DNA from: an uncultured Sulfolobales archaeon
Lineage (GTDB): Archaea > Thermoproteota > Thermoprotei_A > Sulfolobales > NBVN01
Direction: 5' to 3'
DNA: 64,000 bases
Assembly (NCBI GenBank): GCA_938073905.1
Contig: CALJEN010000002.1
Span: forward strand, 113,615 to 177,614
The position numbers and the translations under genes were made by a program. Shown here piece by piece: positions 1 through 64,000 of this stretch. Every line of letters starts with the position of its first letter. Position 1 is the stretch's first letter. Under the pieces are notes generated by a model. That model ran no database searches. It was not told where the DNA came from and saw only the letters and a program-made list of their open reading frames with translations.

Positions 1-795
1 CTTTATCAGCGTCGGGACGAGCTCCGGGGCCACGGTCGTAGCTGTTATAGCGTCTATGTTCCCTGCCCTGAGGTCGAGCATCAGCGCGTCGGTGCTCTTG
101 TAGAGGACTATGACCATCCTGTCTACCTTAGGCCTCCCCCTGTAGTAGTTCTCGTTGGCCACGAGCTCTATGGAGACTCCGGGGGTGTACCTCAAGAACT
201 TGAACGGGCCGCTGCCGACGGGGTTCTCCATGTTCTTGAAGGTCGTCGGGTCGACCTCCGACCACGCGTGCTCGGGGAGCGGTGGGATGAGGGTGCCGAG
301 GTAGAACAGGGCCGGAGCGTAGTGCTCCTTCAGCTTCACCTCCACGGTCCTCTCGTCGAGGGCCTTGACGTACTCTACGTAGTTCCTCAGGCCCCACTTA
401 TCGAGCTTCGGCGTGTAGTCCGAGGCGACCACGAGGTTGAACGTGAACTCGACGTCCCGGGCGGTTATCGGCTTGCCGTCGTGCCAGTACGCTCCCCGCC
501 TCAGCTTGAACGTTATCGTGAGCTTCTCGGAGTCCACGCTGTATGACTCGGCGAGCCACGGGATGTACGTCCCGTTGGCTGACACGTATATCAGCGTGTC
601 GTATAGAATCCCCCTGACGTAGCCCGCCGCCGCGAAGAGCCCTATGAGGGGGTTGAAGTTGTCTATCTGGTCCGGCATGCCTAACCTCAGGACTACCTCC
701 TGAGCCGTGAGGACGTTGGTGTAAGAGCCGGCCACCCCCACCGATATCGCTACCAGAAGCCCTGCTACGAGAACCCTCCCTAATGCGCACCGCAT
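1..795 (-). CDS. Extracellular solute-binding protein family 5 (dipeptide/oligopeptide ABC transporter), truncated by window start
   Basis: Reverse-strand reading frame MRCALGRVLVAGLLVAISVGVAGSYTNVLTAQEVVLRLGMPDQIDNFNPLIGLF...AYWHDGKPITARDVEFTFNLVV; signal peptide plus WHDGxPxTAxDV motif. This frame is not listed in the ORF track because it runs off the edge. Confidence 0.85.
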   Translation of the reverse strand, partial: MRCALGRVLVAGLLVAISVGVAGSYTNVLTAQEVVLRLGMPDQIDNFNPLIGLFAAAGYVRGILYDTLIYVSANGTYIPWLAESYSVDSEKLTITFKLRRGAYWHDGKPITARDVEFTFNLVVASDYTPKLDKWGLRNYVEYVKALDERTVEVKLKEHYAPALFYLGTLIPPLPEHAWSEVDPTTFKNMENPVGSGPFKFLRYTPGVSIELVANENYYRGRPKVDRMVIVLYKSTDALMLDLRAGNIDAITATTVAPELVPTLIK

Positions 796-970
796 AGGGC
801 TAACCGAGCGAGTTAGGGCTCACGAGATAAAATAGTCCCGGTGTAAGTAACTCTCCTCCCGTGCGGAACCCGGAGGATCCACGGAGCGGCGGTCGCCGAG
901 AGCTATTAAAGAGCGCCGCGGCTCGCTAAGGCTTATTAGCTCCCGAGACCAAGCCTGCCCGGGGTTCCGC

Positions 971-1513
971 ATGAGCAAGAAGAGGAGGGAGGAGGAAGAC
1001 CCCTTTGAGAGGATCAACAGGCTGTTCAGGGAGATGTTCGAGGACTTCGACGAGGAGATCAGGAGGCTCCTCAGGGAGATGGAGAGAGCGCACGAGCTCG
1101 ACGTCGAGAGGCTGAGGCCCATGTTCGAGAGGCCCTACTTCTGGGGCTTCGAGCTAAGGATAGGGCCCGACGGTGTCCCCAGGGTCAGGGAGTTCGGGAA
1201 CGTGAGGAGGGTCGGCAGGGCTCCCAGGATAACAGAGGAGGTGGAGCCGATAGTAGACGTCATCGACGAGGGAGACAGGGTCAGGGTGGTGGCCGAGCTC
1301 CCGGGGGTAGAGAAGGACAAGATAAGCCTGAAGGCCTCCGGGACCAAGCTGGTGATCAGGGCCAGCAACCACAAGAAGTACTACAAGGAGGTCGACCTGC
1401 CGAGCGAGGTAGACATGTCGAGCGCCAAGGCCACCTACAGGAACGGGGTACTGGAGGTCGAGCTCAGGAAGCGGAGGGCCGCGGAGGAGGAGAGGGAGAT
1501 CAGGATAGAGTAG
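971..1513 (+). CDS. Hsp20/alpha-crystallin family small heat shock protein
   Basis: C-terminal alpha-crystallin-like domain (VVAELPGVEKDKISLKASGTKLVIRA...YRNGVLEVELRKR); upstream TATA-like cttattag near 932. Confidence 0.9.
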   Translation: MSKKRREEEDPFERINRLFREMFEDFDEEIRRLLREMERAHELDVERLRPMFERPYFWGFELRIGPDGVPRVREFGNVRRVGRAPRITEEVEPIVDVIDEGDRVRVVAELPGVEKDKISLKASGTKLVIRASNHKKYYKEVDLPSEVDMSSAKATYRNGVLEVELRKRRAAEEEREIRIE

Positions 1514-1710
1514 CCCTCGCTGCGAGAGCTTCCGAGCTCCGGGCCCGGCTCCCCCTCCAGCTCGCGCAGGCGCATGCCGTCGCGCTCCACGGGTAGGACT
1601 GCGGTTCCCAGACGGTTGACTCTATATACTCCCTCCCAACGCAGCGGCGCAGCACGACGGCAGTTCGTGAAACTTTATACTTCTTGCGCGGTAGTGGAGA
1701 GACCGCGGGG

Positions 1711-1808
1711 GAGAGCCCAGGATGTGGGGAGCCTCCCGTTGCCCCCGAAGGCCACCGAGGCCTCCACGGCCGAGGTGTAACGCGTAGCTACCGCTCGGCA
1801 GCTACGCG
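1711..1808 (+). mobile_element. Relic of TnpB 3' end plus right-end hairpin of IS200/IS605/IS607-type element
   Basis: gagagcccaggatgtggggagcctcccgttgcccccgaaggccaccgaggcctcc... matches the tnpB 3' end at 20710-20830 (reverse strand); terminal hairpin gcgtagct/agctacgc. Confidence 0.8.
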
Positions 1809-1899
1809 ATACTCCATGGAAACGGAGAGGCCTCTTACGCCGTGCGACGCCGCGCCCGTAGCTTACGTGCAAAGCATGGAGAGCCTCTCCCGTAATGCG

Positions 1900-2697
1900 C
1901 TAGCCTCGGGGGAGCTCCGCAGCGGACCTGCGCGCGTACAAGTCCTCCCTCCTCAGGCTGAGCAGCGGCAGAGTCCTCCTGGCCTCGTAGACACGGTCGA
2001 CGTCGATCTCGTACTCAAGGTACTTCTCCCCAACGCCCAGGTCGAGGACTACGGTGCCCAGGGGGTCGACGACCATGCTCCTCCCCACGAACCTCGGACC
2101 GTACTGGTCGGCCACGACCAGGTAGTACACGTTCTCGCTAGCCCTCGCGCGAGAGAGGAACGCGAGGGTCTCCTCCTTCAGGGGGCCGCTGTACCAGGCG
2201 GACGGGACGAGCACGACCTCGGCCCCGCGGAGCGCGTAGTGCCTGAAGAGCTCCGGGAACCGCAGGTCGAAGCATATGGCCACCGCCACCCTGACCCCCG
2301 CGACCTCGACGATATCACTGGGGGAGGCTCCGGGGACCACGTAGTCCGACTCCCTGAACCCCAGGGCGTCGAAGAGGTGGACCTTCCTGTACACGGAGAC
2401 CACCTCCTCCTCGGGAGAGACCAGGGCAGCCGCGTTGTAGACCCTGGGGTAGGAGGCCCTCTCGAGGAGGGTGACCAGCACGTGGGAGGAGTTCTCCCTG
2501 GCGAACCTCTTGAACTCCGCGACCCACGGACCGTCGAGTCCCTCGGAGCCCTCGTAGACCTCTCCCGGGCTCTGGTCCTCTATGGGGAACATCGAGTACT
2601 CCGGGAGGACGACGAGGTCCGCCTCCACCTTCTTCATCAGCGAGAGCATCCTCTCCAGGTTGCGGACCTTGTCTCCGGACGAGCCGAACTGGAGCAC
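1900..2697 (-). CDS. Carbon-nitrogen hydrolase (nitrilase superfamily)
   Basis: LVVLPEYSMFP (Glu), YRKVHLFD (Lys), VAICFDLRFPELFRHYALRGAEVVLVPSAW (Cys) motifs. Confidence 0.9.
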   Translation of the reverse strand: MLQFGSSGDKVRNLERMLSLMKKVEADLVVLPEYSMFPIEDQSPGEVYEGSEGLDGPWVAEFKRFARENSSHVLVTLLERASYPRVYNAAALVSPEEEVVSVYRKVHLFDALGFRESDYVVPGASPSDIVEVAGVRVAVAICFDLRFPELFRHYALRGAEVVLVPSAWYSGPLKEETLAFLSRARASENVYYLVVADQYGPRFVGRSMVVDPLGTVVLDLGVGEKYLEYEIDVDRVYEARRTLPLLSLRREDLYARRSAAELPRG

Positions 2698-3017
2698 CCC
2701 GACCCTCAGGCTCCTGCCCAGAGTACCACCTCCCGACTCTCGGCGCGGAAGGTATTAGGCTCCGATGTCCCGCGAGCGCGGGGAGGGGGGAGAGGCAACC
2801 GCCCCTGCGCCCGGAAGACCCTCCAGTAGCCCCCAAGGACACCGGGATCGTCCCAGGACGCCCTCGCTCCGGATGCCGGACACGCGCGGCTGGCGGCACG
2901 AAGACTGCCCCGGACACTTTTAGGTGGGCTCCCGAGACTGAGCTGAAGAGGTCACACTGGTGGGTGCCCCCGCTCTCAATATAATCTCCATTCACCTAAC
3001 TCCTCTCCGGGGAGGTT

Positions 3018-3788
3018 ATGGCAAAGAGCGTAGACCTCAACACGGACGCCGGGGAGTCCTACGGGAGGTGGGTCTTGGTGGACGAGGGGCAGCTCTTCAG
3101 GTACGTCACCTCGGCCAACGTGGCGTGCGGCTTCCACGCCGGAGACCCCACCAGCATATGGCGGACTGTCAGGCTGGCCAAGTCTCTCGGGGTCTCGGTC
3201 GGGGCGCACCCGGGCTTCCCAGACCTCATGGGGTTCGGGAGGAGGGAGATGTCGGTCAACGTGGAGGAGTTGAAGTCCTACGTGGTCTACCAGCTCGGCG
3301 CCCTGGACGCCTTCCTCAGAGTCGAGGGGATGAGGATGCAGCACGTCAAGACTCACGGAGCCCTCTACAACATGGCCTGGGTCAGGGAGGACTACGCGAG
3401 GGCCGTAGCCGAGGCCGTCCACTCCTACGACCCCAAGCTCGTCCTGGTGGCACCGTACGGCTCGGTCGCGGCCAGGGCGGCCGAGGAGCTGGGCCTCAGG
3501 GTGGCCTACGAGGCCTTCATAGACAGGGGCTACATGTCCGACGGGAGGCTGGCCCCCAGGGGCACTCCCGGGGCCCTGGTGACGGACTTGGAGAAGATCC
3601 TCGAGAGGGTAGTCTCCATAGTCGACAGGGGGACGGTCCTCTCGGTAGACGGGAAGCCCGTAGAGGTCAGGGCCCACACCCTCTGCATACACGGGGACAG
3701 CCCCGGGGCCGTCGAGATAGCCAGGGCCGTGAACCAGAGGCTTCGCGAGCTGGGTGTAGAGCTGAGACCCATAGCCAGGGTAGTGTAG
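3018..3788 (+). CDS. pxpA: 5-oxoprolinase subunit A, LamB/YcsF family
   Basis: VDLNTDAGESYGRW...ANVACGFHAGDP...GAHPGFPDLMGFGRREM; followed by pxpB and pxpC. Confidence 0.93.
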   Translation: MAKSVDLNTDAGESYGRWVLVDEGQLFRYVTSANVACGFHAGDPTSIWRTVRLAKSLGVSVGAHPGFPDLMGFGRREMSVNVEELKSYVVYQLGALDAFLRVEGMRMQHVKTHGALYNMAWVREDYARAVAEAVHSYDPKLVLVAPYGSVAARAAEELGLRVAYEAFIDRGYMSDGRLAPRGTPGALVTDLEKILERVVSIVDRGTVLSVDGKPVEVRAHTLCIHGDSPGAVEIARAVNQRLRELGVELRPIARVV

Positions 3789-3790
3789 CC

Positions 3791-4513
3791 GTGGGTGTGC
3801 TCCCGGAGCCGAGGATCCTCAGGAGCGGCGGGTACGTGGTGCACGTAGACGTCTGCGAGGAACTCAGGATGGACTGCGTCGAGGAGGTCCACAAGCTCTA
3901 CTACCTGGTGAAGAGGGAGCTGGCCGACGCCGTCGAGGAGGTAGTCCCGGGGGTGACCTCGGTCGCGGTGATCTACGAGCCCAGGAGGACCGACGGCAGG
4001 GCCGTGGAGTCCGAGATCAGGGAGCTGTGGCGGCGGAGGGGGGACGTGGAGCTCGCCGACCTCCACAGACCCAGGAGGTTCGCGATACCCGTCTGCTACG
4101 GTGGTGAGTTCGGTCCGGACATGCCGTTCGTGGCGGGCTGGTCCGGGATGTCGGAGGAGGAGGTGGTCAGGGTCCACTCTTCGAGGGTCTACAGGGTGAT
4201 AACCCTGGGCTTCACGCCGGGGTTCGTGTACATGGGGGAGGTAGACCCGGCCATCGCGGCCCCGAGGCTCGAGACCCCGAGGACGAGGATCCCGAGGGGG
4301 TCGGTCGGGATAGCGGGGAGGATGACGGGGATATACGGTCTGGAGAGCCCGGGTGGTTGGAGGCTGATAGGCAGGACTCCGCTGACCATGTTCGACTACA
4401 GGAGAGACCCGCCGATACCGATCTCCCCCGGTGACGAGGTGGTCTTCAAGCCCATCAGTCCCGGAGAGTTCGAGAGACTGGTCGGGGTGTTCGTCGGTGA
4501 CTACGGCTCCTAG
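3791..4513 (+). CDS. pxpB: 5-oxoprolinase subunit B (KipI-like)
   Basis: IPVCYGGEFGPDMPFVA...TLGFTPGFVYMGEVDPAIAAPRLETPRTRIPRGSVGIAG; GTG start chosen within longer ORF 2960..4513. Confidence 0.9.
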   Translation: MGVLPEPRILRSGGYVVHVDVCEELRMDCVEEVHKLYYLVKRELADAVEEVVPGVTSVAVIYEPRRTDGRAVESEIRELWRRRGDVELADLHRPRRFAIPVCYGGEFGPDMPFVAGWSGMSEEEVVRVHSSRVYRVITLGFTPGFVYMGEVDPAIAAPRLETPRTRIPRGSVGIAGRMTGIYGLESPGGWRLIGRTPLTMFDYRRDPPIPISPGDEVVFKPISPGEFERLVGVFVGDYGS

Positions 4514-5480
4514 AGTCCGGGTCGCGCACGTGGGTGGCTACGCGACCGTCCAGGACCTCGGCAGGAGGGGCTACAGAGCCGTCGGCGTCCCGGTCTCGGG
4601 GGCCCTCGACAGGCTCTCCGCGGCGTACGCGAACGCTCTGGTGGGCAATAGGTCGGGGGACGCGGTGGTGGAGGTCTTCGGGGCCATATCCTTAACGCTG
4701 ACCGGCGACGCGGTGGTGGCCGTCACCGGGGGCCACCCCAGGGTCTTCCTGGAGGACGTCGAGGTGAAGCCGTGGACTCCCCTCTACTGCGAAGGGGGGA
4801 GAGCGCTGCGCGTGCTCCCCACAGGGATCGGGCGAGTCCACTACATCGCTATTTCCGGTGGGGTGGTCTGCGAGAGGGTCCTGGGAAGCTCGTCGACGTA
4901 CGCTAGGGCCGGCATGGGATGCCTCGGTAGACCGCTGAGACCGGGAGACGTCCTGGAGCTCGGCACCGCCGACCCGGCCTCGGTGTGGAACGGGGTAGCG
5001 GACTCGAGGCCTCCGGAGGAGCTCGTCGACGCGCACCTGAGGCTTGGCGAGGGCCTCGTGCTCAGGGCCACTCCCGGAGTCCACGCGCACCTCCTGGAGG
5101 ACCTGGAGACCCTATTGCGAGGCCACTACGTGGTCGCGCCGGAGAGCGACAGGATGGGCTACAGGCTCGAGGGAGAGCCCCTCCGGTCGGCCGGGAGGCT
5201 CGGGAGGCTCCCCTCGATACCGACGGACAGGGGCTACGTCCAGACGCCCCCCGACGGCAAGCCCATAGTCCTGATGTCCGACGCCCAGACGACCGGCGGC
5301 TACGCGGTCGCCCTCCACGCGATCCCGCCGGACGTGGACCTCCTGGCTCAGCTGAACCCGGGGCAGAGGGTCAGGTTCGAGCTGATGTCCCTAGAGGAGG
5401 CGGAGAGCGAGGTGAGGAGCTACCTGGAGAGGGTGGAGAGGCCGGTCGTCCGCCGCGAGGAGCTGGAGTACTGGGGCTAG
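4497..5480 (+). CDS. pxpC: 5-oxoprolinase subunit C (KipA-like)
   Basis: VGGYATVQDLGRRGYRAVGVPVSGALD...SDRMGYRLEG...VQTPPDGKPIVLMSDAQTTGGYA; overlaps pxpB by 17 nt in another frame. Confidence 0.92.
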   Translation: MTTAPRVRVAHVGGYATVQDLGRRGYRAVGVPVSGALDRLSAAYANALVGNRSGDAVVEVFGAISLTLTGDAVVAVTGGHPRVFLEDVEVKPWTPLYCEGGRALRVLPTGIGRVHYIAISGGVVCERVLGSSSTYARAGMGCLGRPLRPGDVLELGTADPASVWNGVADSRPPEELVDAHLRLGEGLVLRATPGVHAHLLEDLETLLRGHYVVAPESDRMGYRLEGEPLRSAGRLGRLPSIPTDRGYVQTPPDGKPIVLMSDAQTTGGYAVALHAIPPDVDLLAQLNPGQRVRFELMSLEEAESEVRSYLERVERPVVRREELEYWG

Positions 5481-5523
5481 TCCCGGCCGGGACATCCCAA
5501 GCTCGGGCCGCGGGAAGCTCGGG

Positions 5524-7806
5524 TCACGCGATAGGCTCCCCGTACCTCTCCTCGAGCGGCACTCGCTGCACGGTGGGTCTCAGGCTCAAGGTCTGCTCCA
5601 GAACGTAGAGGGCCCTCCTCCTCGAGAGGAGCCTGTTGTTGTTCCCACAGTAGGGGCTATAGACGCACCTCGGGCACCCATCGTAGCAATCGCATCCCCT
5701 GAGCACCGAGAGAGCGACCCCGACGGCTCTCTCGAACCTAGAGTAGAGGAGCTTGGCCAGCCCGCTGCCCCCCACGTCCGCGTCGTAGAAGACCATGTCT
5801 CCGCTCGGGTAGCTTATGCCACCAACGTCCCCCAGGCCGGCTCCGCAAACGACCCTGGAGGCGGACACTATCGCGTGCTCTACAGCGTGGTAGGCCCCCA
5901 CCATCCCCTCGAACCCCAGCTCGTCGAACTCCCCGAACTTGGCCAGGGCGGCCCTGGTCGGGTACCTGTAGACCAGGGGCTCGCCGTAGCGGACGGACTC
6001 GATGAAGGTGCCGGAGTAGACTTCCCTGACGACGTAGCCCTCGACCCTGACCTCGAGCTCCACGTGGGCGTAGGACAGGGGGACGCCGAGCTCGGACTCC
6101 CTCTCACCCAGGATCTCGTAGTCCGCTACGTCGACGGTGTACAGGGGCCTTGTGTAGCTCTCGAGAACGTCGCCGGCGCTCTCCAGGTAGGCCCTCAGCC
6201 CGCTCAGGTCTAGCTCGACCGTCCTGTAGGGCTTGCCGAGGTAGAAGTAGACGGACCCCGGGTACAGCTCTAGGAGCGCCCTGGGCAGCTCCCTCTCGCC
6301 GATCTCCCTGCCCGTCTTCGAGTCCACGAGCCTGACCAGGGGCCCCGGAGACCTTATCCCCTCGCGCAGCGCCAGGTAGCTCCTGGCCTCGGCGAACCGC
6401 GGGACCACGAAACCCCTCCTGTCGACCCTCACCAGGTCCCTAGACGCGAGGTCTCCCAGGACCGACCTCCAGGCCCCCGGGAGGTCTCCCTCGAGTGCTC
6501 TGCCGCGCTGGAGGAGGAACGCCACCAGGTGCGTCTTCGCCACCTCCTCGTTCCCCGGCTCTATGACGCTCGGCGGCACCTCCTGCTCGAAGAACCTCTC
6601 GGGGTTGAGGGCGTAGTATGCGTCGACGGGGTCTTCTCCGAGGACCGTGAAGACGTAGCCCCTCCTCCTGCGCCCGGCTCTACCGGCCCTCTGGAGGTAC
6701 TTCGTGTAGGAGGGAGGGGGTGCCACCAGGACGACAGCGTCGAGGCTCCCTATGTCTATCCCGAGCTCTAGTGTCGGGGTGGAGACGACCCCCTTGATCC
6801 TGCCGTCCCTTAGGTCGCTCTCGACCCTCCTCCTGTACTCCGCCGGTATCCCAGCTCTGTGCACCGCGACCTCGAGCCCGTGCTGGGTGCGCAGAACGTT
6901 CGTGACCAGCTCGGCCATCTGCTGACTGTCTAGGAAGACTACGAATCTGAGGCCCCTCTCCGCCAGGAAGCCCGCTAGGAACGTGGCCACCGTCAGCCTG
7001 CTCATGTGCCCAGCCGAGACGAGAGCGTGCACGGCCGTCCCCCTCCTCATAGCTGCTCCCCTGACCTCGACGAAGCCCTCGCCGAAGAGGGACTCCGCGA
7101 ACTCTTTCGGGTTGCCTATCGTGGCCGAGGAGGCGACTACCTGCGGGGGAGAGCCCCTGGTCTTTCTCATCCTGTGGAACAGGTGGTGGACGTGTGAGCC
7201 CAGGACTCCCTCGTACACGTGGAGCTCGTCGAAGACCACGGTCTCTGCCGTGGCCACGAACCTCCTTACGTGGGGGCTGTAGACCAGCCCCACGTGGACC
7301 ATGTCGGGGTTAGTGATGACGAAGGGGGTGGGGCTGGAGGCTATGCGGGACCTGAGACTTCTCGGCGTGTCGCCGTCGTAGACGCTGACCCCCACTGACC
7401 CGAACACCTCGTACTCCGAGAAGCGGGCGAGCTGGTCTCTGGCCAGAGCCTTCGTCGGGTAGAGTATCAGGGCCCTCGGGTTTTCTCCCCTCTCCTCGAC
7501 GACCCTCTTCACGAGGGGCAGGAAGAAGGCCTCCGTCTTCCCAGTCCCAGTCCCCGCGGAGATGACGACGTTGCGCCCGTCCAGGACGTGCCTGAAGGCC
7601 TCGTGCTGGAACCTGTAGAGCCTCCGGATCCCCCTCTTGAGGAGGGCCCTCTCGATGACCTCGGGCAGACCTAGGTCTCGCACGTCCGGCCCGGGCTCCG
7701 GCTCCCCGTACTCCTCGACCCTCTCGTAGACCACCCTGGCCTCGGCATCCCAGTACTTCGCCCTGAGGGCCTCGTCCAGCTCCTCTACCAGCTGGTCTTC
7801 GGGCAA
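5524..7806 (-). CDS. DEAD/DEAH-box helicase with C-terminal DUF1998-type Zn-binding domain (MrfA/Hrq1-like)
   Basis: SAGTGTGKTEAF, DELHVYEG, LELGIDIGSLD, QRAGRAGRR and C-terminal CDCYDGCPRCVYSPYCGNNN. Confidence 0.92.
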   Translation of the reverse strand: MPEDQLVEELDEALRAKYWDAEARVVYERVEEYGEPEPGPDVRDLGLPEVIERALLKRGIRRLYRFQHEAFRHVLDGRNVVISAGTGTGKTEAFFLPLVKRVVEERGENPRALILYPTKALARDQLARFSEYEVFGSVGVSVYDGDTPRSLRSRIASSPTPFVITNPDMVHVGLVYSPHVRRFVATAETVVFDELHVYEGVLGSHVHHLFHRMRKTRGSPPQVVASSATIGNPKEFAESLFGEGFVEVRGAAMRRGTAVHALVSAGHMSRLTVATFLAGFLAERGLRFVVFLDSQQMAELVTNVLRTQHGLEVAVHRAGIPAEYRRRVESDLRDGRIKGVVSTPTLELGIDIGSLDAVVLVAPPPSYTKYLQRAGRAGRRRRGYVFTVLGEDPVDAYYALNPERFFEQEVPPSVIEPGNEEVAKTHLVAFLLQRGRALEGDLPGAWRSVLGDLASRDLVRVDRRGFVVPRFAEARSYLALREGIRSPGPLVRLVDSKTGREIGERELPRALLELYPGSVYFYLGKPYRTVELDLSGLRAYLESAGDVLESYTRPLYTVDVADYEILGERESELGVPLSYAHVELEVRVEGYVVREVYSGTFIESVRYGEPLVYRYPTRAALAKFGEFDELGFEGMVGAYHAVEHAIVSASRVVCGAGLGDVGGISYPSGDMVFYDADVGGSGLAKLLYSRFERAVGVALSVLRGCDCYDGCPRCVYSPYCGNNNRLLSRRRALYVLEQTLSLRPTVQRVPLEERYGEPIA

Positions 7807-7921
7807 ACCCTCTATCCTAACTCACCTAGTGGAACCGCAGACTATATTCTCGCGGGGGCTCCACCTCGCGGAGAAGCGGTCGGCCGCCCGGTGCTCGGGA
7901 GCTCTGCCTCGCCGGTGGTCG

Positions 7922-8470
7922 CTACACCTTTTTCGGTCTCGCCTTGACCAGCCTCGTCCAGGGACCCCTCACCGCGCTAACCAGCACCAGCACCGCCGTG
8001 AAGAGGAGCCCGGGCGCGAGCACCGCAGCAGCTAGGTTGAAGTGTCTGGAAAGAGCGTCCACGAGCTCCGGATCTAGAACGGACGTCACCACCAGGGGCA
8101 CCGCTCCGAATAGGAGGACGAAGGAGAGCCCCGCCGCTAGAGCGGAGACGGCCTCTCCCCAGCCCAGCCTGATCCCCAGCACTCCCTTGACCATACCGAA
8201 GAGGGCTCCGAGGAGGGCGTACTGGACAGCGTAGAGGACGGGTGCCGCGGGAACCAGGGCCTCCACGATCCTCCTGACTCTCTCGACAGCCTCCTCGAGA
8301 ACCTCGGGCGGTGGAGGAGGTTCGGGCACCCTCTGCCTGAGCAGCTCCTCTACCAGCTCGCCGAGCTGGGCGGGCCCGAGCAGTGCGAGCAGAAGCCCGG
8401 CGGTGACTCCGGTGACGAGCCCCGCGAGGGCTCCCAGCAGGACGTGCTTCTCGTACCCGCGGTCGCTCAC
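7922..8470 (-). CDS. Hypothetical multi-pass membrane protein
   Basis: ORF with several hydrophobic segments; no family recognised. Confidence 0.65.
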   Translation of the reverse strand: MSDRGYEKHVLLGALAGLVTGVTAGLLLALLGPAQLGELVEELLRQRVPEPPPPPEVLEEAVERVRRIVEALVPAAPVLYAVQYALLGALFGMVKGVLGIRLGWGEAVSALAAGLSFVLLFGAVPLVVTSVLDPELVDALSRHFNLAAAVLAPGLLFTAVLVLVSAVRGPWTRLVKARPKKV

Positions 8471-8542
8471 AGGGTCGCCCCGGGAGTTGGTCTGTCCCCT
8501 ATTATTAATCTTTGACCGCCTCAGTCTCGGGAGACCGGGAAG

Positions 8543-9181
8543 GTGTCAATCCATGTCATCCCTATAGCTGTCTCGCTGGCTCCCGGCCTCGCAGTCCTGG
8601 TGAGGACTGCCGGCAGGAGCCGCGGGGCCTGGGTGGCCGCGATGCTGGGAGGAGGAGGGTGGCTGGTGGCGCTGGCCCTGAGGATGCCCCTGCTGATGTC
8701 CGTCAGACTTCAGTGGGTCGCCTACGCGGTCTTCGCCTCCGTCGCTGCCGGGCTCTTCGAGGAGGTCACCAGGGCCTTGATGCTCAGAGCGGGCTTCGCG
8801 AGGGAGGAGCTGCCGAGGAGACCCATCGCTCTCGGTCTGGGCTGGGGCCTCGCCGAGGCTCTGATCGTCTACGCTCTGCCGGTGGGGCTCTACGCCGGGG
8901 CGCTGGGCTACGGGTGGATCGACCTGATGCCGGGAGCCCTGGAGAGGAACGCGGCTATAGCCGTGCACCTCTCGCTGACCCTGCTCCTCAGCGAGAACCC
9001 CCGGAGCCTCGGGCTGCTGGCTGCCGCGGTCGCCCTGCACTCGGCGGTGAACCTGGCCGCCGTAGCGTCCCTGCGCCTGCTGGAGAACGTATGGCTCGTG
9101 GAGCTGGTCATAGCGGTCATTGCCATAGCCCTGCTCGCGACGATAGCCGTACCTCGCGCTCGACGCCTGGCTTCATGCTAG
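8543..9181 (+). CDS. YhfC-family intramembrane protein, putative glutamic-type intramembrane protease
   Basis: Multi-pass; GLFEEVTRALMLR and LHSAVNLAAV motifs resemble the YhfC/DUF2324 family. Confidence 0.6.
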   Translation: MSIHVIPIAVSLAPGLAVLVRTAGRSRGAWVAAMLGGGGWLVALALRMPLLMSVRLQWVAYAVFASVAAGLFEEVTRALMLRAGFAREELPRRPIALGLGWGLAEALIVYALPVGLYAGALGYGWIDLMPGALERNAAIAVHLSLTLLLSENPRSLGLLAAAVALHSAVNLAAVASLRLLENVWLVELVIAVIAIALLATIAVPRARRLASC

Positions 9182-9316
9182 CAGCGCGAACGCCGCGGAC
9201 TGTGTCCTCACCCCCGGCTCCGCACGGCCGAAGCACCGCTCACCCGGCCCTAGACCGCCCGGGTCGGCTCGGAAAACCTTATTTGGGGGGAGACCGAGAG
9301 GCGGATCGGGGATACC

Positions 9317-9649
9317 GTGAGCCAGGAGTTCGTGGTCTCGACCCTAGAGCACGTGCCCGGCTACAAGGTCAAGAAGGTGCTGGGCCTCGTCAGCGGGAGT
9401 GTCGTCAGAGCGAGGAACATAGGCAGGGACATCATCGCGTCGCTGAGGAACATAGCCGGGGGAGAGATCGTCGAGTACACGGAGCTCCTGGCCGACGCCA
9501 GGAACGAGGCCATCCAGAGGATGATCGAGAACGCGATATCCATGGGAGCGAACGGGGTAATAGGGGTCAGGCTGAGCACCTCGAGCATCATGAGCGGGGC
9601 GGCCGAGGTCGTAGCGTACGGGACCGCGGTCGTGCTGGAGAGGGAGTGA
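9317..9649 (+). CDS. YbjQ/UPF0145 family protein
   Basis: VLGLVSGSVVRARNIGRDIIASLRNIAGGEIVEYTELLADARNEA...GANGVIGVRLSTSSIMSGAAEVVAYGTAV. Confidence 0.9.
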   Translation: MSQEFVVSTLEHVPGYKVKKVLGLVSGSVVRARNIGRDIIASLRNIAGGEIVEYTELLADARNEAIQRMIENAISMGANGVIGVRLSTSSIMSGAAEVVAYGTAVVLERE

Positions 9650-9753
9650 GCACTGCGGTAGACCACTGTCCGCCGCTACTGCGCCTCCCCCGACCGGCGC
9701 TCCCGAGACCGCACCGGGTCTCGCGGGAGGAGCCCTGCGAGCTAGAGCGGTGG

Positions 9754-10401
9754 CTACTCTACGCGCCTAGCCAGCACCGTCGCAGCCGTCCTGAGGTCGA
9801 GCTTTCTCACCTCGCTCCCGACCCTCACGTAGATGGCCCTGCCCCTCCTGCCCACGATCTCGACCCTGGCTCCGCGGACTAGCCCCGCCTCCAGGCACCT
9901 CCTCATGTAGGTGACCAGCTCCCCCCTGTAGCCCACCACCTCCACTACGTCTCCGACCCCGAACTCCGTGAGGGACGTCCCCCTGGGGGAGAGACCTTCC
10001 CCGGGTATCGGGTTCCCGTGGGGGCACTCCTTGGGGGCACCCACGTGCCTGTAGATGGACTCGACTATGGCCTGGGGCAGGTGCTCCATGTAGTGGGCGT
10101 ACTCGTGAGCCTCCAGGGGACCGAACCCGAGCGTGGACAGGAAGACCTCGCAGATCCTGTGCTTCCTCACGAGGGGCCTTATCGCCGCTGCCCCCGCCTC
10201 GCTCAGCCTGAACCCCCTGAACCTCGTCCACACGACGTAGCCCTCGGACGCTAGCCTCCTCAAGACCTTGCTAACGGTGGCCGGCCTCACCCCGAGCTCC
10301 CTGGAGATATCGGTCGTCCTGGCGACGCCGAAGACCTCCTCCAGCCTGTAGATCGTCGCGAGGTAGTCGTCGACGGCCGTCCTCCTGGGAGACCCGCCCA
10401 T
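9754..10401 (-). CDS. DtxR/MntR-family metal-dependent transcriptional regulator
   Basis: DYLATIYRLEEVFGVARTTDISRELGVRPATVSKVLRRLASEGYV...HRICEVFL...HYMEHLPQ...CPHGNPIPG plus C-terminal FeoA-like part. Confidence 0.92.
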   Translation of the reverse strand: MGGSPRRTAVDDYLATIYRLEEVFGVARTTDISRELGVRPATVSKVLRRLASEGYVVWTRFRGFRLSEAGAAAIRPLVRKHRICEVFLSTLGFGPLEAHEYAHYMEHLPQAIVESIYRHVGAPKECPHGNPIPGEGLSPRGTSLTEFGVGDVVEVVGYRGELVTYMRRCLEAGLVRGARVEIVGRRGRAIYVRVGSEVRKLDLRTAATVLARRVE

Positions 10402-10516
10402 CTCTCCCCGCAGGATGGCGGTCGGGGGTTAATTACCTTGCGCGACGCTGTCGGTGTTCGAGATATTTCCGGTGCCCTACATATCTCCCCTGCGGCCTGT
10501 GGAGGGTGGGAGCGGC

Positions 10517-11740
10517 GTGAGGTCCCTGGGCATAGACCCCGGCTCGAAGTCCATAGACCTGTGCGGGCTCTGCGACGGGGAGGTGTGCTTCGAGGAGGTC
10601 GTGGACACTCTGGAGGCCGCGCGGTCTCCCGAGAGAGTCCTGGAGGCCATCGAGAGAGCGGGAGAGGTCGACGTGGTCGCGGCTCCCTCGGGCTACGGTC
10701 TCGAGGTCACCAGGCTGAGCGACGTCCCCCCGGAAGTCTTCGAGGACTTCTACTACACGTTCGTCCTCGCCGCGACGAGGGAGGAGATCGAGAGGGCCGC
10801 GTCCAGGGGGATCGCGGGAGCCGGCATCTACTACGCCATGGCGAAGATAGCTGCGGAGATGCGGAGGAGGGGGCTCCCGGCCGTACTAATACCCGGAGTC
10901 GTGAACCTGCCCACGGTCCCCGTCTCGAGGAAGCTGAACAGAGTCGACATGGGAACGGCGGACAAGCTCGCGGTGGCGGCGCTCGGCGTGCACGAGGTCT
11001 CCGAGGAGCACGGGATCCCCTACGACAGGGTGGACTACGTCCACGTAGAGATGGGCTTCGGCTACAGCGCCGTGATGGCCGTCAGGGGCGGGAGGGTCGT
11101 CGACGGGATCGGCGGCACGACGATGCCGGGGCCGGCTTTCCTCACCTCCGGAGCCCTCGACCTGGAGACCGTCCAGGCGGTCTCGAGCTTCGAAAAGTCG
11201 GACGTGTTCACCAGCGGGTGCGCGGGCTTCACCGGGAAGGGGAGCCCGGAGGAGTGGATAGAGAGCGCCGAGGGAGACCCCGAGTCCCGAGCGTGCTTCG
11301 AGGCCATGGTCGAGGGGGTGGTCCGGGCAGTCTACTCGATGCTCTACCACGTCCGCAGACCCCTCGAGGTCTTGCTCTCGGGGAGGCTCGCCAGGCACCC
11401 GAAGGTCTTCAAGACCCTCGAGGAGGTGCTCGGAGGCGTCGCGCCGGTCAGGCTCATGCGCGGGCTCGGGGCCGGGCGCGTCAAGGAGACGGCCCAGGGC
11501 TACGCGGTCGTAGCGAGCGGTCTGGCCGGCGGACCCTTCCGGGAGCTCGTGAAGCACATGGGGATAGACTCGGCCAGGGGGAGCTCCCTCGACTACATAG
11601 TGCTCCCGCGCTTCTTCGAGTCCCCCCTCGGCCGCAAGTACCTGGAGCTCCGGGGACTCCTCAGGTCTCCGGCTCTAAACGTCGAGTGGTGGAGGAGAGC
11701 CGGAGCCCGGGGGACTCCGGGGCCTCTCCCGGGAGCCTAG
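10517..11740 (+). CDS. DUF1464 family protein (archaeal ASKHA/kinase-like fold)
   Basis: SLGIDPGSKSIDLCGL...PGVVNLPTVPVSRKLNRVDMGTADKLAVAALGV; GTG start at 10517 chosen from TATA-like tacatatctc upstream. Confidence 0.8.
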   Translation: MRSLGIDPGSKSIDLCGLCDGEVCFEEVVDTLEAARSPERVLEAIERAGEVDVVAAPSGYGLEVTRLSDVPPEVFEDFYYTFVLAATREEIERAASRGIAGAGIYYAMAKIAAEMRRRGLPAVLIPGVVNLPTVPVSRKLNRVDMGTADKLAVAALGVHEVSEEHGIPYDRVDYVHVEMGFGYSAVMAVRGGRVVDGIGGTTMPGPAFLTSGALDLETVQAVSSFEKSDVFTSGCAGFTGKGSPEEWIESAEGDPESRACFEAMVEGVVRAVYSMLYHVRRPLEVLLSGRLARHPKVFKTLEEVLGGVAPVRLMRGLGAGRVKETAQGYAVVASGLAGGPFRELVKHMGIDSARGSSLDYIVLPRFFESPLGRKYLELRGLLRSPALNVEWWRRAGARGTPGPLPGA

Positions 11741-13116
11741 GCTTCCCCGAGCTCCCGAGAGGTGGCCGTCTTCAGGAGCAGTACGGCCGTGTAGAGAGTC
11801 AGCTTGGGTATGGTGTCCACGGTGACGTACTCGTTCGGCGCGTGGGCCCTGCCGCCGTGTCCGGGCCCCGTGGCCACCATCGGCAGCCCCAGCACCCTGG
11901 TGAAGAGGTAGGAGGGAGCGGAGCCGGGCGTCATGGGGACTACGTAGGGTCTCATCCCCATCTCCGAGTAGGCCTCGACGGCCAGCCTGACGACCGGGTG
12001 CCTCGGGCTCGTCTTGCTCCACGTGTAGGAGTCGTAGACCCTCACCTCCACGAGCTCCTCCACTCCCAGTCTCCTCAGCACCTCGCCGAGGTAGGCCATC
12101 ACGTCCTCGGGCTCTATGTTCGGGACGAGCCTGAAGTCCAGCCTCATGACGGCCTCCGCCGGGGTTATGGTCTTGGTCCCCGGACCCACGTACCCGGAGT
12201 GGAACCCGTCTATGTTCACCGAGGGCCTGAAGAACACCCTCAGGTACCACTCCCTCCCGGTCGCGAGGGTCCTGTAGATGCCGTACTCCTCGACGGTCCT
12301 CTCGATCGGGCAGGCCTCGGCTACGTCGTCCAGGTACTCCAGGTCCTCCTCGGTCGGCGTGACGGCCTTGGCCTCCAGCCAGCCGAGCCTCGGACCCGAG
12401 AGGGGGTCTACGAGCTCCGAGGCCACTCTAGCGAGGACGGCCGCGGGGTTCACTAGCCCGGGTCCCAGGCTGCTGTGAGCGTCGTAGCGGCTGACCCTGA
12501 CCCTGAGCTCTACGAAGACTATCCCCTTGTTCCCCAGCTCTATCACGGGCTTGCCCGGAACCTCCTCGGACGGACCGGCGAAGTACGCGAGGCTAGACCC
12601 CTCCAGCTCCCCCCTCTTGTCCTCCACGAACTTGGGCATCGACGGGCTGCCGATCTCCTCCTCACCCTCCAGGACGAACGCGACGCCCACCGGCAGCTCC
12701 CCGAGCACCTCCTCGAGCGCCTCGACGCCCAGCAGGGAGCACATGAGACCGGCCTTGGTGTTGTAGGCCCCCCTGCCGACTATCCTGTCCCCGACCACCG
12801 CCGCCTCGAAGGGAGGGTATTCCCACTCGTCCAGGGGGTCTGGAGGCTGGACGTCGTACATGTTGTATACGACCACCCTCCTCCCGTCCTTGGGACCCAC
12901 CCTCCCGTAGACTATCGGGTGACCCCCGTAGCTCAGGAGGACGGCGTCTCCCCCGAGCCTCTCCCTTATCCAGTCCCTCAGGAACTCCGCGGTCTCCTCT
13001 ATCCCCTCTCCGGTGCCCGAGACGCTTGGCATCCTTACGAGCCTCCTGACCTCCTCGACGAGCCTCTCCCTCGACTCGGTCACGTACCTCCTGAGCTTGG
13101 CCAGAAGCTCGTCCAA
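11737..13116 (-). CDS. M20/M25/M40 family metallopeptidase (dipeptidase / desuccinylase-like)
   Basis: VVVYNMYDVQPPDPLDEWEYPPFEA...GRGAYNTKAG...LEGEEEIGSPSMPKFVE; GPGHGGRAHAPNEYV. Confidence 0.92.
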   Translation of the reverse strand: MDELLAKLRRYVTESRERLVEEVRRLVRMPSVSGTGEGIEETAEFLRDWIRERLGGDAVLLSYGGHPIVYGRVGPKDGRRVVVYNMYDVQPPDPLDEWEYPPFEAAVVGDRIVGRGAYNTKAGLMCSLLGVEALEEVLGELPVGVAFVLEGEEEIGSPSMPKFVEDKRGELEGSSLAYFAGPSEEVPGKPVIELGNKGIVFVELRVRVSRYDAHSSLGPGLVNPAAVLARVASELVDPLSGPRLGWLEAKAVTPTEEDLEYLDDVAEACPIERTVEEYGIYRTLATGREWYLRVFFRPSVNIDGFHSGYVGPGTKTITPAEAVMRLDFRLVPNIEPEDVMAYLGEVLRRLGVEELVEVRVYDSYTWSKTSPRHPVVRLAVEAYSEMGMRPYVVPMTPGSAPSYLFTRVLGLPMVATGPGHGGRAHAPNEYVTVDTIPKLTLYTAVLLLKTATSRELGEA

Positions 13117-13171
13117 GCGCGCACCCGGAGACGCTCGCGGTGCGGAAAATAAGCTGGGTCTCCGGTGCTCC

Positions 13172-14017
13172 TCAGTGCCTCCTGAGCTTGGGGTTCACGA
13201 TCTCGTCCAGAGCGTAGCTAACGAAGGTGACGGACAGCACCGCCAGAGCTATGGCGAGGCCCGGCGGCACCACGTACCACCAGTAGCCCGCGGACACGGC
13301 CCCCATCCTGAACGCGAACCTCAGTATGCCTCCCCACGACGGTATCCTCGGGTCTCCGAGGCCGAGGAAGCTCAGAGCGGCCTCGGCGATTATGGCGTTC
13401 GAGACCTGGAGGACCATGTTGGCCACGACCAGGGGGAGGGTCGCGGGAGCTATGTGCTTCGCCAGGATCCTGGCGGTGCCGGCTCCGCAGGCCCTGGCCG
13501 CCTCGACGTGGGGGTACTCCTTCAGCGAGAGGACCTGCGACCTGACCACCCTCGCGACCGGGGGCCACGAGAGGATGGATATCACGAGCACTATGTTGAA
13601 GAGCCCGGGGCCCAGGATAGCTGCGAAGATTATCATCAGGACCAGCGAGGGTATCGCGAGGAGCGCGTCCACCACCCTCATCAGCACCACGTCCAGGGGT
13701 CCCCCGAAGTACCCGCTGAGCAGGCCCAGGAGCGCCCCCAGGAGGGTCGAGAGGGCTGCCGCCAGGAACCCCACGAACAGGGAGACCCTCGCCCCGTAGA
13801 GGAACAGGGTGAGGAGGTCGCGGCCTATCTCGTCGCAGCCGAACGGGTGCGAGAGCGAGGGGGGCTCGAACGGTCGGCAGACCCCGTACTGCCACACACC
13901 GTAGGGAGTCGCGTGGGGACCCACCGCGGCCGCGGCCACCAGCGCGGCCAGCACGGCCAGCCCGAGCCTGCCGTACGGGTTCCTCAGGAGGATGCGGAGT
14001 GCCTCGGGAGACCTCAC
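13172..14017 (-). CDS. ABC transporter permease (DppC-like)
   Basis: NPYGRLGLAVLAALVAAAAVGPHATPYG...GCDEIGRDLLTLFLYGARVSLFVG; RACGAGTARILAKHIAPATLPL EAA loop. GTG start at 14017 overlaps dppB stop. Confidence 0.9.
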   Translation of the reverse strand: MRSPEALRILLRNPYGRLGLAVLAALVAAAAVGPHATPYGVWQYGVCRPFEPPSLSHPFGCDEIGRDLLTLFLYGARVSLFVGFLAAALSTLLGALLGLLSGYFGGPLDVVLMRVVDALLAIPSLVLMIIFAAILGPGLFNIVLVISILSWPPVARVVRSQVLSLKEYPHVEAARACGAGTARILAKHIAPATLPLVVANMVLQVSNAIIAEAALSFLGLGDPRIPSWGGILRFAFRMGAVSAGYWWYVVPPGLAIALAVLSVTFVSYALDEIVNPKLRRH

Positions 14018-15000
14018 CTGAGCCTCACCCTCGGGTCTAGGTACGCGTAGAGCAGGTCGACCACGTAGTTGGCGACCAGGAAGGCGACCAGGATCAGTAT
14101 GAAGAGCCCCTGGAGCAGCGGGTAGTCCCTGGTCGAGACTGCCTCGAACATCAGGCGGCCGAGCCCCTCCCACGAGAACACGGTCTCGGTCATGACGGCT
14201 CCGGAGAATATCCCCGCGAGCTGGAGCCCCACGATGGTCACGAAGGGGGGCATCGCCGCCCTGAAGACGTGCCTCCTCACGACGGCGCTCTCGCTGAGCC
14301 CCTTGGCCCTGGCCACGTAGACGAAGTCCTCCTGGAGTATGGAGAGCATGGCGTTCCTCACTATGAGGAAGTTGTAGCCCAGCTGTATCAGGGTGAGGAC
14401 TACGAAGGGGAGGGTCATGTGCCACAGGTAGTCCGCGAGCAGGTCGAGGAACCCCTCGTGCGCCCTCGTGGCCGTGATCGTCCCGCCCACGGGGAAGAGC
14501 CTCAGGTTGACCGAGAAGAGCATTATCAGCATCATCCCGAGCCAGAAGGTGGGTATCGAGTAGGTCACCAGGGAGAATGCCGTGAGAGAGGAGTCCACCC
14601 TGGACCCGTACCTCCTGATCGACAGGAGAGCCATGGCGAGCCCCACGGCTATCGCGGCGGCCGTCGAGGAGCCCACGAGGGCCAGGGTGTTCAGCATCCT
14701 CCTGCCGAAGATGATCTCGACCACGGGCCTCCCGTAGTAGAGGGAGTAGCCCAGCTCACCGGTCAACACGTTGGCCATGTAGACGAAGAACTGCTCGTGG
14801 AGGGGTCTGTCCAGTCCGAGCCTCCTCCTGAGGAGCTCCCTGGTGAGCGGGTGTATCCTGGGGCTCTCGAGGAGGAAGGCCGTGGGGTCTCCCGGCATGA
14901 CCCGGAAGAGGAAGAAGGCTATGCTGACGAGGATGAAAAAAGACGCTAGGGTTTGGGCCGCCCTCGCGGCGGCGTACCTGGGCAGTCCCACGGCGGCCAC
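14014..15000 (-). CDS. ABC transporter permease (DppB-like)
   Basis: MPGDPTAFLLESPRIHPLTRELLRRRLGLDRPLHEQFFVYMANVLTGELGYSLYYGRPVVEII; ARAKGLSESAVVRRHVFRAAMPPFVTIVG. Confidence 0.92.
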   Translation of the reverse strand: MAAVGLPRYAAARAAQTLASFFILVSIAFFLFRVMPGDPTAFLLESPRIHPLTRELLRRRLGLDRPLHEQFFVYMANVLTGELGYSLYYGRPVVEIIFGRRMLNTLALVGSSTAAAIAVGLAMALLSIRRYGSRVDSSLTAFSLVTYSIPTFWLGMMLIMLFSVNLRLFPVGGTITATRAHEGFLDLLADYLWHMTLPFVVLTLIQLGYNFLIVRNAMLSILQEDFVYVARAKGLSESAVVRRHVFRAAMPPFVTIVGLQLAGIFSGAVMTETVFSWEGLGRLMFEAVSTRDYPLLQGLFILILVAFLVANYVVDLLYAYLDPRVRLR

Positions 15001-15003
15001 CGC

Positions 15004-16962
15004 CTACTTGGTCGTCCTCCTCCCCACGAAGTACATCAGGACGCCGACGATCACCACCGCGGCTACCGCAGCGGCCACCGCCTCGGGTGGCGTGGTGGGC
15101 ACCTCGACCCGGACTGTGTGAGTGACGACGTGGGTCACGGGCAGGGTGGCGGTCACGGTCACGGTCACCGTGGCCACCTCCGCGACCGGCGGAGGCGGAG
15201 TGACCACTGGCGGCACCAGCTCCGTGTAGGGCAGCTCCGGTGGAAGCCCCCTGAAGTTCCCGTTTATCAGAGTCCAGAAGTTCAGTGCCCCGCCGGGCAT
15301 ATCGACCACACCCGAGAGCTCCCTCCTGTACACCTGTATCCAGAACCTCACGTAGATCGGCAGGATCGGTAGCTCCTCGGCCAGCACGGCCTGGAGCTGC
15401 TTGTACATCCTGGCCCTGGCGGACTCGTCCGGCTCGGCCTCGGCCCTCCTCAGCAGCTCCTCGAACTCCTTGTCCACGAAGCCCCACGGGTTGTTCCCAC
15501 CGGGCACAGCCTGCTCCTCGACGTAGAAGGCCGAGTAGTACCAGGGCGCGAAGTTCGCGTCGTTCTCGATTATGTACATATGGAACCTGAGCTGGTTGTA
15601 GACGTAGTCGACCATCGTGTCGAAGTCCAGGGGGACGTTCTTGGCCCTGACCCCTATCTTGGCCAGGTTCTCGACGAGTATATCTCCTATCCTCACCCTG
15701 ACCGGGTCGTACTCGGGAGTGTATATCGTGACCTCGAACCTCTCGCCGGTCGGGGACTCCCTCCACCCGTCCCCGTCGACGTCCCTGAAGCCGGCCTCGT
15801 CGAGCAGCCTGGCCGCCTCGGAGAGGTCGAAGTCGTAGCTAGGCACGTCTGGGTTGACCCAGAACCTGTAGCCCGGGTGGACGAACGTGTGGACCTTCTC
15901 TGCGTAGCCGAGCATCAGGACGCTGACAACAAAGTTTTTGTCGAGAGCGTGCGCCACAGCCTTCCTGAAGTTCTTGTTCCCGGTTATCGGGTCCCTCAGG
16001 TTGAACCCCAGGAACCCCACGTAGACGTCCGGGCTCTTGGGGACCACGAGGGTCGGGTCCCTCGAGGCCTCCTCGAGGACTGCGTAGGGAGCCGTCCACA
16101 TCATTACGTGGGCGTCCCCCCTCTTGACGGCCAGGTACTGGGCCTCATCGGTCGCGTACACCTTGAATACGAGCCTCTGGGCCCTCGGGAAGCCGGGCTT
16201 GAAGTACACCGGGTGCCTGACCAAGTCCAGGAGCTCCCCCTCGACCCACCTCGCCAGGGCGTAGGGCCCGGAGCCTATCCTGAGGTGCCCGTACCTGTTC
16301 ACGAAGTCCCTGGTCTTCGAGGCCACGTCCGCGGGCTCCCCCACCTCTATCCTCCCCAAGACCCTGGCCACGTCCGCCGAGCTCAGCGGGTTGAAGTGGG
16401 TCGGGTCTTCGAAGACCTCCTCTACGTGAGACCAGACGTGCCTGGGCAGGATGATCATGGTCCCGAAAGTCCTCAGTATCCAGGCGCTGAACCTCGACAG
16501 GTAGACCCTGACCGTGTACCTGTCGACGAGCTCGATCCTGTCGACGAACTCCACGCTCGGGTACCAGGACGGGGGCTGGTGCCTCCTGTAGAACTCCACT
16601 GTGAAGACGAGGTCCTCAGCGGTGATGGGGTTCCCGTCGTGCCAGTAGGCGTTCTCGACTATCCTGAACGTCCAGACCATGCCGTCGGGGCTGTGCTCGT
16701 AGTAGGAGCAGAGCCACGGATGCGGCTCGAGGTCTGGCCCCTCCCTGAAGAGCCTGTCGTAGGTCACCAGGTTCAGCCACCAGTCGTACCACGTCTCCTC
16801 CTTGAGGGGGTTCGGGTTCTTTATGTACTTCATCGAGGCCACTATGAGGGTCTCCTCGGCCTGGCCCACCGACAGCATCGGTAGCACAGTCCCCAGGGCT
16901 AGCAGCGCTAGGAGCGCGAGGGGGGCTATGCTACTGAAAGCTTTGGCGCTCAGAGTTGCCAC
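15004..16962 (-). CDS. Family 5 solute-binding protein with C-terminal membrane anchor
   Basis: AYWHDGNPITAEDLVFTVEFY...GSGPYALARW...LGFNLRDPITGNKNFRKAVAHALDKNFVV; C-terminal TM before RRTTK. Confidence 0.9.
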   Translation of the reverse strand: MATLSAKAFSSIAPLALLALLALGTVLPMLSVGQAEETLIVASMKYIKNPNPLKEETWYDWWLNLVTYDRLFREGPDLEPHPWLCSYYEHSPDGMVWTFRIVENAYWHDGNPITAEDLVFTVEFYRRHQPPSWYPSVEFVDRIELVDRYTVRVYLSRFSAWILRTFGTMIILPRHVWSHVEEVFEDPTHFNPLSSADVARVLGRIEVGEPADVASKTRDFVNRYGHLRIGSGPYALARWVEGELLDLVRHPVYFKPGFPRAQRLVFKVYATDEAQYLAVKRGDAHVMMWTAPYAVLEEASRDPTLVVPKSPDVYVGFLGFNLRDPITGNKNFRKAVAHALDKNFVVSVLMLGYAEKVHTFVHPGYRFWVNPDVPSYDFDLSEAARLLDEAGFRDVDGDGWRESPTGERFEVTIYTPEYDPVRVRIGDILVENLAKIGVRAKNVPLDFDTMVDYVYNQLRFHMYIIENDANFAPWYYSAFYVEEQAVPGGNNPWGFVDKEFEELLRRAEAEPDESARARMYKQLQAVLAEELPILPIYVRFWIQVYRRELSGVVDMPGGALNFWTLINGNFRGLPPELPYTELVPPVVTPPPPVAEVATVTVTVTATLPVTHVVTHTVRVEVPTTPPEAVAAAVAAVVIVGVLMYFVGRRTTK

Positions 16963-17255
16963 CGTGTACCCTTAGCAGGAGCACTAATAAGTATCATAGA
17001 ATCCTCCGGAGAGGTGTCGAAAGAGTCTCCAAGCTCACCCCTGCGTTCCCCGAACGGGCTTAAGGGAAACTCCAGTCGGACATAAACGAAGCCTCCAGGA
17101 GACCTGAGCCCTCGTGAGTCTCGGGAGCGCGGGGCGGATAGTGGAGGACAGGCGGCGGAGCCCCGGGTCGCGCAAGCTCGGGCACCCGGAAAGCTACCGC
17201 ACATAGGGGAGCCGGGCAGACCATCGGTGGTCTCGTGTCCGTCGGGGTCGAAGAC

Positions 17256-17800
17256 CTAATGCCGGAGTGGGTCAGGGAGTTCCACGGCTCGAGGCTAAGG
17301 AGCCTCGAGGAGCTCTTCGGGTCGGCTAGCCGATAGTGGGCATGATCCACTTGGCCCCGCTGTCGGGGTCTCCCGTCTGCAGGGGCTGAGCGTGGGCTAC
17401 GTGAGGGAGCAAGCCTGCCCTATCACGCTGGGAAGAGCGTTCCGCCCGAGGAGGCGACGCGTCGTGGTTGCGAGGGAGGTCGCGAAGTCCGCCAGCGTGC
17501 CGATCGGGATAACGGTGATGCGCGGCGGCGGGAGGGCGGTTCTCGGGATGGTCGAGGCGGCGGGGGCCAGGTTCGTGAGGGTGTGCCTCTACGCAGACAC
17601 CCTGGTCTGGGACACGGGAGAGCTCGACCACTGGAACGCTGCCGGGCTCGCGAGACCCAGGAAGGCTCCTCTACGCCGAGGACGTGGGGCCATCCTCGGA
17701 CACGCGCAAGGAGCGCGCGGCCGAACGCGCCGATAGAGACGCGGGGAGGCACCGGGCGTGGGGCTCGTTGGAGGGTCAGGGGGCTGTGGGCGGAGCCCGG
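17256..17800 (+). pseudogene. Decayed BtpA/SgcQ-family gene
   Basis: Frameshifted fragments: MPEWVREFHGSRLRSLEELFG, PIVGMIHLAPLSGSPVCRG, VVAREVAKSASVPIGITVMRGGGRAVLGMVEAAGARFVRVCLYADTLV. Confidence 0.7.
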
Positions 17801-17814
17801 TTGGACGCCGGGGC

Positions 17815-18050
17815 CATCGGCGTACCAGGTGAGGGCCGTCGACGCAACGGGGGCGGGAGACGCCTTCAACGCCGGCCCCATCTACGGTCTCCTGCGCGTG
17901 TTTCCGCTGGTGGACGTGGCCCGGATCGCCAACTCGGCCGGGAATCCACAAGTGCGCGGGCCACGGAGCTAGGCACGCTGTCAGCGCGGAGGAGCTGGCC
18001 AGGACGCTCCCAGAGGTCGCAGGGCTAAGCACCCGGTCACCAGCAGGGCT
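17815..18050 (+). pseudogene. Decayed PfkB/ribokinase C-terminal fragment
   Basis: VRAVDATGAGDAFNAGPIYGLLRVFPLVDVARIANSAGN matches the PfkB signature D(A/T)TGAGDAFNAG; no N-terminal part found in frame. Confidence 0.75.
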
Positions 18051-18157
18051 GAATAGCATGGCGGACGCGATCTCGAAGTGGTCTACGGACGGGAACGCTC
18101 CCGGGCACCCTGCCTAAGATTTTTAAACTCACCAGGTGCACGCTTGATGACAGCGCC

Positions 18158-19231
18158 ATGTCTGCACCCAAGCCTTCCCCCACTCTCATCGGCATCGCTG
18201 TGATCCTCTTCATCGCCGGTCTAGTCGTAGGGCTCCTGATCCCGTCGCCCCTGGCCCCGACGCAGACGGTCACGGTCCCGGTAACCGTAACCACCCAGGC
18301 CCCGCCCCCGAGGCTGGTGCTGGCCCTGCTGGTCAGCAACCTCGGCAACCCCTACTTCGTGGCTCTGAGGGACGGCGCGGTGAGGGCCGTGGAGGAGCTC
18401 AGGGCAAAGGGGGTGCCCGTAGAGCTGGTGGTGCACGACGCCAAGGACGACCCCTCGCTCCAGATCAGCCAGATAGAGGCGGTGGTGGGGGCCAGGGTGA
18501 GCGCCGTACTCATAAACCCGGTCCACATGGAGGCCGTCCAGCCGGCCCTCAGGAGAGCGGTGGAGCTCGGCATCCCGGTGGTGACGACTGACAGGGACGT
18601 CGTCGAGAGGGCGCTGAGGGTGGCGTTCATAGGCACCGACAACGTCATGGGCGCCGAGCAGGCAGCCAGGGAGCTGATCAGGGCACTGGAGGCGAGCGGG
18701 AAGCCCGCTCCCTGGAGGGTCGTGATACTCAACGGCATACCCGGGACTACGGCGGCCGAGGACAGGAAGAAGGGGTTCCACAACGTCCTCGACCCCCTGG
18801 TGAAGCAGGGCAAGGTGGTCATAGTGGCCGAGGAGGTCGCCCACTTCAGGAGAGACCTGGGGCTCAGCGTCACGGAGTCCATACTGGCCAGGGGCAGGTT
18901 CGACGCGCTAATAGCTGCCAACGACGAGATGGCCCTCGGGGCCATCCAGGCAATAGAGGGGGCGGGCCTGAGACCCGGAGCGGATATCATAGTCGTCGGC
19001 TACGACGCGATCCCGGACGCCGTGGAGGCGGTGAGGGCCGGGAAGATGTTCGCCACGATAGCCCAGTCGCCGTTCCTCCAGGGGTACTGGGCCGTCTACG
19101 CGGCGCTCTACGTGTGTTACTTCGGCTGGAAGCCCGTCGCGGACTGGATACCCACGCCGACTGTGGTGGTGACCAGGACCAACGTGGACACGTTCTCCGC
19201 GGAGGTGGCCTCGCCTAAGCCCCTGCCCTAG
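18158..19231 (+). CDS. Periplasmic-binding-type sugar ABC transporter substrate-binding protein (RbsB-like)
   Basis: LVLALLVSNLGNPYFVALRDGAVRAVEEL...DAKDDPSLQISQIEAVVGARVSAVLINPV...FDALIAANDEMALGAIQAIEGAG; N-terminal TM. Confidence 0.93.
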   Translation: MSAPKPSPTLIGIAVILFIAGLVVGLLIPSPLAPTQTVTVPVTVTTQAPPPRLVLALLVSNLGNPYFVALRDGAVRAVEELRAKGVPVELVVHDAKDDPSLQISQIEAVVGARVSAVLINPVHMEAVQPALRRAVELGIPVVTTDRDVVERALRVAFIGTDNVMGAEQAARELIRALEASGKPAPWRVVILNGIPGTTAAEDRKKGFHNVLDPLVKQGKVVIVAEEVAHFRRDLGLSVTESILARGRFDALIAANDEMALGAIQAIEGAGLRPGADIIVVGYDAIPDAVEAVRAGKMFATIAQSPFLQGYWAVYAALYVCYFGWKPVADWIPTPTVVVTRTNVDTFSAEVASPKPLP

Positions 19232-19365
19232 AGATCACTTACGCTTTTTCTCCCGGTCTTCTCCCCCAGACCGCAAGAACCGGGAGCGCCGCAGCGGGGC
19301 GGGAGTAGCCCGCGAGGACTCGAAGAGAGCATAAATTACCTGTCCCTAGCTTTCCGGGGATTCGG

Positions 19366-20100
19366 ATGAGACCGGATGCTCTCGCGCGTCTTCTGCCTCC
19401 GCTGCTCCTAGCTCTACTGCTCTCCCAGACCGCGCTCGCGCTGACCTCGCCCGGCAGTCAGCCACTCGTCGAGAGGATCGAGGTCAGGATCGCCGGGTCT
19501 CTGCTCGAGGTGGAGCTCCACGCCTGCCTCGAGGAGGAGCACGCGGTGGTCGAGGCCGCCGGCTCCCCCCTGGCGATCCTCGGGGCCGAGCCGCAGGACG
19601 CCGTCGTCGCGATCGAGAACGGCCGCATCTCTCTCCTAGTCCCCGAGCCGCCCGCGTGCGCCAGGGTGGGGTACCTGAGTGAGGCACTGCCGGTGGACGG
19701 CGTCCTCAGGGTCTCGTACGCGGGGAGAGCCTCGGAGCTCAGGGTCGCGCTGAACCTCAGTGCGGCTCTGCCGGTCTACATGAGCCCCGAGCCCTCCGAG
19801 GTCTACGCGCTCGGGGACTCGGTGGTCCTGGTGTGGTTCGGTGCCGAGGGGGTCGTGGTCGATTACGTGCTGCTCGAGTACGCGCCAGCCCCCGCACCGA
19901 CCCCCACACCAACCCCCTCGCCGACTCCAACACCGTCGCCCAGCCCCACGCCGACCCCCTCACCCACTCCTTCACCGACCCCGACTCCAGCACCCGCGCC
20001 CGCCGAGAAGGAGCCCCGACCAGACCTTCCCTGGATGCTCGTGGCCGTCGCCGCGGTCGTTCTGGTGGCGGTGGTCCTAGCCCTGAAGCTCCGCCGCTAG
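19366..20100 (+). CDS. Hypothetical secreted protein with Pro/Thr/Ser-rich linker and C-terminal TM anchor
   Basis: Signal peptide, ~45-residue PTPTPSPTPTPSPSP linker, TM MLVAVAAVVLVAVVLALKLRR. Confidence 0.8.
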   Translation: MRPDALARLLPPLLLALLLSQTALALTSPGSQPLVERIEVRIAGSLLEVELHACLEEEHAVVEAAGSPLAILGAEPQDAVVAIENGRISLLVPEPPACARVGYLSEALPVDGVLRVSYAGRASELRVALNLSAALPVYMSPEPSEVYALGDSVVLVWFGAEGVVVDYVLLEYAPAPAPTPTPTPSPTPTPSPSPTPTPSPTPSPTPTPAPAPAEKEPRPDLPWMLVAVAAVVLVAVVLALKLRR

Positions 20101-20136
20101 GGACGACTTTTTACCTCGAGCGGTGCACACCGACCG

Positions 20137-20709
20137 GTGCAGTCCGTGCTGTCCAGGAGCGAGGCTCTCGAGCTGCTGAGGAGGTACCTCAAGGACGAGA
20201 GGATGGTCAAGCACTGCCTGGCCGTCGGGACCATAATGAGGGCTCTCGGGGAGAGGCTCAGAGAGGACGCGGCCCTCTGGGAGCTCGTCGGACTGCTCCA
20301 CGACATCGACTACGACTACGTGGGCAGAGACATGAAGAGACACGGCCTGGGGGCCCTCGAGATACTCCGAGGGCTCTTCCCCCAGGAGGCCCTCGAGGCC
20401 ATAGCGGCCCACAACGAGCACAACGGGTTCAGGCCGACGGCGGAGGGGACGCTCAGGATACTCCACGCACTGAGGGCCTCCGACCACATGGCCGGCCTCG
20501 CGGTCGCGACCGCCCTCGTGATGCCCAGCAAGAGGCTGGCGGAGGTCAGGCCCGAGACTCTAGCGAGGAAGTTCAAGGCCAAGGACTTCGCCAGGGGGGT
20601 CGACAGGGAGAGGATAAGGGAGGTCGAGAGGCTGGGTCTGAGCCTGGAGGAGTTCTTCGCTATCGGGCTCGAGGCCCTCAGGGGGATAGCGGGCGAGCTC
20701 GGGCTCTAG
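20137..20709 (+). CDS. HDIG/HD-domain hydrolase
   Basis: DERMVKHCLAVGTIMRALGERLREDAALWELVGLLHDIDYDYVG...AAHNEHNG. Confidence 0.9.
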   Translation: MQSVLSRSEALELLRRYLKDERMVKHCLAVGTIMRALGERLREDAALWELVGLLHDIDYDYVGRDMKRHGLGALEILRGLFPQEALEAIAAHNEHNGFRPTAEGTLRILHALRASDHMAGLAVATALVMPSKRLAEVRPETLARKFKAKDFARGVDRERIREVERLGLSLEEFFAIGLEALRGIAGELGL

Positions 20710-21668
20710 CCGTTGTCGCGTAGTCGACACTTTATGACTACGCGTTCCACCTCGGCCCAGGAGGCCTCGGTGGCCTTCGGGGGCAACGGAGGCTCCCCAC
20801 ATCCTGGGGCTCTCCTCAGCAGGTTCAGGCAGGCGATCACATCCCTATCGCTCTCGTAACCGCACCTCCCGCACCTCGAGACCCTGCGCCCATTCGGTGC
20901 TAGCCTCCCACCGCATACCGGGCACAGGGTGGAGCTATGCTTCGGGTCCACGTAGACGACGGGCAGCCCGACCAGCCGAGCCTTGTACTCTACGTAGAAC
21001 TGGAGCCTCCTGAACGGTAGCGAGTGGAGCCTCCTGTTCATTCTCTTACTGCGTCTTATCCGCGCTCTGATGTGCTTCAGGTCCTCCAGGACTATCCCGA
21101 GTCCGTGCTGTTTGGCGAACTCCACGAGCCTCCTGGAGAGCTTGTGGAGCAGGTCTCTGACCCTGTTCCTCTCGCGCTCGGAGTACTTGGCCATCAGCCT
21201 CTCGGAGGTCTTAGGTTTGCGCTTGGAGAGCTCCTGTATCCTCCGCCTCTTCTCGAAGTACGCGCTCCTGATCTCCCTGAGGTTGGTCTCGAACCTCAGG
21301 ACGTGCGAGTCGGTGCTGACCGCCGTTACGTTCGTCTCGTTCACGTCCACAGCGATCCAACCCCTCGGCTCTACCTGGGCCGTTGCTTTCTTGAACGGGA
21401 TGTAGACCCCGGTTCCGTTTACGACGATCTCCCCGACCTCCAGCTTCCCGGCTCTCCACTCCTCGATGAGCCTCCTCTGGTAGTCCCCGTACTTCAGCCG
21501 AATGTAGAGGAACTCTCTAGGCTTGACAGATATCCTGACCGCGTCGCCCTGGTACCTCACCAGAAACGGGTCCAGCCTCATGAAGAGCTTCTCGGCGACC
21601 GGTCTATCGCCTTTGGCCAGACCTCTGCGCTTGAGCCTCCTGAAGCCCTTGACCATCGAGACGGCCAC
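20706..21668 (-). CDS. tnpB: TnpB RNA-guided nuclease-like protein (no adjacent dedicated tnpA)
   Basis: RuvC-like AVDVNETNVTAV (D), IVLEDLKHI (E), CPVCGGRLAPNGRRVSRCGRCGYESDRDVIACLNLL (Zn finger plus D). Confidence 0.95.
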   Translation of the reverse strand: MAVSMVKGFRRLKRRGLAKGDRPVAEKLFMRLDPFLVRYQGDAVRISVKPREFLYIRLKYGDYQRRLIEEWRAGKLEVGEIVVNGTGVYIPFKKATAQVEPRGWIAVDVNETNVTAVSTDSHVLRFETNLREIRSAYFEKRRRIQELSKRKPKTSERLMAKYSERERNRVRDLLHKLSRRLVEFAKQHGLGIVLEDLKHIRARIRRSKRMNRRLHSLPFRRLQFYVEYKARLVGLPVVYVDPKHSSTLCPVCGGRLAPNGRRVSRCGRCGYESDRDVIACLNLLRRAPGCGEPPLPPKATEASWAEVERVVIKCRLRDNG

Positions 21669-23556
21669 TCGGCACGCTGAGTGGCAGAAGTGGGTTCGGA
21701 TGCAGTTCCTGGACAGTAAACCTTATATACCCCTTCCCAACACTATATAATAACGGAGGAGCGTGGAGAAGCTACTGAGGCTCAGCGAGGCCTGCAGGAG
21801 GCTGGGAATTCACCCGAACACTCTTAGGAAGTGGGAGAAGCAGGGGAAGATACGTGTCGTCAGGACTCCCGGCGGCAGGAGGAGGATACCGGAGAGCGAG
21901 GTAGAGCGGCTTTTGGGCATGGCAGGAGCGGGCGTGGGGAGGAGGGCCGTAGTGTACGCCAGGGTCTCCTCTCACGACCAGAAGCAGAGGGGAGACCTGG
22001 AGAGGCAGAAGCAGGCCCTGCTAGAGTACGCTAGAACGAGAGGATACGAGGTCGTAGCAGTCCTGGAGGACGTGGCGAGCGGGCTAAACGAGGATAGAAA
22101 ATCGTTGAGCAGGCTCTTCGACATGGTCGACAGAAGAGAGGTCGACGTGGTCGTCGTCGGGTTCAGGGACAGGCTCACCAGGTTCGGGTTCAAGTACTTG
22201 GAGCGGTACTTCGCTTCGCACGGAGTCAGGATCGAGGTGGTCGAGGGCGAGGAGCCTAAGGAGGCCTACCAAGAGCTCGTTGAAGACCTGATCGCCCTAG
22301 TCACGAGCTTCGCCGGGAAGCTCTACGGAACGGGGAGCCGCAAGTACAAGAGGGTGGTCGAGGGTGTCAAACAGCTTGTTGCTGACTGAGACGTGCAGGT
22401 TCAGGCTCGAGCCCAGCGAGGAGCAGAGGCGCGTGCTGGAGGAGCTCTTCGAAGCCTACGCGGGAATGGTTAGAGAGTGCCTGGAGAAGGCGATAGAGCT
22501 GAACGCGACTTCCAGGAAGAAACTACACGAAGCGGTCTACAGGGAGCTGAGGGCCAGGTTCCCGAACTACCCCTCCCACTACATCTACACGGCTATAACG
22601 ATGGCCCTGGCTATATTCAAATCATACAGGAGAATGTCGAGGAAGAAGAGGGACGTTAGTAAACCTAGCGCTAAAAACCTGAACACCGTCCTCCTGGACG
22701 ATACGCACCTCTTCTGGTTCAGGTGGGGGGAGGTGAGGCTGGCTACCCACAGGGGACACGTAGCGATACCCTTTAAAGTCCACGAGCACGCCAGGAAGTT
22801 CGTCGACTTCCAAGTGAAGGGGTCGAGGCTCGTGAGGAGGGGGGACGCGTTCTTCCTGCACGTGACTTTCAGAAAGACCGTCGAGGAGAGGGAGGCCGAG
22901 GGCGTCCTGGGCATAGACGTCAACGAGAGGAGCATAGACCTCGCCATAGTCAAGCCCGGCTACGTGAAATTCGTTAGGGTAGACGTAAGCGAGGTCAAGT
23001 ACATCAGGGACAGGTACTTTAGGAAGAGGAGGAGCATCCAGAAGAAGACGTCGGGGAAAACGAGGGCCGGACTGCTGGCGAAGTACTCTGAGAGGGAGAG
23101 GAGGAGGGTCGACGCGTTGCTCCACAGGGCGTCGAAGATCGTGGCGGACATCGTGGCTAGGGAGAGGGTCAGGCCCGTCATGGAGGACCTCAGAGGCATC
23201 AGGGAGAGGATCGACTACGGGAGGGTGCTCAACAGGAGGCTCCACAGCATGCCGTTCAGGAGGATCCAGTTCTACATCGCCTACAAGTCTGTGGAGAGGG
23301 GCTACAGACCGGTGTACGTCGACCCGGAGAACAGCTCTAGGGCGTGCCCGATATGTGGCGCGGTTAACAAGCCGAATGGGCACGCCTACAAATGCGGAAA
23401 GTGCGGGCTCCAGGCGGACAGGCACCAGGTCGCCGCCTGGAACCTGGCTACGAGACACCCGATGTGGGGTGCTTTACCGTTGCCCCCGAAGGCCACCGAG
23501 GCCTCCTGGGCCGAGGTGGAACGCGTAGTCATAAAGTGTCGACTACGCGACAACGG
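20710..23556. mobile_element. Composite IS607/IS605-like unit: tnpB(-) / tnpA-tnpB(+) with 80-bp perfect inverted ends
   Basis: 20710-20789 and 23477-23556 are exact reverse complements of each other over 80 nt. Confidence 0.85.
21763..22389 (+). CDS. tnpA: IS607-family serine recombinase TnpA (MerR-type HTH plus resolvase)
   Basis: RLSEACRRLGIHPNTLRKWEKQGKIRVVRTPGGRRRIPESEV then AVVYARVSSHDQKQRGDLERQKQAL. Confidence 0.95.
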   Translation: MEKLLRLSEACRRLGIHPNTLRKWEKQGKIRVVRTPGGRRRIPESEVERLLGMAGAGVGRRAVVYARVSSHDQKQRGDLERQKQALLEYARTRGYEVVAVLEDVASGLNEDRKSLSRLFDMVDRREVDVVVVGFRDRLTRFGFKYLERYFASHGVRIEVVEGEEPKEAYQELVEDLIALVTSFAGKLYGTGSRKYKRVVEGVKQLVAD

Positions 23557-23614
23557 TCTCTCACCCTCTTCCTGTAGGGATAGTCCCCGTAGTTCTCGAC
23601 TATCACCCCCGTGA
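22364..23614 (+). CDS. tnpB: TnpB (IS607-associated)
   Basis: GIDVNERSIDLAIV, VMEDLRGI, CPICGAVNKPNGHAYKCGKCGLQADRHQVAAWNLA. The frame continues ~58 nt past the right end (23556) into flanking DNA. Confidence 0.93.
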   Translation: MSNSLLLTETCRFRLEPSEEQRRVLEELFEAYAGMVRECLEKAIELNATSRKKLHEAVYRELRARFPNYPSHYIYTAITMALAIFKSYRRMSRKKRDVSKPSAKNLNTVLLDDTHLFWFRWGEVRLATHRGHVAIPFKVHEHARKFVDFQVKGSRLVRRGDAFFLHVTFRKTVEEREAEGVLGIDVNERSIDLAIVKPGYVKFVRVDVSEVKYIRDRYFRKRRSIQKKTSGKTRAGLLAKYSERERRRVDALLHRASKIVADIVARERVRPVMEDLRGIRERIDYGRVLNRRLHSMPFRRIQFYIAYKSVERGYRPVYVDPENSSRACPICGAVNKPNGHAYKCGKCGLQADRHQVAAWNLATRHPMWGALPLPPKATEASWAEVERVVIKCRLRDNGLSPSSCRDSPRSSRLSPP

Positions 23615-23756
23615 ACCCCTCCTCCATGGCCCTCGCCTCCCCCACCGCTCTCTCCACGACCTCTCCGAGCTCGAACTCTACCCTGGCCGCCACGTAGGGG
23701 AGCCTGGGCAGGTGGACCACCCCTATGAGCTCCCTCCCCGCTCGCACCCGCGGCAC
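23557..23756 (-). pseudogene. N-terminal fragment of a second BtpA-family gene, truncated by the mobile element
   Basis: RELIGVVHLPRLPYVAARVEFELGEVVERAVGEARAMEEGFTGVIVENYGDYPYRKRV then runs into the element end. Confidence 0.75.
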
Positions 23757-23844
23757 CCGAGAGGCGATCCCGGGGCGGTTAAATCTGGGACCGCGGGAGT
23801 CCCCGGTCGGCGCCCCGAGTGACGAGCCCGATCCGCGGGCACTC

Positions 23845-24735
23845 CTAGCGGCGAGGACTCCGTTCCCGGCTTCCCACTTCCGAGCGGGCGATCAGGACGA
23901 CGGACGCCACGATCAGGCCCCCGCCGACGGCCTTGAGGATCGTCAGGGGCTCCGCGAAGAGAGCTGTTGCCAGCACCGTCGCGGTCAGGGGCTCCACCGT
24001 CGATACTATGGTCGCCCTGGCCGCCCCGATGAGCCTGAGGCCCCTCATGTAGAGGACGTAGGCGGTTGCCGTCACCGCGAGGGCCAGGTAGAGCGCGACG
24101 ACCATCACCTCAAGGCCCAGGCGCTCCACCCACTCGAACCCTGAGAGCGCCTGGAGCGCGATGAGCGTCGGGAGGGCCCACACCGACGTGCCCAGGGCCA
24201 GCTCCCCCGGCTCCACCCCCCGAACAAGCGAGAGCCTGCTGAGCACAACGTACGCGGAGAAGAGGGCCGACGAGGTCAGGGCCAGGGCCACCCCGACCGG
24301 GTTGAACTCGAGGTCTCCCAGGCTGACGAGCACCGCACCGGAGACCGAGAGGAGCAGGGCGGCGCGAGCCTCGGTGCCCAGGACCTCCCCGAGGGCGTAC
24401 CTCGATGCGATAGCGACGAGCACCGGGTGGGTGTAGAGCAGCAGCGACGCCGTCGAGGCGCCCACGTACATGACCGAGTAGTAGTAGGCTACGTGGTAAG
24501 GCCCCAGCACGAGGAGCCCTATGAGAGCGGCGGCCCGGCTAGGCCTCCCGGGGGACATCCCGAGGAGGTACACCGCGTAGATCGGTGCGGTCAGTGCGAG
24601 TCTGAGGGTCAGTATCCCCTCGGGGCTCATGCCGAGAGCGAAGCTGATCTTGGCGGCTATGCCGGTCGTCCCCCATAGAGACGCCGCCAGAGCTAAGTAG
24701 ACCACCCCCTTCAGACCGGCCGCGTCGCGCTCCAA
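23845..24735 (-). CDS. DMT superfamily (EamA) transporter
   Basis: Ten hydrophobic segments; LAASLWGTTGIAAKISFALGMSPEGILTLRLALTAP...TVEPLTATVLATALFAEPLT. Confidence 0.9.
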   Translation of the reverse strand: MERDAAGLKGVVYLALAASLWGTTGIAAKISFALGMSPEGILTLRLALTAPIYAVYLLGMSPGRPSRAAALIGLLVLGPYHVAYYYSVMYVGASTASLLLYTHPVLVAIASRYALGEVLGTEARAALLLSVSGAVLVSLGDLEFNPVGVALALTSSALFSAYVVLSRLSLVRGVEPGELALGTSVWALPTLIALQALSGFEWVERLGLEVMVVALYLALAVTATAYVLYMRGLRLIGAARATIVSTVEPLTATVLATALFAEPLTILKAVGGGLIVASVVLIARSEVGSRERSPRR

Positions 24736-24785
24736 CGGGATGCCCGCTGTGAGTCACGAGGAGGAGCTAAAAGCCGGCGAGCCAT

Positions 24786-26027
24786 CTATGCGTAGAGCTC
24801 TGCCCCAACCCCGGCGATCTTGGCGAACACTCCCAGAGGCCCCAGGACGTCCGCGAACGAGACGACCATGTGGGCTCCCATCGGGTCTTCCAGGAGCCTC
24901 CTGGTGTAGCCCTCGGGCACCCGGAGCCTGACCTGGGTCCTGCACCTGGCAGCGTGCCTCGGGCTGCCCTCCAGGACCGTCCCCCGGGCGGCCCTGATGA
25001 GGTCGCGCTTTGGGTCGTACTTGGCCACCGTGACAGCTACGCCCTCCTCTACCCTGCCGGCTACCGCCGCGGGTCTCCCGCTCTCGAAGTGGGTGGTAAG
25101 GGCGAAGTCTCGGGTCAGCGACGTGGCTATCGTGCAGTGGGCGAGCTCGAGGTCTTCCCCGCTCACCGAGACCACGTTGGCGACCCAGGGAGGCGACCCC
25201 GAGAGCTCCTTGAGCACGAGCATCGTGACGGTGGACGGGACATCGGCCTCACAGCCGGCCACCACGCCCGCGTCCAGGAGCTTCGAGAGGGCTAGGCAGC
25301 CAGTCCTCCCCAGGCTCTCGACCAGGTCGAAGCACCTGAGCGAGACGGCCCGGGCAGACCTCTCGCGCACCAGCTTCCCGATGGAGGTGTGGAGCCTGAA
25401 GGTGTGGAGGAGCTCCTCGGGGTCGGCCCGCTGGGCGATGTCTTCGAGCTCGCCGACCCGGGTCGGGTCGCCGGAGACCCTCCGGTACTCATCGAGCAGC
25501 GCGCCGAGGCCTAGGTACTCCACCTCGAGACCTAGCCTGGCCCGGACCCTCTCCTCCGCTCCAGACGAGTACACGAGCCACGGAGACGGATCCCCCAGGA
25601 CCAGCAGTCTGCTGCCCGATATCGCCTCGAACGCCTTCGAGGCCCTCAGGACGTGCTCCGCGGCCTCCGAGGCCGCGTCGAGCCGCACGGCGTCGACCCG
25701 AGCGTGCTTCCTGAGCTCGGGGACCACCTCCAGGACGGCCGGCAGCGAGTTCTCGGAGTCGTGGTAAACGAGGAGGACGTACCTCAGGTTGCTCCTCCTC
25801 GCGGTCTCGAGGACTAGGTGCTCCGTACCGCCCGTGGCCACGAAGATCACCGCGGCGACCCCCTCCAGCTTCAGGGGCTCCGTGGATACCCCGGAGAAGG
25901 GCATTCCCCGGACTCTGGACAGGAACTCGCCGACGTACGTCGAGAGCCTGCGGGGGTCGTGGAGGGGCGAGGCCAGGGCGGCGGCGACAGCCATGTCGGT
26001 TCTCCCCGGGAGGTGCCGCCAAGCCAT
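24786..26027 (-). CDS. L-fucose/L-arabinose isomerase-like protein
   Basis: AVIFVATGGTEHLVLE...SLRCFDLVESLGRTGCLALSKLLDAGVVAGCEADVPSTVTMLVLKELSGSPPWVANVVSV. Confidence 0.75.
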   Translation of the reverse strand: MAWRHLPGRTDMAVAAALASPLHDPRRLSTYVGEFLSRVRGMPFSGVSTEPLKLEGVAAVIFVATGGTEHLVLETARRSNLRYVLLVYHDSENSLPAVLEVVPELRKHARVDAVRLDAASEAAEHVLRASKAFEAISGSRLLVLGDPSPWLVYSSGAEERVRARLGLEVEYLGLGALLDEYRRVSGDPTRVGELEDIAQRADPEELLHTFRLHTSIGKLVRERSARAVSLRCFDLVESLGRTGCLALSKLLDAGVVAGCEADVPSTVTMLVLKELSGSPPWVANVVSVSGEDLELAHCTIATSLTRDFALTTHFESGRPAAVAGRVEEGVAVTVAKYDPKRDLIRAARGTVLEGSPRHAARCRTQVRLRVPEGYTRRLLEDPMGAHMVVSFADVLGPLGVFAKIAGVGAELYA

Positions 26028-26038
26028 ATATCTTTAAC

Positions 26039-26192
26039 CGTCGCCGCGCAGCTGCCGAGCGGTAGCTACGCGCTCCGCCTCGGCTGCCCCCGGGGGCGAC
26101 GGTGGAGCGCCCCGCGTGCCTCGCGCTCGCCGGCGGTCCCTCTGCCCTCTGTCACTACGCATAGAGGTTAGCCGTTTAGGAGCTGCTGGCAA
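26039..26192 (-). repeat. MITE-like nonautonomous element derived from TnpB right end (copy 1)
   Basis: Reverse complement shares CAGCAGCTCCTAAAC, CCGCCGGCGAGCGCGAGGCACGCGGGGCGCTCCACCGTCGCCCCCGGGGGCAGCCGAGGCGGAGCGCGTAGCTACCGCTCGGCAGCTGCGCGGCG with the copy at 33.4 kb. Confidence 0.85.
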
Positions 26193-26451
26193 CCCTCCTG
26201 ACCGCTGGCACGGCCCTCTCAAGGCACTCGAGCCCCTCCGCTCCGAAGATGAAGTTCTCGTCCCCCAGGGCGAACTCGTAGTGGTAGCCACCGTCGGCAC
26301 AGGAGACGGAGACGAACAGGTAGAACCCCTCGCAGACCTCGAGGACCACTAGGTGGTAGCTGCCGTAGGGCTCCACCCTGGCCCTCCCGAAGCCTCCGGA
26401 CTCCAGCAGCTCGGAGATCCTCCTGGCCTCCCTCCCGTGGTCGCAGCTCAC
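26176..26451 (-). CDS. Small hypothetical protein
   Basis: VSCDHGREARRISELLESGGFGRARVEPYGSYHLVVLEVCEGFYLFVSVSCADGGYHYEFALGDENFIFG...; C-terminus overlaps MITE left end. Confidence 0.6.
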   Translation of the reverse strand: MSCDHGREARRISELLESGGFGRARVEPYGSYHLVVLEVCEGFYLFVSVSCADGGYHYEFALGDENFIFGAEGLECLERAVPAVRRVASSS

Positions 26452-26518
26452 ACCGCCCTCCGGCGGCTGCGGTCCGCGAGTACTTAAGCCTAGGCCCCGA
26501 GGATACCGCGGTGGAACG

Positions 26519-27448
26519 ATGTCGACCCCGGCGATAGCAGTCCACGCAGGCGCGGGGACCTGGAGGCGAGACCCCGAGGCCGTGGAGCGCGTCAGGAGGC
26601 TAGTCCGCGAGGCGCTGGAGGCTGGCATGGAGGTCTCGAGGACCGGGTCCTCGCTAGATATGGTCGTGGAGGCCGTCAGGGTCATGGAGGACTCGGGAGT
26701 GGTCAACGCGGGTCTCGGGAGCACGGTAGACCTCTCGGGCTCCGCGAGCATGGACGCGGGCGTCATGTACAGCAAGACCGGCAGGGCCGGTGCGGTGGCC
26801 TACGTCAGGTACCCCAGGAACCCCGTCCTGCTGGCCAGGCACGTCCTCGAGAGCACGGACCACGTCCTGCTCGTCGGGGACGCCGCCGACAGGCTGGCCG
26901 AGAGGCTCGGGCTACCGCGCCACCCGGGCCCCGCGGAGAGGGTCAGGAGGGCCTACGAGGAGGCCATGGAGAGGGTGAGGAGGGGAGAGACCCCCCAGAG
27001 GTTCTACCCGAGGTCGCTGGAGCTCTGGCTGAGGCTGTTCGGTCTCGGAGACACCGTGGGGGCGGTGGCCGTGGACTCCGAGGGAGAGCTGGCGGCGGCC
27101 ACGAGCACGGGCGGGGTCTTCCTGAAGATGCCGGGCAGGGTCGGCGACTCGCCGATCGTGGGGGCCGGGTTCTACGCTAGCAGGTGCGGGGCGGCGTCCG
27201 CGACCGGGATAGGGGAGTTCATAGCCCTCTTCGGACTGAGCAGGAGAGTGGTGGACGCCGTCTGCGCTAGCGGAGACCCGGCGGAGTCGGCCCGGCGCGT
27301 GGTCGGGGAGTTCACGAGGCTCTTCGGTGCGGACACTCTCGGGGTCATAGTCGTGGACAGGGAGGGGAGGGCCCACGGGGAGTACAACACCCAGGCCATG
27401 CCCTGGGGCTACAGCTCGGGCGGAGTAGTCAGAGTCCTCGGGATATAG
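26519..27448 (+). CDS. Isoaspartyl peptidase/L-asparaginase (Ntn hydrolase, plant-type)
   Basis: AIAVHAGAGTW...NAGLGSTVDLSGSASMDAGVM...LAAATSTGGVFLKMPGRVGDSPIVGAGFYA. Confidence 0.94.
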   Translation: MSTPAIAVHAGAGTWRRDPEAVERVRRLVREALEAGMEVSRTGSSLDMVVEAVRVMEDSGVVNAGLGSTVDLSGSASMDAGVMYSKTGRAGAVAYVRYPRNPVLLARHVLESTDHVLLVGDAADRLAERLGLPRHPGPAERVRRAYEEAMERVRRGETPQRFYPRSLELWLRLFGLGDTVGAVAVDSEGELAAATSTGGVFLKMPGRVGDSPIVGAGFYASRCGAASATGIGEFIALFGLSRRVVDAVCASGDPAESARRVVGEFTRLFGADTLGVIVVDREGRAHGEYNTQAMPWGYSSGGVVRVLGI

Positions 27449-27502
27449 GCGCCTGAACGTCCAGCCGCGGCTCGGGTCTTTTCTCTCTCGGGAGCCGAAA
27501 GC

Positions 27503-28426
27503 CTACAGCTCCTCGACTATCACGGGGACCTCGAGGGCTATCCTCCTGCCGCCCCTCACTATCTCCACGTCCACGTAGCCCCTGTCTACGCTGTCCTCGA
27601 TGGCCTCCCTGAGGTCTCTGACCCTCCTAACGTCCCTGGAGCCCGCTCTCACCACGATGTCCCCCTCCCTGATGCCCGCTCTGTGCGCCGGCGTGCCGGG
27701 GACGACCTTGACCACGTAGACCCCCTCGCTCACGGGCAGGCCGACGGCCCTGGCCATCTGCTTGCTTATGTTGGCCACGTAGACCCCTATCCACGCCCTG
27801 ATGGGCCTCCCGTACCTCTTGAGGATCTCGAGGAACCTCTTGACCGTGTTTATGGGTATCGCGAACCCTATCCCCTGGGCGTAGGGGATTATGGCGGTGG
27901 TCACCCCCACGGCCTCGCCGCTCGGGTTCACCAGGGGCCCGCCGCTGTTCCCGGGGTTTATCGCCGCGTCGGTCTGTATGAGGTCCTCCAGAACGATCTC
28001 GCCCCCCGCTATCGTCCTCCCCAGGGCGCTGACCACACCGAGTGTCACCGAGGGACCCGGGAGCCCCAGGGGCGAGCCTATGGCCAGGACTACGTCTCCC
28101 ACCCTGACCGAGTCCGAGTCTCCCAGCCTCAGGGGCCTCACCCCCCTGGAGACCTCCACCAGAGCCAAGTCCTTGGTCGGGTCGGCGGCCAGGACCTCCG
28201 TCTCCTCCCGCGACCCGTCGGGGTATATGACGACTATCCTCGCGGCGCTCCTGACCACGTGAGCATTCGTTATCGCGTAGCCGGGGGAGAAGACGAAGCC
28301 CGAGCCGTAGCCGGTTATGGGCCTCTCGCCGAACAGCATGTCCAGGTGGGGTATCTCGGTCGCGATGGTTAGCACGGAGTCCTTGACCTCCTCCACCAGC
28401 CTCGCTATGGAGTCGCTCAGCTCCAC
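27503..28426 (-). CDS. Trypsin-like serine protease with PDZ domain (HtrA/DegP-like)
   Basis: GYAITNAHVV, TKDLALVEV, GNSGGPLVNPSGEAVGV catalytic motifs plus PDZ GTPAHRAGIREGDIVVRAG. Confidence 0.94.
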   Translation of the reverse strand: MELSDSIARLVEEVKDSVLTIATEIPHLDMLFGERPITGYGSGFVFSPGYAITNAHVVRSAARIVVIYPDGSREETEVLAADPTKDLALVEVSRGVRPLRLGDSDSVRVGDVVLAIGSPLGLPGPSVTLGVVSALGRTIAGGEIVLEDLIQTDAAINPGNSGGPLVNPSGEAVGVTTAIIPYAQGIGFAIPINTVKRFLEILKRYGRPIRAWIGVYVANISKQMARAVGLPVSEGVYVVKVVPGTPAHRAGIREGDIVVRAGSRDVRRVRDLREAIEDSVDRGYVDVEIVRGGRRIALEVPVIVEEL

Positions 28427-28534
28427 CAGGCTGACCAGGGCGCCCTCACCACAGCTAGCTGCGCCGCGAGGGTTAAATCCTCTAAGCTCAACCCTAGTAT
28501 AAGCAAATACGAACTAGCCCTTACTCCTCCCCAT

Positions 28535-28544
28535 AAAGTTTAAA
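28535..28544 (+). promoter_or_regulatory. TATA-box-like element upstream of 28579 ORF
   Basis: aaagtttaaatatccc about 35 nt upstream of the ATG. Confidence 0.5.
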
Positions 28545-28578
28545 TATCCCCGCCAGATACAAGGATCGGTACGAAAAA

Positions 28579-28827
28579 ATGCGCGCTAGTATAAGCGTGT
28601 TCCAACCCCGGGAGGTGGCTCGCGCGGTTTCGGCTCTCCAGTCCGCGTGCGAGAGGCTCTGGGCTCGTTCGATCGGAGCCCTTGAGAGCCTGGCTCTCCG
28701 CCTCAGCGGGCTAGCGAGCTACGGGAAGCAGGTGGGCAAGAGCGAGGTGGAGCTCGTCTTCTGGATCCACAAGGCGCTCCTGGTAGGCTTCATCCTCGCT
28801 CTCGCGTCGATGGCTCTCAAGGGGTAA
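28579..28827 (+). CDS. Small hypothetical protein with C-terminal TM
   Basis: 82-aa ORF with strong TATA box; FWIHKALLVGFILALASMALKG. Confidence 0.6.
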   Translation: MRASISVFQPREVARAVSALQSACERLWARSIGALESLALRLSGLASYGKQVGKSEVELVFWIHKALLVGFILALASMALKG

Positions 28828-28836
28828 AACGGCCAA

Positions 28837-28916
28837 CACGCGGGGCGCTCCACCGTCGCCCCCGGGGGCAGCCGAGGCGGAGCGCGTAGCTACCGCTCGG
28901 CAGCTGCGCGGCGACG
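28837..28916 (+). repeat. MITE-like element derived from TnpB right end (copy 2, left-truncated)
   Basis: cacgcggggcgctccaccgtcgcccccgggggcagccgaggcggagcgcgtagctaccgctcggcagctgcgcggcga matches copies at 26.1 and 33.5 kb. Confidence 0.85.
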
Positions 28917-30011
28917 GTAGACGAGGACGCGGTGCGGTGGGACGTAGAGCCTGACGAAGGTGCCTACGGACACCCTCGCGTCCGTGGGCAGGAACAGCAG
29001 GACCTCCCAGGGCCCGACGTCGACCCTCACCTCGAGCCTCTCCCCCAGGTACGAGACGGCGACGACCCTGCCCGAGAACACATTGTCTCCCGAGACCCCG
29101 TCGAGGCTGGCACTGTGGGGCCTGAAGACCGCGTAGACCTCGTCGCCCGGGGAGGGTCTGGTGCCCCCGGTGGGCACCACGCCTCTGATCCTGAGCCCCC
29201 GGGACTCGACGGTCACGTAGCCCTCCGAGGCCTCGGCGACCGAGCCCTCCAGCAGGTTGCACTTTCCCAGGAACGTCGCTACGAAGAGGCTGCCGGGCCT
29301 CTCGTAGAGCTCCTCGGGAGTGCCGACCTGGACTACCCTGCCCGAGTTCATCACGGCCACCCTGTCCGACAGCACCATCGCCTCCTCCTGGTCGTGCGTG
29401 ACGTAGACCGCGGTTATGCCGAGCCTCCTCTGCAGCCTCCTGATCTCCTCCCTCATCTCCACCCTCAGTCTAGCGTCCAGGTTGCTCAGGGGCTCGTCGA
29501 GGAGCAGGACTCTCGGCTCGACGACCAGAGCCCTGGCCAGCGCGACCCTCTGCTGCTGGCCCCCGGAGAGCTGGGTCGGGTACCTATCCTCCAGGCCCTC
29601 GAGCCTCACGAGCTCCAGGACATCCCTGACCCTCCTGCGCACCTCCTCCCTGGGGAGCCTCCTGACCCTGAGGCCGTAGGCCACGTTCTCGAAGACCGTC
29701 ATGTGGGGCCAGAGGGCGTAGCTCTGGAAGACCATCGCGGTGCCGCGTCCGTAGGGCGGCTCGTTCGTGACGTCTCGCCCGTCTATGACGACCCTGCCCC
29801 TCTCCGGGGTCTCGAGCCCCGCCACTATCCTGAGGAGGGTGGTCTTTCCGCAGCCCGAGGGGCCCAGAAACGTGAAGAACTCCCCCCTCTCGACTCTGAC
29901 CGTGACCCCGTCAACCGCCACGACCCTGCCGAACCTCTTGGTGACGTCCACCAGCTCTACCGACGTCTCGGGCCCCCGCGAGCGGGTAGAGCTTATTCGT
30001 CTAAAAAGCAT
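28890..30011 (-). CDS. ABC transporter ATP-binding protein (MalK/PotA-like with TOBE)
   Basis: [76 protein letters not shown]-like C-terminus. Confidence 0.94.
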
Positions 30012-30360
30012 GAGACTCGCGAGTGAGACCGGAGGCTGTGGAGCGAGGGCAGCTGCTCCCCCCGCGGGCGCGGCGGACCGGATAGCCGAGGCCGGCTCGG
30101 GCAGCTCTGCTCTGTTGAACGGGGTAAGACGGCAGCTCCTATTTGCGCACTACGCGACGACGGTGGCATAGGAGGCTGTGCCCCGCCAGACTGACCGCCC
30201 CCCATCTTCATAGCCCGGCCGGGCTCTCCGGGGACGACGTGTGGAAGCGGGGCCGTGGAGACCGGGTCTTCCGGACTAATAAGCTCTCGGCGCCGGTCCC
30301 TCCGGGGTCGCGGGGATCAGGGGCAGCGAGGACCTCGGGTACTGGGTCGGGGAGCTCCCG

Positions 30361-31326
30361 GTGGGCTGCAGGCTCTGCATGGCCGGTGCGAAGTCCGTCC
30401 TCTTCGTCACCGGTCTCTGCCCCGAGGGCTGCTACTACTGCCCCGTGTCGCCCCAGAGGAGGGGGAGGGACTCCGTCTACGTGAACGACGTCGAGGTCTC
30501 CGAGCCGAGCGACGTGCTCCTGGAGGTCGCGGACTCCATGTCCGAGGGCGTCGGGATAACGGGGGGAGAGCCCCTGGTAGTCCTGGAGAGGGTAGTAGAG
30601 CTGCTGAGACTCCTCAAGGACTCCTTCGGCAGCCGCTTCCACACCCACCTCTACACCTCGGGGACTCTCCTCAGCGAGAAGACCGTGGAGCTCCTCGTGG
30701 ACGCCGGTCTGGACGAGCTGAGGGTCCACGTAGTCTCCGAGAGGTCTCTCGAGGCCGTCGGGCTGGCCCTCGGGCACCCCATCGACGTGGTAGTCGAGAA
30801 CCCCGCCGTCCCCGGGGAGACCGAGAGGCTCGTGGAGCTGGTCTCGAGGCTGGCCGAGCTCGGGGTCAGGTACGTGAACCTGAACGAGCTCGAGGTCAGC
30901 GAGTCGAACGCCTACTCGCTCGAGCTGAGGGGGTTCGGGGTCTCGAGAGACGGGAGGTCCGCCGCCGGGTCTAGGGAAGCTGCCGCCGAAGTCCTGAGGT
31001 GGGTCGAGGAGAGCGGGATCGGGGTTTCAGTCCACTTCTGCCCGGCCGTCTACAAGGACCTCCACCAGTACCCCAGGAGGCTGAGCAGGAGGGCCCTGGC
31101 CACCAGGAGGGTCTTCGAGGAGGTAGAGGGGGGTCTGGTCAGGTGGGTCAGGGCGGAGTGCTCGGGGGAGCTGGAGAGGCTCGTCCCCGCCGGGCTCGCC
31201 TTCAGGGTCGGCGGCACCTGCCACGTCCACCCCAGGCTGGCCAAGCTCCTGAAGTCCGGGACTCTGGTGGAGGCCCTGCCCCTGAGCCCCAGGAGAGTCC
31301 TCAACGAGGCCCCGCTGGTGGAGTGA
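30361..31326 (+). CDS. Radical SAM protein
   Basis: VLFVTGLCPEGCYYCPVSPQRRGRDSVYVND...VGITGGEPLVVLERV (CxxxCxxC as C-PEG-C-YY-C). Start may lie upstream (frame continues ...YWVGELPVGCRLCMAG). Confidence 0.88.
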   Translation: MGCRLCMAGAKSVLFVTGLCPEGCYYCPVSPQRRGRDSVYVNDVEVSEPSDVLLEVADSMSEGVGITGGEPLVVLERVVELLRLLKDSFGSRFHTHLYTSGTLLSEKTVELLVDAGLDELRVHVVSERSLEAVGLALGHPIDVVVENPAVPGETERLVELVSRLAELGVRYVNLNELEVSESNAYSLELRGFGVSRDGRSAAGSREAAAEVLRWVEESGIGVSVHFCPAVYKDLHQYPRRLSRRALATRRVFEEVEGGLVRWVRAECSGELERLVPAGLAFRVGGTCHVHPRLAKLLKSGTLVEALPLSPRRVLNEAPLVE

Positions 31327-31327
31327 G

Positions 31328-31783
31328 GTGGAGAGGGTAGCGGTCAGAGACCTGAACGGACTGCTCAGGTACCTCGCAGACCTCGGCTACACGGTCTCGG
31401 AGGGTCCCCACGCAGTCCTCCCCGACGGCTCGGAGGTCGGCCACTGGATCCTCTCCAGGGGGTCTAGAGTGGTCGGGCAGGTCCTGGCCCACTACGTGGA
31501 CAGCCACTACTACGCCCTCATGAAGACAGAGGGGGCTCCGGACGGGGAGGTCTTGGAGGCCCTGCTGAGGGCGGAGGCCGGAGGGGTGTGGAGGGTGCCG
31601 GTAGAGGACGTGGTCGTGATAGCCGAGAGGGAGGTCCTCGAGGCTCTGCTGAAGTACTCGGACGAGCTGCCGTCCCCGGAGGCCGGGGAGGCCCTCTCGC
31701 ACTACGAGAAGCGCGCCACCAGGGTCATGGATCGGTTCCTCAGGAGCATCGCCGAGACATCGGGGAGTGGAGAGGAGGAGTAG
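31328..31783 (+). CDS. Hypothetical protein
   Basis: ORF immediately downstream of the radical SAM gene, no known motif. Confidence 0.6.
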   Translation: MERVAVRDLNGLLRYLADLGYTVSEGPHAVLPDGSEVGHWILSRGSRVVGQVLAHYVDSHYYALMKTEGAPDGEVLEALLRAEAGGVWRVPVEDVVVIAEREVLEALLKYSDELPSPEAGEALSHYEKRATRVMDRFLRSIAETSGSGEEE

Positions 31784-31955
31784 CAGGGACTCTCCGAGAG
31801 CTCCCAGCAGTCCACCGCACCACCCGGGGAGCTGCGAGAGGAGGGCTACCGCGGAGAAGTAAGCGGTCGGCGACGGCGGGCTCCCGGACGCCGAGCTTCC
31901 GCTGGGATCGGGAACCGCAGGGCCGGTATGCGCGGAGCGGACCGCGAAGGCTCGG

Positions 31956-33152
31956 CTAGCCCCTCAGAAGGGACAGGAGCTCCTCCAGAGCCCTCTTCAG
32001 GCTCTCCGCGGCCTCGGTCACCCTAGATGCGGCCTCGGCCACCTCCCTCGACACCGGGGGAGCCGCGGAGGTGAACAGCCTGCTCAGGTGGGAGCGGAGC
32101 GCGTCGTACACCGCGGCAGCGTTGCCGGCCTCGGCCTTCTCCCCCAGCTCCACGACCACGAACCCGCTCGCCTCGGCCGCCCTCCTGGCGTCGTCCGTGA
32201 GCTCCTTGGCCACCAGTATCTTCAGGTGCGGGACCTCCATCAGGCTGCTCACCCTGCCCATCTCCTCGTCGACCACGGGCCTCCCGACGGCCCTGTTCCA
32301 GTTCTTGCAGGAGACGTAGACCGAGAACCTGCTGCCGAAGACCCTCTTCTCGGCCCACACGTCCACCTCCACGGGCACCCCGCTCCTCGAGCCCCTCCTG
32401 GTGTTCGTCGACACGGCGAACCCCAGGTCTTCGAGTGTCGAGGCCACCACGCTCTCGAGCACCTCGCGGGTGGGCCTGGCGGCGAGCTCCGGCCTCCCGG
32501 GTGGGCCCGGCGGGGAGACCCTCTCGGTCTCCCCGACCAGCAGCCTCAGCACGCCGTCCGAGAGGCTGGGAGCGGGGAAGAAGTAGTGGCGGTACCCCAT
32601 GCGGTAGGTGACCAGGGCCAGGCCGCTCTCCCCGAGGTGCCTGAGGAGCGCGGCGGCCCTCTCCCTGCCGAAGCCCCGGGCCCCGGCCACGCCCTCGAGC
32701 AGGTCGTCCTCGCTTATCGCGAAAGTCCTGCTGTACGGGAGGAAGCCCCCGCCGTAGGCCCCCCTCCGGACGTCCGAGAGCACCACCCCGACGTCCCTCC
32801 TCGAGTCCTCCGGAACCCTGTCCAGCCTCAGGTACCTCGCGAAGGCCTCCTCGAGCCTGCGGTAGAGAGCCCTCTCGACCTCCCCCAGGAGCCTCCTCCT
32901 CTCTTCACTCCCCAGCTTCCCGAAGCCCCTGCTCGCGAGCACCTCTACGAAGGCCCTGCTCGCCTCGAGGGCCTCACCAGCATCCGGTCTCCCGGCGAGG
33001 TAGCGGAGGTGGAGGTCTCTGAGCCCCTCGTAGACGGAGTCCCAGGACAGCGTCGGCGGCTCCCTGATCTCCAGGTACAGAACGGCCAGGTAGACCCCCA
33101 TGGCTCTCGCGTCGCTGCTCAGGACGCTCCCGACCCACTCGTAGCCCCTCAT
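31956..33152 (-). CDS. Protein with C-terminal restriction-endonuclease-like (PD-(D/E)XK) domain and predicted wHTH
   Basis: SGVPVEVDVWAEKRVFGSRFSVYVSCKNWNRAVGRPVVDEEMGRVSSLMEVPHLKILVAKELTDDARRAAEASGFVVVELG. Start reset to ATG at 33152; the listed ORF over-extends across the tRNA. Confidence 0.7.
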   Translation of the reverse strand: MRGYEWVGSVLSSDARAMGVYLAVLYLEIREPPTLSWDSVYEGLRDLHLRYLAGRPDAGEALEASRAFVEVLASRGFGKLGSEERRRLLGEVERALYRRLEEAFARYLRLDRVPEDSRRDVGVVLSDVRRGAYGGGFLPYSRTFAISEDDLLEGVAGARGFGRERAAALLRHLGESGLALVTYRMGYRHYFFPAPSLSDGVLRLLVGETERVSPPGPPGRPELAARPTREVLESVVASTLEDLGFAVSTNTRRGSRSGVPVEVDVWAEKRVFGSRFSVYVSCKNWNRAVGRPVVDEEMGRVSSLMEVPHLKILVAKELTDDARRAAEASGFVVVELGEKAEAGNAAAVYDALRSHLSRLFTSAAPPVSREVAEAASRVTEAAESLKRALEELLSLLRG

Positions 33153-33245
33153 CCCCCTCCCCGCGCTGGAGGACTGCGGGGTAAAATCTCGGCGCGGTCG
33201 TCGCCCGGAGGGGAAGGATATATAGACCCTCGGGCAGGAGAGTCG

Positions 33246-33323
33246 GGGCCCGTGGTCCAGCCAGGACAGGATGCCGGCCTGCGGAGCCGGAGGTCCCGGG
33301 TTCGAGTCCCGGCGGGCCCGCCA
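33246..33323 (+). tRNA. tRNA-Arg (anticodon GCG), CCA apparently encoded
   Basis: GGGCCCG acceptor / CGGGCCC; D stem GTCC/GGAT; anticodon stem CCGGC-CTGCGGA-GCCGG; T arm CCGGG-TTCGAGT-CCCGG; upstream TATA-like gatatatag. Confidence 0.9.
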
Positions 33324-33404
33324 CCCATCCCGCGATGACCGCAGCTCCCGCATCTCGAGGCCGGTGAGAGCTGTCCGGCACGGTCGCAGTGCGTCCCCGG
33401 GTTT

Positions 33405-33568
33405 AGCAGCAGCTCCTAAACCAACCTCTCTGCGCGTAGTGCGTAGAGCGACCGCGGAGGGGTCGGGAGGGGCCGCCGGCGAGCGCGAGGCACGCGGGGC
33501 GCTCCACCGTCGCCCCCGGGGGCAGCCGAGGCGGAGCGCGTAGCTACCGCTCGGCAGCTGCGCGGCGG
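33405..33568 (+). repeat. MITE-like element derived from TnpB right end (copy 3, most complete)
   Basis: cagcagctcctaaac...ctctgcgcgtagtgcgtagag (left-end hairpin) ... gcgtagctaccgctcggcagctgcgc (right-end hairpin). Confidence 0.85.
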
Positions 33569-33798
33569 TCGCCATCCGTTCGACCCGGAGCCCCTTCACG
33601 ACAACGGGCGCTCCATCGGGAGAACCCGCTCTCTCGAGCCCCCGCGGAGAGCACCGATGGAGGTTCCAGGGCCGGGCGCTGCCGGGCCCGCAGGATCCGC
33701 GTCGGCGAGGACCCGCTCCGCCGAACCGGGACTCGGAAACTGACTCCAAATCCTGGAAAGATTTATTAACTCGCTGCCAGAATCTCTTGGAGTGAACT

Positions 33799-36171
33799 AT
33801 GCGGCACACGTTAGCCTACCTACCAGTTGCGGTCCTAATCGGTCTGCTCGTCCTGAGCACAGCGACAGCCCTGGGAGCCGCGTACCCCCAGGTGTGGCTC
33901 ACACCTGAGGACACTGCGGAGTACGTGAGGCAGACCCCGCAGAGGTACGGGCCGTACATAGACAGGATAACGTACCCCGTAATGAAGGACTACACGATGA
34001 GGCTCCTGGCGTTCGAGGCCGGCGAGCTGTCTCTGACCGGAGTCCTGGCGGCCCACCTGGACAGGATAAGGACGAACAGGCCCGACGCCCACATAATATT
34101 CACGGTCGGCATCAACTCCCTCGGCTCGCTCCACTTCAACGTGCAGCTGTGGCCCGTCAAGTACTACGAGCTGAGGGCCGCCCTAGCCCACCTGTGGAAC
34201 AGGGACAAGATAATAGCCGAGTCGCCCCTCAGGGGCATAGCAGTGAAGTGCTCCACCATACCGCCGCCCACCCACGGCAGGTGGGTCAACTGGGACGCTG
34301 ACTTCGAGAAGCTCTACCCGTACAACCCGACGGAGGCCAGGGAGCTGCTGAGGAGGGTGTTCGTTGAGTGCACCGGCCCCGACGGGAGGCCGGCCTGGTG
34401 CGACCCGAGGGAGGGAGGCGCGGTTGTCGAGATAGAGATACTGTCGCTGCCCGAGGCCACGTCCCCCGTCTACTGGTGGATAGCGCAGTACATCAAGACC
34501 GAGGCCGAGGCCATAGGGCTGAGGATCAAGATAAGGGCCGTCAGCAGCAGGGAGCTCGACGCGGCTACCTCGGCCGGGACGGCCCAGGCGTGGATCATAG
34601 GGTGGAGCTTCGGCAGGTTCCCGACGTTCATGTACTACTTCTTCCACAGCAAGGAGCTGAGACCGGGAGGCTGGAACGAGTGGAAGGTCAACGACTCCAG
34701 GGTCGACACCCTCCTCGACAAGTTCTACTTCGCCAAGGACGTTAACGAGGCCGTGGAGTACGGGCAGAGAGTGCAGGAGATACTGGTCAGGGAGATAATA
34801 CCCTGGATACCCTCGTACACGGGCGTGGGCATAACGGCGTGGGACGGAGCCCTAGACAGGGACTCGCTGATACTGAGCTACGCTCCGCCGCTGAAGGACC
34901 CCATAGGCTACTCGTGGTTCTGGTGGAACACGGTCAGGTTCAGGGACAGGAGGTGGGGCGGGACTCTGAGCTACTACCACACGGTAGACCTGACGACCTA
35001 CCACCCGGCGACCTACCTGTGGGCCAGCGAGGCCGACGCGATATTCAGGATATACGCCGGTCTGGCGACCCTCTGGCCCGAGGACGCCTACAGGGATCCC
35101 CCGCTGCCTCTCTTCATAAAGTACTTCGCCATCGACGAGGTGGAGTACGGGGGGCAGAAGGCCTACAGGTTCACGATAACCCTGATGGAGGGCGTTAGGT
35201 GGCAGGACGGGGTGGAGATGACGGCCGAGGACTACGCCTACACCGTGCTGAAGTTCGGCAGGGAGCTGAAGACGAGGAGGTACTACGGGCCGGACATAGA
35301 CCAGATAATAGACATCAAGGTGGTGAACAAGACGACCATGGAGGTATACTTCAGGGACTACGGCTGGGTCGACCCGTATACATACATGGGATACGTGGTG
35401 CTCCCGAAGCACATATTCGAGAGGCTGCCGAACCCGCTGGAGGACCCGTCGACCCTGCCCCACCCGACGGTGCCCGGCCTGACGGCGATGGTGGGTCAGG
35501 GACCCTTCGTGCTGGCCAAGACGAGGGAGATAGCCTACGCGGAGCTCGTCTGGAACCCGTGGTACTTCTGGAGGCACCCCGATAGGACGGTCAAGTTCGA
35601 GAAGGTTGAGATACCGGCGGAGGTCGGAGAGGGAGCGCCGTTCAAGGTCTCCGTGACCCTCGCGGACTACCTGGGTACCAGGGCCACTAACGCCACCGTG
35701 ACGGTCAGGCTCGTGGGCCCGATGACCCTGACCCTGGCCGCGGCCCACGCGGGCGGCGGGGTCTACGAGGCCACGGTGCCCGGCCTGAGGGCTGGCTCCT
35801 ACGTGGTCGAGGTATACGCGGAGCAGCCTATAATGAGGTGGTCGGTGGGCAACACCTACAGGGCCGGTCTAACCGTAGGGGCCGTGGTTGGCCCAGGCCC
35901 GGTAGGGCCGGTGGTCGAGAAGCCGCCAGCCGTGGTCGTCGAGATACCGGGCATACCGCCGGTCGAGATAGCTCCTCCGCCCGTGATAGCTCTCGCGGCT
36001 CCGAAGGTCGAGGTGACGGTCCCCGTAGTGACCCTGACCTCGACCGAGGCAGTCCCCAGAGCCGGGGAGGCAGTAGAGGGGGTTGCTCCCGCTACGATGT
36101 CCTACGCTGCCGTCGCCCTGGCGGTAGTAGCCCTAGGGCTGGCCGCCGTAAAGAGGAAGCCCAAGGCGTAA
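33799..36171 (+). CDS. Family 5 solute-binding protein, apparently circularly permuted, with C-terminal TM anchor
   Basis: C-lobe-like part (FNVQLWPVKYYELRAALAHLWNRDKIIAESPL...) precedes N-lobe-like part (GGTLSYYHTVDLTTYHPAT...ITLMEGVRWQDGVEMTAEDYAYTVLKF...GQGPFVLAK). Confidence 0.85.
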   Translation: MRHTLAYLPVAVLIGLLVLSTATALGAAYPQVWLTPEDTAEYVRQTPQRYGPYIDRITYPVMKDYTMRLLAFEAGELSLTGVLAAHLDRIRTNRPDAHIIFTVGINSLGSLHFNVQLWPVKYYELRAALAHLWNRDKIIAESPLRGIAVKCSTIPPPTHGRWVNWDADFEKLYPYNPTEARELLRRVFVECTGPDGRPAWCDPREGGAVVEIEILSLPEATSPVYWWIAQYIKTEAEAIGLRIKIRAVSSRELDAATSAGTAQAWIIGWSFGRFPTFMYYFFHSKELRPGGWNEWKVNDSRVDTLLDKFYFAKDVNEAVEYGQRVQEILVREIIPWIPSYTGVGITAWDGALDRDSLILSYAPPLKDPIGYSWFWWNTVRFRDRRWGGTLSYYHTVDLTTYHPATYLWASEADAIFRIYAGLATLWPEDAYRDPPLPLFIKYFAIDEVEYGGQKAYRFTITLMEGVRWQDGVEMTAEDYAYTVLKFGRELKTRRYYGPDIDQIIDIKVVNKTTMEVYFRDYGWVDPYTYMGYVVLPKHIFERLPNPLEDPSTLPHPTVPGLTAMVGQGPFVLAKTREIAYAELVWNPWYFWRHPDRTVKFEKVEIPAEVGEGAPFKVSVTLADYLGTRATNATVTVRLVGPMTLTLAAAHAGGGVYEATVPGLRAGSYVVEVYAEQPIMRWSVGNTYRAGLTVGAVVGPGPVGPVVEKPPAVVVEIPGIPPVEIAPPPVIALAAPKVEVTVPVVTLTSTEAVPRAGEAVEGVAPATMSYAAVALAVVALGLAAVKRKPKA

Positions 36172-36347
36172 GCGGCTTTTTCCCTCAAGTTCACGCGAGG
36201 CTTTTTCCCTCCGGGTCTCACCGCACGGGTCAGCGGCTTTCCTCACCGCGCTCACCCGCTCCCCTTCTGGGAGATCCGGACCGGAGCGGAGGTAAGTAAC
36301 CCGAGGTGATATAACCGACCCGGAGGGGAGCGGGTGAGGAGGTCTGC

Positions 36348-37349
36348 GTGACCCGACCGGCTCACTCCCTCGCTCTCCTAGCCATCGCGATCCTGGCCCT
36401 CCCCTGCCTCCGCGCTCTCCCGGGAGCCGGAGCGGGGGTCGCCGCCCTCGTCGAGACCCCGGCAGCTCTCCTCGAGCGGGTGACGGACGAGGAGAAACAG
36501 AGGACCATACTGGAGATGGTCCTCGAGCACTGCGAGCCGATGCCGCCCGAGCTGGTCATCGCGATAATAAGGCAGGAGGCCGGTCAGGGGGCCTTCCACG
36601 CGGAGCCCTGGAAACACAACCCGTTCTACGACCCGAGGGACGGGCCCTGGGCCCAGCCCACCAACGGCGACGGGATAATGCAGGTGACGAGGGCCAGCGG
36701 GTGGCACCAGGTCAGCGGTCCCTACACGAACGACAGGCGGGGCTACGAGAACGCGATAAGGGACGGCTGCTCCTACCTCAGAGAGCTCTACGAGACCTAC
36801 GGCACGCTCGTCCAGGCGGCCCTCCACTACAACAGCGGACCCCACACCCTCTACATATACCTGGGCAAGATGTGGGGCGACAGGGACTACCTGTCCAAGC
36901 TGGCCGACCACCTGAGGAGCTTCGTCCCCAGCTACTACGGGATATACAACCGGGCCCTGGCCGGGCTCCTGGACAGGGCCCAGGGAGTGCTCAACAAGTA
37001 CCTGTACTACATGGGTCTCGAGGAGAGGCAGTCCCTGGAGTACTACGCACCGTACCAGGAGAGGCTGGACGCGGAGCTCCACGAGCTGGAGAAGAGGCTC
37101 CTCTACACCGAGACCCCCACCACCCCCAGCCCGACACCTACCCCCACCGAGAGCCCCGCGGTGGAGACCGAGACCACACAGCCCACCGAGACTCCCGAGG
37201 CTCCCACCGGCACCACCCCTACCGAGAGCCCCAGCGCGGTCACCTCGCCGGTCTCCGCCGCGGGCGGCCTCGCCCCGGCAGTGGCCGCCGCGGTCGCCGC
37301 GGCTGCCGTCGTCATCTCGTTCGCTCTCGCCGCGAAGAGGAGGAGGTGA
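36348..37349 (+). CDS. Secreted lysozyme-like / SLT-type protein with PT-rich linker and C-terminal TM anchor
   Basis: ELVIAIIRQEAGQGAFHAEPW...NGDGIMQVTRASGWHQ...AIRDGCSYLRELYETYGTLVQAALHYNSGP; linker TPTTPSPTPTPTESP; TM before AAKRRR. Confidence 0.75.
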   Translation: MTRPAHSLALLAIAILALPCLRALPGAGAGVAALVETPAALLERVTDEEKQRTILEMVLEHCEPMPPELVIAIIRQEAGQGAFHAEPWKHNPFYDPRDGPWAQPTNGDGIMQVTRASGWHQVSGPYTNDRRGYENAIRDGCSYLRELYETYGTLVQAALHYNSGPHTLYIYLGKMWGDRDYLSKLADHLRSFVPSYYGIYNRALAGLLDRAQGVLNKYLYYMGLEERQSLEYYAPYQERLDAELHELEKRLLYTETPTTPSPTPTPTESPAVETETTQPTETPEAPTGTTPTESPSAVTSPVSAAGGLAPAVAAAVAAAAVVISFALAAKRRR

Positions 37350-37735
37350 GGCCGGTCTCGCTGCGGTTACCCGCGGCGTCCCGGCAGAGAGACCGCGGGA
37401 GCGAAGAGCTTCGCGGCCCCGCGTCCCTTACTAGGGCGGGCTCGAGCCTGGAAGGGCATCTTAAAAACGCGCCAGCGTCAGCAAGGGCCGGAGCAAGAGA
37501 CTGCGGGCCCGCCTAGAGGTTCTCGCGGACTTCACCGGCCTCGAGCATCCCCGGCCGAGGACACGGCTTGAAGAAGTCTCCCGATGCGATCTCCGAGCCC
37601 CTCCGCATGCCGAAACTCGCGCGACCCAAGCAGCGCTCCGGTCTCTGCCGTTACTCCCCTGCCACCGCTCTTGTCTGCTTTCGCAGCGTCCTCCAGCGAT
37701 GCTCCGGCAGTCGTTTTCTGTGTCCAGAGCCGTCT

Positions 37736-38302
37736 CTACACCTCGTTTAAGGTTAGGGTATAGCTAAATTCACACTTCTCCTGTTTAATAGCAATGTCCC
37801 TTGCGTATTCCTTGATTCTATCATCGAGATTCTTCAAGAACTCCTCCAATATCTTCAGCTCCCTCTCCCTGGGCGAAAGCTCCGCGTACTGAGGAGCAAA
37901 CTTACGAGGAATCTCAGATACAATATCCTGGAAAAGCCGCGTCACATAGTCCCGGCAGCATAAGAAGTACCTGTTATTCTCTTCCGTTACTACACATACC
38001 TCTATGCGTCCTGCTAGCCCCTTAATTTCCTTTATCAACAACTCCAACGCAGAAAGCCGATAAATAAGCGAGTGATCAAGAGCGTCCCAAGGCACGGCTA
38101 TCCCTATAATCGAGTATTGATGCGCGTATGATATGAGCTGCCTAAATAGAATATCTTTATCGAACGAGCTTCCCTTGCATTCGTAAGCTTTACCTTCAAC
38201 GATAACGTCAGGGCCCGCTGCGTGTTTTGGTTTTACATAAGGCTTGCGGCCTAAACTTTGAAGGTATCTAACAAGAACGGTTCTAACTATATCTTCCTCC
38301 AT
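37736..38302 (-). CDS. PD-(D/E)XK nuclease-like hypothetical protein, AT-rich
   Basis: KHAAGPDVIVEGKAYECKGSSFDKDILFRQLISYA: D...ExK core; base composition clearly lower in GC than neighbours. Confidence 0.65.
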   Translation of the reverse strand: MEEDIVRTVLVRYLQSLGRKPYVKPKHAAGPDVIVEGKAYECKGSSFDKDILFRQLISYAHQYSIIGIAVPWDALDHSLIYRLSALELLIKEIKGLAGRIEVCVVTEENNRYFLCCRDYVTRLFQDIVSEIPRKFAPQYAELSPRERELKILEEFLKNLDDRIKEYARDIAIKQEKCEFSYTLTLNEV

Positions 38303-38585
38303 GTTTTACCTCGATCTTTCGACCAAGAAGCCTTTTATACTTTCATGGTTTTCTCCTTCCCACATCCGAATAAGCAGCCACTATTTACACGACACCTACT
38401 CCTCTACTTTTTTACAGGAGCGAGCATGTACCAGGTCCAAGCCTAATCGACGTGTCCTGAGGAGGGTCGCCGAAAGAAAACCTCTCTTCGCCATGCCCGT
38501 CCCGGTTCCGTGGAGTGCCAGACCCCGCTCCGCGAGGCCGACTCGACTTATATTCGCACCGACCTTAGCCCCGCGGTGGCGACCC

Positions 38586-39386
38586 GTGGCCCCGGTCCGG
38601 GACTTCTGGTCGGCCCCGTTCACCAAGTCCGGGAGGTCGGCCCTGGTGCCGAGGGGCCCCTGGGCCTACGCTATGACCGGGATCGGCGTCCACTACAGGG
38701 CAGACCCCTCCGCCCTCTCAGACGCGGTTCCCAGACCCCTGGAGGTGGTCGGCGGCGAGGTGTTCGCGTACGTGGTCGAGATAACCTCCTGGAGCCCCAG
38801 CGCTCCCGAGCTCAACGTCGAGGCCCCCGAGCACGTGCAGTACAGCGAGGGAGCCTTCCTCGTCAAGGTCAGGCACGGCGGGAGGGAGTACCTCTACTGC
38901 CCGTTCATGTGGGTGGACAGCGACCTCCCCCTGCTGAGGGGCCTGCTCGCCGGGTGGCCGAAGAAGCTGGCCAGGATTGCCCTGACGAGGCTCCACCCCC
39001 TCATGCCTCCTCTGGACGGGCCCAGGAGGGGCCTCAGGCTGGGGGGCTACGTCGGGAGGGCCGGCTCGACCCTCTTCAGGCTGAGGGTGGAGCTGGAGGA
39101 GGACTCCGAGAGGAGCTACGTGCCCCTGCTCTCCGAGCACCCGTTCCTGCTGCCGAGGTACTTCGCCGGAGTGGCGCCGGGCCTGGCGGAGGTGAACGAG
39201 CTGGTGGAGCTCGAGGCCGAGACAGCGGCGAGGTCGTGGGGGGGTGCGGGCGAGATAGAGGTCGTCGGGAGCGTCAACGACGAGCTCCACTTCTTCGAGC
39301 CCGCGTCGGAGGTCAGGGGCTACTACTTCCTCCTCTCGCTCAAGGTGAGGAGCCTGAGGGTCGTCGGCAGGATCGAGGGGTTCTGA
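38586..39386 (+). CDS. Acetoacetate decarboxylase-like family protein
   Basis: YVVEITSWSPSAPELNVEAPEHVQYSEGAFLVKVRHGGREYLYCPFMWVDSDLPLLRGLLAGWPKKLARI; GTG start chosen from TATA-like ttatattc at ~38548. Confidence 0.75.
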   Translation: MAPVRDFWSAPFTKSGRSALVPRGPWAYAMTGIGVHYRADPSALSDAVPRPLEVVGGEVFAYVVEITSWSPSAPELNVEAPEHVQYSEGAFLVKVRHGGREYLYCPFMWVDSDLPLLRGLLAGWPKKLARIALTRLHPLMPPLDGPRRGLRLGGYVGRAGSTLFRLRVELEEDSERSYVPLLSEHPFLLPRYFAGVAPGLAEVNELVELEAETAARSWGGAGEIEVVGSVNDELHFFEPASEVRGYYFLLSLKVRSLRVVGRIEGF

Positions 39387-39420
39387 CGGTGCGGTTCTAG
39401 AGAGGGGCCCCCATCACTGC

Positions 39421-39504
39421 CCTTTAGTTTTTAGCTATCGCGACCAGCGGTCCGGCGGTCAAAGCGCTGCCCCCGAGCTCGCTTTTAGTCCTTCGCTATT
39501 TCGA
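39421..39504 (+). repeat. Two copies of dispersed 23-bp motif (61 bp apart)
   Basis: cctttagtttttagctatcgcga (39421) and cttttagtccttcgctatttcga (39482). Confidence 0.6.
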
Positions 39505-39893
39505 CCAACCTGCTTCCCCCGCTGCCCCCGTGCGGCCCACCTCTCAGCGCACGGGCTTTCGCCTCCTCCTGAGCGCTGTGATGGAAGCCCCCTCCCGAGC
39601 CTGCGCACGAGCGCTACGCAGGGACCGCACCCGAGAGCCGGAGCCCTTCCCGCCCCGGCGGGGTCTCGAAAGCCCCGCCGGCCCTCCCCGAGGTGCCGCG
39701 CTCCGTGCCCTCGCCCGCGGCCGCCGGGATCCCGTAGACGGGAGTTGGCGCAGCTACGACCGCCCCGATCCCCCTCGCCACATCTTCGAGGCTCTCCGCA
39801 GGCACCGGGCCAGCAGCCGACCGCGGTGCGCAGCATGCGGGACGCTCCCGCTCTTATTAGCCTGGGGCCTTTCCCTACCAGGGGAAACGATCA

Positions 39894-40565
39894 GTGTTCT
39901 CCGAGACCAAGAGGGAGAAAGCTATAGCCCTGACCGAGACCGCGGCCTCGATCGAGAAGATGAGGTCTGGGCTCCGCGTAGTGCTCATCGTCTCGGCCCT
40001 CGGCCTCGCCACCACGCCCTTCGTGCTGCTTCACGCGCCCCACGACATCTCCCAGCTCCTCCTATGGGTAGTCCTGTGGGTCACGATGATTCTGGTGGGG
40101 CTGGTCGGCTTCTCCAGGTTCTCCTCCGGCGCCATGGGGCTGGCCCGCATCGAGCCGGAGTTCATGACGGCCTCCGTGCTGGTCAGGGTGGGCTACGTGG
40201 GGGGCCTGGTCCTGCTCCTCGTCGGCCTCCTGCTGTTTCTACTCATAGTGGGGGCCCTCCTGGGGATCTTCCTCATCCTCATCGCGGCGGTGCTCGTCCT
40301 CCTGGGGTTCGTGGGGCTCGCGATGCTCTGCTTCAAGATGCGCGACACCTACGAGGAGCCCCTCTACGGGACTTCCGGAGGTCTGCTCCTCCTCAGCATA
40401 GTCCTAGGCATAGTTCTCACACCGTTCCTCAGGGGTCTGGGCTCCGCGGTCTCCGGAGCCGTCTCCCTCGCAGCTCTGGCGGTCCTCTACGCTGCGATGG
40501 GCAGGACCATCAGGAGCCTGAGGGAGCGGTCAGCGAGAGCCCGGGTGTCGCCCCAGTCCACATAG
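39894..40565 (+). CDS. DUF973-like archaeal membrane protein, paralog 1 (type I)
   Basis: FSETKREKAIALTETAASIEKMRSGLRVVLIVS...MRDTYEEPLYGTSGGLLLLSIVLGIVLTPF; paralog of 46359-47000. Confidence 0.65.
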   Translation: MFSETKREKAIALTETAASIEKMRSGLRVVLIVSALGLATTPFVLLHAPHDISQLLLWVVLWVTMILVGLVGFSRFSSGAMGLARIEPEFMTASVLVRVGYVGGLVLLLVGLLLFLLIVGALLGIFLILIAAVLVLLGFVGLAMLCFKMRDTYEEPLYGTSGGLLLLSIVLGIVLTPFLRGLGSAVSGAVSLAALAVLYAAMGRTIRSLRERSARARVSPQST

Positions 40566-40644
40566 ATTTTTTCCCCTCAAGCTCTCCTCCCGGCCCGAGC
40601 CGTCCACTTATTACCGGGAGCCCGCGCTCCGCCAGGGAGCGACG

Positions 40645-41385
40645 GTGTTCTCCGGGACCAGGGTGGAGGAGGAGGTAGCCCTAGCGCGGATCGCCGCCTC
40701 CCTAGAGAGGATGAGGTCGGGCGTCCGCGCGGTCCTCGCGGGCCTGGCCCTCTGCGCGGTCGCCGCAGCCCTCTCCTTCCACGCTCTCCCCGACGCCACC
40801 GGGGAGGCGCCCGGGCTCTCGGGACCCTGGATCCCCACTGCCGTGGCCCTGGGAGCTGTAGGCTACCTGGCGCAGATAGTGGGCATCCTATGGGGGTTCG
40901 TCCCGGGCACCCGAAGCCTGGCGCGGGTCAGGCACGAGTTCGCCACAGCCTCGGCGGTCATCAGGGTGAGATTCCTGGAGGGGCTGGCCGCGCTCCTGCT
41001 AGTCCTCCTCCTGCTGCCGCTGGTGTGGGGGGCGCTGCCCGTGCTGCTGATGGGGGTGGTGCTCATCCGAGTCCCGGCGGTGCCCGTCATGCTGGGGCAC
41101 GTGTTCCTCCCGCTGCTCGGGGTCAGGATGTACCGCGCGCTCGGAGACCCCCGCTACCTGGCCTTCGGGCTCCTGGCCGGGCTCCTGCTGCTGGTCTTCC
41201 CGGTCTACCTGGTGCTCGCAATCCTCCACGCGCTCTCCATCCCCCCGGGCTCGGGAGCCCCCGTCTCCGCGGTCTGCTGCGCGGTGTACGCGCTGAACCT
41301 GATCGCGTGGGCCCTCCTCTACTCGGCCCTCGGGAGATCGGTCGGGAGGCCGCCGAGGAGGCTGGCGAGGGAGCCGGTGCTCTGA
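40645..41385 (+). CDS. DUF973-like archaeal membrane protein, paralog 2 (type II)
   Basis: RVEEEVALARIAASLERMRSGVRAVLAGLALC...; paralog of 45544-46281. Confidence 0.65.
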   Translation: MFSGTRVEEEVALARIAASLERMRSGVRAVLAGLALCAVAAALSFHALPDATGEAPGLSGPWIPTAVALGAVGYLAQIVGILWGFVPGTRSLARVRHEFATASAVIRVRFLEGLAALLLVLLLLPLVWGALPVLLMGVVLIRVPAVPVMLGHVFLPLLGVRMYRALGDPRYLAFGLLAGLLLLVFPVYLVLAILHALSIPPGSGAPVSAVCCAVYALNLIAWALLYSALGRSVGRPPRRLAREPVL

Positions 41386-41602
41386 GGCCCCCAGCTCCCC
41401 GCTACTCCGAGGCGGAGGCCGGGGTACCGGAGGAGGGCTCCGCCCTCCTCTAGTTATCCCGACTCCGTTCAGACCGTAGCGTCGAGCTCGGCACCGTCCC
41501 CGCGAAGGTTATGCGGAACCCTGCCGGTTCAGACCTCTCGTTCGCTCTCGACCTCCTACGAGCTCCCTATCTCCAGCCGCGGTTCCTCCGGCCCAGCGGT
41601 GC

Positions 41603-41914
41603 CTAGTCTCGCCTCTCGGGTCGTCCTACCCCGACGCTCGCAGATTCTATGATCCTCTCTATCTCCTCATCGCTGACACCCTTCGCGCTGGCGATCCTCT
41701 TGAGGGTCTCCATAAGCTCATCCTTCGTTATCTCGCCGGCCATCAGCCTATCGAACGCCCTAACGGCCTCCTCCCCTAGCTTGTCTCTGAGACCGATGAG
41801 CAGCTCGTCCACGTCGACCATTATGCCCAGTGTCTCGCAGGCTGGGCACGACACGTACTTCCCGCGGTAAACCTCGACTTCCTCGCGCGTTATCCTGAAC
41901 CTCTTCTTCGCCAT
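41603..41914 (-). CDS. Small hypothetical protein with CxxC
   Basis: MAKKRFRITREEVEVYRGKYVSCPACETLGIMVDVDELLIGLRDKLGEEAVRAFDRLMAGEITKDEL; TATA-like tttaaa upstream. Confidence 0.6.
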   Translation of the reverse strand: MAKKRFRITREEVEVYRGKYVSCPACETLGIMVDVDELLIGLRDKLGEEAVRAFDRLMAGEITKDELMETLKRIASAKGVSDEEIERIIESASVGVGRPERRD

Positions 41915-42077
41915 CTCGAACGCCTCCCCAAGCCGGGTATATCGCGGTTTAAAGCCTCGTAGACTATAGCCGCTCCCCGAGCTCCCTCCGCTCAACCTTT
42001 ATTCTGGATCCCCGGGAGTCGTGCTACCCGAGTCCTCCTCGGCCGTCACTGTCTCCTTACCGACTCTACCCCGGCTC

Positions 42078-42100
42078 TCTTTAGTTCTTCACTATCCCGA
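42078..42100 (+). repeat. Solo copy of dispersed 23-bp motif
   Basis: tctttagttcttcactatcccga. Confidence 0.55.
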
Positions 42101-42363
42101 CCGACCCGCCTCTCCTGCTGCCCCGCGGGTCAGAGGGGCCTTGCCCGGCGAGCCGGTGGTCCGCGGGAGCGTCCCGGGTCGCCCCCGTGCGATCGCTATC
42201 CGCGCCGGAGAGGCTCGGGGGTTCCGTGAGCGGAGCTCAGGCTCACGAGACAATAGGAAGTCTCGAATGGGGGACGTACTGCTACTGAGACCGGGAGGCG
42301 GAATCGACTCTCAAACTCCAGCCTTAATAATAGCTCTTCACCAGTCCATTGTGAATGGGCCGG

Positions 42364-43302
42364 GTAAACATGGCAAAGGCTGAGGACACTCTAAGGAGGG
42401 CGCTCGAGCATACTCTGGGAGAGCTCGGGATCCCGAACATATGTTGCTCCCTTGTGAGGGGCGACTTCGAAGAGCTGAGAAAAGCGCACGACTCGGTCCA
42501 CGAGTTCATGCTCCTGGCGCCCCTCTGCCTCCCCTCCGGGGGCGATGCGAGCTGGTACCAGAAGTCGGCCTTCCTCGTCTACCACTACGAGGCCTTCCAC
42601 CTGGCCCACAGGTCTTACCTGGAGGCTCTCGCCGGCTACTACAACGCCGCGTACATACTCCTGAGGGGCTTCCTCGAGCTGGTGCTGAGGGGGGCCTTTT
42701 GGGAGTGTCTGGCCCACAGAAAGTACAGGGAAAGAGCGGAGAGAGTGGAGAAGGTGAAGTTTCTGCGCGAGTGGATCAGGGACTTAGCCGCACAAAGTCC
42801 CGGCCTCGAAGAGGAGCTCGAGAGGATATCCGCGATGATCTACGGTGTGATACGTCCTCTGCACGACCACGAAGAGTTCCGGAGGAAGTTCGTTCCGGGC
42901 TTCAGGGAGGTGGCCGAGCAGCTAGCCGGGTGGGGCATACTTGACCCGGTCCCAAGCGAGGAAGTCTACGGCCTTTACGGAGAGCTCTCGAGGGACGTTC
43001 ACGCGGTGCCCGATGCGACAGACATCGGGAGGAGGATCCTGAAGCGGAAGGACCTCCTCGAGATCTCTGTCATACCCGAGGAGCTGAACGAGTTCTCACG
43101 GACTCTGTGCAGAGCAGTAGACGTGACGATAGTCGTTGAGCTGAACGTCATGAGGGACTGGATCGGGCAGGACGAGGGGGTCAGGGCAAGGCTCGCGGAG
43201 AGGCTGCCCGTAGTGAGGGATCTAGGGCTAAAGCATAGCTTGCGCTGGCTGGAGGCCGTAGTGTCGGGGAGCCGCGGGTCTACACCTTCGGAGACTTCGT
43301 AG
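42364..43302 (+). CDS. Hypothetical all-alpha protein, DUF5677/HEPN-like
   Basis: YYNAAYILLRGFLELVLRGAFWECLAHRKYRERAERVEKVKFL and YGLYGELSRDVHAVPDATDIG resemble the 'YxxLSxxxH' segment of DUF5677-type proteins; weak. Confidence 0.5.
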   Translation, partial: VNMAKAEDTLRRALEHTLGELGIPNICCSLVRGDFEELRKAHDSVHEFMLLAPLCLPSGGDASWYQKSAFLVYHYEAFHLAHRSYLEALAGYYNAAYILLRGFLELVLRGAFWECLAHRKYRERAERVEKVKFLREWIRDLAAQSPGLEEELERISAMIYGVIRPLHDHEEFRRKFVPGFREVAEQLAGWGILDPVPSEEVYGLYGELSRDVHAVPDATDIGRRILKRKDLLEISVIPEELNEFSRTLCRAVDVTIVVELNVMRDWIGQDEGVRARLAERLPVVRDLGLKHSLRWLEAVVSGSRGSTPSETS

Positions 43303-43430
43303 TGCCTGAATATACACGACCCAGGGGCGAGGCCGGTACCGGCATTTCAGCTAATGGCCGGGCTTTAGAGGGCTCGGCCCTAGGCCTAGGCTTGGCCTGC
43401 GATCGAATTTATAAGGCACCTCATCCAGTG

Positions 43431-43955
43431 GTGTCCGGTGTTGAAGTGCTGAGGTTGAAGGCTAGGCGCGTTGTTGTGACCCTCATCTTTGCTGCGATCG
43501 CGGTAGGCTCGATAGTTGCTGCTGAATATCAATGGCATATCATATCGAACATCCTCGGCCCCTACAGAATTCGGGTGCTCCCCGAAACCGGGCAGTTCCT
43601 CGTAATTTCCGTTACAGATCCTCCTTCGGACGTTCTAATCGGTCAGACTATCAGCCTCGTCCTCACCGTCGAAAATATCGCTGCGGACGACGTTCAGGGC
43701 TACGTCTTAATCAATGTCACCTCAACGTCGTATTTCCCACCCGATGCCGTACGCCTAGAACTGAGAGCCGACACTCCTTTCGGCGGATACACGGGTGTGA
43801 CATGGTTCTCCGCTACGGGCATAGACCAAGGCTATGCCTACAAATCTCAATCCCTATTTACGTGGAGAAAGGATGTCAAGGAGTCGGCAAAGCTGTACAT
43901 CACGTTCAACCAGGCGGGAGAATATCAGATAATGATAGCCATAACTTCGAATTGA
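43431..43955 (+). CDS. Hypothetical secreted/membrane-anchored protein, low GC
   Basis: GTG start ~23 nt after TATA box atttataag (leaderless); N-terminal TM VVVTLIFAAIAVGSIVAA then beta-rich domain. Confidence 0.6.
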   Translation: MSGVEVLRLKARRVVVTLIFAAIAVGSIVAAEYQWHIISNILGPYRIRVLPETGQFLVISVTDPPSDVLIGQTISLVLTVENIAADDVQGYVLINVTSTSYFPPDAVRLELRADTPFGGYTGVTWFSATGIDQGYAYKSQSLFTWRKDVKESAKLYITFNQAGEYQIMIAITSN

Positions 43956-44345
43956 GTTCGGAATAGTCTGACCCCAAACCTCGATCAGCCTACCCCCACG
44001 CATTTTGATTCCCTCTCCCGATTCCGGGAAACGTGTTGAGTCCATAGCGCACTGAGAAAGTCTTGCTTCCAGGCTCAGGACGCGGACGGACTCCCAAGGG
44101 TCAGGTAGTCTCTGAACCCTCTGCGTACTTCTATTTAGAAGGAGAGCCTCGGAGTTCGCTAGAGGGAAAGCCCCGTAGCATGTTGCGCGAAACCCATGGG
44201 GTGGGACGCACTCGAATTTGCGCCGCAACCTTCCCGCGTTAAGCTGCAGGGCCTGATAGGCCTTGACGCTTATCGGGAGGCCCTGTCGAGACCCCCGCAC
44301 CTAGCCCCTCCCTGACGCAATTGCGCCTGCTCAAAGACCTGCTCT

Positions 44346-44368
44346 ACTTCAGTTCTTCACCACTTCGA
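44346..44368 (+). repeat. Solo copy of dispersed 23-bp motif
   Basis: acttcagttcttcaccacttcga. Confidence 0.5.
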
Positions 44369-44399
44369 TGCGCAACGACTTTTTCGTATTTATAAGCCC

Positions 44400-44480
44400 T
44401 CCGGTGAGGACCCCGGGGAGGATAGCCCAGGGCTTCCTCGTCCAGGCTGCTGGGGGGCCTGGGCGAGGCCCTCCGGACGC
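44400..44480 (+). ncRNA. Possible structured RNA: TATA box followed by strong GC hairpin, no ORF
   Basis: tatttataag at ~44388; stem CCTCGTCCAGGC (44436-44447) / GCCTGGGCGAGG (44457-44468), 9-nt loop, single G.U wobble. Confidence 0.35.
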
Positions 44481-44496
44481 GTGGGAGTCAAGTCAG

Positions 44497-44577
44497 TCGA
44501 AATAACGAAGAACTAAAAGTCAGTCCTGAAGAGCGGTATCCCCTTCGAGATAAATCGAAATAACGAAGAACTAGAAG
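44497..44577 (-). repeat. Two copies of dispersed 23-bp motif, 58 bp apart, CRISPR-like spacing
   Basis: tcgaaataacgaagaactaaaag (44497) and tcgaaataacgaagaactagaag (44555), 22/23 identical. Confidence 0.65.
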
Positions 44578-44872
44578 CGGACTTCCGTCCCGCGCTCCTC
44601 CGACGCTTCCGACTCTCCCGAGCCTATCCCGGGCTCCACTGCCCCGACGCGCTCATCGAGTCTCGAGCTCCTTCGCCGTGATCTTCAGCACCGTGCACCG
44701 CGCTCTCCGGGATGAGCGCTGCTACCGCGCTCAGTCCATCTCCCATCGGCAGAGGGTCCCGCGGACTCTCGGCTCGGGGCTGGCGGAGCAGTCTATCTAG
44801 GACGCGGGAAAGCCGGGGAAGTTATAAAGCTGACCAGACCAGGTGCCACGAGCGCGCAGCGGGGGATAGGGG

Positions 44873-45481
44873 ATGGGCGCGGACGTCAGGAGCGCGGTAG
44901 ACAGGATCCTCGCGGTCGCCGGCCTCGAGCGGGATAGGCACTACCGCTACGCGCGGGGAAGGCTCTACGTCGGGGACAGGGAGAGTGCGAACATCGTGGC
45001 GAACGTCCTGGGGATGTGGCACGGTACCGAGAAAACCAGGACAGGCATTCGCTACTACTGGGAGCTCGACAGGGTCGACGAGGGGGGCCTCCGCAGGGCC
45101 CTGGAGAGGGCAGAGAGGCTGGGGAGGGTTGTGGAGTTCCTCAGGAGGAGGCTCGGGGAGCGCGGCTTCCGCGAGGGCGAGGACTACCTGTTCGACTACG
45201 ACAGGTTCCCCGACACGGTGATCCTGCTGGTCCCGGCCGGAATGGGGAGCGGTGAGGTCGCCCGCGAGATAGAGGACCTGCTCGGGATCGAGGGGGAGTA
45301 CTTCGTCGACACCGACGAGGCCGACGAGATAATGGAGGAGCTGGTCTCGAGGGGGTACGACAGCGAGGAGGCGTGGGAGATAGCGGCGCGGGAGAGCGAC
45401 TACTACAAGTGGGATCTGAGCGAGGTGGACCCGGATAGGCTGAGCGGGCGCGGTGGGGAGCGCGGAGCCTCCCCGGGCTAG
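44873..45481 (+). CDS. Hypothetical protein
   Basis: 202-aa ORF with TATA-like gttataaag 45-50 nt upstream; acidic, no motif recognised. Confidence 0.65.
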   Translation: MGADVRSAVDRILAVAGLERDRHYRYARGRLYVGDRESANIVANVLGMWHGTEKTRTGIRYYWELDRVDEGGLRRALERAERLGRVVEFLRRRLGERGFREGEDYLFDYDRFPDTVILLVPAGMGSGEVAREIEDLLGIEGEYFVDTDEADEIMEELVSRGYDSEEAWEIAARESDYYKWDLSEVDPDRLSGRGGERGASPG

Positions 45482-45543
45482 GGCTCTCGAGAGCAGGCGG
45501 TTTTCGGCTCCCGTTCTCGGGTGGAGCGGCGAAGTCAAGGGCC

Positions 45544-46281
45544 TCAGAGCACCGGCTCCCTCACCAGCCTCCTCGGTAGCCTCCCGACCGCTCTCCCGAG
45601 GGCCGAGTGGAGGAGGACCCACCCGGCGAGGACGAGGGCGGTGGCCGCGCGGCCGACCGCTGCGGCAAGGACCGCCGAGCCCGAGAGAGCGGAGATCGCC
45701 GGGAGGACCGGGGATGCCAGCAGCAGGAGCACGAAGGCCAGGTAGCGGGGGTCTCCGAACGCGTGGTACATCCTGACCCCTAGCAGCAGGAGGCCGGCGA
45801 CCCCCAGGAGGAGGAGCACGGCCGCGACGAGGAGGACCACAGCTCCCAGCGTCAGGAGCGCTGCGCCCAGCGGGTGCGCTGCGTGCCCTCCTGCCGTGCC
45901 CACCCCGACCAGCAGCAGCGGGAGGCCCGCGGAGAGCAGGGCCAGCCCGCCCGTGTAGCCAACCTTGATCAGCACCGAGGCGGTGGCGAACTCCCGCCTG
46001 ACCCGCGCCAGGCCCTCGGTGCCCGGGACGAACCCCCGTAGGATGCCCACGACCTGGACCAGGAGGCCCGCAGCTGCCAGAGCGGCGGAGGGGAGCCAGA
46101 GTCCCGAGAGCCCGGGCACCTCCCCGGTGGCGTCGGGGAGGTCGTAGGGTTGGAAGGACGCGGCGACCAGGCAGATGGCCAGGCCCGCGAGGACCGCGCG
46201 GACGCCTGACCTCATCCTCTCGAGGGAGGCGGCGATCTGCTCTGGGGCGATCCCCTCCCTCGTCCTGCTCCCGGAGAGCAC
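45544..46281 (-). CDS. DUF973-like archaeal membrane protein, paralog 3 (type II)
   Basis: Close paralog of 40645-41385 in inverted orientation. Confidence 0.65.
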   Translation of the reverse strand: MLSGSRTREGIAPEQIAASLERMRSGVRAVLAGLAICLVAASFQPYDLPDATGEVPGLSGLWLPSAALAAAGLLVQVVGILRGFVPGTEGLARVRREFATASVLIKVGYTGGLALLSAGLPLLLVGVGTAGGHAAHPLGAALLTLGAVVLLVAAVLLLLGVAGLLLLGVRMYHAFGDPRYLAFVLLLLASPVLPAISALSGSAVLAAAVGRAATALVLAGWVLLHSALGRAVGRLPRRLVREPVL

Positions 46282-46358
46282 AGTCTCTCCCCGGTCGAGC
46301 GCGGGCTCCCGGTAATAAGTGGACGGCTCGGGCCGGGAGGAGAGCTTGAGGGGAAAAT

Positions 46359-47000
46359 CTATACGAGCTGGGGCGGTGTCCGGGCCCTAGCGGACTCCTC
46401 CCTCAGACTCTTGATGGTCCTGCCCATCGCGGCGTAGAGTATCGCCAGGGATGCGAGGAAGAGGGCACCGGAGACCGCGGAGCCCAGACCCCCGAGGACC
46501 AGAGCGAGGACTATGCCGAGGACTATGCCGAGGACGAGCAGACCCCCGGAGGTCCCGTAGAGGGGCTCCCCGTAGATGTCGCGCATCCTGAAGCTGAGCA
46601 TTATGAGGCCTACCACCCCCAGGAGGAGGAGCACGGCCGCGATGAGCAGGAGGAAGACACCCACCACCAGCAGCAGTAGCAGGAGGCCCACGAGGAGCAG
46701 GACCAGGCCGCCAACCCAGCCAACCCTGATCAGGACCGAGGCCGTCGTGAGCTCCGGCTCGACGCGGGCCAGCTCCGCGGCACCGGAGGCGAGCCTCCGG
46801 AAGCCCACCAGGCTCACGAGGGCGGTCACGATCCCCAGGGCCACCAACGCGGCGAGCCAGGCGGCGTCGAGGAGCACGAGGGGCGTGAACACGTAGCCGA
46901 GCACCCAGACGGAGAGCACTATGCGGAGTCCCGACCTCATCTCCTCGATCGACGCTGCCGCCTCGGCAAGGGCTATGGCTTCCTCCCTCTCGGAGAACAC
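46359..47000 (-). CDS. DUF973-like archaeal membrane protein, paralog 4 (type I)
   Basis: FSEREEAIALAEAAASIEEMRSGLRIVLSVWVLGYVFTPLVLL...MRDIYGEPLYGTSGGLLVLGIVLGIVL; GTG start at 47000. Confidence 0.65.
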   Translation of the reverse strand: MFSEREEAIALAEAAASIEEMRSGLRIVLSVWVLGYVFTPLVLLDAAWLAALVALGIVTALVSLVGFRRLASGAAELARVEPELTTASVLIRVGWVGGLVLLLVGLLLLLLVVGVFLLLIAAVLLLLGVVGLIMLSFRMRDIYGEPLYGTSGGLLVLGIVLGIVLALVLGGLGSAVSGALFLASLAILYAAMGRTIKSLREESARARTPPQLV

Positions 47001-47295
47001 GGGTCGTTCCCCCAACGGAGAACTGCCTCGGGCTAATAAGCGCGGAGGAGCGTCCCACCTCCGCATCGTCCACGGTCGGGTGCTGACCCGATGCTCGTGA
47101 GAGCCTCGAAGGCGCGGGAGGAGACCGGGGCGGTCGCAGCCGTCGTGCTCGCCGCCGTCCACGGGATCCTGACGGCCGCAGTGGGAGCGCGGCTTCTCGG
47201 GAAGGACCGCCGGGATGGGAGGAACCCACATGCTCGAGGAGAGACGCTAACCCTCACGTTGAGAAGCGGCTTTGGGGAGAGCAAGGGCTTTCTAG

Positions 47296-49710
47296 TTACT
47301 GGGGGCGCAGGATGTACCTCCTCTCCACCCGGGCCCTCTCGGCGACCTCCACGCGCAGGGTCTTCAGGGGGTCGCGGCACCTGAACAGCTTGGGCTGCCC
47401 GCTGCCTATGTCGTAGACCACGTAGAGCCAGTACCTGTCCCCCTCCTTCTTCGCCAGCCCCACCTCCCTCTCCGTGAGCTCTGCGTAGACACTCGGGCCC
47501 CAGTGCCCCTTGACCTCTATGAACCTCAATATCTCGCCCGTGCGCGGGTCCCTGCTCACTATGTCGCAGTGAGCCCACCTGTCGACCCTCTCCGGCACCC
47601 GCCCCTCCTTCCTCTCGACCTCCATGACCACCTCAATGGCTCTCTCCTCCGCATTCCTCTTGACCTCCTCGGGAACAACGCTCGGCTCCGCGGTCGTGAA
47701 GCGCAGGCACCCGATGGGGCTCGAGACCTCGACCTCGGCGTGCTCCGGGACCTCGAGCCAGTCGTCTCGGGAGTCCCTCAAACCCCTCTTCGCGAGCCTC
47801 TCCCTGTAGTGCTCCAGGATGCTCAGCGCGTCGGAGAGGCTCCTCTTCACCTCGTCGACTATGGCGGCCCTGGCCTGCTCGGAGACCAGGACACCGGCAA
47901 GCTCTCCGGCTCCCAGGAGTCCCGAGAGGGCGCGGGAGACCGCGTCGAGCAGGGAGGCACCCCTGAGGACCCTCCCGCTCCTCTCGTCGTAGCCGACGAC
48001 ATCCGTATAGAGGAGGGAGCCGTCCCTTCCGTCCCTGACCGAGACCGGCACTAGGGTCACGACGGCGTCTTCGTCTCCCAGAGCTGTCAGGCACACCGGC
48101 CCCCCGATGCCCTCCTCCCCGGTGAGGTAGGCGTAGAACCCGTCGAGCGTGCTGACGCGCACCGCCATCTCCTTCTCCCTCTTGACCCTGACGCCCTCTT
48201 CGTCCTCCTCGTACTTCAGGTTGCGCAGCGGTGCCAGAGCCTTCAGTAGCCTCTTCAGCGACTCGACGATCTCCTCGTGGTCTCTGAAGCCCAGGAGCCC
48301 GAGCGCCGCCTCCACGTCCCTCCTCGAGCGTGGCTTGTAGAGCACGCTCTTCGAGGACAGCTCCTTCTCTATGACCTCTCTAGCCCTTAGAATCGCGTTG
48401 GCGAGCTCTCGGAGCCCTGCCTCGTCCCTCTCCAGGTAGGCCCTTATGAGCCCTGCCTCGGTCACCCTCCTGAACTTCTTCCCCTTGGTCAGAGCCGCCG
48501 AGGAGGGCTTCTCCACGTCCCTAGCGTCCGCGCTGTAGCGCAGGACCTCCCGGCCGATCACAGGCCTCGGCCCGAGCTCGGCCTCCTTCAGGCTGAGCAG
48601 CTTTCGGTACAGGGAGTCCAGAGCCGCTCTGTCCACGACGTTGTCGGTGAAGAGGGTGTAGGCCTCGACGTCCCTCTTCTGGCCCAGCCTCCAGACCCTG
48701 CCGATCCTCTGCTCGAGCTTCACGAGGCTCCACGGGACCTCGTAGTTCACCACCACGCTCGCCACCTGGAGGTTAAGCCCCTCGGCCGCGACGTCCGTAG
48801 CCGCGAGGATCCTGACGCCCGGATCCCTCTCGAAGGCCTCGCGGATCCTCTCGAAGGTCTCCCTGTCCCGTACCTCCGCGGAGCTGAGGCTCACGATGCT
48901 CCTGCTCCACTCCGGGCGCCTCTTCTTCAGCTTCTCGACCAGGTACTTGAGCGTGTCCCTGTACTCTGTGAACACTATGACCTTGGTGTCCCTGGAGTTC
49001 TCCAGCACGCTCTCGAGGAGGGACACCAGGGCGTCGAGCTTGCTATCGCCCTTCTCTATTACGGTACGGGAGATCTCCGCGAGCCTCTTCACGGTCCTCC
49101 TGTCCTCGTCCGTCAGCAGGGGCGATGTCATCTCGAGAAACTCGTCTAGTATCTCGTCCGGGTCCTCCTCGAACTCGTAGTCCTCGTACCCGGTGCCGAG
49201 GAAGCTCCTGACGCTCACTTCCAGCCTCCCAAGAGACCTTGCCGGTGCCCTCCTGAGCAGCAGCCTCTCGAACGTCTTCCACGCTGCGTACGGACTGGAG
49301 GTCGCTCTCTTGAGGACCACCACGGCCAAGAGGGGGATAACTCTCTCGCTCGTTCCCTCCTTGGAGCCGCTCTTCAAGCTCGCCAGCTCTCTCAGCTTTC
49401 TCCTCAGGAACTCCACGAGCTCTCGCGTGAACATCTTCTCTTCGTCGCTCACCTTCACGAGTATCGCGTGGAACGTAGCGTCCGTGAAGATCCTCCTTCC
49501 CTCCTCATAGACCCGGTTCACGTCCTCCTTAGTTCTCTTGAAGAGTATGGAGCCGTGCGTGGACTCGTAGAATCCCTTGCTGTCGACGTTGGTTCCCAGG
49601 GGGGTAGGCGATTGGGTCGAATAGAAGGTATATAAGCTTCGGCTAGGAAGCATCCTCGACGTCTGTAGAGAATACCTATCAAGGGTTTGAAACACCAGCA
49701 GGTAAAACAT
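47296..49710 (-). pseudogene. SNF2-family helicase C-terminal part with DUF3883 domain (DrmD-like), N-terminal ATPase half missing
   Basis: KVIVFTEYRDTLKYLVEKLKK...ATDVAAEGLNLQVASVVVNYEVPWSLVKLEQRIGRVWRLGQKRDVEAYTLF present; Walker A/DEAH absent; C-terminal RWAHCDIVSRDPRTGEILRFIEVKGHWG. Still an open frame, so expression possible. Confidence 0.75.
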
Positions 49711-49760
49711 GGCGTCGGGCTGCCTTACACACCCTTAGAGTACCTACAAGGGTTTGAAAC
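49670..49760 (+). CRISPR. Two CRISPR-like repeats with one 44-nt intervening sequence (relic at most)
   Basis: gaatacctatcaagggtttgaaac (49670-49693) and gagtacctacaagggtttgaaac (49738-49760). Confidence 0.4.
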
Positions 49761-49777
49761 TTTAGGAGGTGTCAGCG

Positions 49778-49885
49778 TAAGGCTCGAGTCACGCGATAGA
49801 GTCCCCGCTCCTCTCCTCGAGTGGGACCGCGCGTTCTCACAGTGGGGGGCTATAGACGTACCCCGAACATCCGTGATACTCAGGA
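49778..49885 (-). pseudogene. Relic of the 3' end of the DUF1998 helicase (cf. 5516-5695)
   Basis: ggctcgagtcacgcgatagagtccccgctcctctcctcgag and ctcacagtggggggctatagacgtaccccgaac align to 5516-5560 and ~5644-5690; reverse translation GCSGYVYSP... VPLEERSGDSIA* vs GCPRCVYSP...VPLEERYGEPIA*. Confidence 0.75.
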
Positions 49886-49912
49886 GGCCCGCACGAGCCC
49901 TCCTCCGTCCAC

Positions 49913-52900
49913 TTAGCCCTCGGGAGGCTCGACCTCCTCCTCTGCCTCCTCCGCTTCGGCTTCGCCGCCGAGAATCCTTAGCAGCCTCCTGAGCTCGGCT
50001 AGCTCCTCGTCCGTGATCCCGTAGAGCTGAGCAACGGTCCTGTCGAGCTCGTCCTCTATCCTCTCGAGCTCGCTCCTGGCGCTCCCGTCCTTCCCGGAGT
50101 GGACCAGCTTGGCGAGCTCGTGGGCCCTCCTGGAGAGCTCGGCTATCCTCCTGTGGACTGGGTTCCTCGGGTCGAACCTCGGTACCCTTACGTTCTCGAG
50201 TACGTGCGTCTCCTGCCTGAGCTCGTATGTGTACGAGGCTACGATGGCCCTCGCGATGCTGGAGTTCAGGATCCCGGAGAGGTAGTACGCTTCGTCCGGG
50301 CTCTGGAACGGGACGAGTATGGTGGAGTCGTCAGGTATAACCGGCTTGCCGCTCTCGTCCGGCCCCACGACAGCGCACGCGAAGCTGACGGCCTTGCCGG
50401 TGATGGCGCCGGCGATGCGCTTCCAAACGACCTTGTAGGGAGCGAAGGTATAATCTCCAACGTTATCTACGATGTAAAACCTCTGATAAAGCTCCTCGAT
50501 TAACCTATTCATTTCCTCCTTAAGCTTGTCAACCTCTTTTGACTTACCCATTTGTTCACGGATTTCACGTATCCGTTTTTGAATGGAGAGGAATGGTTTT
50601 ATCGCCCTCCAGACAAGCTCGTCCCTGAAGCTGTACAGGTATGCATAAGTGTTCGGGAATCTGAGCTTGAGATCGCTTTCGTGTAAAGGCCTGCCATCCT
50701 CCTTATGAGGTAATATGATGTACCTGTTCTCGGAGCTTACATACCATTTCTTGACGTCTTTGCCTCTAATTAGCGGATAGACGAAGTCGGGTTCGATCGC
50801 GGTTTCGACCTGCTTGACTTTCTTCTTCTGCCCGGACTCGGGCGGGTTTGTTATTACCAGCCTACCGTCTGGCAACTTCCCCAGGATCTTGATGAAGTAG
50901 ACCTGGTTAAGGGCCGGATGGGCCCCCTCGTGCGCCACGTACACAGATTCCCCTATGACTTTCTCCACGGCTTTGCGAGACTTCGGCGTCACCTGCATCC
51001 ACGGGCTGCCCGGATCGGCTCTGTCTATGGAAACCATGACAGCGTCGAATCTCTCCGCAATTTTCAAAACATCCTCTAGAGGCATGTCCGTGGGCACGGG
51101 TCTTCCCGTCTTGCTGACCCATATTACGTGCTTGATCCCCCTCCTGTTCTCGCCGATGGCGTCCTCCAGTCTCCTCCTCCTATCCGGATCCCCGCACCCA
51201 CCCAGTTCGCAGACCTTCTCAACGACGACCATGGAGACCCTGTTCACCGCGCCCTCGAAGGGATACAGGGTCACCAAGTCGTGGACTATGTGAGCCCTCG
51301 TGTTGTACACCAGGAACCTCCTGAAGCCCGCGCCAGCCTGCGATTTGAATACCGTGAACGGCATCAGGAAGCCGAGCTTCCCGCCCTCCTTCAGGTAGAG
51401 GTCGAAGCACCTCGCAAGGAAGAGCATCGCGAGGTCCCTCTTGAAACCTGTCCCCTTTCCGAGCAGACCGTACTTTAGCCACAAGTCTTCGCTGACCCTT
51501 CTATACGACTCTGGGAGGTTCTCCCAGTTCACCCACGGTGGGTTGCCGACCACGTAGTCGAACTTTCCCTTAAACAGCGGTGCGAAGGCGTTCCTTATGA
51601 CCGGTACCCAGACGTTGTCCTTCTGCCTCGCTTTGAGCTCTAGGAGCGCCTCGTACAACCTGACTAGCACGGGTAGGTCCGGGTCGCCGATCTTCCCTCC
51701 GAACCTGGTCCTCAGCAGCCCCTTGAACGCCTCGACTTCCTTTTTGATCTTCTCTCCGACCTCCTTTTCGGTCTCGTTCCTCGGTGGTCCGAAGACCTTT
51801 AGGCAGGAGGCGATCTCTTTCAGGACCCCGCTCAGTAGCCCGCGCTCGACAATGCTCTTGGGTATCGGGAACTCCCCGGCCGCTGTCCTGAGCAGATATA
51901 CGAGGGTTTCGATGGTTTGCCTTTCCTCGGACCCGCTGAGGTGCTCTTTCTCTTTGAGTACCACGGAAGCCCTCCCCTCGATCATCGTAGAATCCGTCAG
52001 GTAGACCGGAATCTCCCTCGCGCCGCGAACCCGGGCGATCAGGTCTATCGCCGCTAGGAGGTAGTTGGTCCTGGCCGCCAGCACGGCCAGGGGGTTCAGG
52101 TCGTAGCCCACTACGTTCTCGAGCACGTACTTGGCCAGCTCGTCGGTCAGATAGCGCTCCTCGGCGTACCTCTTGAGCCTCTCTATGTAGCGCACGAGGA
52201 AAGTCCCGGAGCCGCAGGCGGGGTCTAGGACCCTTATCTTGAAGGGCTTCAGCGGGTCCTCCTTCCCCATTCTCCTGAGGTCCTCGAGGCTGAGGCCGAG
52301 CTCGTCGAGGACTAGGTCGGCGAGCCAGTCGGGTGTGTAGTACTCCCCGAGCTTGCGCCTAACGCCCGGCGGGACTAGATCCTGGTATAGCCCCTTGAGG
52401 AGGTCTCTGGCGAACTCGGGGCCCAGCTGCGTGGTCGGCGGCTCATACTCGGAGAGCCTCCTGGCGATCTCTGCTATACAGTCGGCCAAGGCTCCGTCTA
52501 GCTCGTCAACATACCACGAGAAGTAGTCCCCCTCCAGGAAGTTCTCTATACCCAGCAGGTCCCTGAATTTGCCGCCGCTCTCGAGCTCCCTGAGAGACTC
52601 CTTTAACCCCTCGACACCTCCTCCGCTGTAGGCGTCGACGAGCTCGTCGGCGTAGGACCTCAGGAACCTGCCGCTGCCGTACAGGTAGGCGAGCTCGGCC
52701 GCCAGGAGCTTCATTACGAGAGCGTAGTAGGTGTGGACGGAGAACAGGAGGGAGTCGCGGTCCACAGTGCCCGGGATCTCGCACTTCCTGGCCAGCTCCT
52801 GCAGCTCCCCCAGCTTGCCCGCCTCGTAGCCGGTGGCCTGCTTGAAGAGCCTCTTCCAGTCCTCGAAGAGGAGCCCGGTCTTTCTCTTCGGTCCCTCACC

Positions 52901-53524
52901 GAGGCTGCTCCTGAGCCTCAGGTAGAGCGCTTTGATAGTCCTCCTAGCGAGGGCAGACTCGAGGCCGAACTCTTTCACTAGCTCGTCCGCGTCCAGGGCC
53001 TTCCTCTTCAGCCCCCTCAGGGCTTCGGCGAGCCTGGTTACGGTCTGGCCGTCTATGTCGTACGGACCCATCAGAAGCCATCGGTCCTCCGGGGGCTTGT
53101 GGACTTCTCGAGGGCTGTACCTGACAAAGGCTATCTTGTCGCTTAGGATGACGCCCAGGTACTTGCTCCACTCCTCCTCGCTGGGGGCCAGCCTCTTTAT
53201 GTTCTCCACTACCTGTTCTTTGGCCCTGTTTATGCCCCTCTCGGTCGACAGCTTGCCCGGAGCCTTGAACTCGATGTAGACGTGACCGTAGAGAGCGTCC
53301 AGCCGCCTGCCGGAGACCAGCCTGTACTCGTACTTGACGTCCCAGGAGAGCCCGAGGGGCTTCAGTATCTGCTCCTCGATGCACCAACCCGCCCTGTGCT
53401 CGAGCTCCCTCTCGTTCCGGGCCCCTTCGGCGGCCTCCCTGAGGCAGGCCACGACGTTGTCTACATCGGGCTGGGCGGTGCCCGCTCTAGAGCTCCCCTC
53501 ACCAAACCCCAAGCGGTTACCCAC
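49913..53524 (-). CDS. Large N6-adenine DNA methyltransferase / type IIG R-M-like protein (Eco57I/PglX/DrmMI-like)
   Basis: N-terminal HVYIEFKAPGKL nuclease-like; VLDPACGSGTFLVRYIERLK, DYVVGNPPWVNWENLP, C-terminal target-recognition-like region. Confidence 0.88.
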   Translation of the reverse strand: MGNRLGFGEGSSRAGTAQPDVDNVVACLREAAEGARNERELEHRAGWCIEEQILKPLGLSWDVKYEYRLVSGRRLDALYGHVYIEFKAPGKLSTERGINRAKEQVVENIKRLAPSEEEWSKYLGVILSDKIAFVRYSPREVHKPPEDRWLLMGPYDIDGQTVTRLAEALRGLKRKALDADELVKEFGLESALARRTIKALYLRLRSSLGEGPKRKTGLLFEDWKRLFKQATGYEAGKLGELQELARKCEIPGTVDRDSLLFSVHTYYALVMKLLAAELAYLYGSGRFLRSYADELVDAYSGGGVEGLKESLRELESGGKFRDLLGIENFLEGDYFSWYVDELDGALADCIAEIARRLSEYEPPTTQLGPEFARDLLKGLYQDLVPPGVRRKLGEYYTPDWLADLVLDELGLSLEDLRRMGKEDPLKPFKIRVLDPACGSGTFLVRYIERLKRYAEERYLTDELAKYVLENVVGYDLNPLAVLAARTNYLLAAIDLIARVRGAREIPVYLTDSTMIEGRASVVLKEKEHLSGSEERQTIETLVYLLRTAAGEFPIPKSIVERGLLSGVLKEIASCLKVFGPPRNETEKEVGEKIKKEVEAFKGLLRTRFGGKIGDPDLPVLVRLYEALLELKARQKDNVWVPVIRNAFAPLFKGKFDYVVGNPPWVNWENLPESYRRVSEDLWLKYGLLGKGTGFKRDLAMLFLARCFDLYLKEGGKLGFLMPFTVFKSQAGAGFRRFLVYNTRAHIVHDLVTLYPFEGAVNRVSMVVVEKVCELGGCGDPDRRRRLEDAIGENRRGIKHVIWVSKTGRPVPTDMPLEDVLKIAERFDAVMVSIDRADPGSPWMQVTPKSRKAVEKVIGESVYVAHEGAHPALNQVYFIKILGKLPDGRLVITNPPESGQKKKVKQVETAIEPDFVYPLIRGKDVKKWYVSSENRYIILPHKEDGRPLHESDLKLRFPNTYAYLYSFRDELVWRAIKPFLSIQKRIREIREQMGKSKEVDKLKEEMNRLIEELYQRFYIVDNVGDYTFAPYKVVWKRIAGAITGKAVSFACAVVGPDESGKPVIPDDSTILVPFQSPDEAYYLSGILNSSIARAIVASYTYELRQETHVLENVRVPRFDPRNPVHRRIAELSRRAHELAKLVHSGKDGSARSELERIEDELDRTVAQLYGITDEELAELRRLLRILGGEAEAEEAEEEVEPPEG

Positions 53525-53746
53525 CTCTGGACCCTCGCTCCGGAACCGGGCGCGGACTCGGGAAGCCTCCCCCTATTCGAGATACTGCGGTAAAAGTTAA
53601 ATACCCTAAAGCACTTCGGACACCGGAATATCCCGACCTAGTGGAATCAGAATCTCTAGGGATCCCTCGGCAGCTCAAAAGCTACTCAGCTTACCCTCGA
53701 AGCCGCAGGACGGACACCTCGGCGTGCCCTCCTCAGAGCCTCTCTT

Positions 53747-53917
53747 TTATCCCCCGTTTAAGCTTCTATCCATGGGGAAGGGGCTAGGTGGGAACCGCTC
53801 CTTTTCGGCACCGTAGGGATCCGAGCCGGCCGTCACGTCTATCACGAACAGCAGGATGGCCCCGACGAACAGGATGATGTAGGCGAGGACGAAAACGGTA
53901 AAGGCAATCCCGCGCAT
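53747..53917 (-). CDS. Short hypothetical membrane protein or fragment
   Basis: MRGIAFTVFVLAYIILFVGAILLFVIDVTAGSDPYGAEKERF; open frame continues upstream (IRFYLFCVALQIFAATLFVLSDRF) without a clear start. Confidence 0.35.
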   Translation of the reverse strand: MRGIAFTVFVLAYIILFVGAILLFVIDVTAGSDPYGAEKERFPPSPFPMDRSLNGG

Positions 53918-54019
53918 GGTCTCTCGGAAGACCGGGAAGCGGTCGGAGAGAACGAAGAGAGTAGCGGCGAATATCTGGAGCGCGACGCAGAAGAGGTAGA
54001 ACCGGATCCCCTGCCCATC

Positions 54020-56110
54020 CTAAACCCCACCGGCCGGGCTCCTGGAGCCTGTGGACGCCCATAGCGCGCGCTCAGCCGTCTCGGTCAGCACTCTCACCTC
54101 CTCCTCGGGGATCTCCTCTTCCGGGTAGAGCCTGGACTCGGCCAGGTAACCCCTAAGCCTAGCGACGATCTCCTCGGGGACTCTCATCCCCACCGTCTCC
54201 CTCTTCCTCGCTGCTACCACCAGGACCCTGTTAATCCCGACCCTCCCTCCCCTCGTGACGCTCCTCGTCGGGTGCTCGGACGGGAACGGCACGATGGCGG
54301 TCACCGAGAAGCCCGACTTCGCGAGTGCCCGGGCTACGGCGTCCCAGGCCTCCATGCTCCTGTGGCTGAACCAGAGGATCAACAGACCGTCGTCCCTCAG
54401 TACCGCCCTAGCCTCCCTCAGAGCCCTCTCGAGCTTGGCCTCGTAGGCCCTCCCGTCCCCCCTCCTCGCCACGATCTCGCTTGACCTCGGCACCCTCCAG
54501 CTGGTCGGCTCCCAGTCCACCAGGACCCTCCTGCCGAACAGCAGCGGCAGAACCGGCTCGAGCATTACCCTTAGGAGGGGCCAGAAGAACTCGGAGAAGT
54601 CTCCGTACGCGTGCTGGTCGTAGTAGGGCGGGTCCACGTTCACTACGTCGATCCCCCCGAAGTGTCTCGACATCTGGGTAGCGTCGCACATGTAGGTCTC
54701 TACCAGGTGCCCTCTGCCCTCGAGCCTCTCCGCTAGCTCCCTGACTACCGGGCATATGCCGCCGGCGGTCCTGCCCGCGCTGTCCGGCTCGAAGACCCAG
54801 GCCAGAGTGCGGTGCGGGACAACCGCCTCGGCGTAGATCCCCTCAAGCCTGAGCTTCCTGAACTTGTAGTAGGAGCCCGCGCTGTCCCTCACTGTCAGGG
54901 TGTTGTGGTTCCAGGTGGTCACCACGGAGTTGAAGTCGGCCACCCTGTCGACCCCTAGAGCGAGGTAGAGCCCCACGGCGGCCCCGAACTCCCCCTCCTC
55001 GACCAGCTCCCCTACTCTCCTCCTGACGTACGAGACCAGGACGTCTAGTGCCAGTGCCTGCCTCGGGCTGAACAGAGCCCTGTAGCTCCCGAGGGGCAGG
55101 ACGTCCGAGAAGACCTCGTTGTCGACAGGTATGGGCACGTCGGGCACCGAGAGGGAATCCAGTCTCGAGAGGTAGGCCGAGTAGGCCCTCTCCAGGAGCT
55201 CCGCGTCCCTCTCCTCGGGCACCCTGAACCCCCTTTGGGTCTGGACGGCGGCGCACCTGTGGACTACCCCGTAGAGCTCCGACCTCCCGCCCATCACCTC
55301 CCCGTGCTGCTCCATCCACAGCCTCAGGAGCTCCCTCCTCGCGGAGACCTTGACTGCGCCCCTGACCAGCCTCACCGAGCCGTCCTCCCCTACCCTCGCG
55401 TGCTCCCTGCTCGAGAGCTGGACGGCGTCCTGCAGGGGGATTACCCGGCCCCCCACCCTCACCTGGCGCAACATGATGTAGCCCTCGGCACCGCTGTCGT
55501 AGTAGGGGGACAGCTCCCTGGTAGCGTAGTCCATCAATCTCCTGACCTCGTCGACGAGCCTCCTCCAGAGCTCGAGCCCGTACCTGGCGGGGAACTCTAC
55601 CGTGGCCCTCAGTATCAGGTAGGCGACGGGGTTGTAGTCGCAAGCTATGGCTCTCATCCCGAGGAGAGCGGCCTCCAGGGGTATCGTGCCACCACCTGCC
55701 ATCGGGTCCAGGACCGTGACCTCCCTCCCGACGGCCCTGCGGACCGCCTCGGTGTCGGGCTGGACGTAGGATATGAGGGGAGGGTATCCTCTAGATACTG
55801 CTTCAGCTAGCCTCTCCCTCGCGAACCCCATAAGTCTCAGGAACTCCTCGGCGCTCGTATCGGGGGGGAGAGCTGCCGCCAGGTTCAGTGCTCTGGCGAC
55901 AGACCTGGGCCTCCTGGCTAGCCACGGGTGTAGGCTCCTTATCTTCGGGTCGTAGAAGTCCCTCCCCCTACACTGTAGCCCGAGCTCCCTGCACCTGGCC
56001 AGGTACGCCGGGACGGGCTTGAAGCTCATCTCTATGGCCGCGTCCCTGCTGACCTCCCGGATCGGGATCCAGCTCTCCAGCATCGAGCCCGCGGCAGTCC
56101 CCGGCTCCAC
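54020..56110 (-). CDS. DUF1156-type DNA methyltransferase (DPPY)
   Basis: IPIREVSRDAAIEMSF...LHPWLARRPRSVARALNLAAALP; VLDPMAGGGTIPLEAALLGMRAIACDYNPVA; VNVDPPYYDQHAYGDFSEFFWPLLR. Confidence 0.9.
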   Translation of the reverse strand: MEPGTAAGSMLESWIPIREVSRDAAIEMSFKPVPAYLARCRELGLQCRGRDFYDPKIRSLHPWLARRPRSVARALNLAAALPPDTSAEEFLRLMGFARERLAEAVSRGYPPLISYVQPDTEAVRRAVGREVTVLDPMAGGGTIPLEAALLGMRAIACDYNPVAYLILRATVEFPARYGLELWRRLVDEVRRLMDYATRELSPYYDSGAEGYIMLRQVRVGGRVIPLQDAVQLSSREHARVGEDGSVRLVRGAVKVSARRELLRLWMEQHGEVMGGRSELYGVVHRCAAVQTQRGFRVPEERDAELLERAYSAYLSRLDSLSVPDVPIPVDNEVFSDVLPLGSYRALFSPRQALALDVLVSYVRRRVGELVEEGEFGAAVGLYLALGVDRVADFNSVVTTWNHNTLTVRDSAGSYYKFRKLRLEGIYAEAVVPHRTLAWVFEPDSAGRTAGGICPVVRELAERLEGRGHLVETYMCDATQMSRHFGGIDVVNVDPPYYDQHAYGDFSEFFWPLLRVMLEPVLPLLFGRRVLVDWEPTSWRVPRSSEIVARRGDGRAYEAKLERALREARAVLRDDGLLILWFSHRSMEAWDAVARALAKSGFSVTAIVPFPSEHPTRSVTRGGRVGINRVLVVAARKRETVGMRVPEEIVARLRGYLAESRLYPEEEIPEEEVRVLTETAERALWASTGSRSPAGGV

Positions 56111-56271
56111 ACTCCCACCCTATTCGGGCGGTCTTCCTTAATGCGGCCAGGCTCTGCCCGCTCCCGGTGCCCAGGGCTCTCTAGGCAGTGCGGTCGGGTC
56201 GGCGGCCCCGAGCGTCTGGGAGAGGTCTCCCCGGTCGACCGGGCGGTGCGGTCGGGCGGAGTGCTCTGCGT

Positions 56272-56478
56272 TCACCGCTTCCTCGGGCGCGGTCTCACTC
56301 TGACGGTGAACGCAGACCTCTTCCCCTTCGGGCTTACGCCCTCGTAGTACTGGAACACTCCTCCGCACTTGGGGCACTTGAGCCTGTAGACCGCGTAGAA
56401 CCTGAACCTCCACGGGCTCCTGGGCTGCTCGAACGAGGCCAGGTCACCATCGAACCCGCAGTAGGGGCACTTTGGCAT
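56272..56478 (-). CDS. Small zinc-ribbon basic protein
   Basis: MPKCPYCGFDGDLASFEQ...YRLKCPKCGGVFQYYEGVSPKGKRSAFTVRVRPRPRKR, two CPxC knuckles. Confidence 0.75.
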   Translation of the reverse strand: MPKCPYCGFDGDLASFEQPRSPWRFRFYAVYRLKCPKCGGVFQYYEGVSPKGKRSAFTVRVRPRPRKR

Positions 56479-56706
56479 ACCCGCGCGTCCCCGGAGCTCC
56501 TCTACCTGCTTCTATTTATATGCACTGCCGGGAGGCCCGGGGCGGCGGGAATCGGCGGGCAACGCTCTGCCCGCTCGGACCGCGAGGGGTTCCGCCTGGG
56601 CCCCTTGCGGACGTGAGGGCAGAGGAACTCTCTTGCCTGAGCTCGGTGTGGATTTGCCGGTGCGGCTCGCTAAATCTCTCGATGTCCTTCCTCTCGAGTC
56701 TCTAGG

Positions 56707-59256
56707 CTAGGTCTCGAAGGGCTTCCACGGCAAGTCCCGCTCTTGGTCTTTCACCTCCATCTCGCTCCACTGGCCGTAAGGGATCTCCACCCTAAATGTT
56801 ATATCCCCGCGCTCGAGAGCGTCCTTGAAAGAGCTGCCGGGTACGACGTGAAGTTCCGGGCTCCTCAGAGCGTTCGTAACTATGTAGACAAACGTCTGCT
56901 CGGGCTTCTCTATTAAGAGGAGGAACTGGTTCGAGGTGAGGGTAATGCCGGGCTCGACCTCGCTGCTCCCCTTGACCTCTATGAACTTGGTACCTCCGTT
57001 CAACATCTTGGACTCGATGTCGTACCCTCTCTCCTCTGAGCGAGCAACCTCGCGCACGTCGCTCGCCGGGACTCCGCAGACCTCGATCTCGTACCTGCGT
57101 GCCACCAGCACCGCGATCCTCTCGATGGCCCTGGACCTCTCTTGCCGGAACCTCTCGCCCACTCCGAGCTTCTCGAAGAACTCCCGCCACCTCGCTACCT
57201 CCGCTCGCGATGCGCCATTGACGAACACGGGGTCCAGGAACTCGAGGTCTCTCCAGTCGAGGAGCCCCTCGCGGACCAGCCTCTCTACGTCCTCCTCGGG
57301 CTCGTACTCGCTCGAGAGGAGGACTCTTCTGGGGTTCAGCCACTTCCCGCTCTTGGTCGGAACCCTCACCTTACCCTCAAGTCTCTTCGGATCTTCCAGG
57401 ATCTTCTCGTCGTAGGCTCTTTTCAGCTTCTCCAGCGCGTCGACCTTATCCCTGTAGCTAGCGGAGGGGCTCGCGAACACCTCGAGCAGCCTCTCGATTC
57501 CCTTCTTCTCGATCTCCCCCCTGACGTCCTCGGGCCTGAGCTCGACCACCTTCCCGATCTCCCTGAGGTACCTCAGGACCGGCTCGGTGCGCTGCTCGGG
57601 GTGGAGGAACCGGTACCTCCCGGGGAGCTCCTTCTTTGCGAGCTCCTCGAGGCTCTCTGGAGCCACGTAGACCACCTCGCTCCGCGGAACGGTTTGCCCC
57701 TGCTCGTCCAGGACCCACTTCCACGTGCGGTCTGCGTACTCGTCCCTAGCAATCCTCTTAGAGCTCTCGGGGAGCGCAGACCATTCCTTTGCTAGGGCCT
57801 CCAGGAGCTTTCGCCCGAGGGGAGACCTCGCCAGCTGCTCGACCGAGCTCTCGTCAACGTGCTTCAGCAGATCTAGGGCCGACCGGACTTCGGCCTTCGG
57901 CACAAGCTCCTCCGGTAGCCAGGCGTACGGGTGCACAGGCCTTTTCCCGGTGAGCTTCTCGACGAGTTCTGCCCCCAATAGCCCGAGGAGCTTCCCGTCG
58001 ACTTTGATGGCTCTATCCTTCGAGACGTGGTCTCCCAGCGCATCGGGGATGTAGTCGCCGCGCTTCAGCTCTTCTCTCAGCTTCTTCACCAGGTGGTCAC
58101 CGACGATACCTGGGGCTCTCCCGTGGAAGACGCGAGGAATGGAGTACCTCCACTGGGGGTGCGACTTGAAGTAGGGGATGATGGTCTCCACTACGAACCT
58201 GTAGAGCTCGTCCAGGAGCCACTTGTTCCACTTAGCCTCCTGGTGCATCACCTCGCGACCTGGAGTCACGAGGAAGTCGGCGTGGACCAAGAACCAGATC
58301 TTGTATTCCTCCTCGCGCAGCGGCAGGTAGCTGAAGACCCCGAACTTCACTCCTCCCTGCCTCAGGTAGGCTATGTCCCCCTTCTCGTCGACCATGAACG
58401 CTACGGCTATCTCCCGCCTCTCTACAGCGTCCCTCCCCCACTCTCTGGTGACCGGATCCTCTCTGACCTCCCTCGGAACCTCCACCACTTTTCGAAAGAC
58501 CACCCAGCGCTCGACCCTGCCGCCTCCCTCTACAAGGACGTACTCCTCGAAGGGCTCCCTTGTTCTGGGAGGCTTCCCCTCCCTCCTCAACACCCTCGCG
58601 CCGCCGTCCCAGGAGAGCTCGACCTCGCGCAGGTTGCGCAGGAAGAGCAGGAGGTGCGGGTCGAGCCCCTCGAGCTCCCTCCTCACAGTGCCGATCCACG
58701 GAGGGTCTACCGGCACCAGGAAGCAGGTGTTCCAGGCCTCCGCCTCCCCGGACACCTCCTCCGGGACTCTCTCGAGCCACACGGGGGTTATCTCCCAGGG
58801 GACTTTCCCGGGGTCGTAGCCCTGCTGCCCCCAGTAGTCCCTGTCGAACTTGAACCTGTAGGGGCGCGAGACCACGTGGGGGCTCGAGGATATGAGGAAC
58901 ACCGACTTGAAGCCGGCGCCCAGGTAGCCGAGGTACTCCCTGGGGTCCTTGGAGGACCTCCCGATCGAGCATATGGCCACCACGTCCTCCCTCGAGAACG
59001 GCCTGCCGTCGTTGCAGACTACCAGACTCCCGCCGCGCAGGACTGCCTTCAGCCTCCTGGCCCCGGCGTCCTCGGCGTTCTGGACGAACTCGAGCAAGAA
59101 GTGGCCCCTCCTCTCGAAGCTCTTCTTCACCAACCCCAGTGCCTGCGCGAGGTTGGCCCTCACGGACTCGCTGCTGCCGAGGTAATCCCGCTGAATACTT
59201 TCGATGTGTTCCCTAGCTGCTGCCTCACTAGATATTCCGCTAACCAGAGGAGCCAC
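56707..59256 (-). CDS. Sacsin-type GHKL ATPase with C-terminal DUF3883 domain
   Basis: FLLEFVQNAEDAGARRLKAVLRGGSLVVCNDGRPFSREDVVAICSIGRSSKDPREYLGYLGAGFKSVFLIS; C-terminal RGYDIESKMLNGGTKFIEVKGSSEVEPGITLTSNQFLL. Confidence 0.88.
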   Translation of the reverse strand: MAPLVSGISSEAAAREHIESIQRDYLGSSESVRANLAQALGLVKKSFERRGHFLLEFVQNAEDAGARRLKAVLRGGSLVVCNDGRPFSREDVVAICSIGRSSKDPREYLGYLGAGFKSVFLISSSPHVVSRPYRFKFDRDYWGQQGYDPGKVPWEITPVWLERVPEEVSGEAEAWNTCFLVPVDPPWIGTVRRELEGLDPHLLLFLRNLREVELSWDGGARVLRREGKPPRTREPFEEYVLVEGGGRVERWVVFRKVVEVPREVREDPVTREWGRDAVERREIAVAFMVDEKGDIAYLRQGGVKFGVFSYLPLREEEYKIWFLVHADFLVTPGREVMHQEAKWNKWLLDELYRFVVETIIPYFKSHPQWRYSIPRVFHGRAPGIVGDHLVKKLREELKRGDYIPDALGDHVSKDRAIKVDGKLLGLLGAELVEKLTGKRPVHPYAWLPEELVPKAEVRSALDLLKHVDESSVEQLARSPLGRKLLEALAKEWSALPESSKRIARDEYADRTWKWVLDEQGQTVPRSEVVYVAPESLEELAKKELPGRYRFLHPEQRTEPVLRYLREIGKVVELRPEDVRGEIEKKGIERLLEVFASPSASYRDKVDALEKLKRAYDEKILEDPKRLEGKVRVPTKSGKWLNPRRVLLSSEYEPEEDVERLVREGLLDWRDLEFLDPVFVNGASRAEVARWREFFEKLGVGERFRQERSRAIERIAVLVARRYEIEVCGVPASDVREVARSEERGYDIESKMLNGGTKFIEVKGSSEVEPGITLTSNQFLLLIEKPEQTFVYIVTNALRSPELHVVPGSSFKDALERGDITFRVEIPYGQWSEMEVKDQERDLPWKPFET

Positions 59257-59383
59257 CTCGATAAAGCTTTCTTTGAGAGAAAATAAAGCTCGAATTCTGT
59301 GCTATCGGCTCGCAATGCCCGGGAGGCGAGAACGGAGCGACGCATATATACGGGGAGACCGAGGAGGTGCCGGGGCTTCTACT

Positions 59384-60166
59384 GTGAGCGAGAGGAGGGT
59401 TGTGAGCAGGAGCGTGGCGATCGCACTTGGGGTACTGTGCGCCGTCCTGGCGGCCGGTCTGGCGTGGACCTCGATGAGCTACACCTCGTCGCTGCGGGAG
59501 AAGGAGGCGGTAATAGACTCGCTACGCGCGGAAATAGCGAGCAAGGACTCGCGAATAGGGGAGCTCGAGTCTGAGGCAGAGAGCCTGCGCGGTAAGATTG
59601 CAGAGCTGAGCGCTGAAGTCGAGAAGCTACGGAGCCAGATAAACGAAAAGGACAGAATCATCGCCTCTCTGAGTTTGCGGATAGGGGAGCTCGAGTCTGA
59701 GATCGAGGGACTACGGAACCAGGTGAAGGAGAGGGAGAACATCATCGCCTCTCTGAGCTCGCGGATAAAAGAGCTCGAGTCTGAGATCGGGAGTCTGAGG
59801 AGCTACATAGACCGGCTTGAGCGAGAGGTGAGGGAGCTCAGGAGCATCGTGAACCTGGAAAAGAAGGAGGTCTGGGTCGACTATTACGTCGTAAGCCAGC
59901 CGGCCGGGTACTGCTCGTACTGGGTCTTCTCCGCGAGATACGCCGGGTACATTAGGGTCTACGTCCACTCATCGACCTCAACAACGACGTACGTCTACGC
60001 AGAGTGGTCCGCCTACGGCGCCTACTATTACAGTGAGGTGCGCGTTGGAGCGAGCGGAACCGCGACCTTCCCGGTCCTACCAACCCTTCGCGTAAAAGTT
60101 GGGGTTTGTAACAGAGAGTTGTTTGCTGGAGTTACTCACGTCGTGTCGATAGTGTACCATTACTAG
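59384..60166 (+). CDS. Membrane-anchored coiled-coil protein with beta-rich C-terminal domain
   Basis: N-terminal TM VAIALGVLCAVLAAGLAW, heptad region RIGELESEIEGLRNQVKERENIIASLSSRIKELESEI, then VWVDYYVVSQPAGYCSYWVFSARYAG...; TATA catatata at 59343. Confidence 0.75.
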   Translation: MSERRVVSRSVAIALGVLCAVLAAGLAWTSMSYTSSLREKEAVIDSLRAEIASKDSRIGELESEAESLRGKIAELSAEVEKLRSQINEKDRIIASLSLRIGELESEIEGLRNQVKERENIIASLSSRIKELESEIGSLRSYIDRLEREVRELRSIVNLEKKEVWVDYYVVSQPAGYCSYWVFSARYAGYIRVYVHSSTSTTTYVYAEWSAYGAYYYSEVRVGASGTATFPVLPTLRVKVGVCNRELFAGVTHVVSIVYHY

Positions 60167-60835
60167 AAACTTTTTTACTGAAACCGGAAAGCTAAGAGCG
60201 CGCTTTCTGCGATTCCTCTCCTGCCCAGGATAGCCCGGTGGCGGAGCCTCTTTGAGCAACCGTGGAGGAGGCCCGCAGCAATAGGGCCGTGCCTCTCGGA
60301 GGTCCGCACGCTAGGTGATGCTGGCGAACAGCTCGTCCCCGAGGAACTCAGCGAGATCTCTACGACCACGGCTTCAGAGAAGAAACATCGAGCGGTTTAC
60401 GCTTCGACAGAACCCTCCAGCAGAGCAGAACGAGGCCCTTGCCGTCATCGCTGCCCGGGAGTGGTGAGCTCGGAGCTGGAGGGATGTGACCAGAGCATGG
60501 AGCCTGAACGTCTCTCCCGGAGTGCGGTAGTTAAGACTGCGACCTAGATGACCAGCTCCGCAGAGCATGCCGGGGTTTCCACTAGTCCCCAGGGCGCCTT
60601 GCGTTGCGAGGTTACGCAACGGCGGAATCCTCCACCGAGCTCGAGACCATGTGCTGCCGAGAGCTCGTGAAACTACGGCGCCACGTCTGCCATGGGTCTG
60701 GTGTAGAAGGGGGGCTCCCGCAGAAGGACTGGGGTCGCGAGGGAAGCGGGGTCGTCCAGCGAGAGCCCCGGAGGGGCCCGGAAGTCCCGATCCTGTCTGC
60801 TGGACTTATCTGAGCGGGCCGCGCGGAGGGCGCAG

Positions 60836-61522
60836 GTGGAGCCCGTGGGCTCGGGAGTCCCGGTCGAGGTGAGGATCGGGCAGGGGTTTGAGGACATCGT
60901 CGAGAGCATCCGCAGCGCTAAGAAGAGGGTCTGGGTCGTGACTCCCTGGCTATCACCCGAGTACGCTAGGCTCCTCGTGGAGAAGGCCTCGGAGGGGGTC
61001 GACGTGAGGGTCTACACGACGGACGACCCCCTGCCGGCGCACCGGAGGGCTCTGAGGGAGCTCGTAGAGGAGAGGAGGGTCGTCGTAAGGCCGGCTAGCC
61101 GCTCGATGAGGCTGCTGGCGCTCGCTCTGGTCGCCCTGGGAGTCCCCGCTCTCCTCGCCGCGGCGCCCCTCGGGGTCCTACTGCTCGTCGCCGCTGCCGC
61201 GGTCTACCGCCTGGGGATGGAGAGGTACTCGGTCAGCTACATTCCCAGGCTGGGTGAGGGGAGGCTCGCGGTATTCCAGAGGGAGGCTGGCCGCGCTATC
61301 CACGCCAAGGTCTACGTGATCGACGGCAGGGCAGCCGTCGGCTCTGTCAACCTGACGGAGAGTGGTGTGAGGGACAACGTCGAGTGCCTGGCCTGGATCG
61401 ACGACCCCCAGGTCGTCGAGAGGGTAGCTGCGGAGCTGGAGTCCCTGGAGGAGAGGCTCAGGCTACGAAAGGCTCCCCTGGACGCGGTCCTGCGGGAGGC
61501 CCTCCCCGCCAGGAGGAGGTAG
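60836..61522 (+). CDS. Phospholipase D-like domain protein with internal TM hairpin
   Basis: IGQGFEDIVESIRSAKKRVWVVTPWLSPEYARLLVEKASEGVDVRVYTT; TM LLALALVALGVPALLAAAPLGVLLLVAAAAVY; HAKVYVIDGRAAVGSVNLTESGVRDNVE (HxKx4D...GSxN). Confidence 0.82.
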   Translation: MEPVGSGVPVEVRIGQGFEDIVESIRSAKKRVWVVTPWLSPEYARLLVEKASEGVDVRVYTTDDPLPAHRRALRELVEERRVVVRPASRSMRLLALALVALGVPALLAAAPLGVLLLVAAAAVYRLGMERYSVSYIPRLGEGRLAVFQREAGRAIHAKVYVIDGRAAVGSVNLTESGVRDNVECLAWIDDPQVVERVAAELESLEERLRLRKAPLDAVLREALPARRR

Positions 61523-61905
61523 TCTCTGCGGGAGACCGGCTAGCCGCGCGGTGGCGAGCCAGCTCGGTGCGGACAGCGGCAGCGCTCCTTCTCTGCTGGG
61601 CGTCGAGGTGGGCGGAGCCTGTCCCGTGCCGCTCCGCTGCTTGGGGACGCCCATTCTCGAGGTCTGCGGGCTCCTCGGAAGCTGAGGAAGGTGGTAGGCC
61701 CCGTGGGGACCGGGGCGCCCTCTCCGTCCCCGCTCAAGGGGGTGAGGGACCTTGGACCGGACCCGACTCTGGCCGCGGGGCGGCGGCCGCCACGCTCGAG
61801 AGCAGTCCTCCTCGAGGGCGTTGGGCCGTTTGGCGGGGTGGAACCACTATTGAACGTTCAATAAAGTTGATTAGCTCGCGGGGCTCACCGCTGTCGGTGG
61901 CCTAG

Positions 61906-62913
61906 ATGAAGCTGGTGGACTCGTACGAGTTCCTCGAGAGGCTAAGAGACCTCATCTACTCGCTCCTGGAGCTCAGGGACAGGGCCGCGGAGGAGGGCTT
62001 GGAGATAGTCCCGCTGCGCAGAGAGACCCCGCTGGTGAGGTACGGCGTCGTCTCGACCCTCAAGGGCGGCGTCATAATGGACGTGACCAGCGAGGAGCAG
62101 GCGGGCATCGCGGAGGACGCGGGTGCCGTCGGGGTGATGGTGCTGGACAAGCTGCCGTACGACGTGAGGGCGGCCGGAGGGGTCGCGAGGACCGCAGACC
62201 TCAACGTAGTCCTCAGGGTCATGGAGTCGGTGGGCATACCCGTCTCGGCCAAGTGCAGGATCGGGCACGCCGAGGAGGCGAGGCTCCTCGAGAGCGTGGG
62301 GGTCGACCTCATAGACGAGAGCGAGGTGCTGACCCCCGTGGACGAGAAGAACCACATCGACAAGTGGAGCTTTAGGGTGCCGTTCGTCAACGGCGCGAGG
62401 AGCCTCCCGGAGGCCCTGCGCAGAGTCTACGAGGGGGCCTCGATGATGAGGACTAAGGGCGAGGCGGGGACCGGGAACGTGGCCGAGGCGGTGAAGCACA
62501 TGAAGCTCGTCAACAGGGACATCGCGACCCTCAGGGGCTACCTGCTCTCGGGAGACTACGAGGCGGTCTGGTACTACTCGAAGGAGAACAGGGTGCCCTA
62601 CGAGCTGGCACTCCTCACCGCCAGGCTCGGCAGGCTTCCCGTGGTCAACTTCGCGGCGGGCGGCATAGCGACCCCGGCCGACGCGGCGCTCATGATGTGG
62701 CTCGGCTCCGACGGGGTCTTCGTGGGCTCAGGGGTCTTCAAGAGCCAGGACCCCGAGAGCAGGGCGAGGGCCATAGTCCTCGCGACCTCGCTCTACGACG
62801 ACCCGGAGACGGTCGTCGAGGCCCAGAGGATGGTCTCGGAGAGGGCAGCCATGGTGGGGATAGACGTCAGGACTCTGAAGCCGGAGCAGCTCATGCAGGT
62901 GAGGGGTGAGTAG
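61906..62913 (+). CDS. pdxS: Pyridoxal 5'-phosphate synthase lyase subunit PdxS
   Basis: [47 protein letters not shown]...VSAKCRIGH...[17 protein letters not shown]...[20 protein letters not shown]. Confidence 0.97.
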
Positions 62914-63505
62914 GGTGGTCCGGGTAGGCGTGCTGTCCCTCCAGGGGAGCTTCCTCGAGCACGTGGAGATGCTGAGGGAGGTCGGTGCGGAAGCGGTCGC
63001 GGTCAGGCGCGCGGCCGACCTCGGGGGGCTCGACGGACTGGTGGTGCCGGGTGGAGAGCCCACCGCCCTGGCGAGCCTGGTCAGGGCGAGGGGACTGGAG
63101 GACTCGATCAGGGAGCTGGTCGGCAGCGGGGTGCCGACGATGGGGACGGGCGCGGGCTCGGTCCTCCTGGCGAAGAGGGTGGTCGGAGCGGGCAGAGCAG
63201 AGAGGGCCGTCCTGGGCCTGATGGACGTGGCCATCGTCGGGAGCGCGCTCGGCAGGCGGGCGAGCTCCTTCGTCGCCGAGCTCGACCTCGAGGGGGTGGG
63301 CAGGGTGAGGGCGGCCTTCCTGAGGTCTCCGGCGATCGCGGAGGCCTGGGGATCGGCGAGGGTGCTGGCCTACGCCGACTACCCCGGACTGGGGAGGCTC
63401 GGGGCCGCGGCGCTCCAGGGCTCCCTGCTGGCCCTCACCTTCCACCCGGAGCTGACTAGAGAGAGGAGGGTCTACGGCTTCTTCCTATCCATGGTGAAGA
63501 GGTAG
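62906..63505 (+). CDS. pdxT: PdxT-family glutaminase subunit homologue lacking the catalytic Cys
   Basis: [17 protein letters not shown]...[13 protein letters not shown]...[17 protein letters not shown] (canonical GTCAG is GTGAG here)...LTFHPELT; overlaps pdxS stop. Confidence 0.9.
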
Positions 63506-63652
63506 CCTGGCGGGGAACCCCCTTCTTCTGAAAAAACTGCTGCTACCCGAGCGTTTTCCCCAGTCCGCCGCCGGGGCCGCGGGGGCGGTCTGCCGCCGGT
63601 CACCAGCGGGTTGTCGGGAGTCCAGCCCGCGGTAGCCGGGGCTCCCGCAGCG

Positions 63653-64000
63653 TCACGGCGGCGCCTCTTGGGCAGGCGAGTAGATCAGGAGGAGCCCGGC
63701 GGTCAGGGGATCGGCGGGCAGAGCCGAGCCCTCCGGTATGTAGAAGTAGAGGTCTAGCTCGAGCGCTTCACTGGGACCCAAGACTGCGGGTCCCGCGGTG
63801 CCAGCCTGCGTTAGGTCGGCGCATACGATGTAGGTTCCGGACTTCGGCTCCGGGACTGGCCAGCCCTCCAGGTCTCTGATGGCGCCCTGCTTGTACACGC
63901 AGACCATGGCCGCGCTGCCGAGGGGCGGATCCAGGGGCGTCGCGACCTCTATGTACACGTAGTAGGCCTTGTCGTCCGAGTTGAGCACCCTGGCCACGTC
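63653..64000 (-). CDS. Hypothetical protein, probably truncated by window end
   Basis: VLNSDDKAYYVYIEVATPLDPPLGSAAMVCVYKQGAIRDLEGWPVPEPKSGTYIVCADLTQAG; frame open to the window edge. Confidence 0.5.
   Translation of the reverse strand, partial: DVARVLNSDDKAYYVYIEVATPLDPPLGSAAMVCVYKQGAIRDLEGWPVPEPKSGTYIVCADLTQAGTAGPAVLGPSEALELDLYFYIPEGSALPADPLTAGLLLIYSPAQEAPP

What the first reader, a model, noticed from the sequence alone, without database searches (positions are those of the whole stretch)
20710..23556. Two divergent TnpBs share an 80/80-identical 3' end, forming a composite unit with perfect 80-bp inverted termini
20710-20789 and 23477-23556 are exact reverse complements, while the bodies of the two TnpB proteins are clearly diverged. 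Both proteins end in PLPPKATEASWAEVERVVIKCRLRDNG. In known IS200/IS605 and IS607 systems the 3' end of tnpB plus the right end encodes the omega (guide) RNA scaffold. Identity at nucleotide level across two otherwise divergent nucleases suggests selection or conversion on a shared guide RNA scaffold or transposition end. A single serine recombinase gene sits in the middle. This may be a mobile unit carrying two RNA-guided nucleases that use one scaffold type, with two guides reading into opposite flanks.
Basis: partly seen in the sequence, partly recalled or inferred. Interest (0 to 1): 0.75.

Follow-up and report, generated by a model that had tools for sequence, protein, structure and literature searches.

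The report
Archaeal IS607 transposons sharing guide-RNA ends
One archaeal transposon has jumped into another, and the identical 80-base ends that were noticed are the guide-RNA scaffold of a whole transposon family, which this genome carries about 37 times, many of them in tiny elements that look like promoter plus guide RNA with no protein gene.

Summary
The 80/80 inverted identity is real, but it is not a composite transposon's terminal repeat. The unit is a nested insertion. A complete IS607-type element (21693-23556: left end, serine recombinase tnpA, tnpB2, right end) sits at a GG target inside the tnpB1 gene of a second, opposite element. Its 5' part and ~640 bp of the host btpA gene are lost. 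The 80 bp is the family's right end. It folds as a three-way junction, with compensatory changes across archaeal phyla, and is best read as the 3' domain of the TnpB guide (omega) RNA. A second conserved hairpin lies ~90 bp upstream in tnpB2. The bodies of TnpB1 and TnpB2 are 37% identical, yet both ends are nearly identical in this genome and differ from those of their orthologues elsewhere, so the ends have been exchanged or homogenised within the genome. A covariance model finds 37 copies here, one in a single sister species, none in the other five congeners. Eight are 219-228-bp elements (93-99% identical) holding only a left end with TATA box, the upstream hairpin and the junction. One has an exact empty site in the sister species. 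Similar tnpB-less elements occur in two distant archaea. They may be stand-alone guide-RNA genes; expression was not testable.

The parts
20137..20709 (+). Host HD-domain gene; left flank. Its last 20 nt (20690-20709, minus strand) would be the guide of right end 1
   Evidence: Pfam HD; orthologues in six congeners, next to btpA in G006 and G005
20710..20789 (-). Right end 1 = three-way-junction domain of the proposed guide RNA of the tnpB1 element
   Evidence: exact copy of 23477-23556; covariance model 106.5 bits
20706..21692 (-). Remnant of element 1: tnpB1, 5'-truncated (ORF 20706-21668, 320 aa, stop codon supplied by the flank)
   Evidence: 93% nt identity to the intact tnpB1 of L032, which continues upstream; Cas12f1-like_TNB
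20879..20930 (-). Upstream hairpin (SL0) of tnpB1: CTGTGCCC..GGGCGCAG
   Evidence: covariation
21693..23556 (+). Complete IS607-type element (element 2), GG to GG, inserted in antisense in tnpB1 at a GGG target
   Evidence: left end GGTTCGG..., right end ...CAACGG; target GGGT inferred from L032 and L061
21723..21729 (+). TATA-like promoter box in the left end, ahead of tnpA
   Evidence: sequence; TATA-like box in most left ends examined
21763..22389 (+). tnpA, IS607-type serine recombinase with N-terminal MerR-like HTH
   Evidence: Pfam Resolvase, HTH_17, MerR; up to 78% id in other archaea
22364..23556 (+). tnpB2; RuvC residues D185, E274, D352 and zinc ribbon intact; frame has no stop inside the element and runs to 23614
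   Evidence: Pfam; PDB TnpB/Cas12f hits; alignment
23341..23386 (+). Upstream hairpin (SL0) of tnpB2: GGCGTGCCC..GGGCACGCC, in the zinc-ribbon codons
23477..23556 (+). Right end 2 = three-way-junction domain of the proposed guide RNA
   Evidence: fold z = -4.6; covariation
23557..23576 (+). Predicted guide of right end 2; matches btpA
   Evidence: position immediately 3' of the right end; native site in L061
23557..23750 (-). N-terminal remnant of host btpA; about 640 bp between here and the HD stop are missing relative to G006
1736..1819 (+). Older tnpB-less copy (tnpB1-type upstream context)
26038..26102 (-). Short right-end copy lacking the upstream hairpin
28853..28917 (+). Short right-end copy, identical to 26038-26102
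33507..33571 (+). Short right-end copy downstream of a tRNA-like sequence

Best explanation
The locus is one IS607-family transposon nested in another. The 80-bp repeat is their common right end, which doubles as the 3' domain of the TnpB guide RNA. TnpA, the serine recombinase of element 2, moves every element bearing these ends by exchange at GG: the tnpA-tnpB2 element, tnpB1 elements that were found without tnpA, and miniature tnpB-less elements. Each right end puts the next ~16-20 nt of host DNA behind the scaffold as a guide. TnpB loaded with it should cut the empty site, which carries GGG immediately 5' of the target, and so favour restoration of the element. Because both TnpB lineages share ends in one genome, the ends have been exchanged or converted between them. 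This gives 80/80 identity over proteins that are 37% identical. Shown here: nesting, boundaries, a clean empty site, family spread, conserved RNA structure, exchange of ends. Inferred: transcription, TnpB binding, cutting, use of one scaffold by both TnpBs, trans mobilisation.
For: Nesting: LE2 begins at GGTTCGG exactly where the 93% match to intact tnpB1 stops. btpA resumes exactly after CAACGG with GG|TCTCTCACC, as in G006 and G005, and HD-btpA adjacency in those congeners makes a chimeric join unlikely. IS607 chemistry: GG termini, GGG before 11 of 11 left ends of tnpB-less copies, and T after nearly all right ends; empty site of the L005 element in G006, 93% over 601 bp, no gap, no target duplication, as published for IS607 (PMC6188088). 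RNA: fold z -4.6, 0 of 200 shuffles as good; 14 of 24 pairs with changes on both sides, 93% of cells paired against 27-48% when slid, 0 of 500 shuffles; upstream hairpin 90% paired, 31 compensatory cells, 0 of 500. Exchange: right ends of tnpB1 and tnpB2 99-100% identical in G000, whereas tnpB1 of G000 and G034 share 60% protein but 73-75% right end; left ends 55 of 56. Nuclease: RuvC triad and zinc ribbon kept, PDB hits to TnpB and Cas12f.
Against: No transcript data. No Rfam family matches at a meaningful score. The tnpB frame runs through the 80 bp, so part of the conservation in autonomous copies could be protein-level. Several miniature copies have lost the upstream hairpin, so the complete RNA is not needed for every copy's survival. 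The G000 assembly is 79% complete. One-step insertion does not explain the deletion; the second step (recombination between right-end copies, or a TnpA-mediated adjacent deletion) is not resolved.
Confidence: 0.82

Rival explanations
1. Extension of the best explanation: the tnpB-less miniature elements are stand-alone guide-RNA genes. The left-end promoter drives a ~160-nt RNA (upstream hairpin, linker hairpin, three-way junction) plus a site-specific guide, used in trans by TnpB1 or TnpB2. Each miniature element is thus both moved by TnpA and retained by TnpB.
For: Eight copies, 219-228 bp, 93-99% identical, TATA box 41-42 bp ahead of the hairpin in all eight. The stretch between hairpin and junction is deleted, which kills the ORF but leaves every RNA domain. 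Separate tnpB-less families in G038 (four copies) and Jordarchaeia G039 again start their tnpB-derived part at the hairpin TGCCCGATATGTGG. Among tnpB-less copies 94% of cells are still paired, with 14 compensatory cells, 0 of 500 shuffles.
Against: The tnpB-less-only covariation is modest: pairs with change on both sides 4, reached by 120 of 500 shuffles, and some variants may be inherited from different source elements. The young subfamily has one C-A mismatch in the upstream stem. 65-nt and ~80-bp copies lacking the hairpin also exist. No expression data.
Confidence: 0.45
2. The 80 bp is conserved only as a DNA end for TnpA; its folding is incidental and the miniature elements are ordinary MITEs.
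For: Very short copies (about 80 bp) consisting mainly of left-end and right-end sequence exist in two sites of C10, so the right end is central to mobility. TnpA binds subterminal repeats (PMC6188088).
Against: A serine recombinase acts on duplex DNA and has no need of compensatory changes in three helices across phyla. The conserved upstream hairpin lies over 160 bp inside the element. The folded outer stem coincides exactly with the limits of the 80-bp identity.
Confidence: 0.15
3. Composite mobile unit: 20710-23556 moves as a whole between its inverted 80-bp termini, carrying two nucleases.
For: Perfect 80-bp inverted ends; one recombinase inside.
Against: Both outer ends are right ends; left TnpB is truncated; IS607 has no terminal inverted repeats; the flanks are not an empty site of this unit, since ~640 bp of btpA are missing; the model finds no paired right ends in the other genus members.
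Confidence: 0.03
4. Duplication of one element followed by divergence, with the end kept identical by selection alone.
For: Selection on the right end is evident.
Against: TnpB1 and TnpB2 are old lineages that each occur in other archaea. Within G000 even loop positions of the 80 bp agree, while orthologous right ends differ by about 25%, and tnpB-less copies differ from tnpB2 by 8%; selection alone would not restore loop identity.
Confidence: 0.08

Closest known systems
IS607-family transposons (IS607, IS1535, ISC1926) with TnpA serine recombinase
   Same: tnpA-tnpB order, MerR-like HTH before the resolvase domain, GG at both ends, (G)GG target, no inverted repeats and no target duplication (PMC6188088)
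   Different: Here one genome carries tnpA-tnpB2, tnpB1 elements without tnpA and dozens of tnpB-less copies on the same ends
IS607 TnpB with RAGATH-18-derived guide RNA (ISFba1)
   Same: TnpB with a structured RNA at its 3' end; G-rich TAM beside the left end (AGGAG or GAGGG, PMC11061315); here GGG
   Different: Different RNA fold: upstream hairpin in the zinc-ribbon codons and a closed three-way junction; the RNA overlaps the coding sequence; no Rfam match
PATEs and IS605-derived miniature elements of Haloquadratum
   Same: Transposase-free archaeal elements with ends of TnpB transposons, no target duplication, outnumbering the full elements (PMC3119063)
   Different: Those derive from IS605-type elements (mobilised by a Y1 transposase, from general knowledge) and were described through near-terminal palindromes; the passages read do not assign a guide-RNA role
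IS200/IS605-associated omega RNAs of archaea, including circular forms
   Same: Archaeal TnpB guide RNAs from tnpB 3' ends (PMC12558985, title and abstract)
   Different: IS605, not IS607; a term search found no mention of tnpB-less sources there

Membership tests
IS607 transposon family | Serine recombinase TnpA with N-terminal helix-turn-helix | tested here: met
   Pfam Resolvase, HTH_17, MerR
IS607 transposon family | GG at both termini, exchange at GG, no target duplication | tested here: met
   empty site without gap in G006
IS607 transposon family | No terminal inverted repeats on a single element | tested here: met
   LE and RE of element 2 differ; the inverted 80-mers are two right ends
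IS607 transposon family | TnpA-catalysed transposition | not testable with these tools
   inferred from empty sites only
TnpB RNA-guided nuclease | RuvC D-E-D triad and zinc ribbon | tested here: met
   D185, E274, D352 and CPxC/CxxC invariant; PDB TnpB and Cas12f hits
TnpB RNA-guided nuclease | Structured guide RNA ending at the right end, guide from flanking DNA | tested here: inconclusive
   structure and covariation met; RNA itself not observed
TnpB RNA-guided nuclease | Cleavage next to a TAM that flanks the left end | not testable with these tools
   candidate TAM GGG from 11 of 11 sites
Composite transposon | Two end-bearing elements flanking cargo, mobile as one unit | tested here: not met
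   no left end at 20710; tnpB1 truncated; flanks non-contiguous relative to congeners
Non-autonomous miniature element of the family (MITE/PATE-like) | Ends of the parent element, no transposase, multiple precise insertions | tested here: met

The most novel reading that the evidence does not exclude
A genome-wide set of tnpB-less miniature IS607 elements acts as a dispersed array of stand-alone guide-RNA genes, each with its own promoter and a guide acquired by insertion, all served in trans by two TnpB lineages that share one interchangeable scaffold.
Probability: 0.4. Interest if true: 0.82.

Novelty: new variant of a known kind. Interest (0 to 1): 0.62.

Why it matters
If the miniature elements make guide RNA, TnpB is a shared genome resource and not a private helper of one transposon, and parasites of the transposon inherit both its mobility and its retention system. 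That would be a natural intermediate between one nuclease with one guide and a nuclease with a guide array. The system also offers a compact archaeal IS607 TnpB scaffold with strong covariation, a candidate GGG TAM, and natural swaps of the scaffold between TnpBs only 37% identical, which makes scaffold compatibility directly testable.

Tried and rejected
Composite transposon with inverted termini: rejected on anatomy and flanks. Recent whole-gene duplication: rejected by the identity profile. Mis-joined contig: made unlikely by HD-btpA adjacency in G006 and G005. Model R1 was built with a structure shifted by two columns and was discarded; R2 is correct. Rfam: only a 19-bit chance match. Viral contigs: no TnpB2 relative; 15 exact 16-mer matches had no three-way junction. 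Papers: searches for TnpB with MITE or non-autonomous elements found no description of IS607 miniature elements as guide-RNA sources in the held library; the key Nature 2023 paper on TnpB and selfish spread is not held, and I recall, unverified, that it discusses protein-less IS605 elements.

Full report
OBSERVATION. The inverted 80-mers are exact, and both frames end in the same 27 residues. Intact tnpB1 and tnpB2 share 31-57 of 80 nt per window after the unalignable start, then 79 of 80 in the last 80 nt. Over the protein body identity is 37-40%. The identity is therefore local and real.

NOT UNIQUE. A BLAST search of the window's own assembly (1.3 Mb, 79% complete) with the 80-mer gave 30 places. 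A covariance model built from 16 copies gave 37 at E <= 1e-3. Among 30 relatives only one congener (G006, one copy) and one weak hit (G012) were found. The window holds six copies. So the family has expanded in this one species.

ANATOMY OF THE UNIT. Element 2 runs from GG at 21693 to GG at 23556: left end with a TATA-like box, tnpA (serine recombinase with MerR-like HTH), tnpB2 with intact RuvC triad and zinc ribbon, and the right end. Its left end starts exactly where the similarity of the minus-strand tnpB1 to an intact copy (L032, 93%) stops. The target in tnpB1 is a GGGT. tnpB1 is therefore split by element 2. In G006 and G005 the HD gene is followed at once by btpA on the opposite strand. 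In the window the HD stop codon abuts right end 1, and btpA resumes at codon ~60 exactly after right end 2, at GG|TCTCTCACC, with ~638 bp missing. The simplest history is insertion of element 1 after the HD gene, insertion of element 2 into it, and loss of the intervening part. The loss may have come by recombination with another right end inserted in btpA or by a TnpA-mediated adjacent deletion. I could not choose between these.

TWO KINDS OF ELEMENT ON ONE PAIR OF ENDS. The intact tnpB1 element (L032) has a left end identical to that of element 2 at 55 of 56 positions, a ribbon-helix-helix gene (Pfam RHH_1), tnpB1 and the same right end, but no tnpA. In G034 and Terraquivivens G032, tnpB1 relatives sit directly behind a left end, again with no tnpA hit. 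tnpB2 relatives (60-72%) have tnpA upstream where enough upstream sequence is held, in MAGs labelled Nitrososphaeria, Bathyarchaeota, Jordarchaeia, Odinarchaeota and Methanomethylicales. Trans mobilisation of tnpB1 elements by the tnpB2 element's TnpA is the natural inference.

WHY 80 OF 80. In this genome the right ends of tnpB1 and tnpB2 are 99-100% identical and share a stem (CGCGTAGTC/GACTACGCG) not seen in the other genomes outside the genus, which have CGGATAGT/ACTATCCG. tnpB1 of G000 and of G034 are 60% identical as proteins, but their right ends are 73-75% identical. In G032 tnpB1 elements carry either the junction-type or a second type of right end. Right ends thus move between TnpB lineages. 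Selection on the RNA or end, plus recent exchange, explains the identity; selection alone does not.

RNA STRUCTURE. The 80-mer folds as a closed three-way junction (CCGTTG/CAACGG; CCACC-GA-GGCC/GGCC-GA-GGTGG; CGCGTAGTC/GACTACGCG), z = -4.6, no shuffle of 200 as stable. On an unfitted alignment of 40 copies from own and foreign genomes, 93% of cells pair, 14 of 24 pairs show changes on both sides, and no shuffle of 500 reaches any of the five measures; slid versions pair 27-48%. Upstream, in the zinc-ribbon codons, a second hairpin (GCGTGCCC..GGGCACGC here, CTGTGCCC..GGGCGCAG in tnpB1, ATATGCCC..GGGCATAT elsewhere) pairs in 90% of cells, with 31 compensatory cells, 0 of 500. Caveat: related sequences inflate shuffle tests.

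MINIATURE ELEMENTS. Eight copies (219-228 bp, 93-99% identical) consist of the left end, a TATA box 41-42 bp ahead of the hairpin, the hairpin, a linker hairpin and the junction. The coding stretch between hairpin and junction is gone, and all frames have stops. All left ends examined are preceded by GGG, and nearly all right ends are followed by T. One copy (L005) has its exact empty site in G006: 93% over 601 bp, no gap, so no target duplication, and it interrupts a gene. G038 has four 0.4-0.5-kb tnpB-less copies and Jordarchaeia G039 one. In both, the tnpB-derived part starts at the same hairpin. This recurrent retention is the best evidence that the miniature elements preserve the RNA. Against it, older or shorter copies without the hairpin exist, and the covariation within tnpB-less copies alone is modest.

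MECHANISM. Most likely, an RNA from each copy ends in the junction plus host flank, TnpB binds it, and the complex cuts the vacated site next to GGG. That matches the published G-rich TAMs of IS607 TnpBs (PMC11061315) and the (G)GG target of TnpA (PMC6188088). Demonstrated here: boundaries, empty site, structure conservation, exchange, absence of tnpA from the tnpB1 elements seen. Inferred: transcription, binding, cleavage, trans use.

VERDICT. Observation confirmed; composite-transposon reading not supported; shared-scaffold reading supported as far as sequence can show. The larger find is the swarm of tnpB-less elements that look like complete guide-RNA genes in an archaeal IS607 family.

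Noticed in passing
L032:1549-3098 (G000:C3, near 14258-15900): An intact tnpB1 element carries a 121-aa protein with two ribbon-helix-helix-like repeats directly upstream of and overlapping tnpB1, in place of tnpA.
   Followed up: partly
window 23556-23614 and 20706-20709: The tnpB frames have no stop codon inside the junction-type right end; the stop is supplied by host DNA, so every insertion gives TnpB a different C-terminal tail.
   Followed up: partly
L112, L114 (G032), L072, L074-L076, L078, L081, L082: A second type of right end shares the start CCGTTG and the end CAACGG but has a GGGAAGGGATGAAAGTCTATGAATCCC-like segment in place of the junction; tnpB1 elements of one genome carry either type.
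   Followed up: no
window 26038-26102, 28853-28917, 33507-33571: Three short copies about 65 nt long, the first two identical and in inverted orientation 2.8 kb apart; the third lies just downstream of a tRNA-like sequence.
   Followed up: no
L026 (G000:C10:79267-79349 and 81380-81459): Two near-identical ~80-bp elements consisting of little more than left-end and right-end sequence, 2.1 kb apart.
   Followed up: no
L005:1360-1580: A miniature element interrupts a protein-coding gene that is intact in G006.
   Followed up: yes
L035/L090 (G000:C3 end): A further, diverged tnpA (54%) and partial tnpB at a contig end: a second IS607 lineage in the same genome.
   Followed up: no
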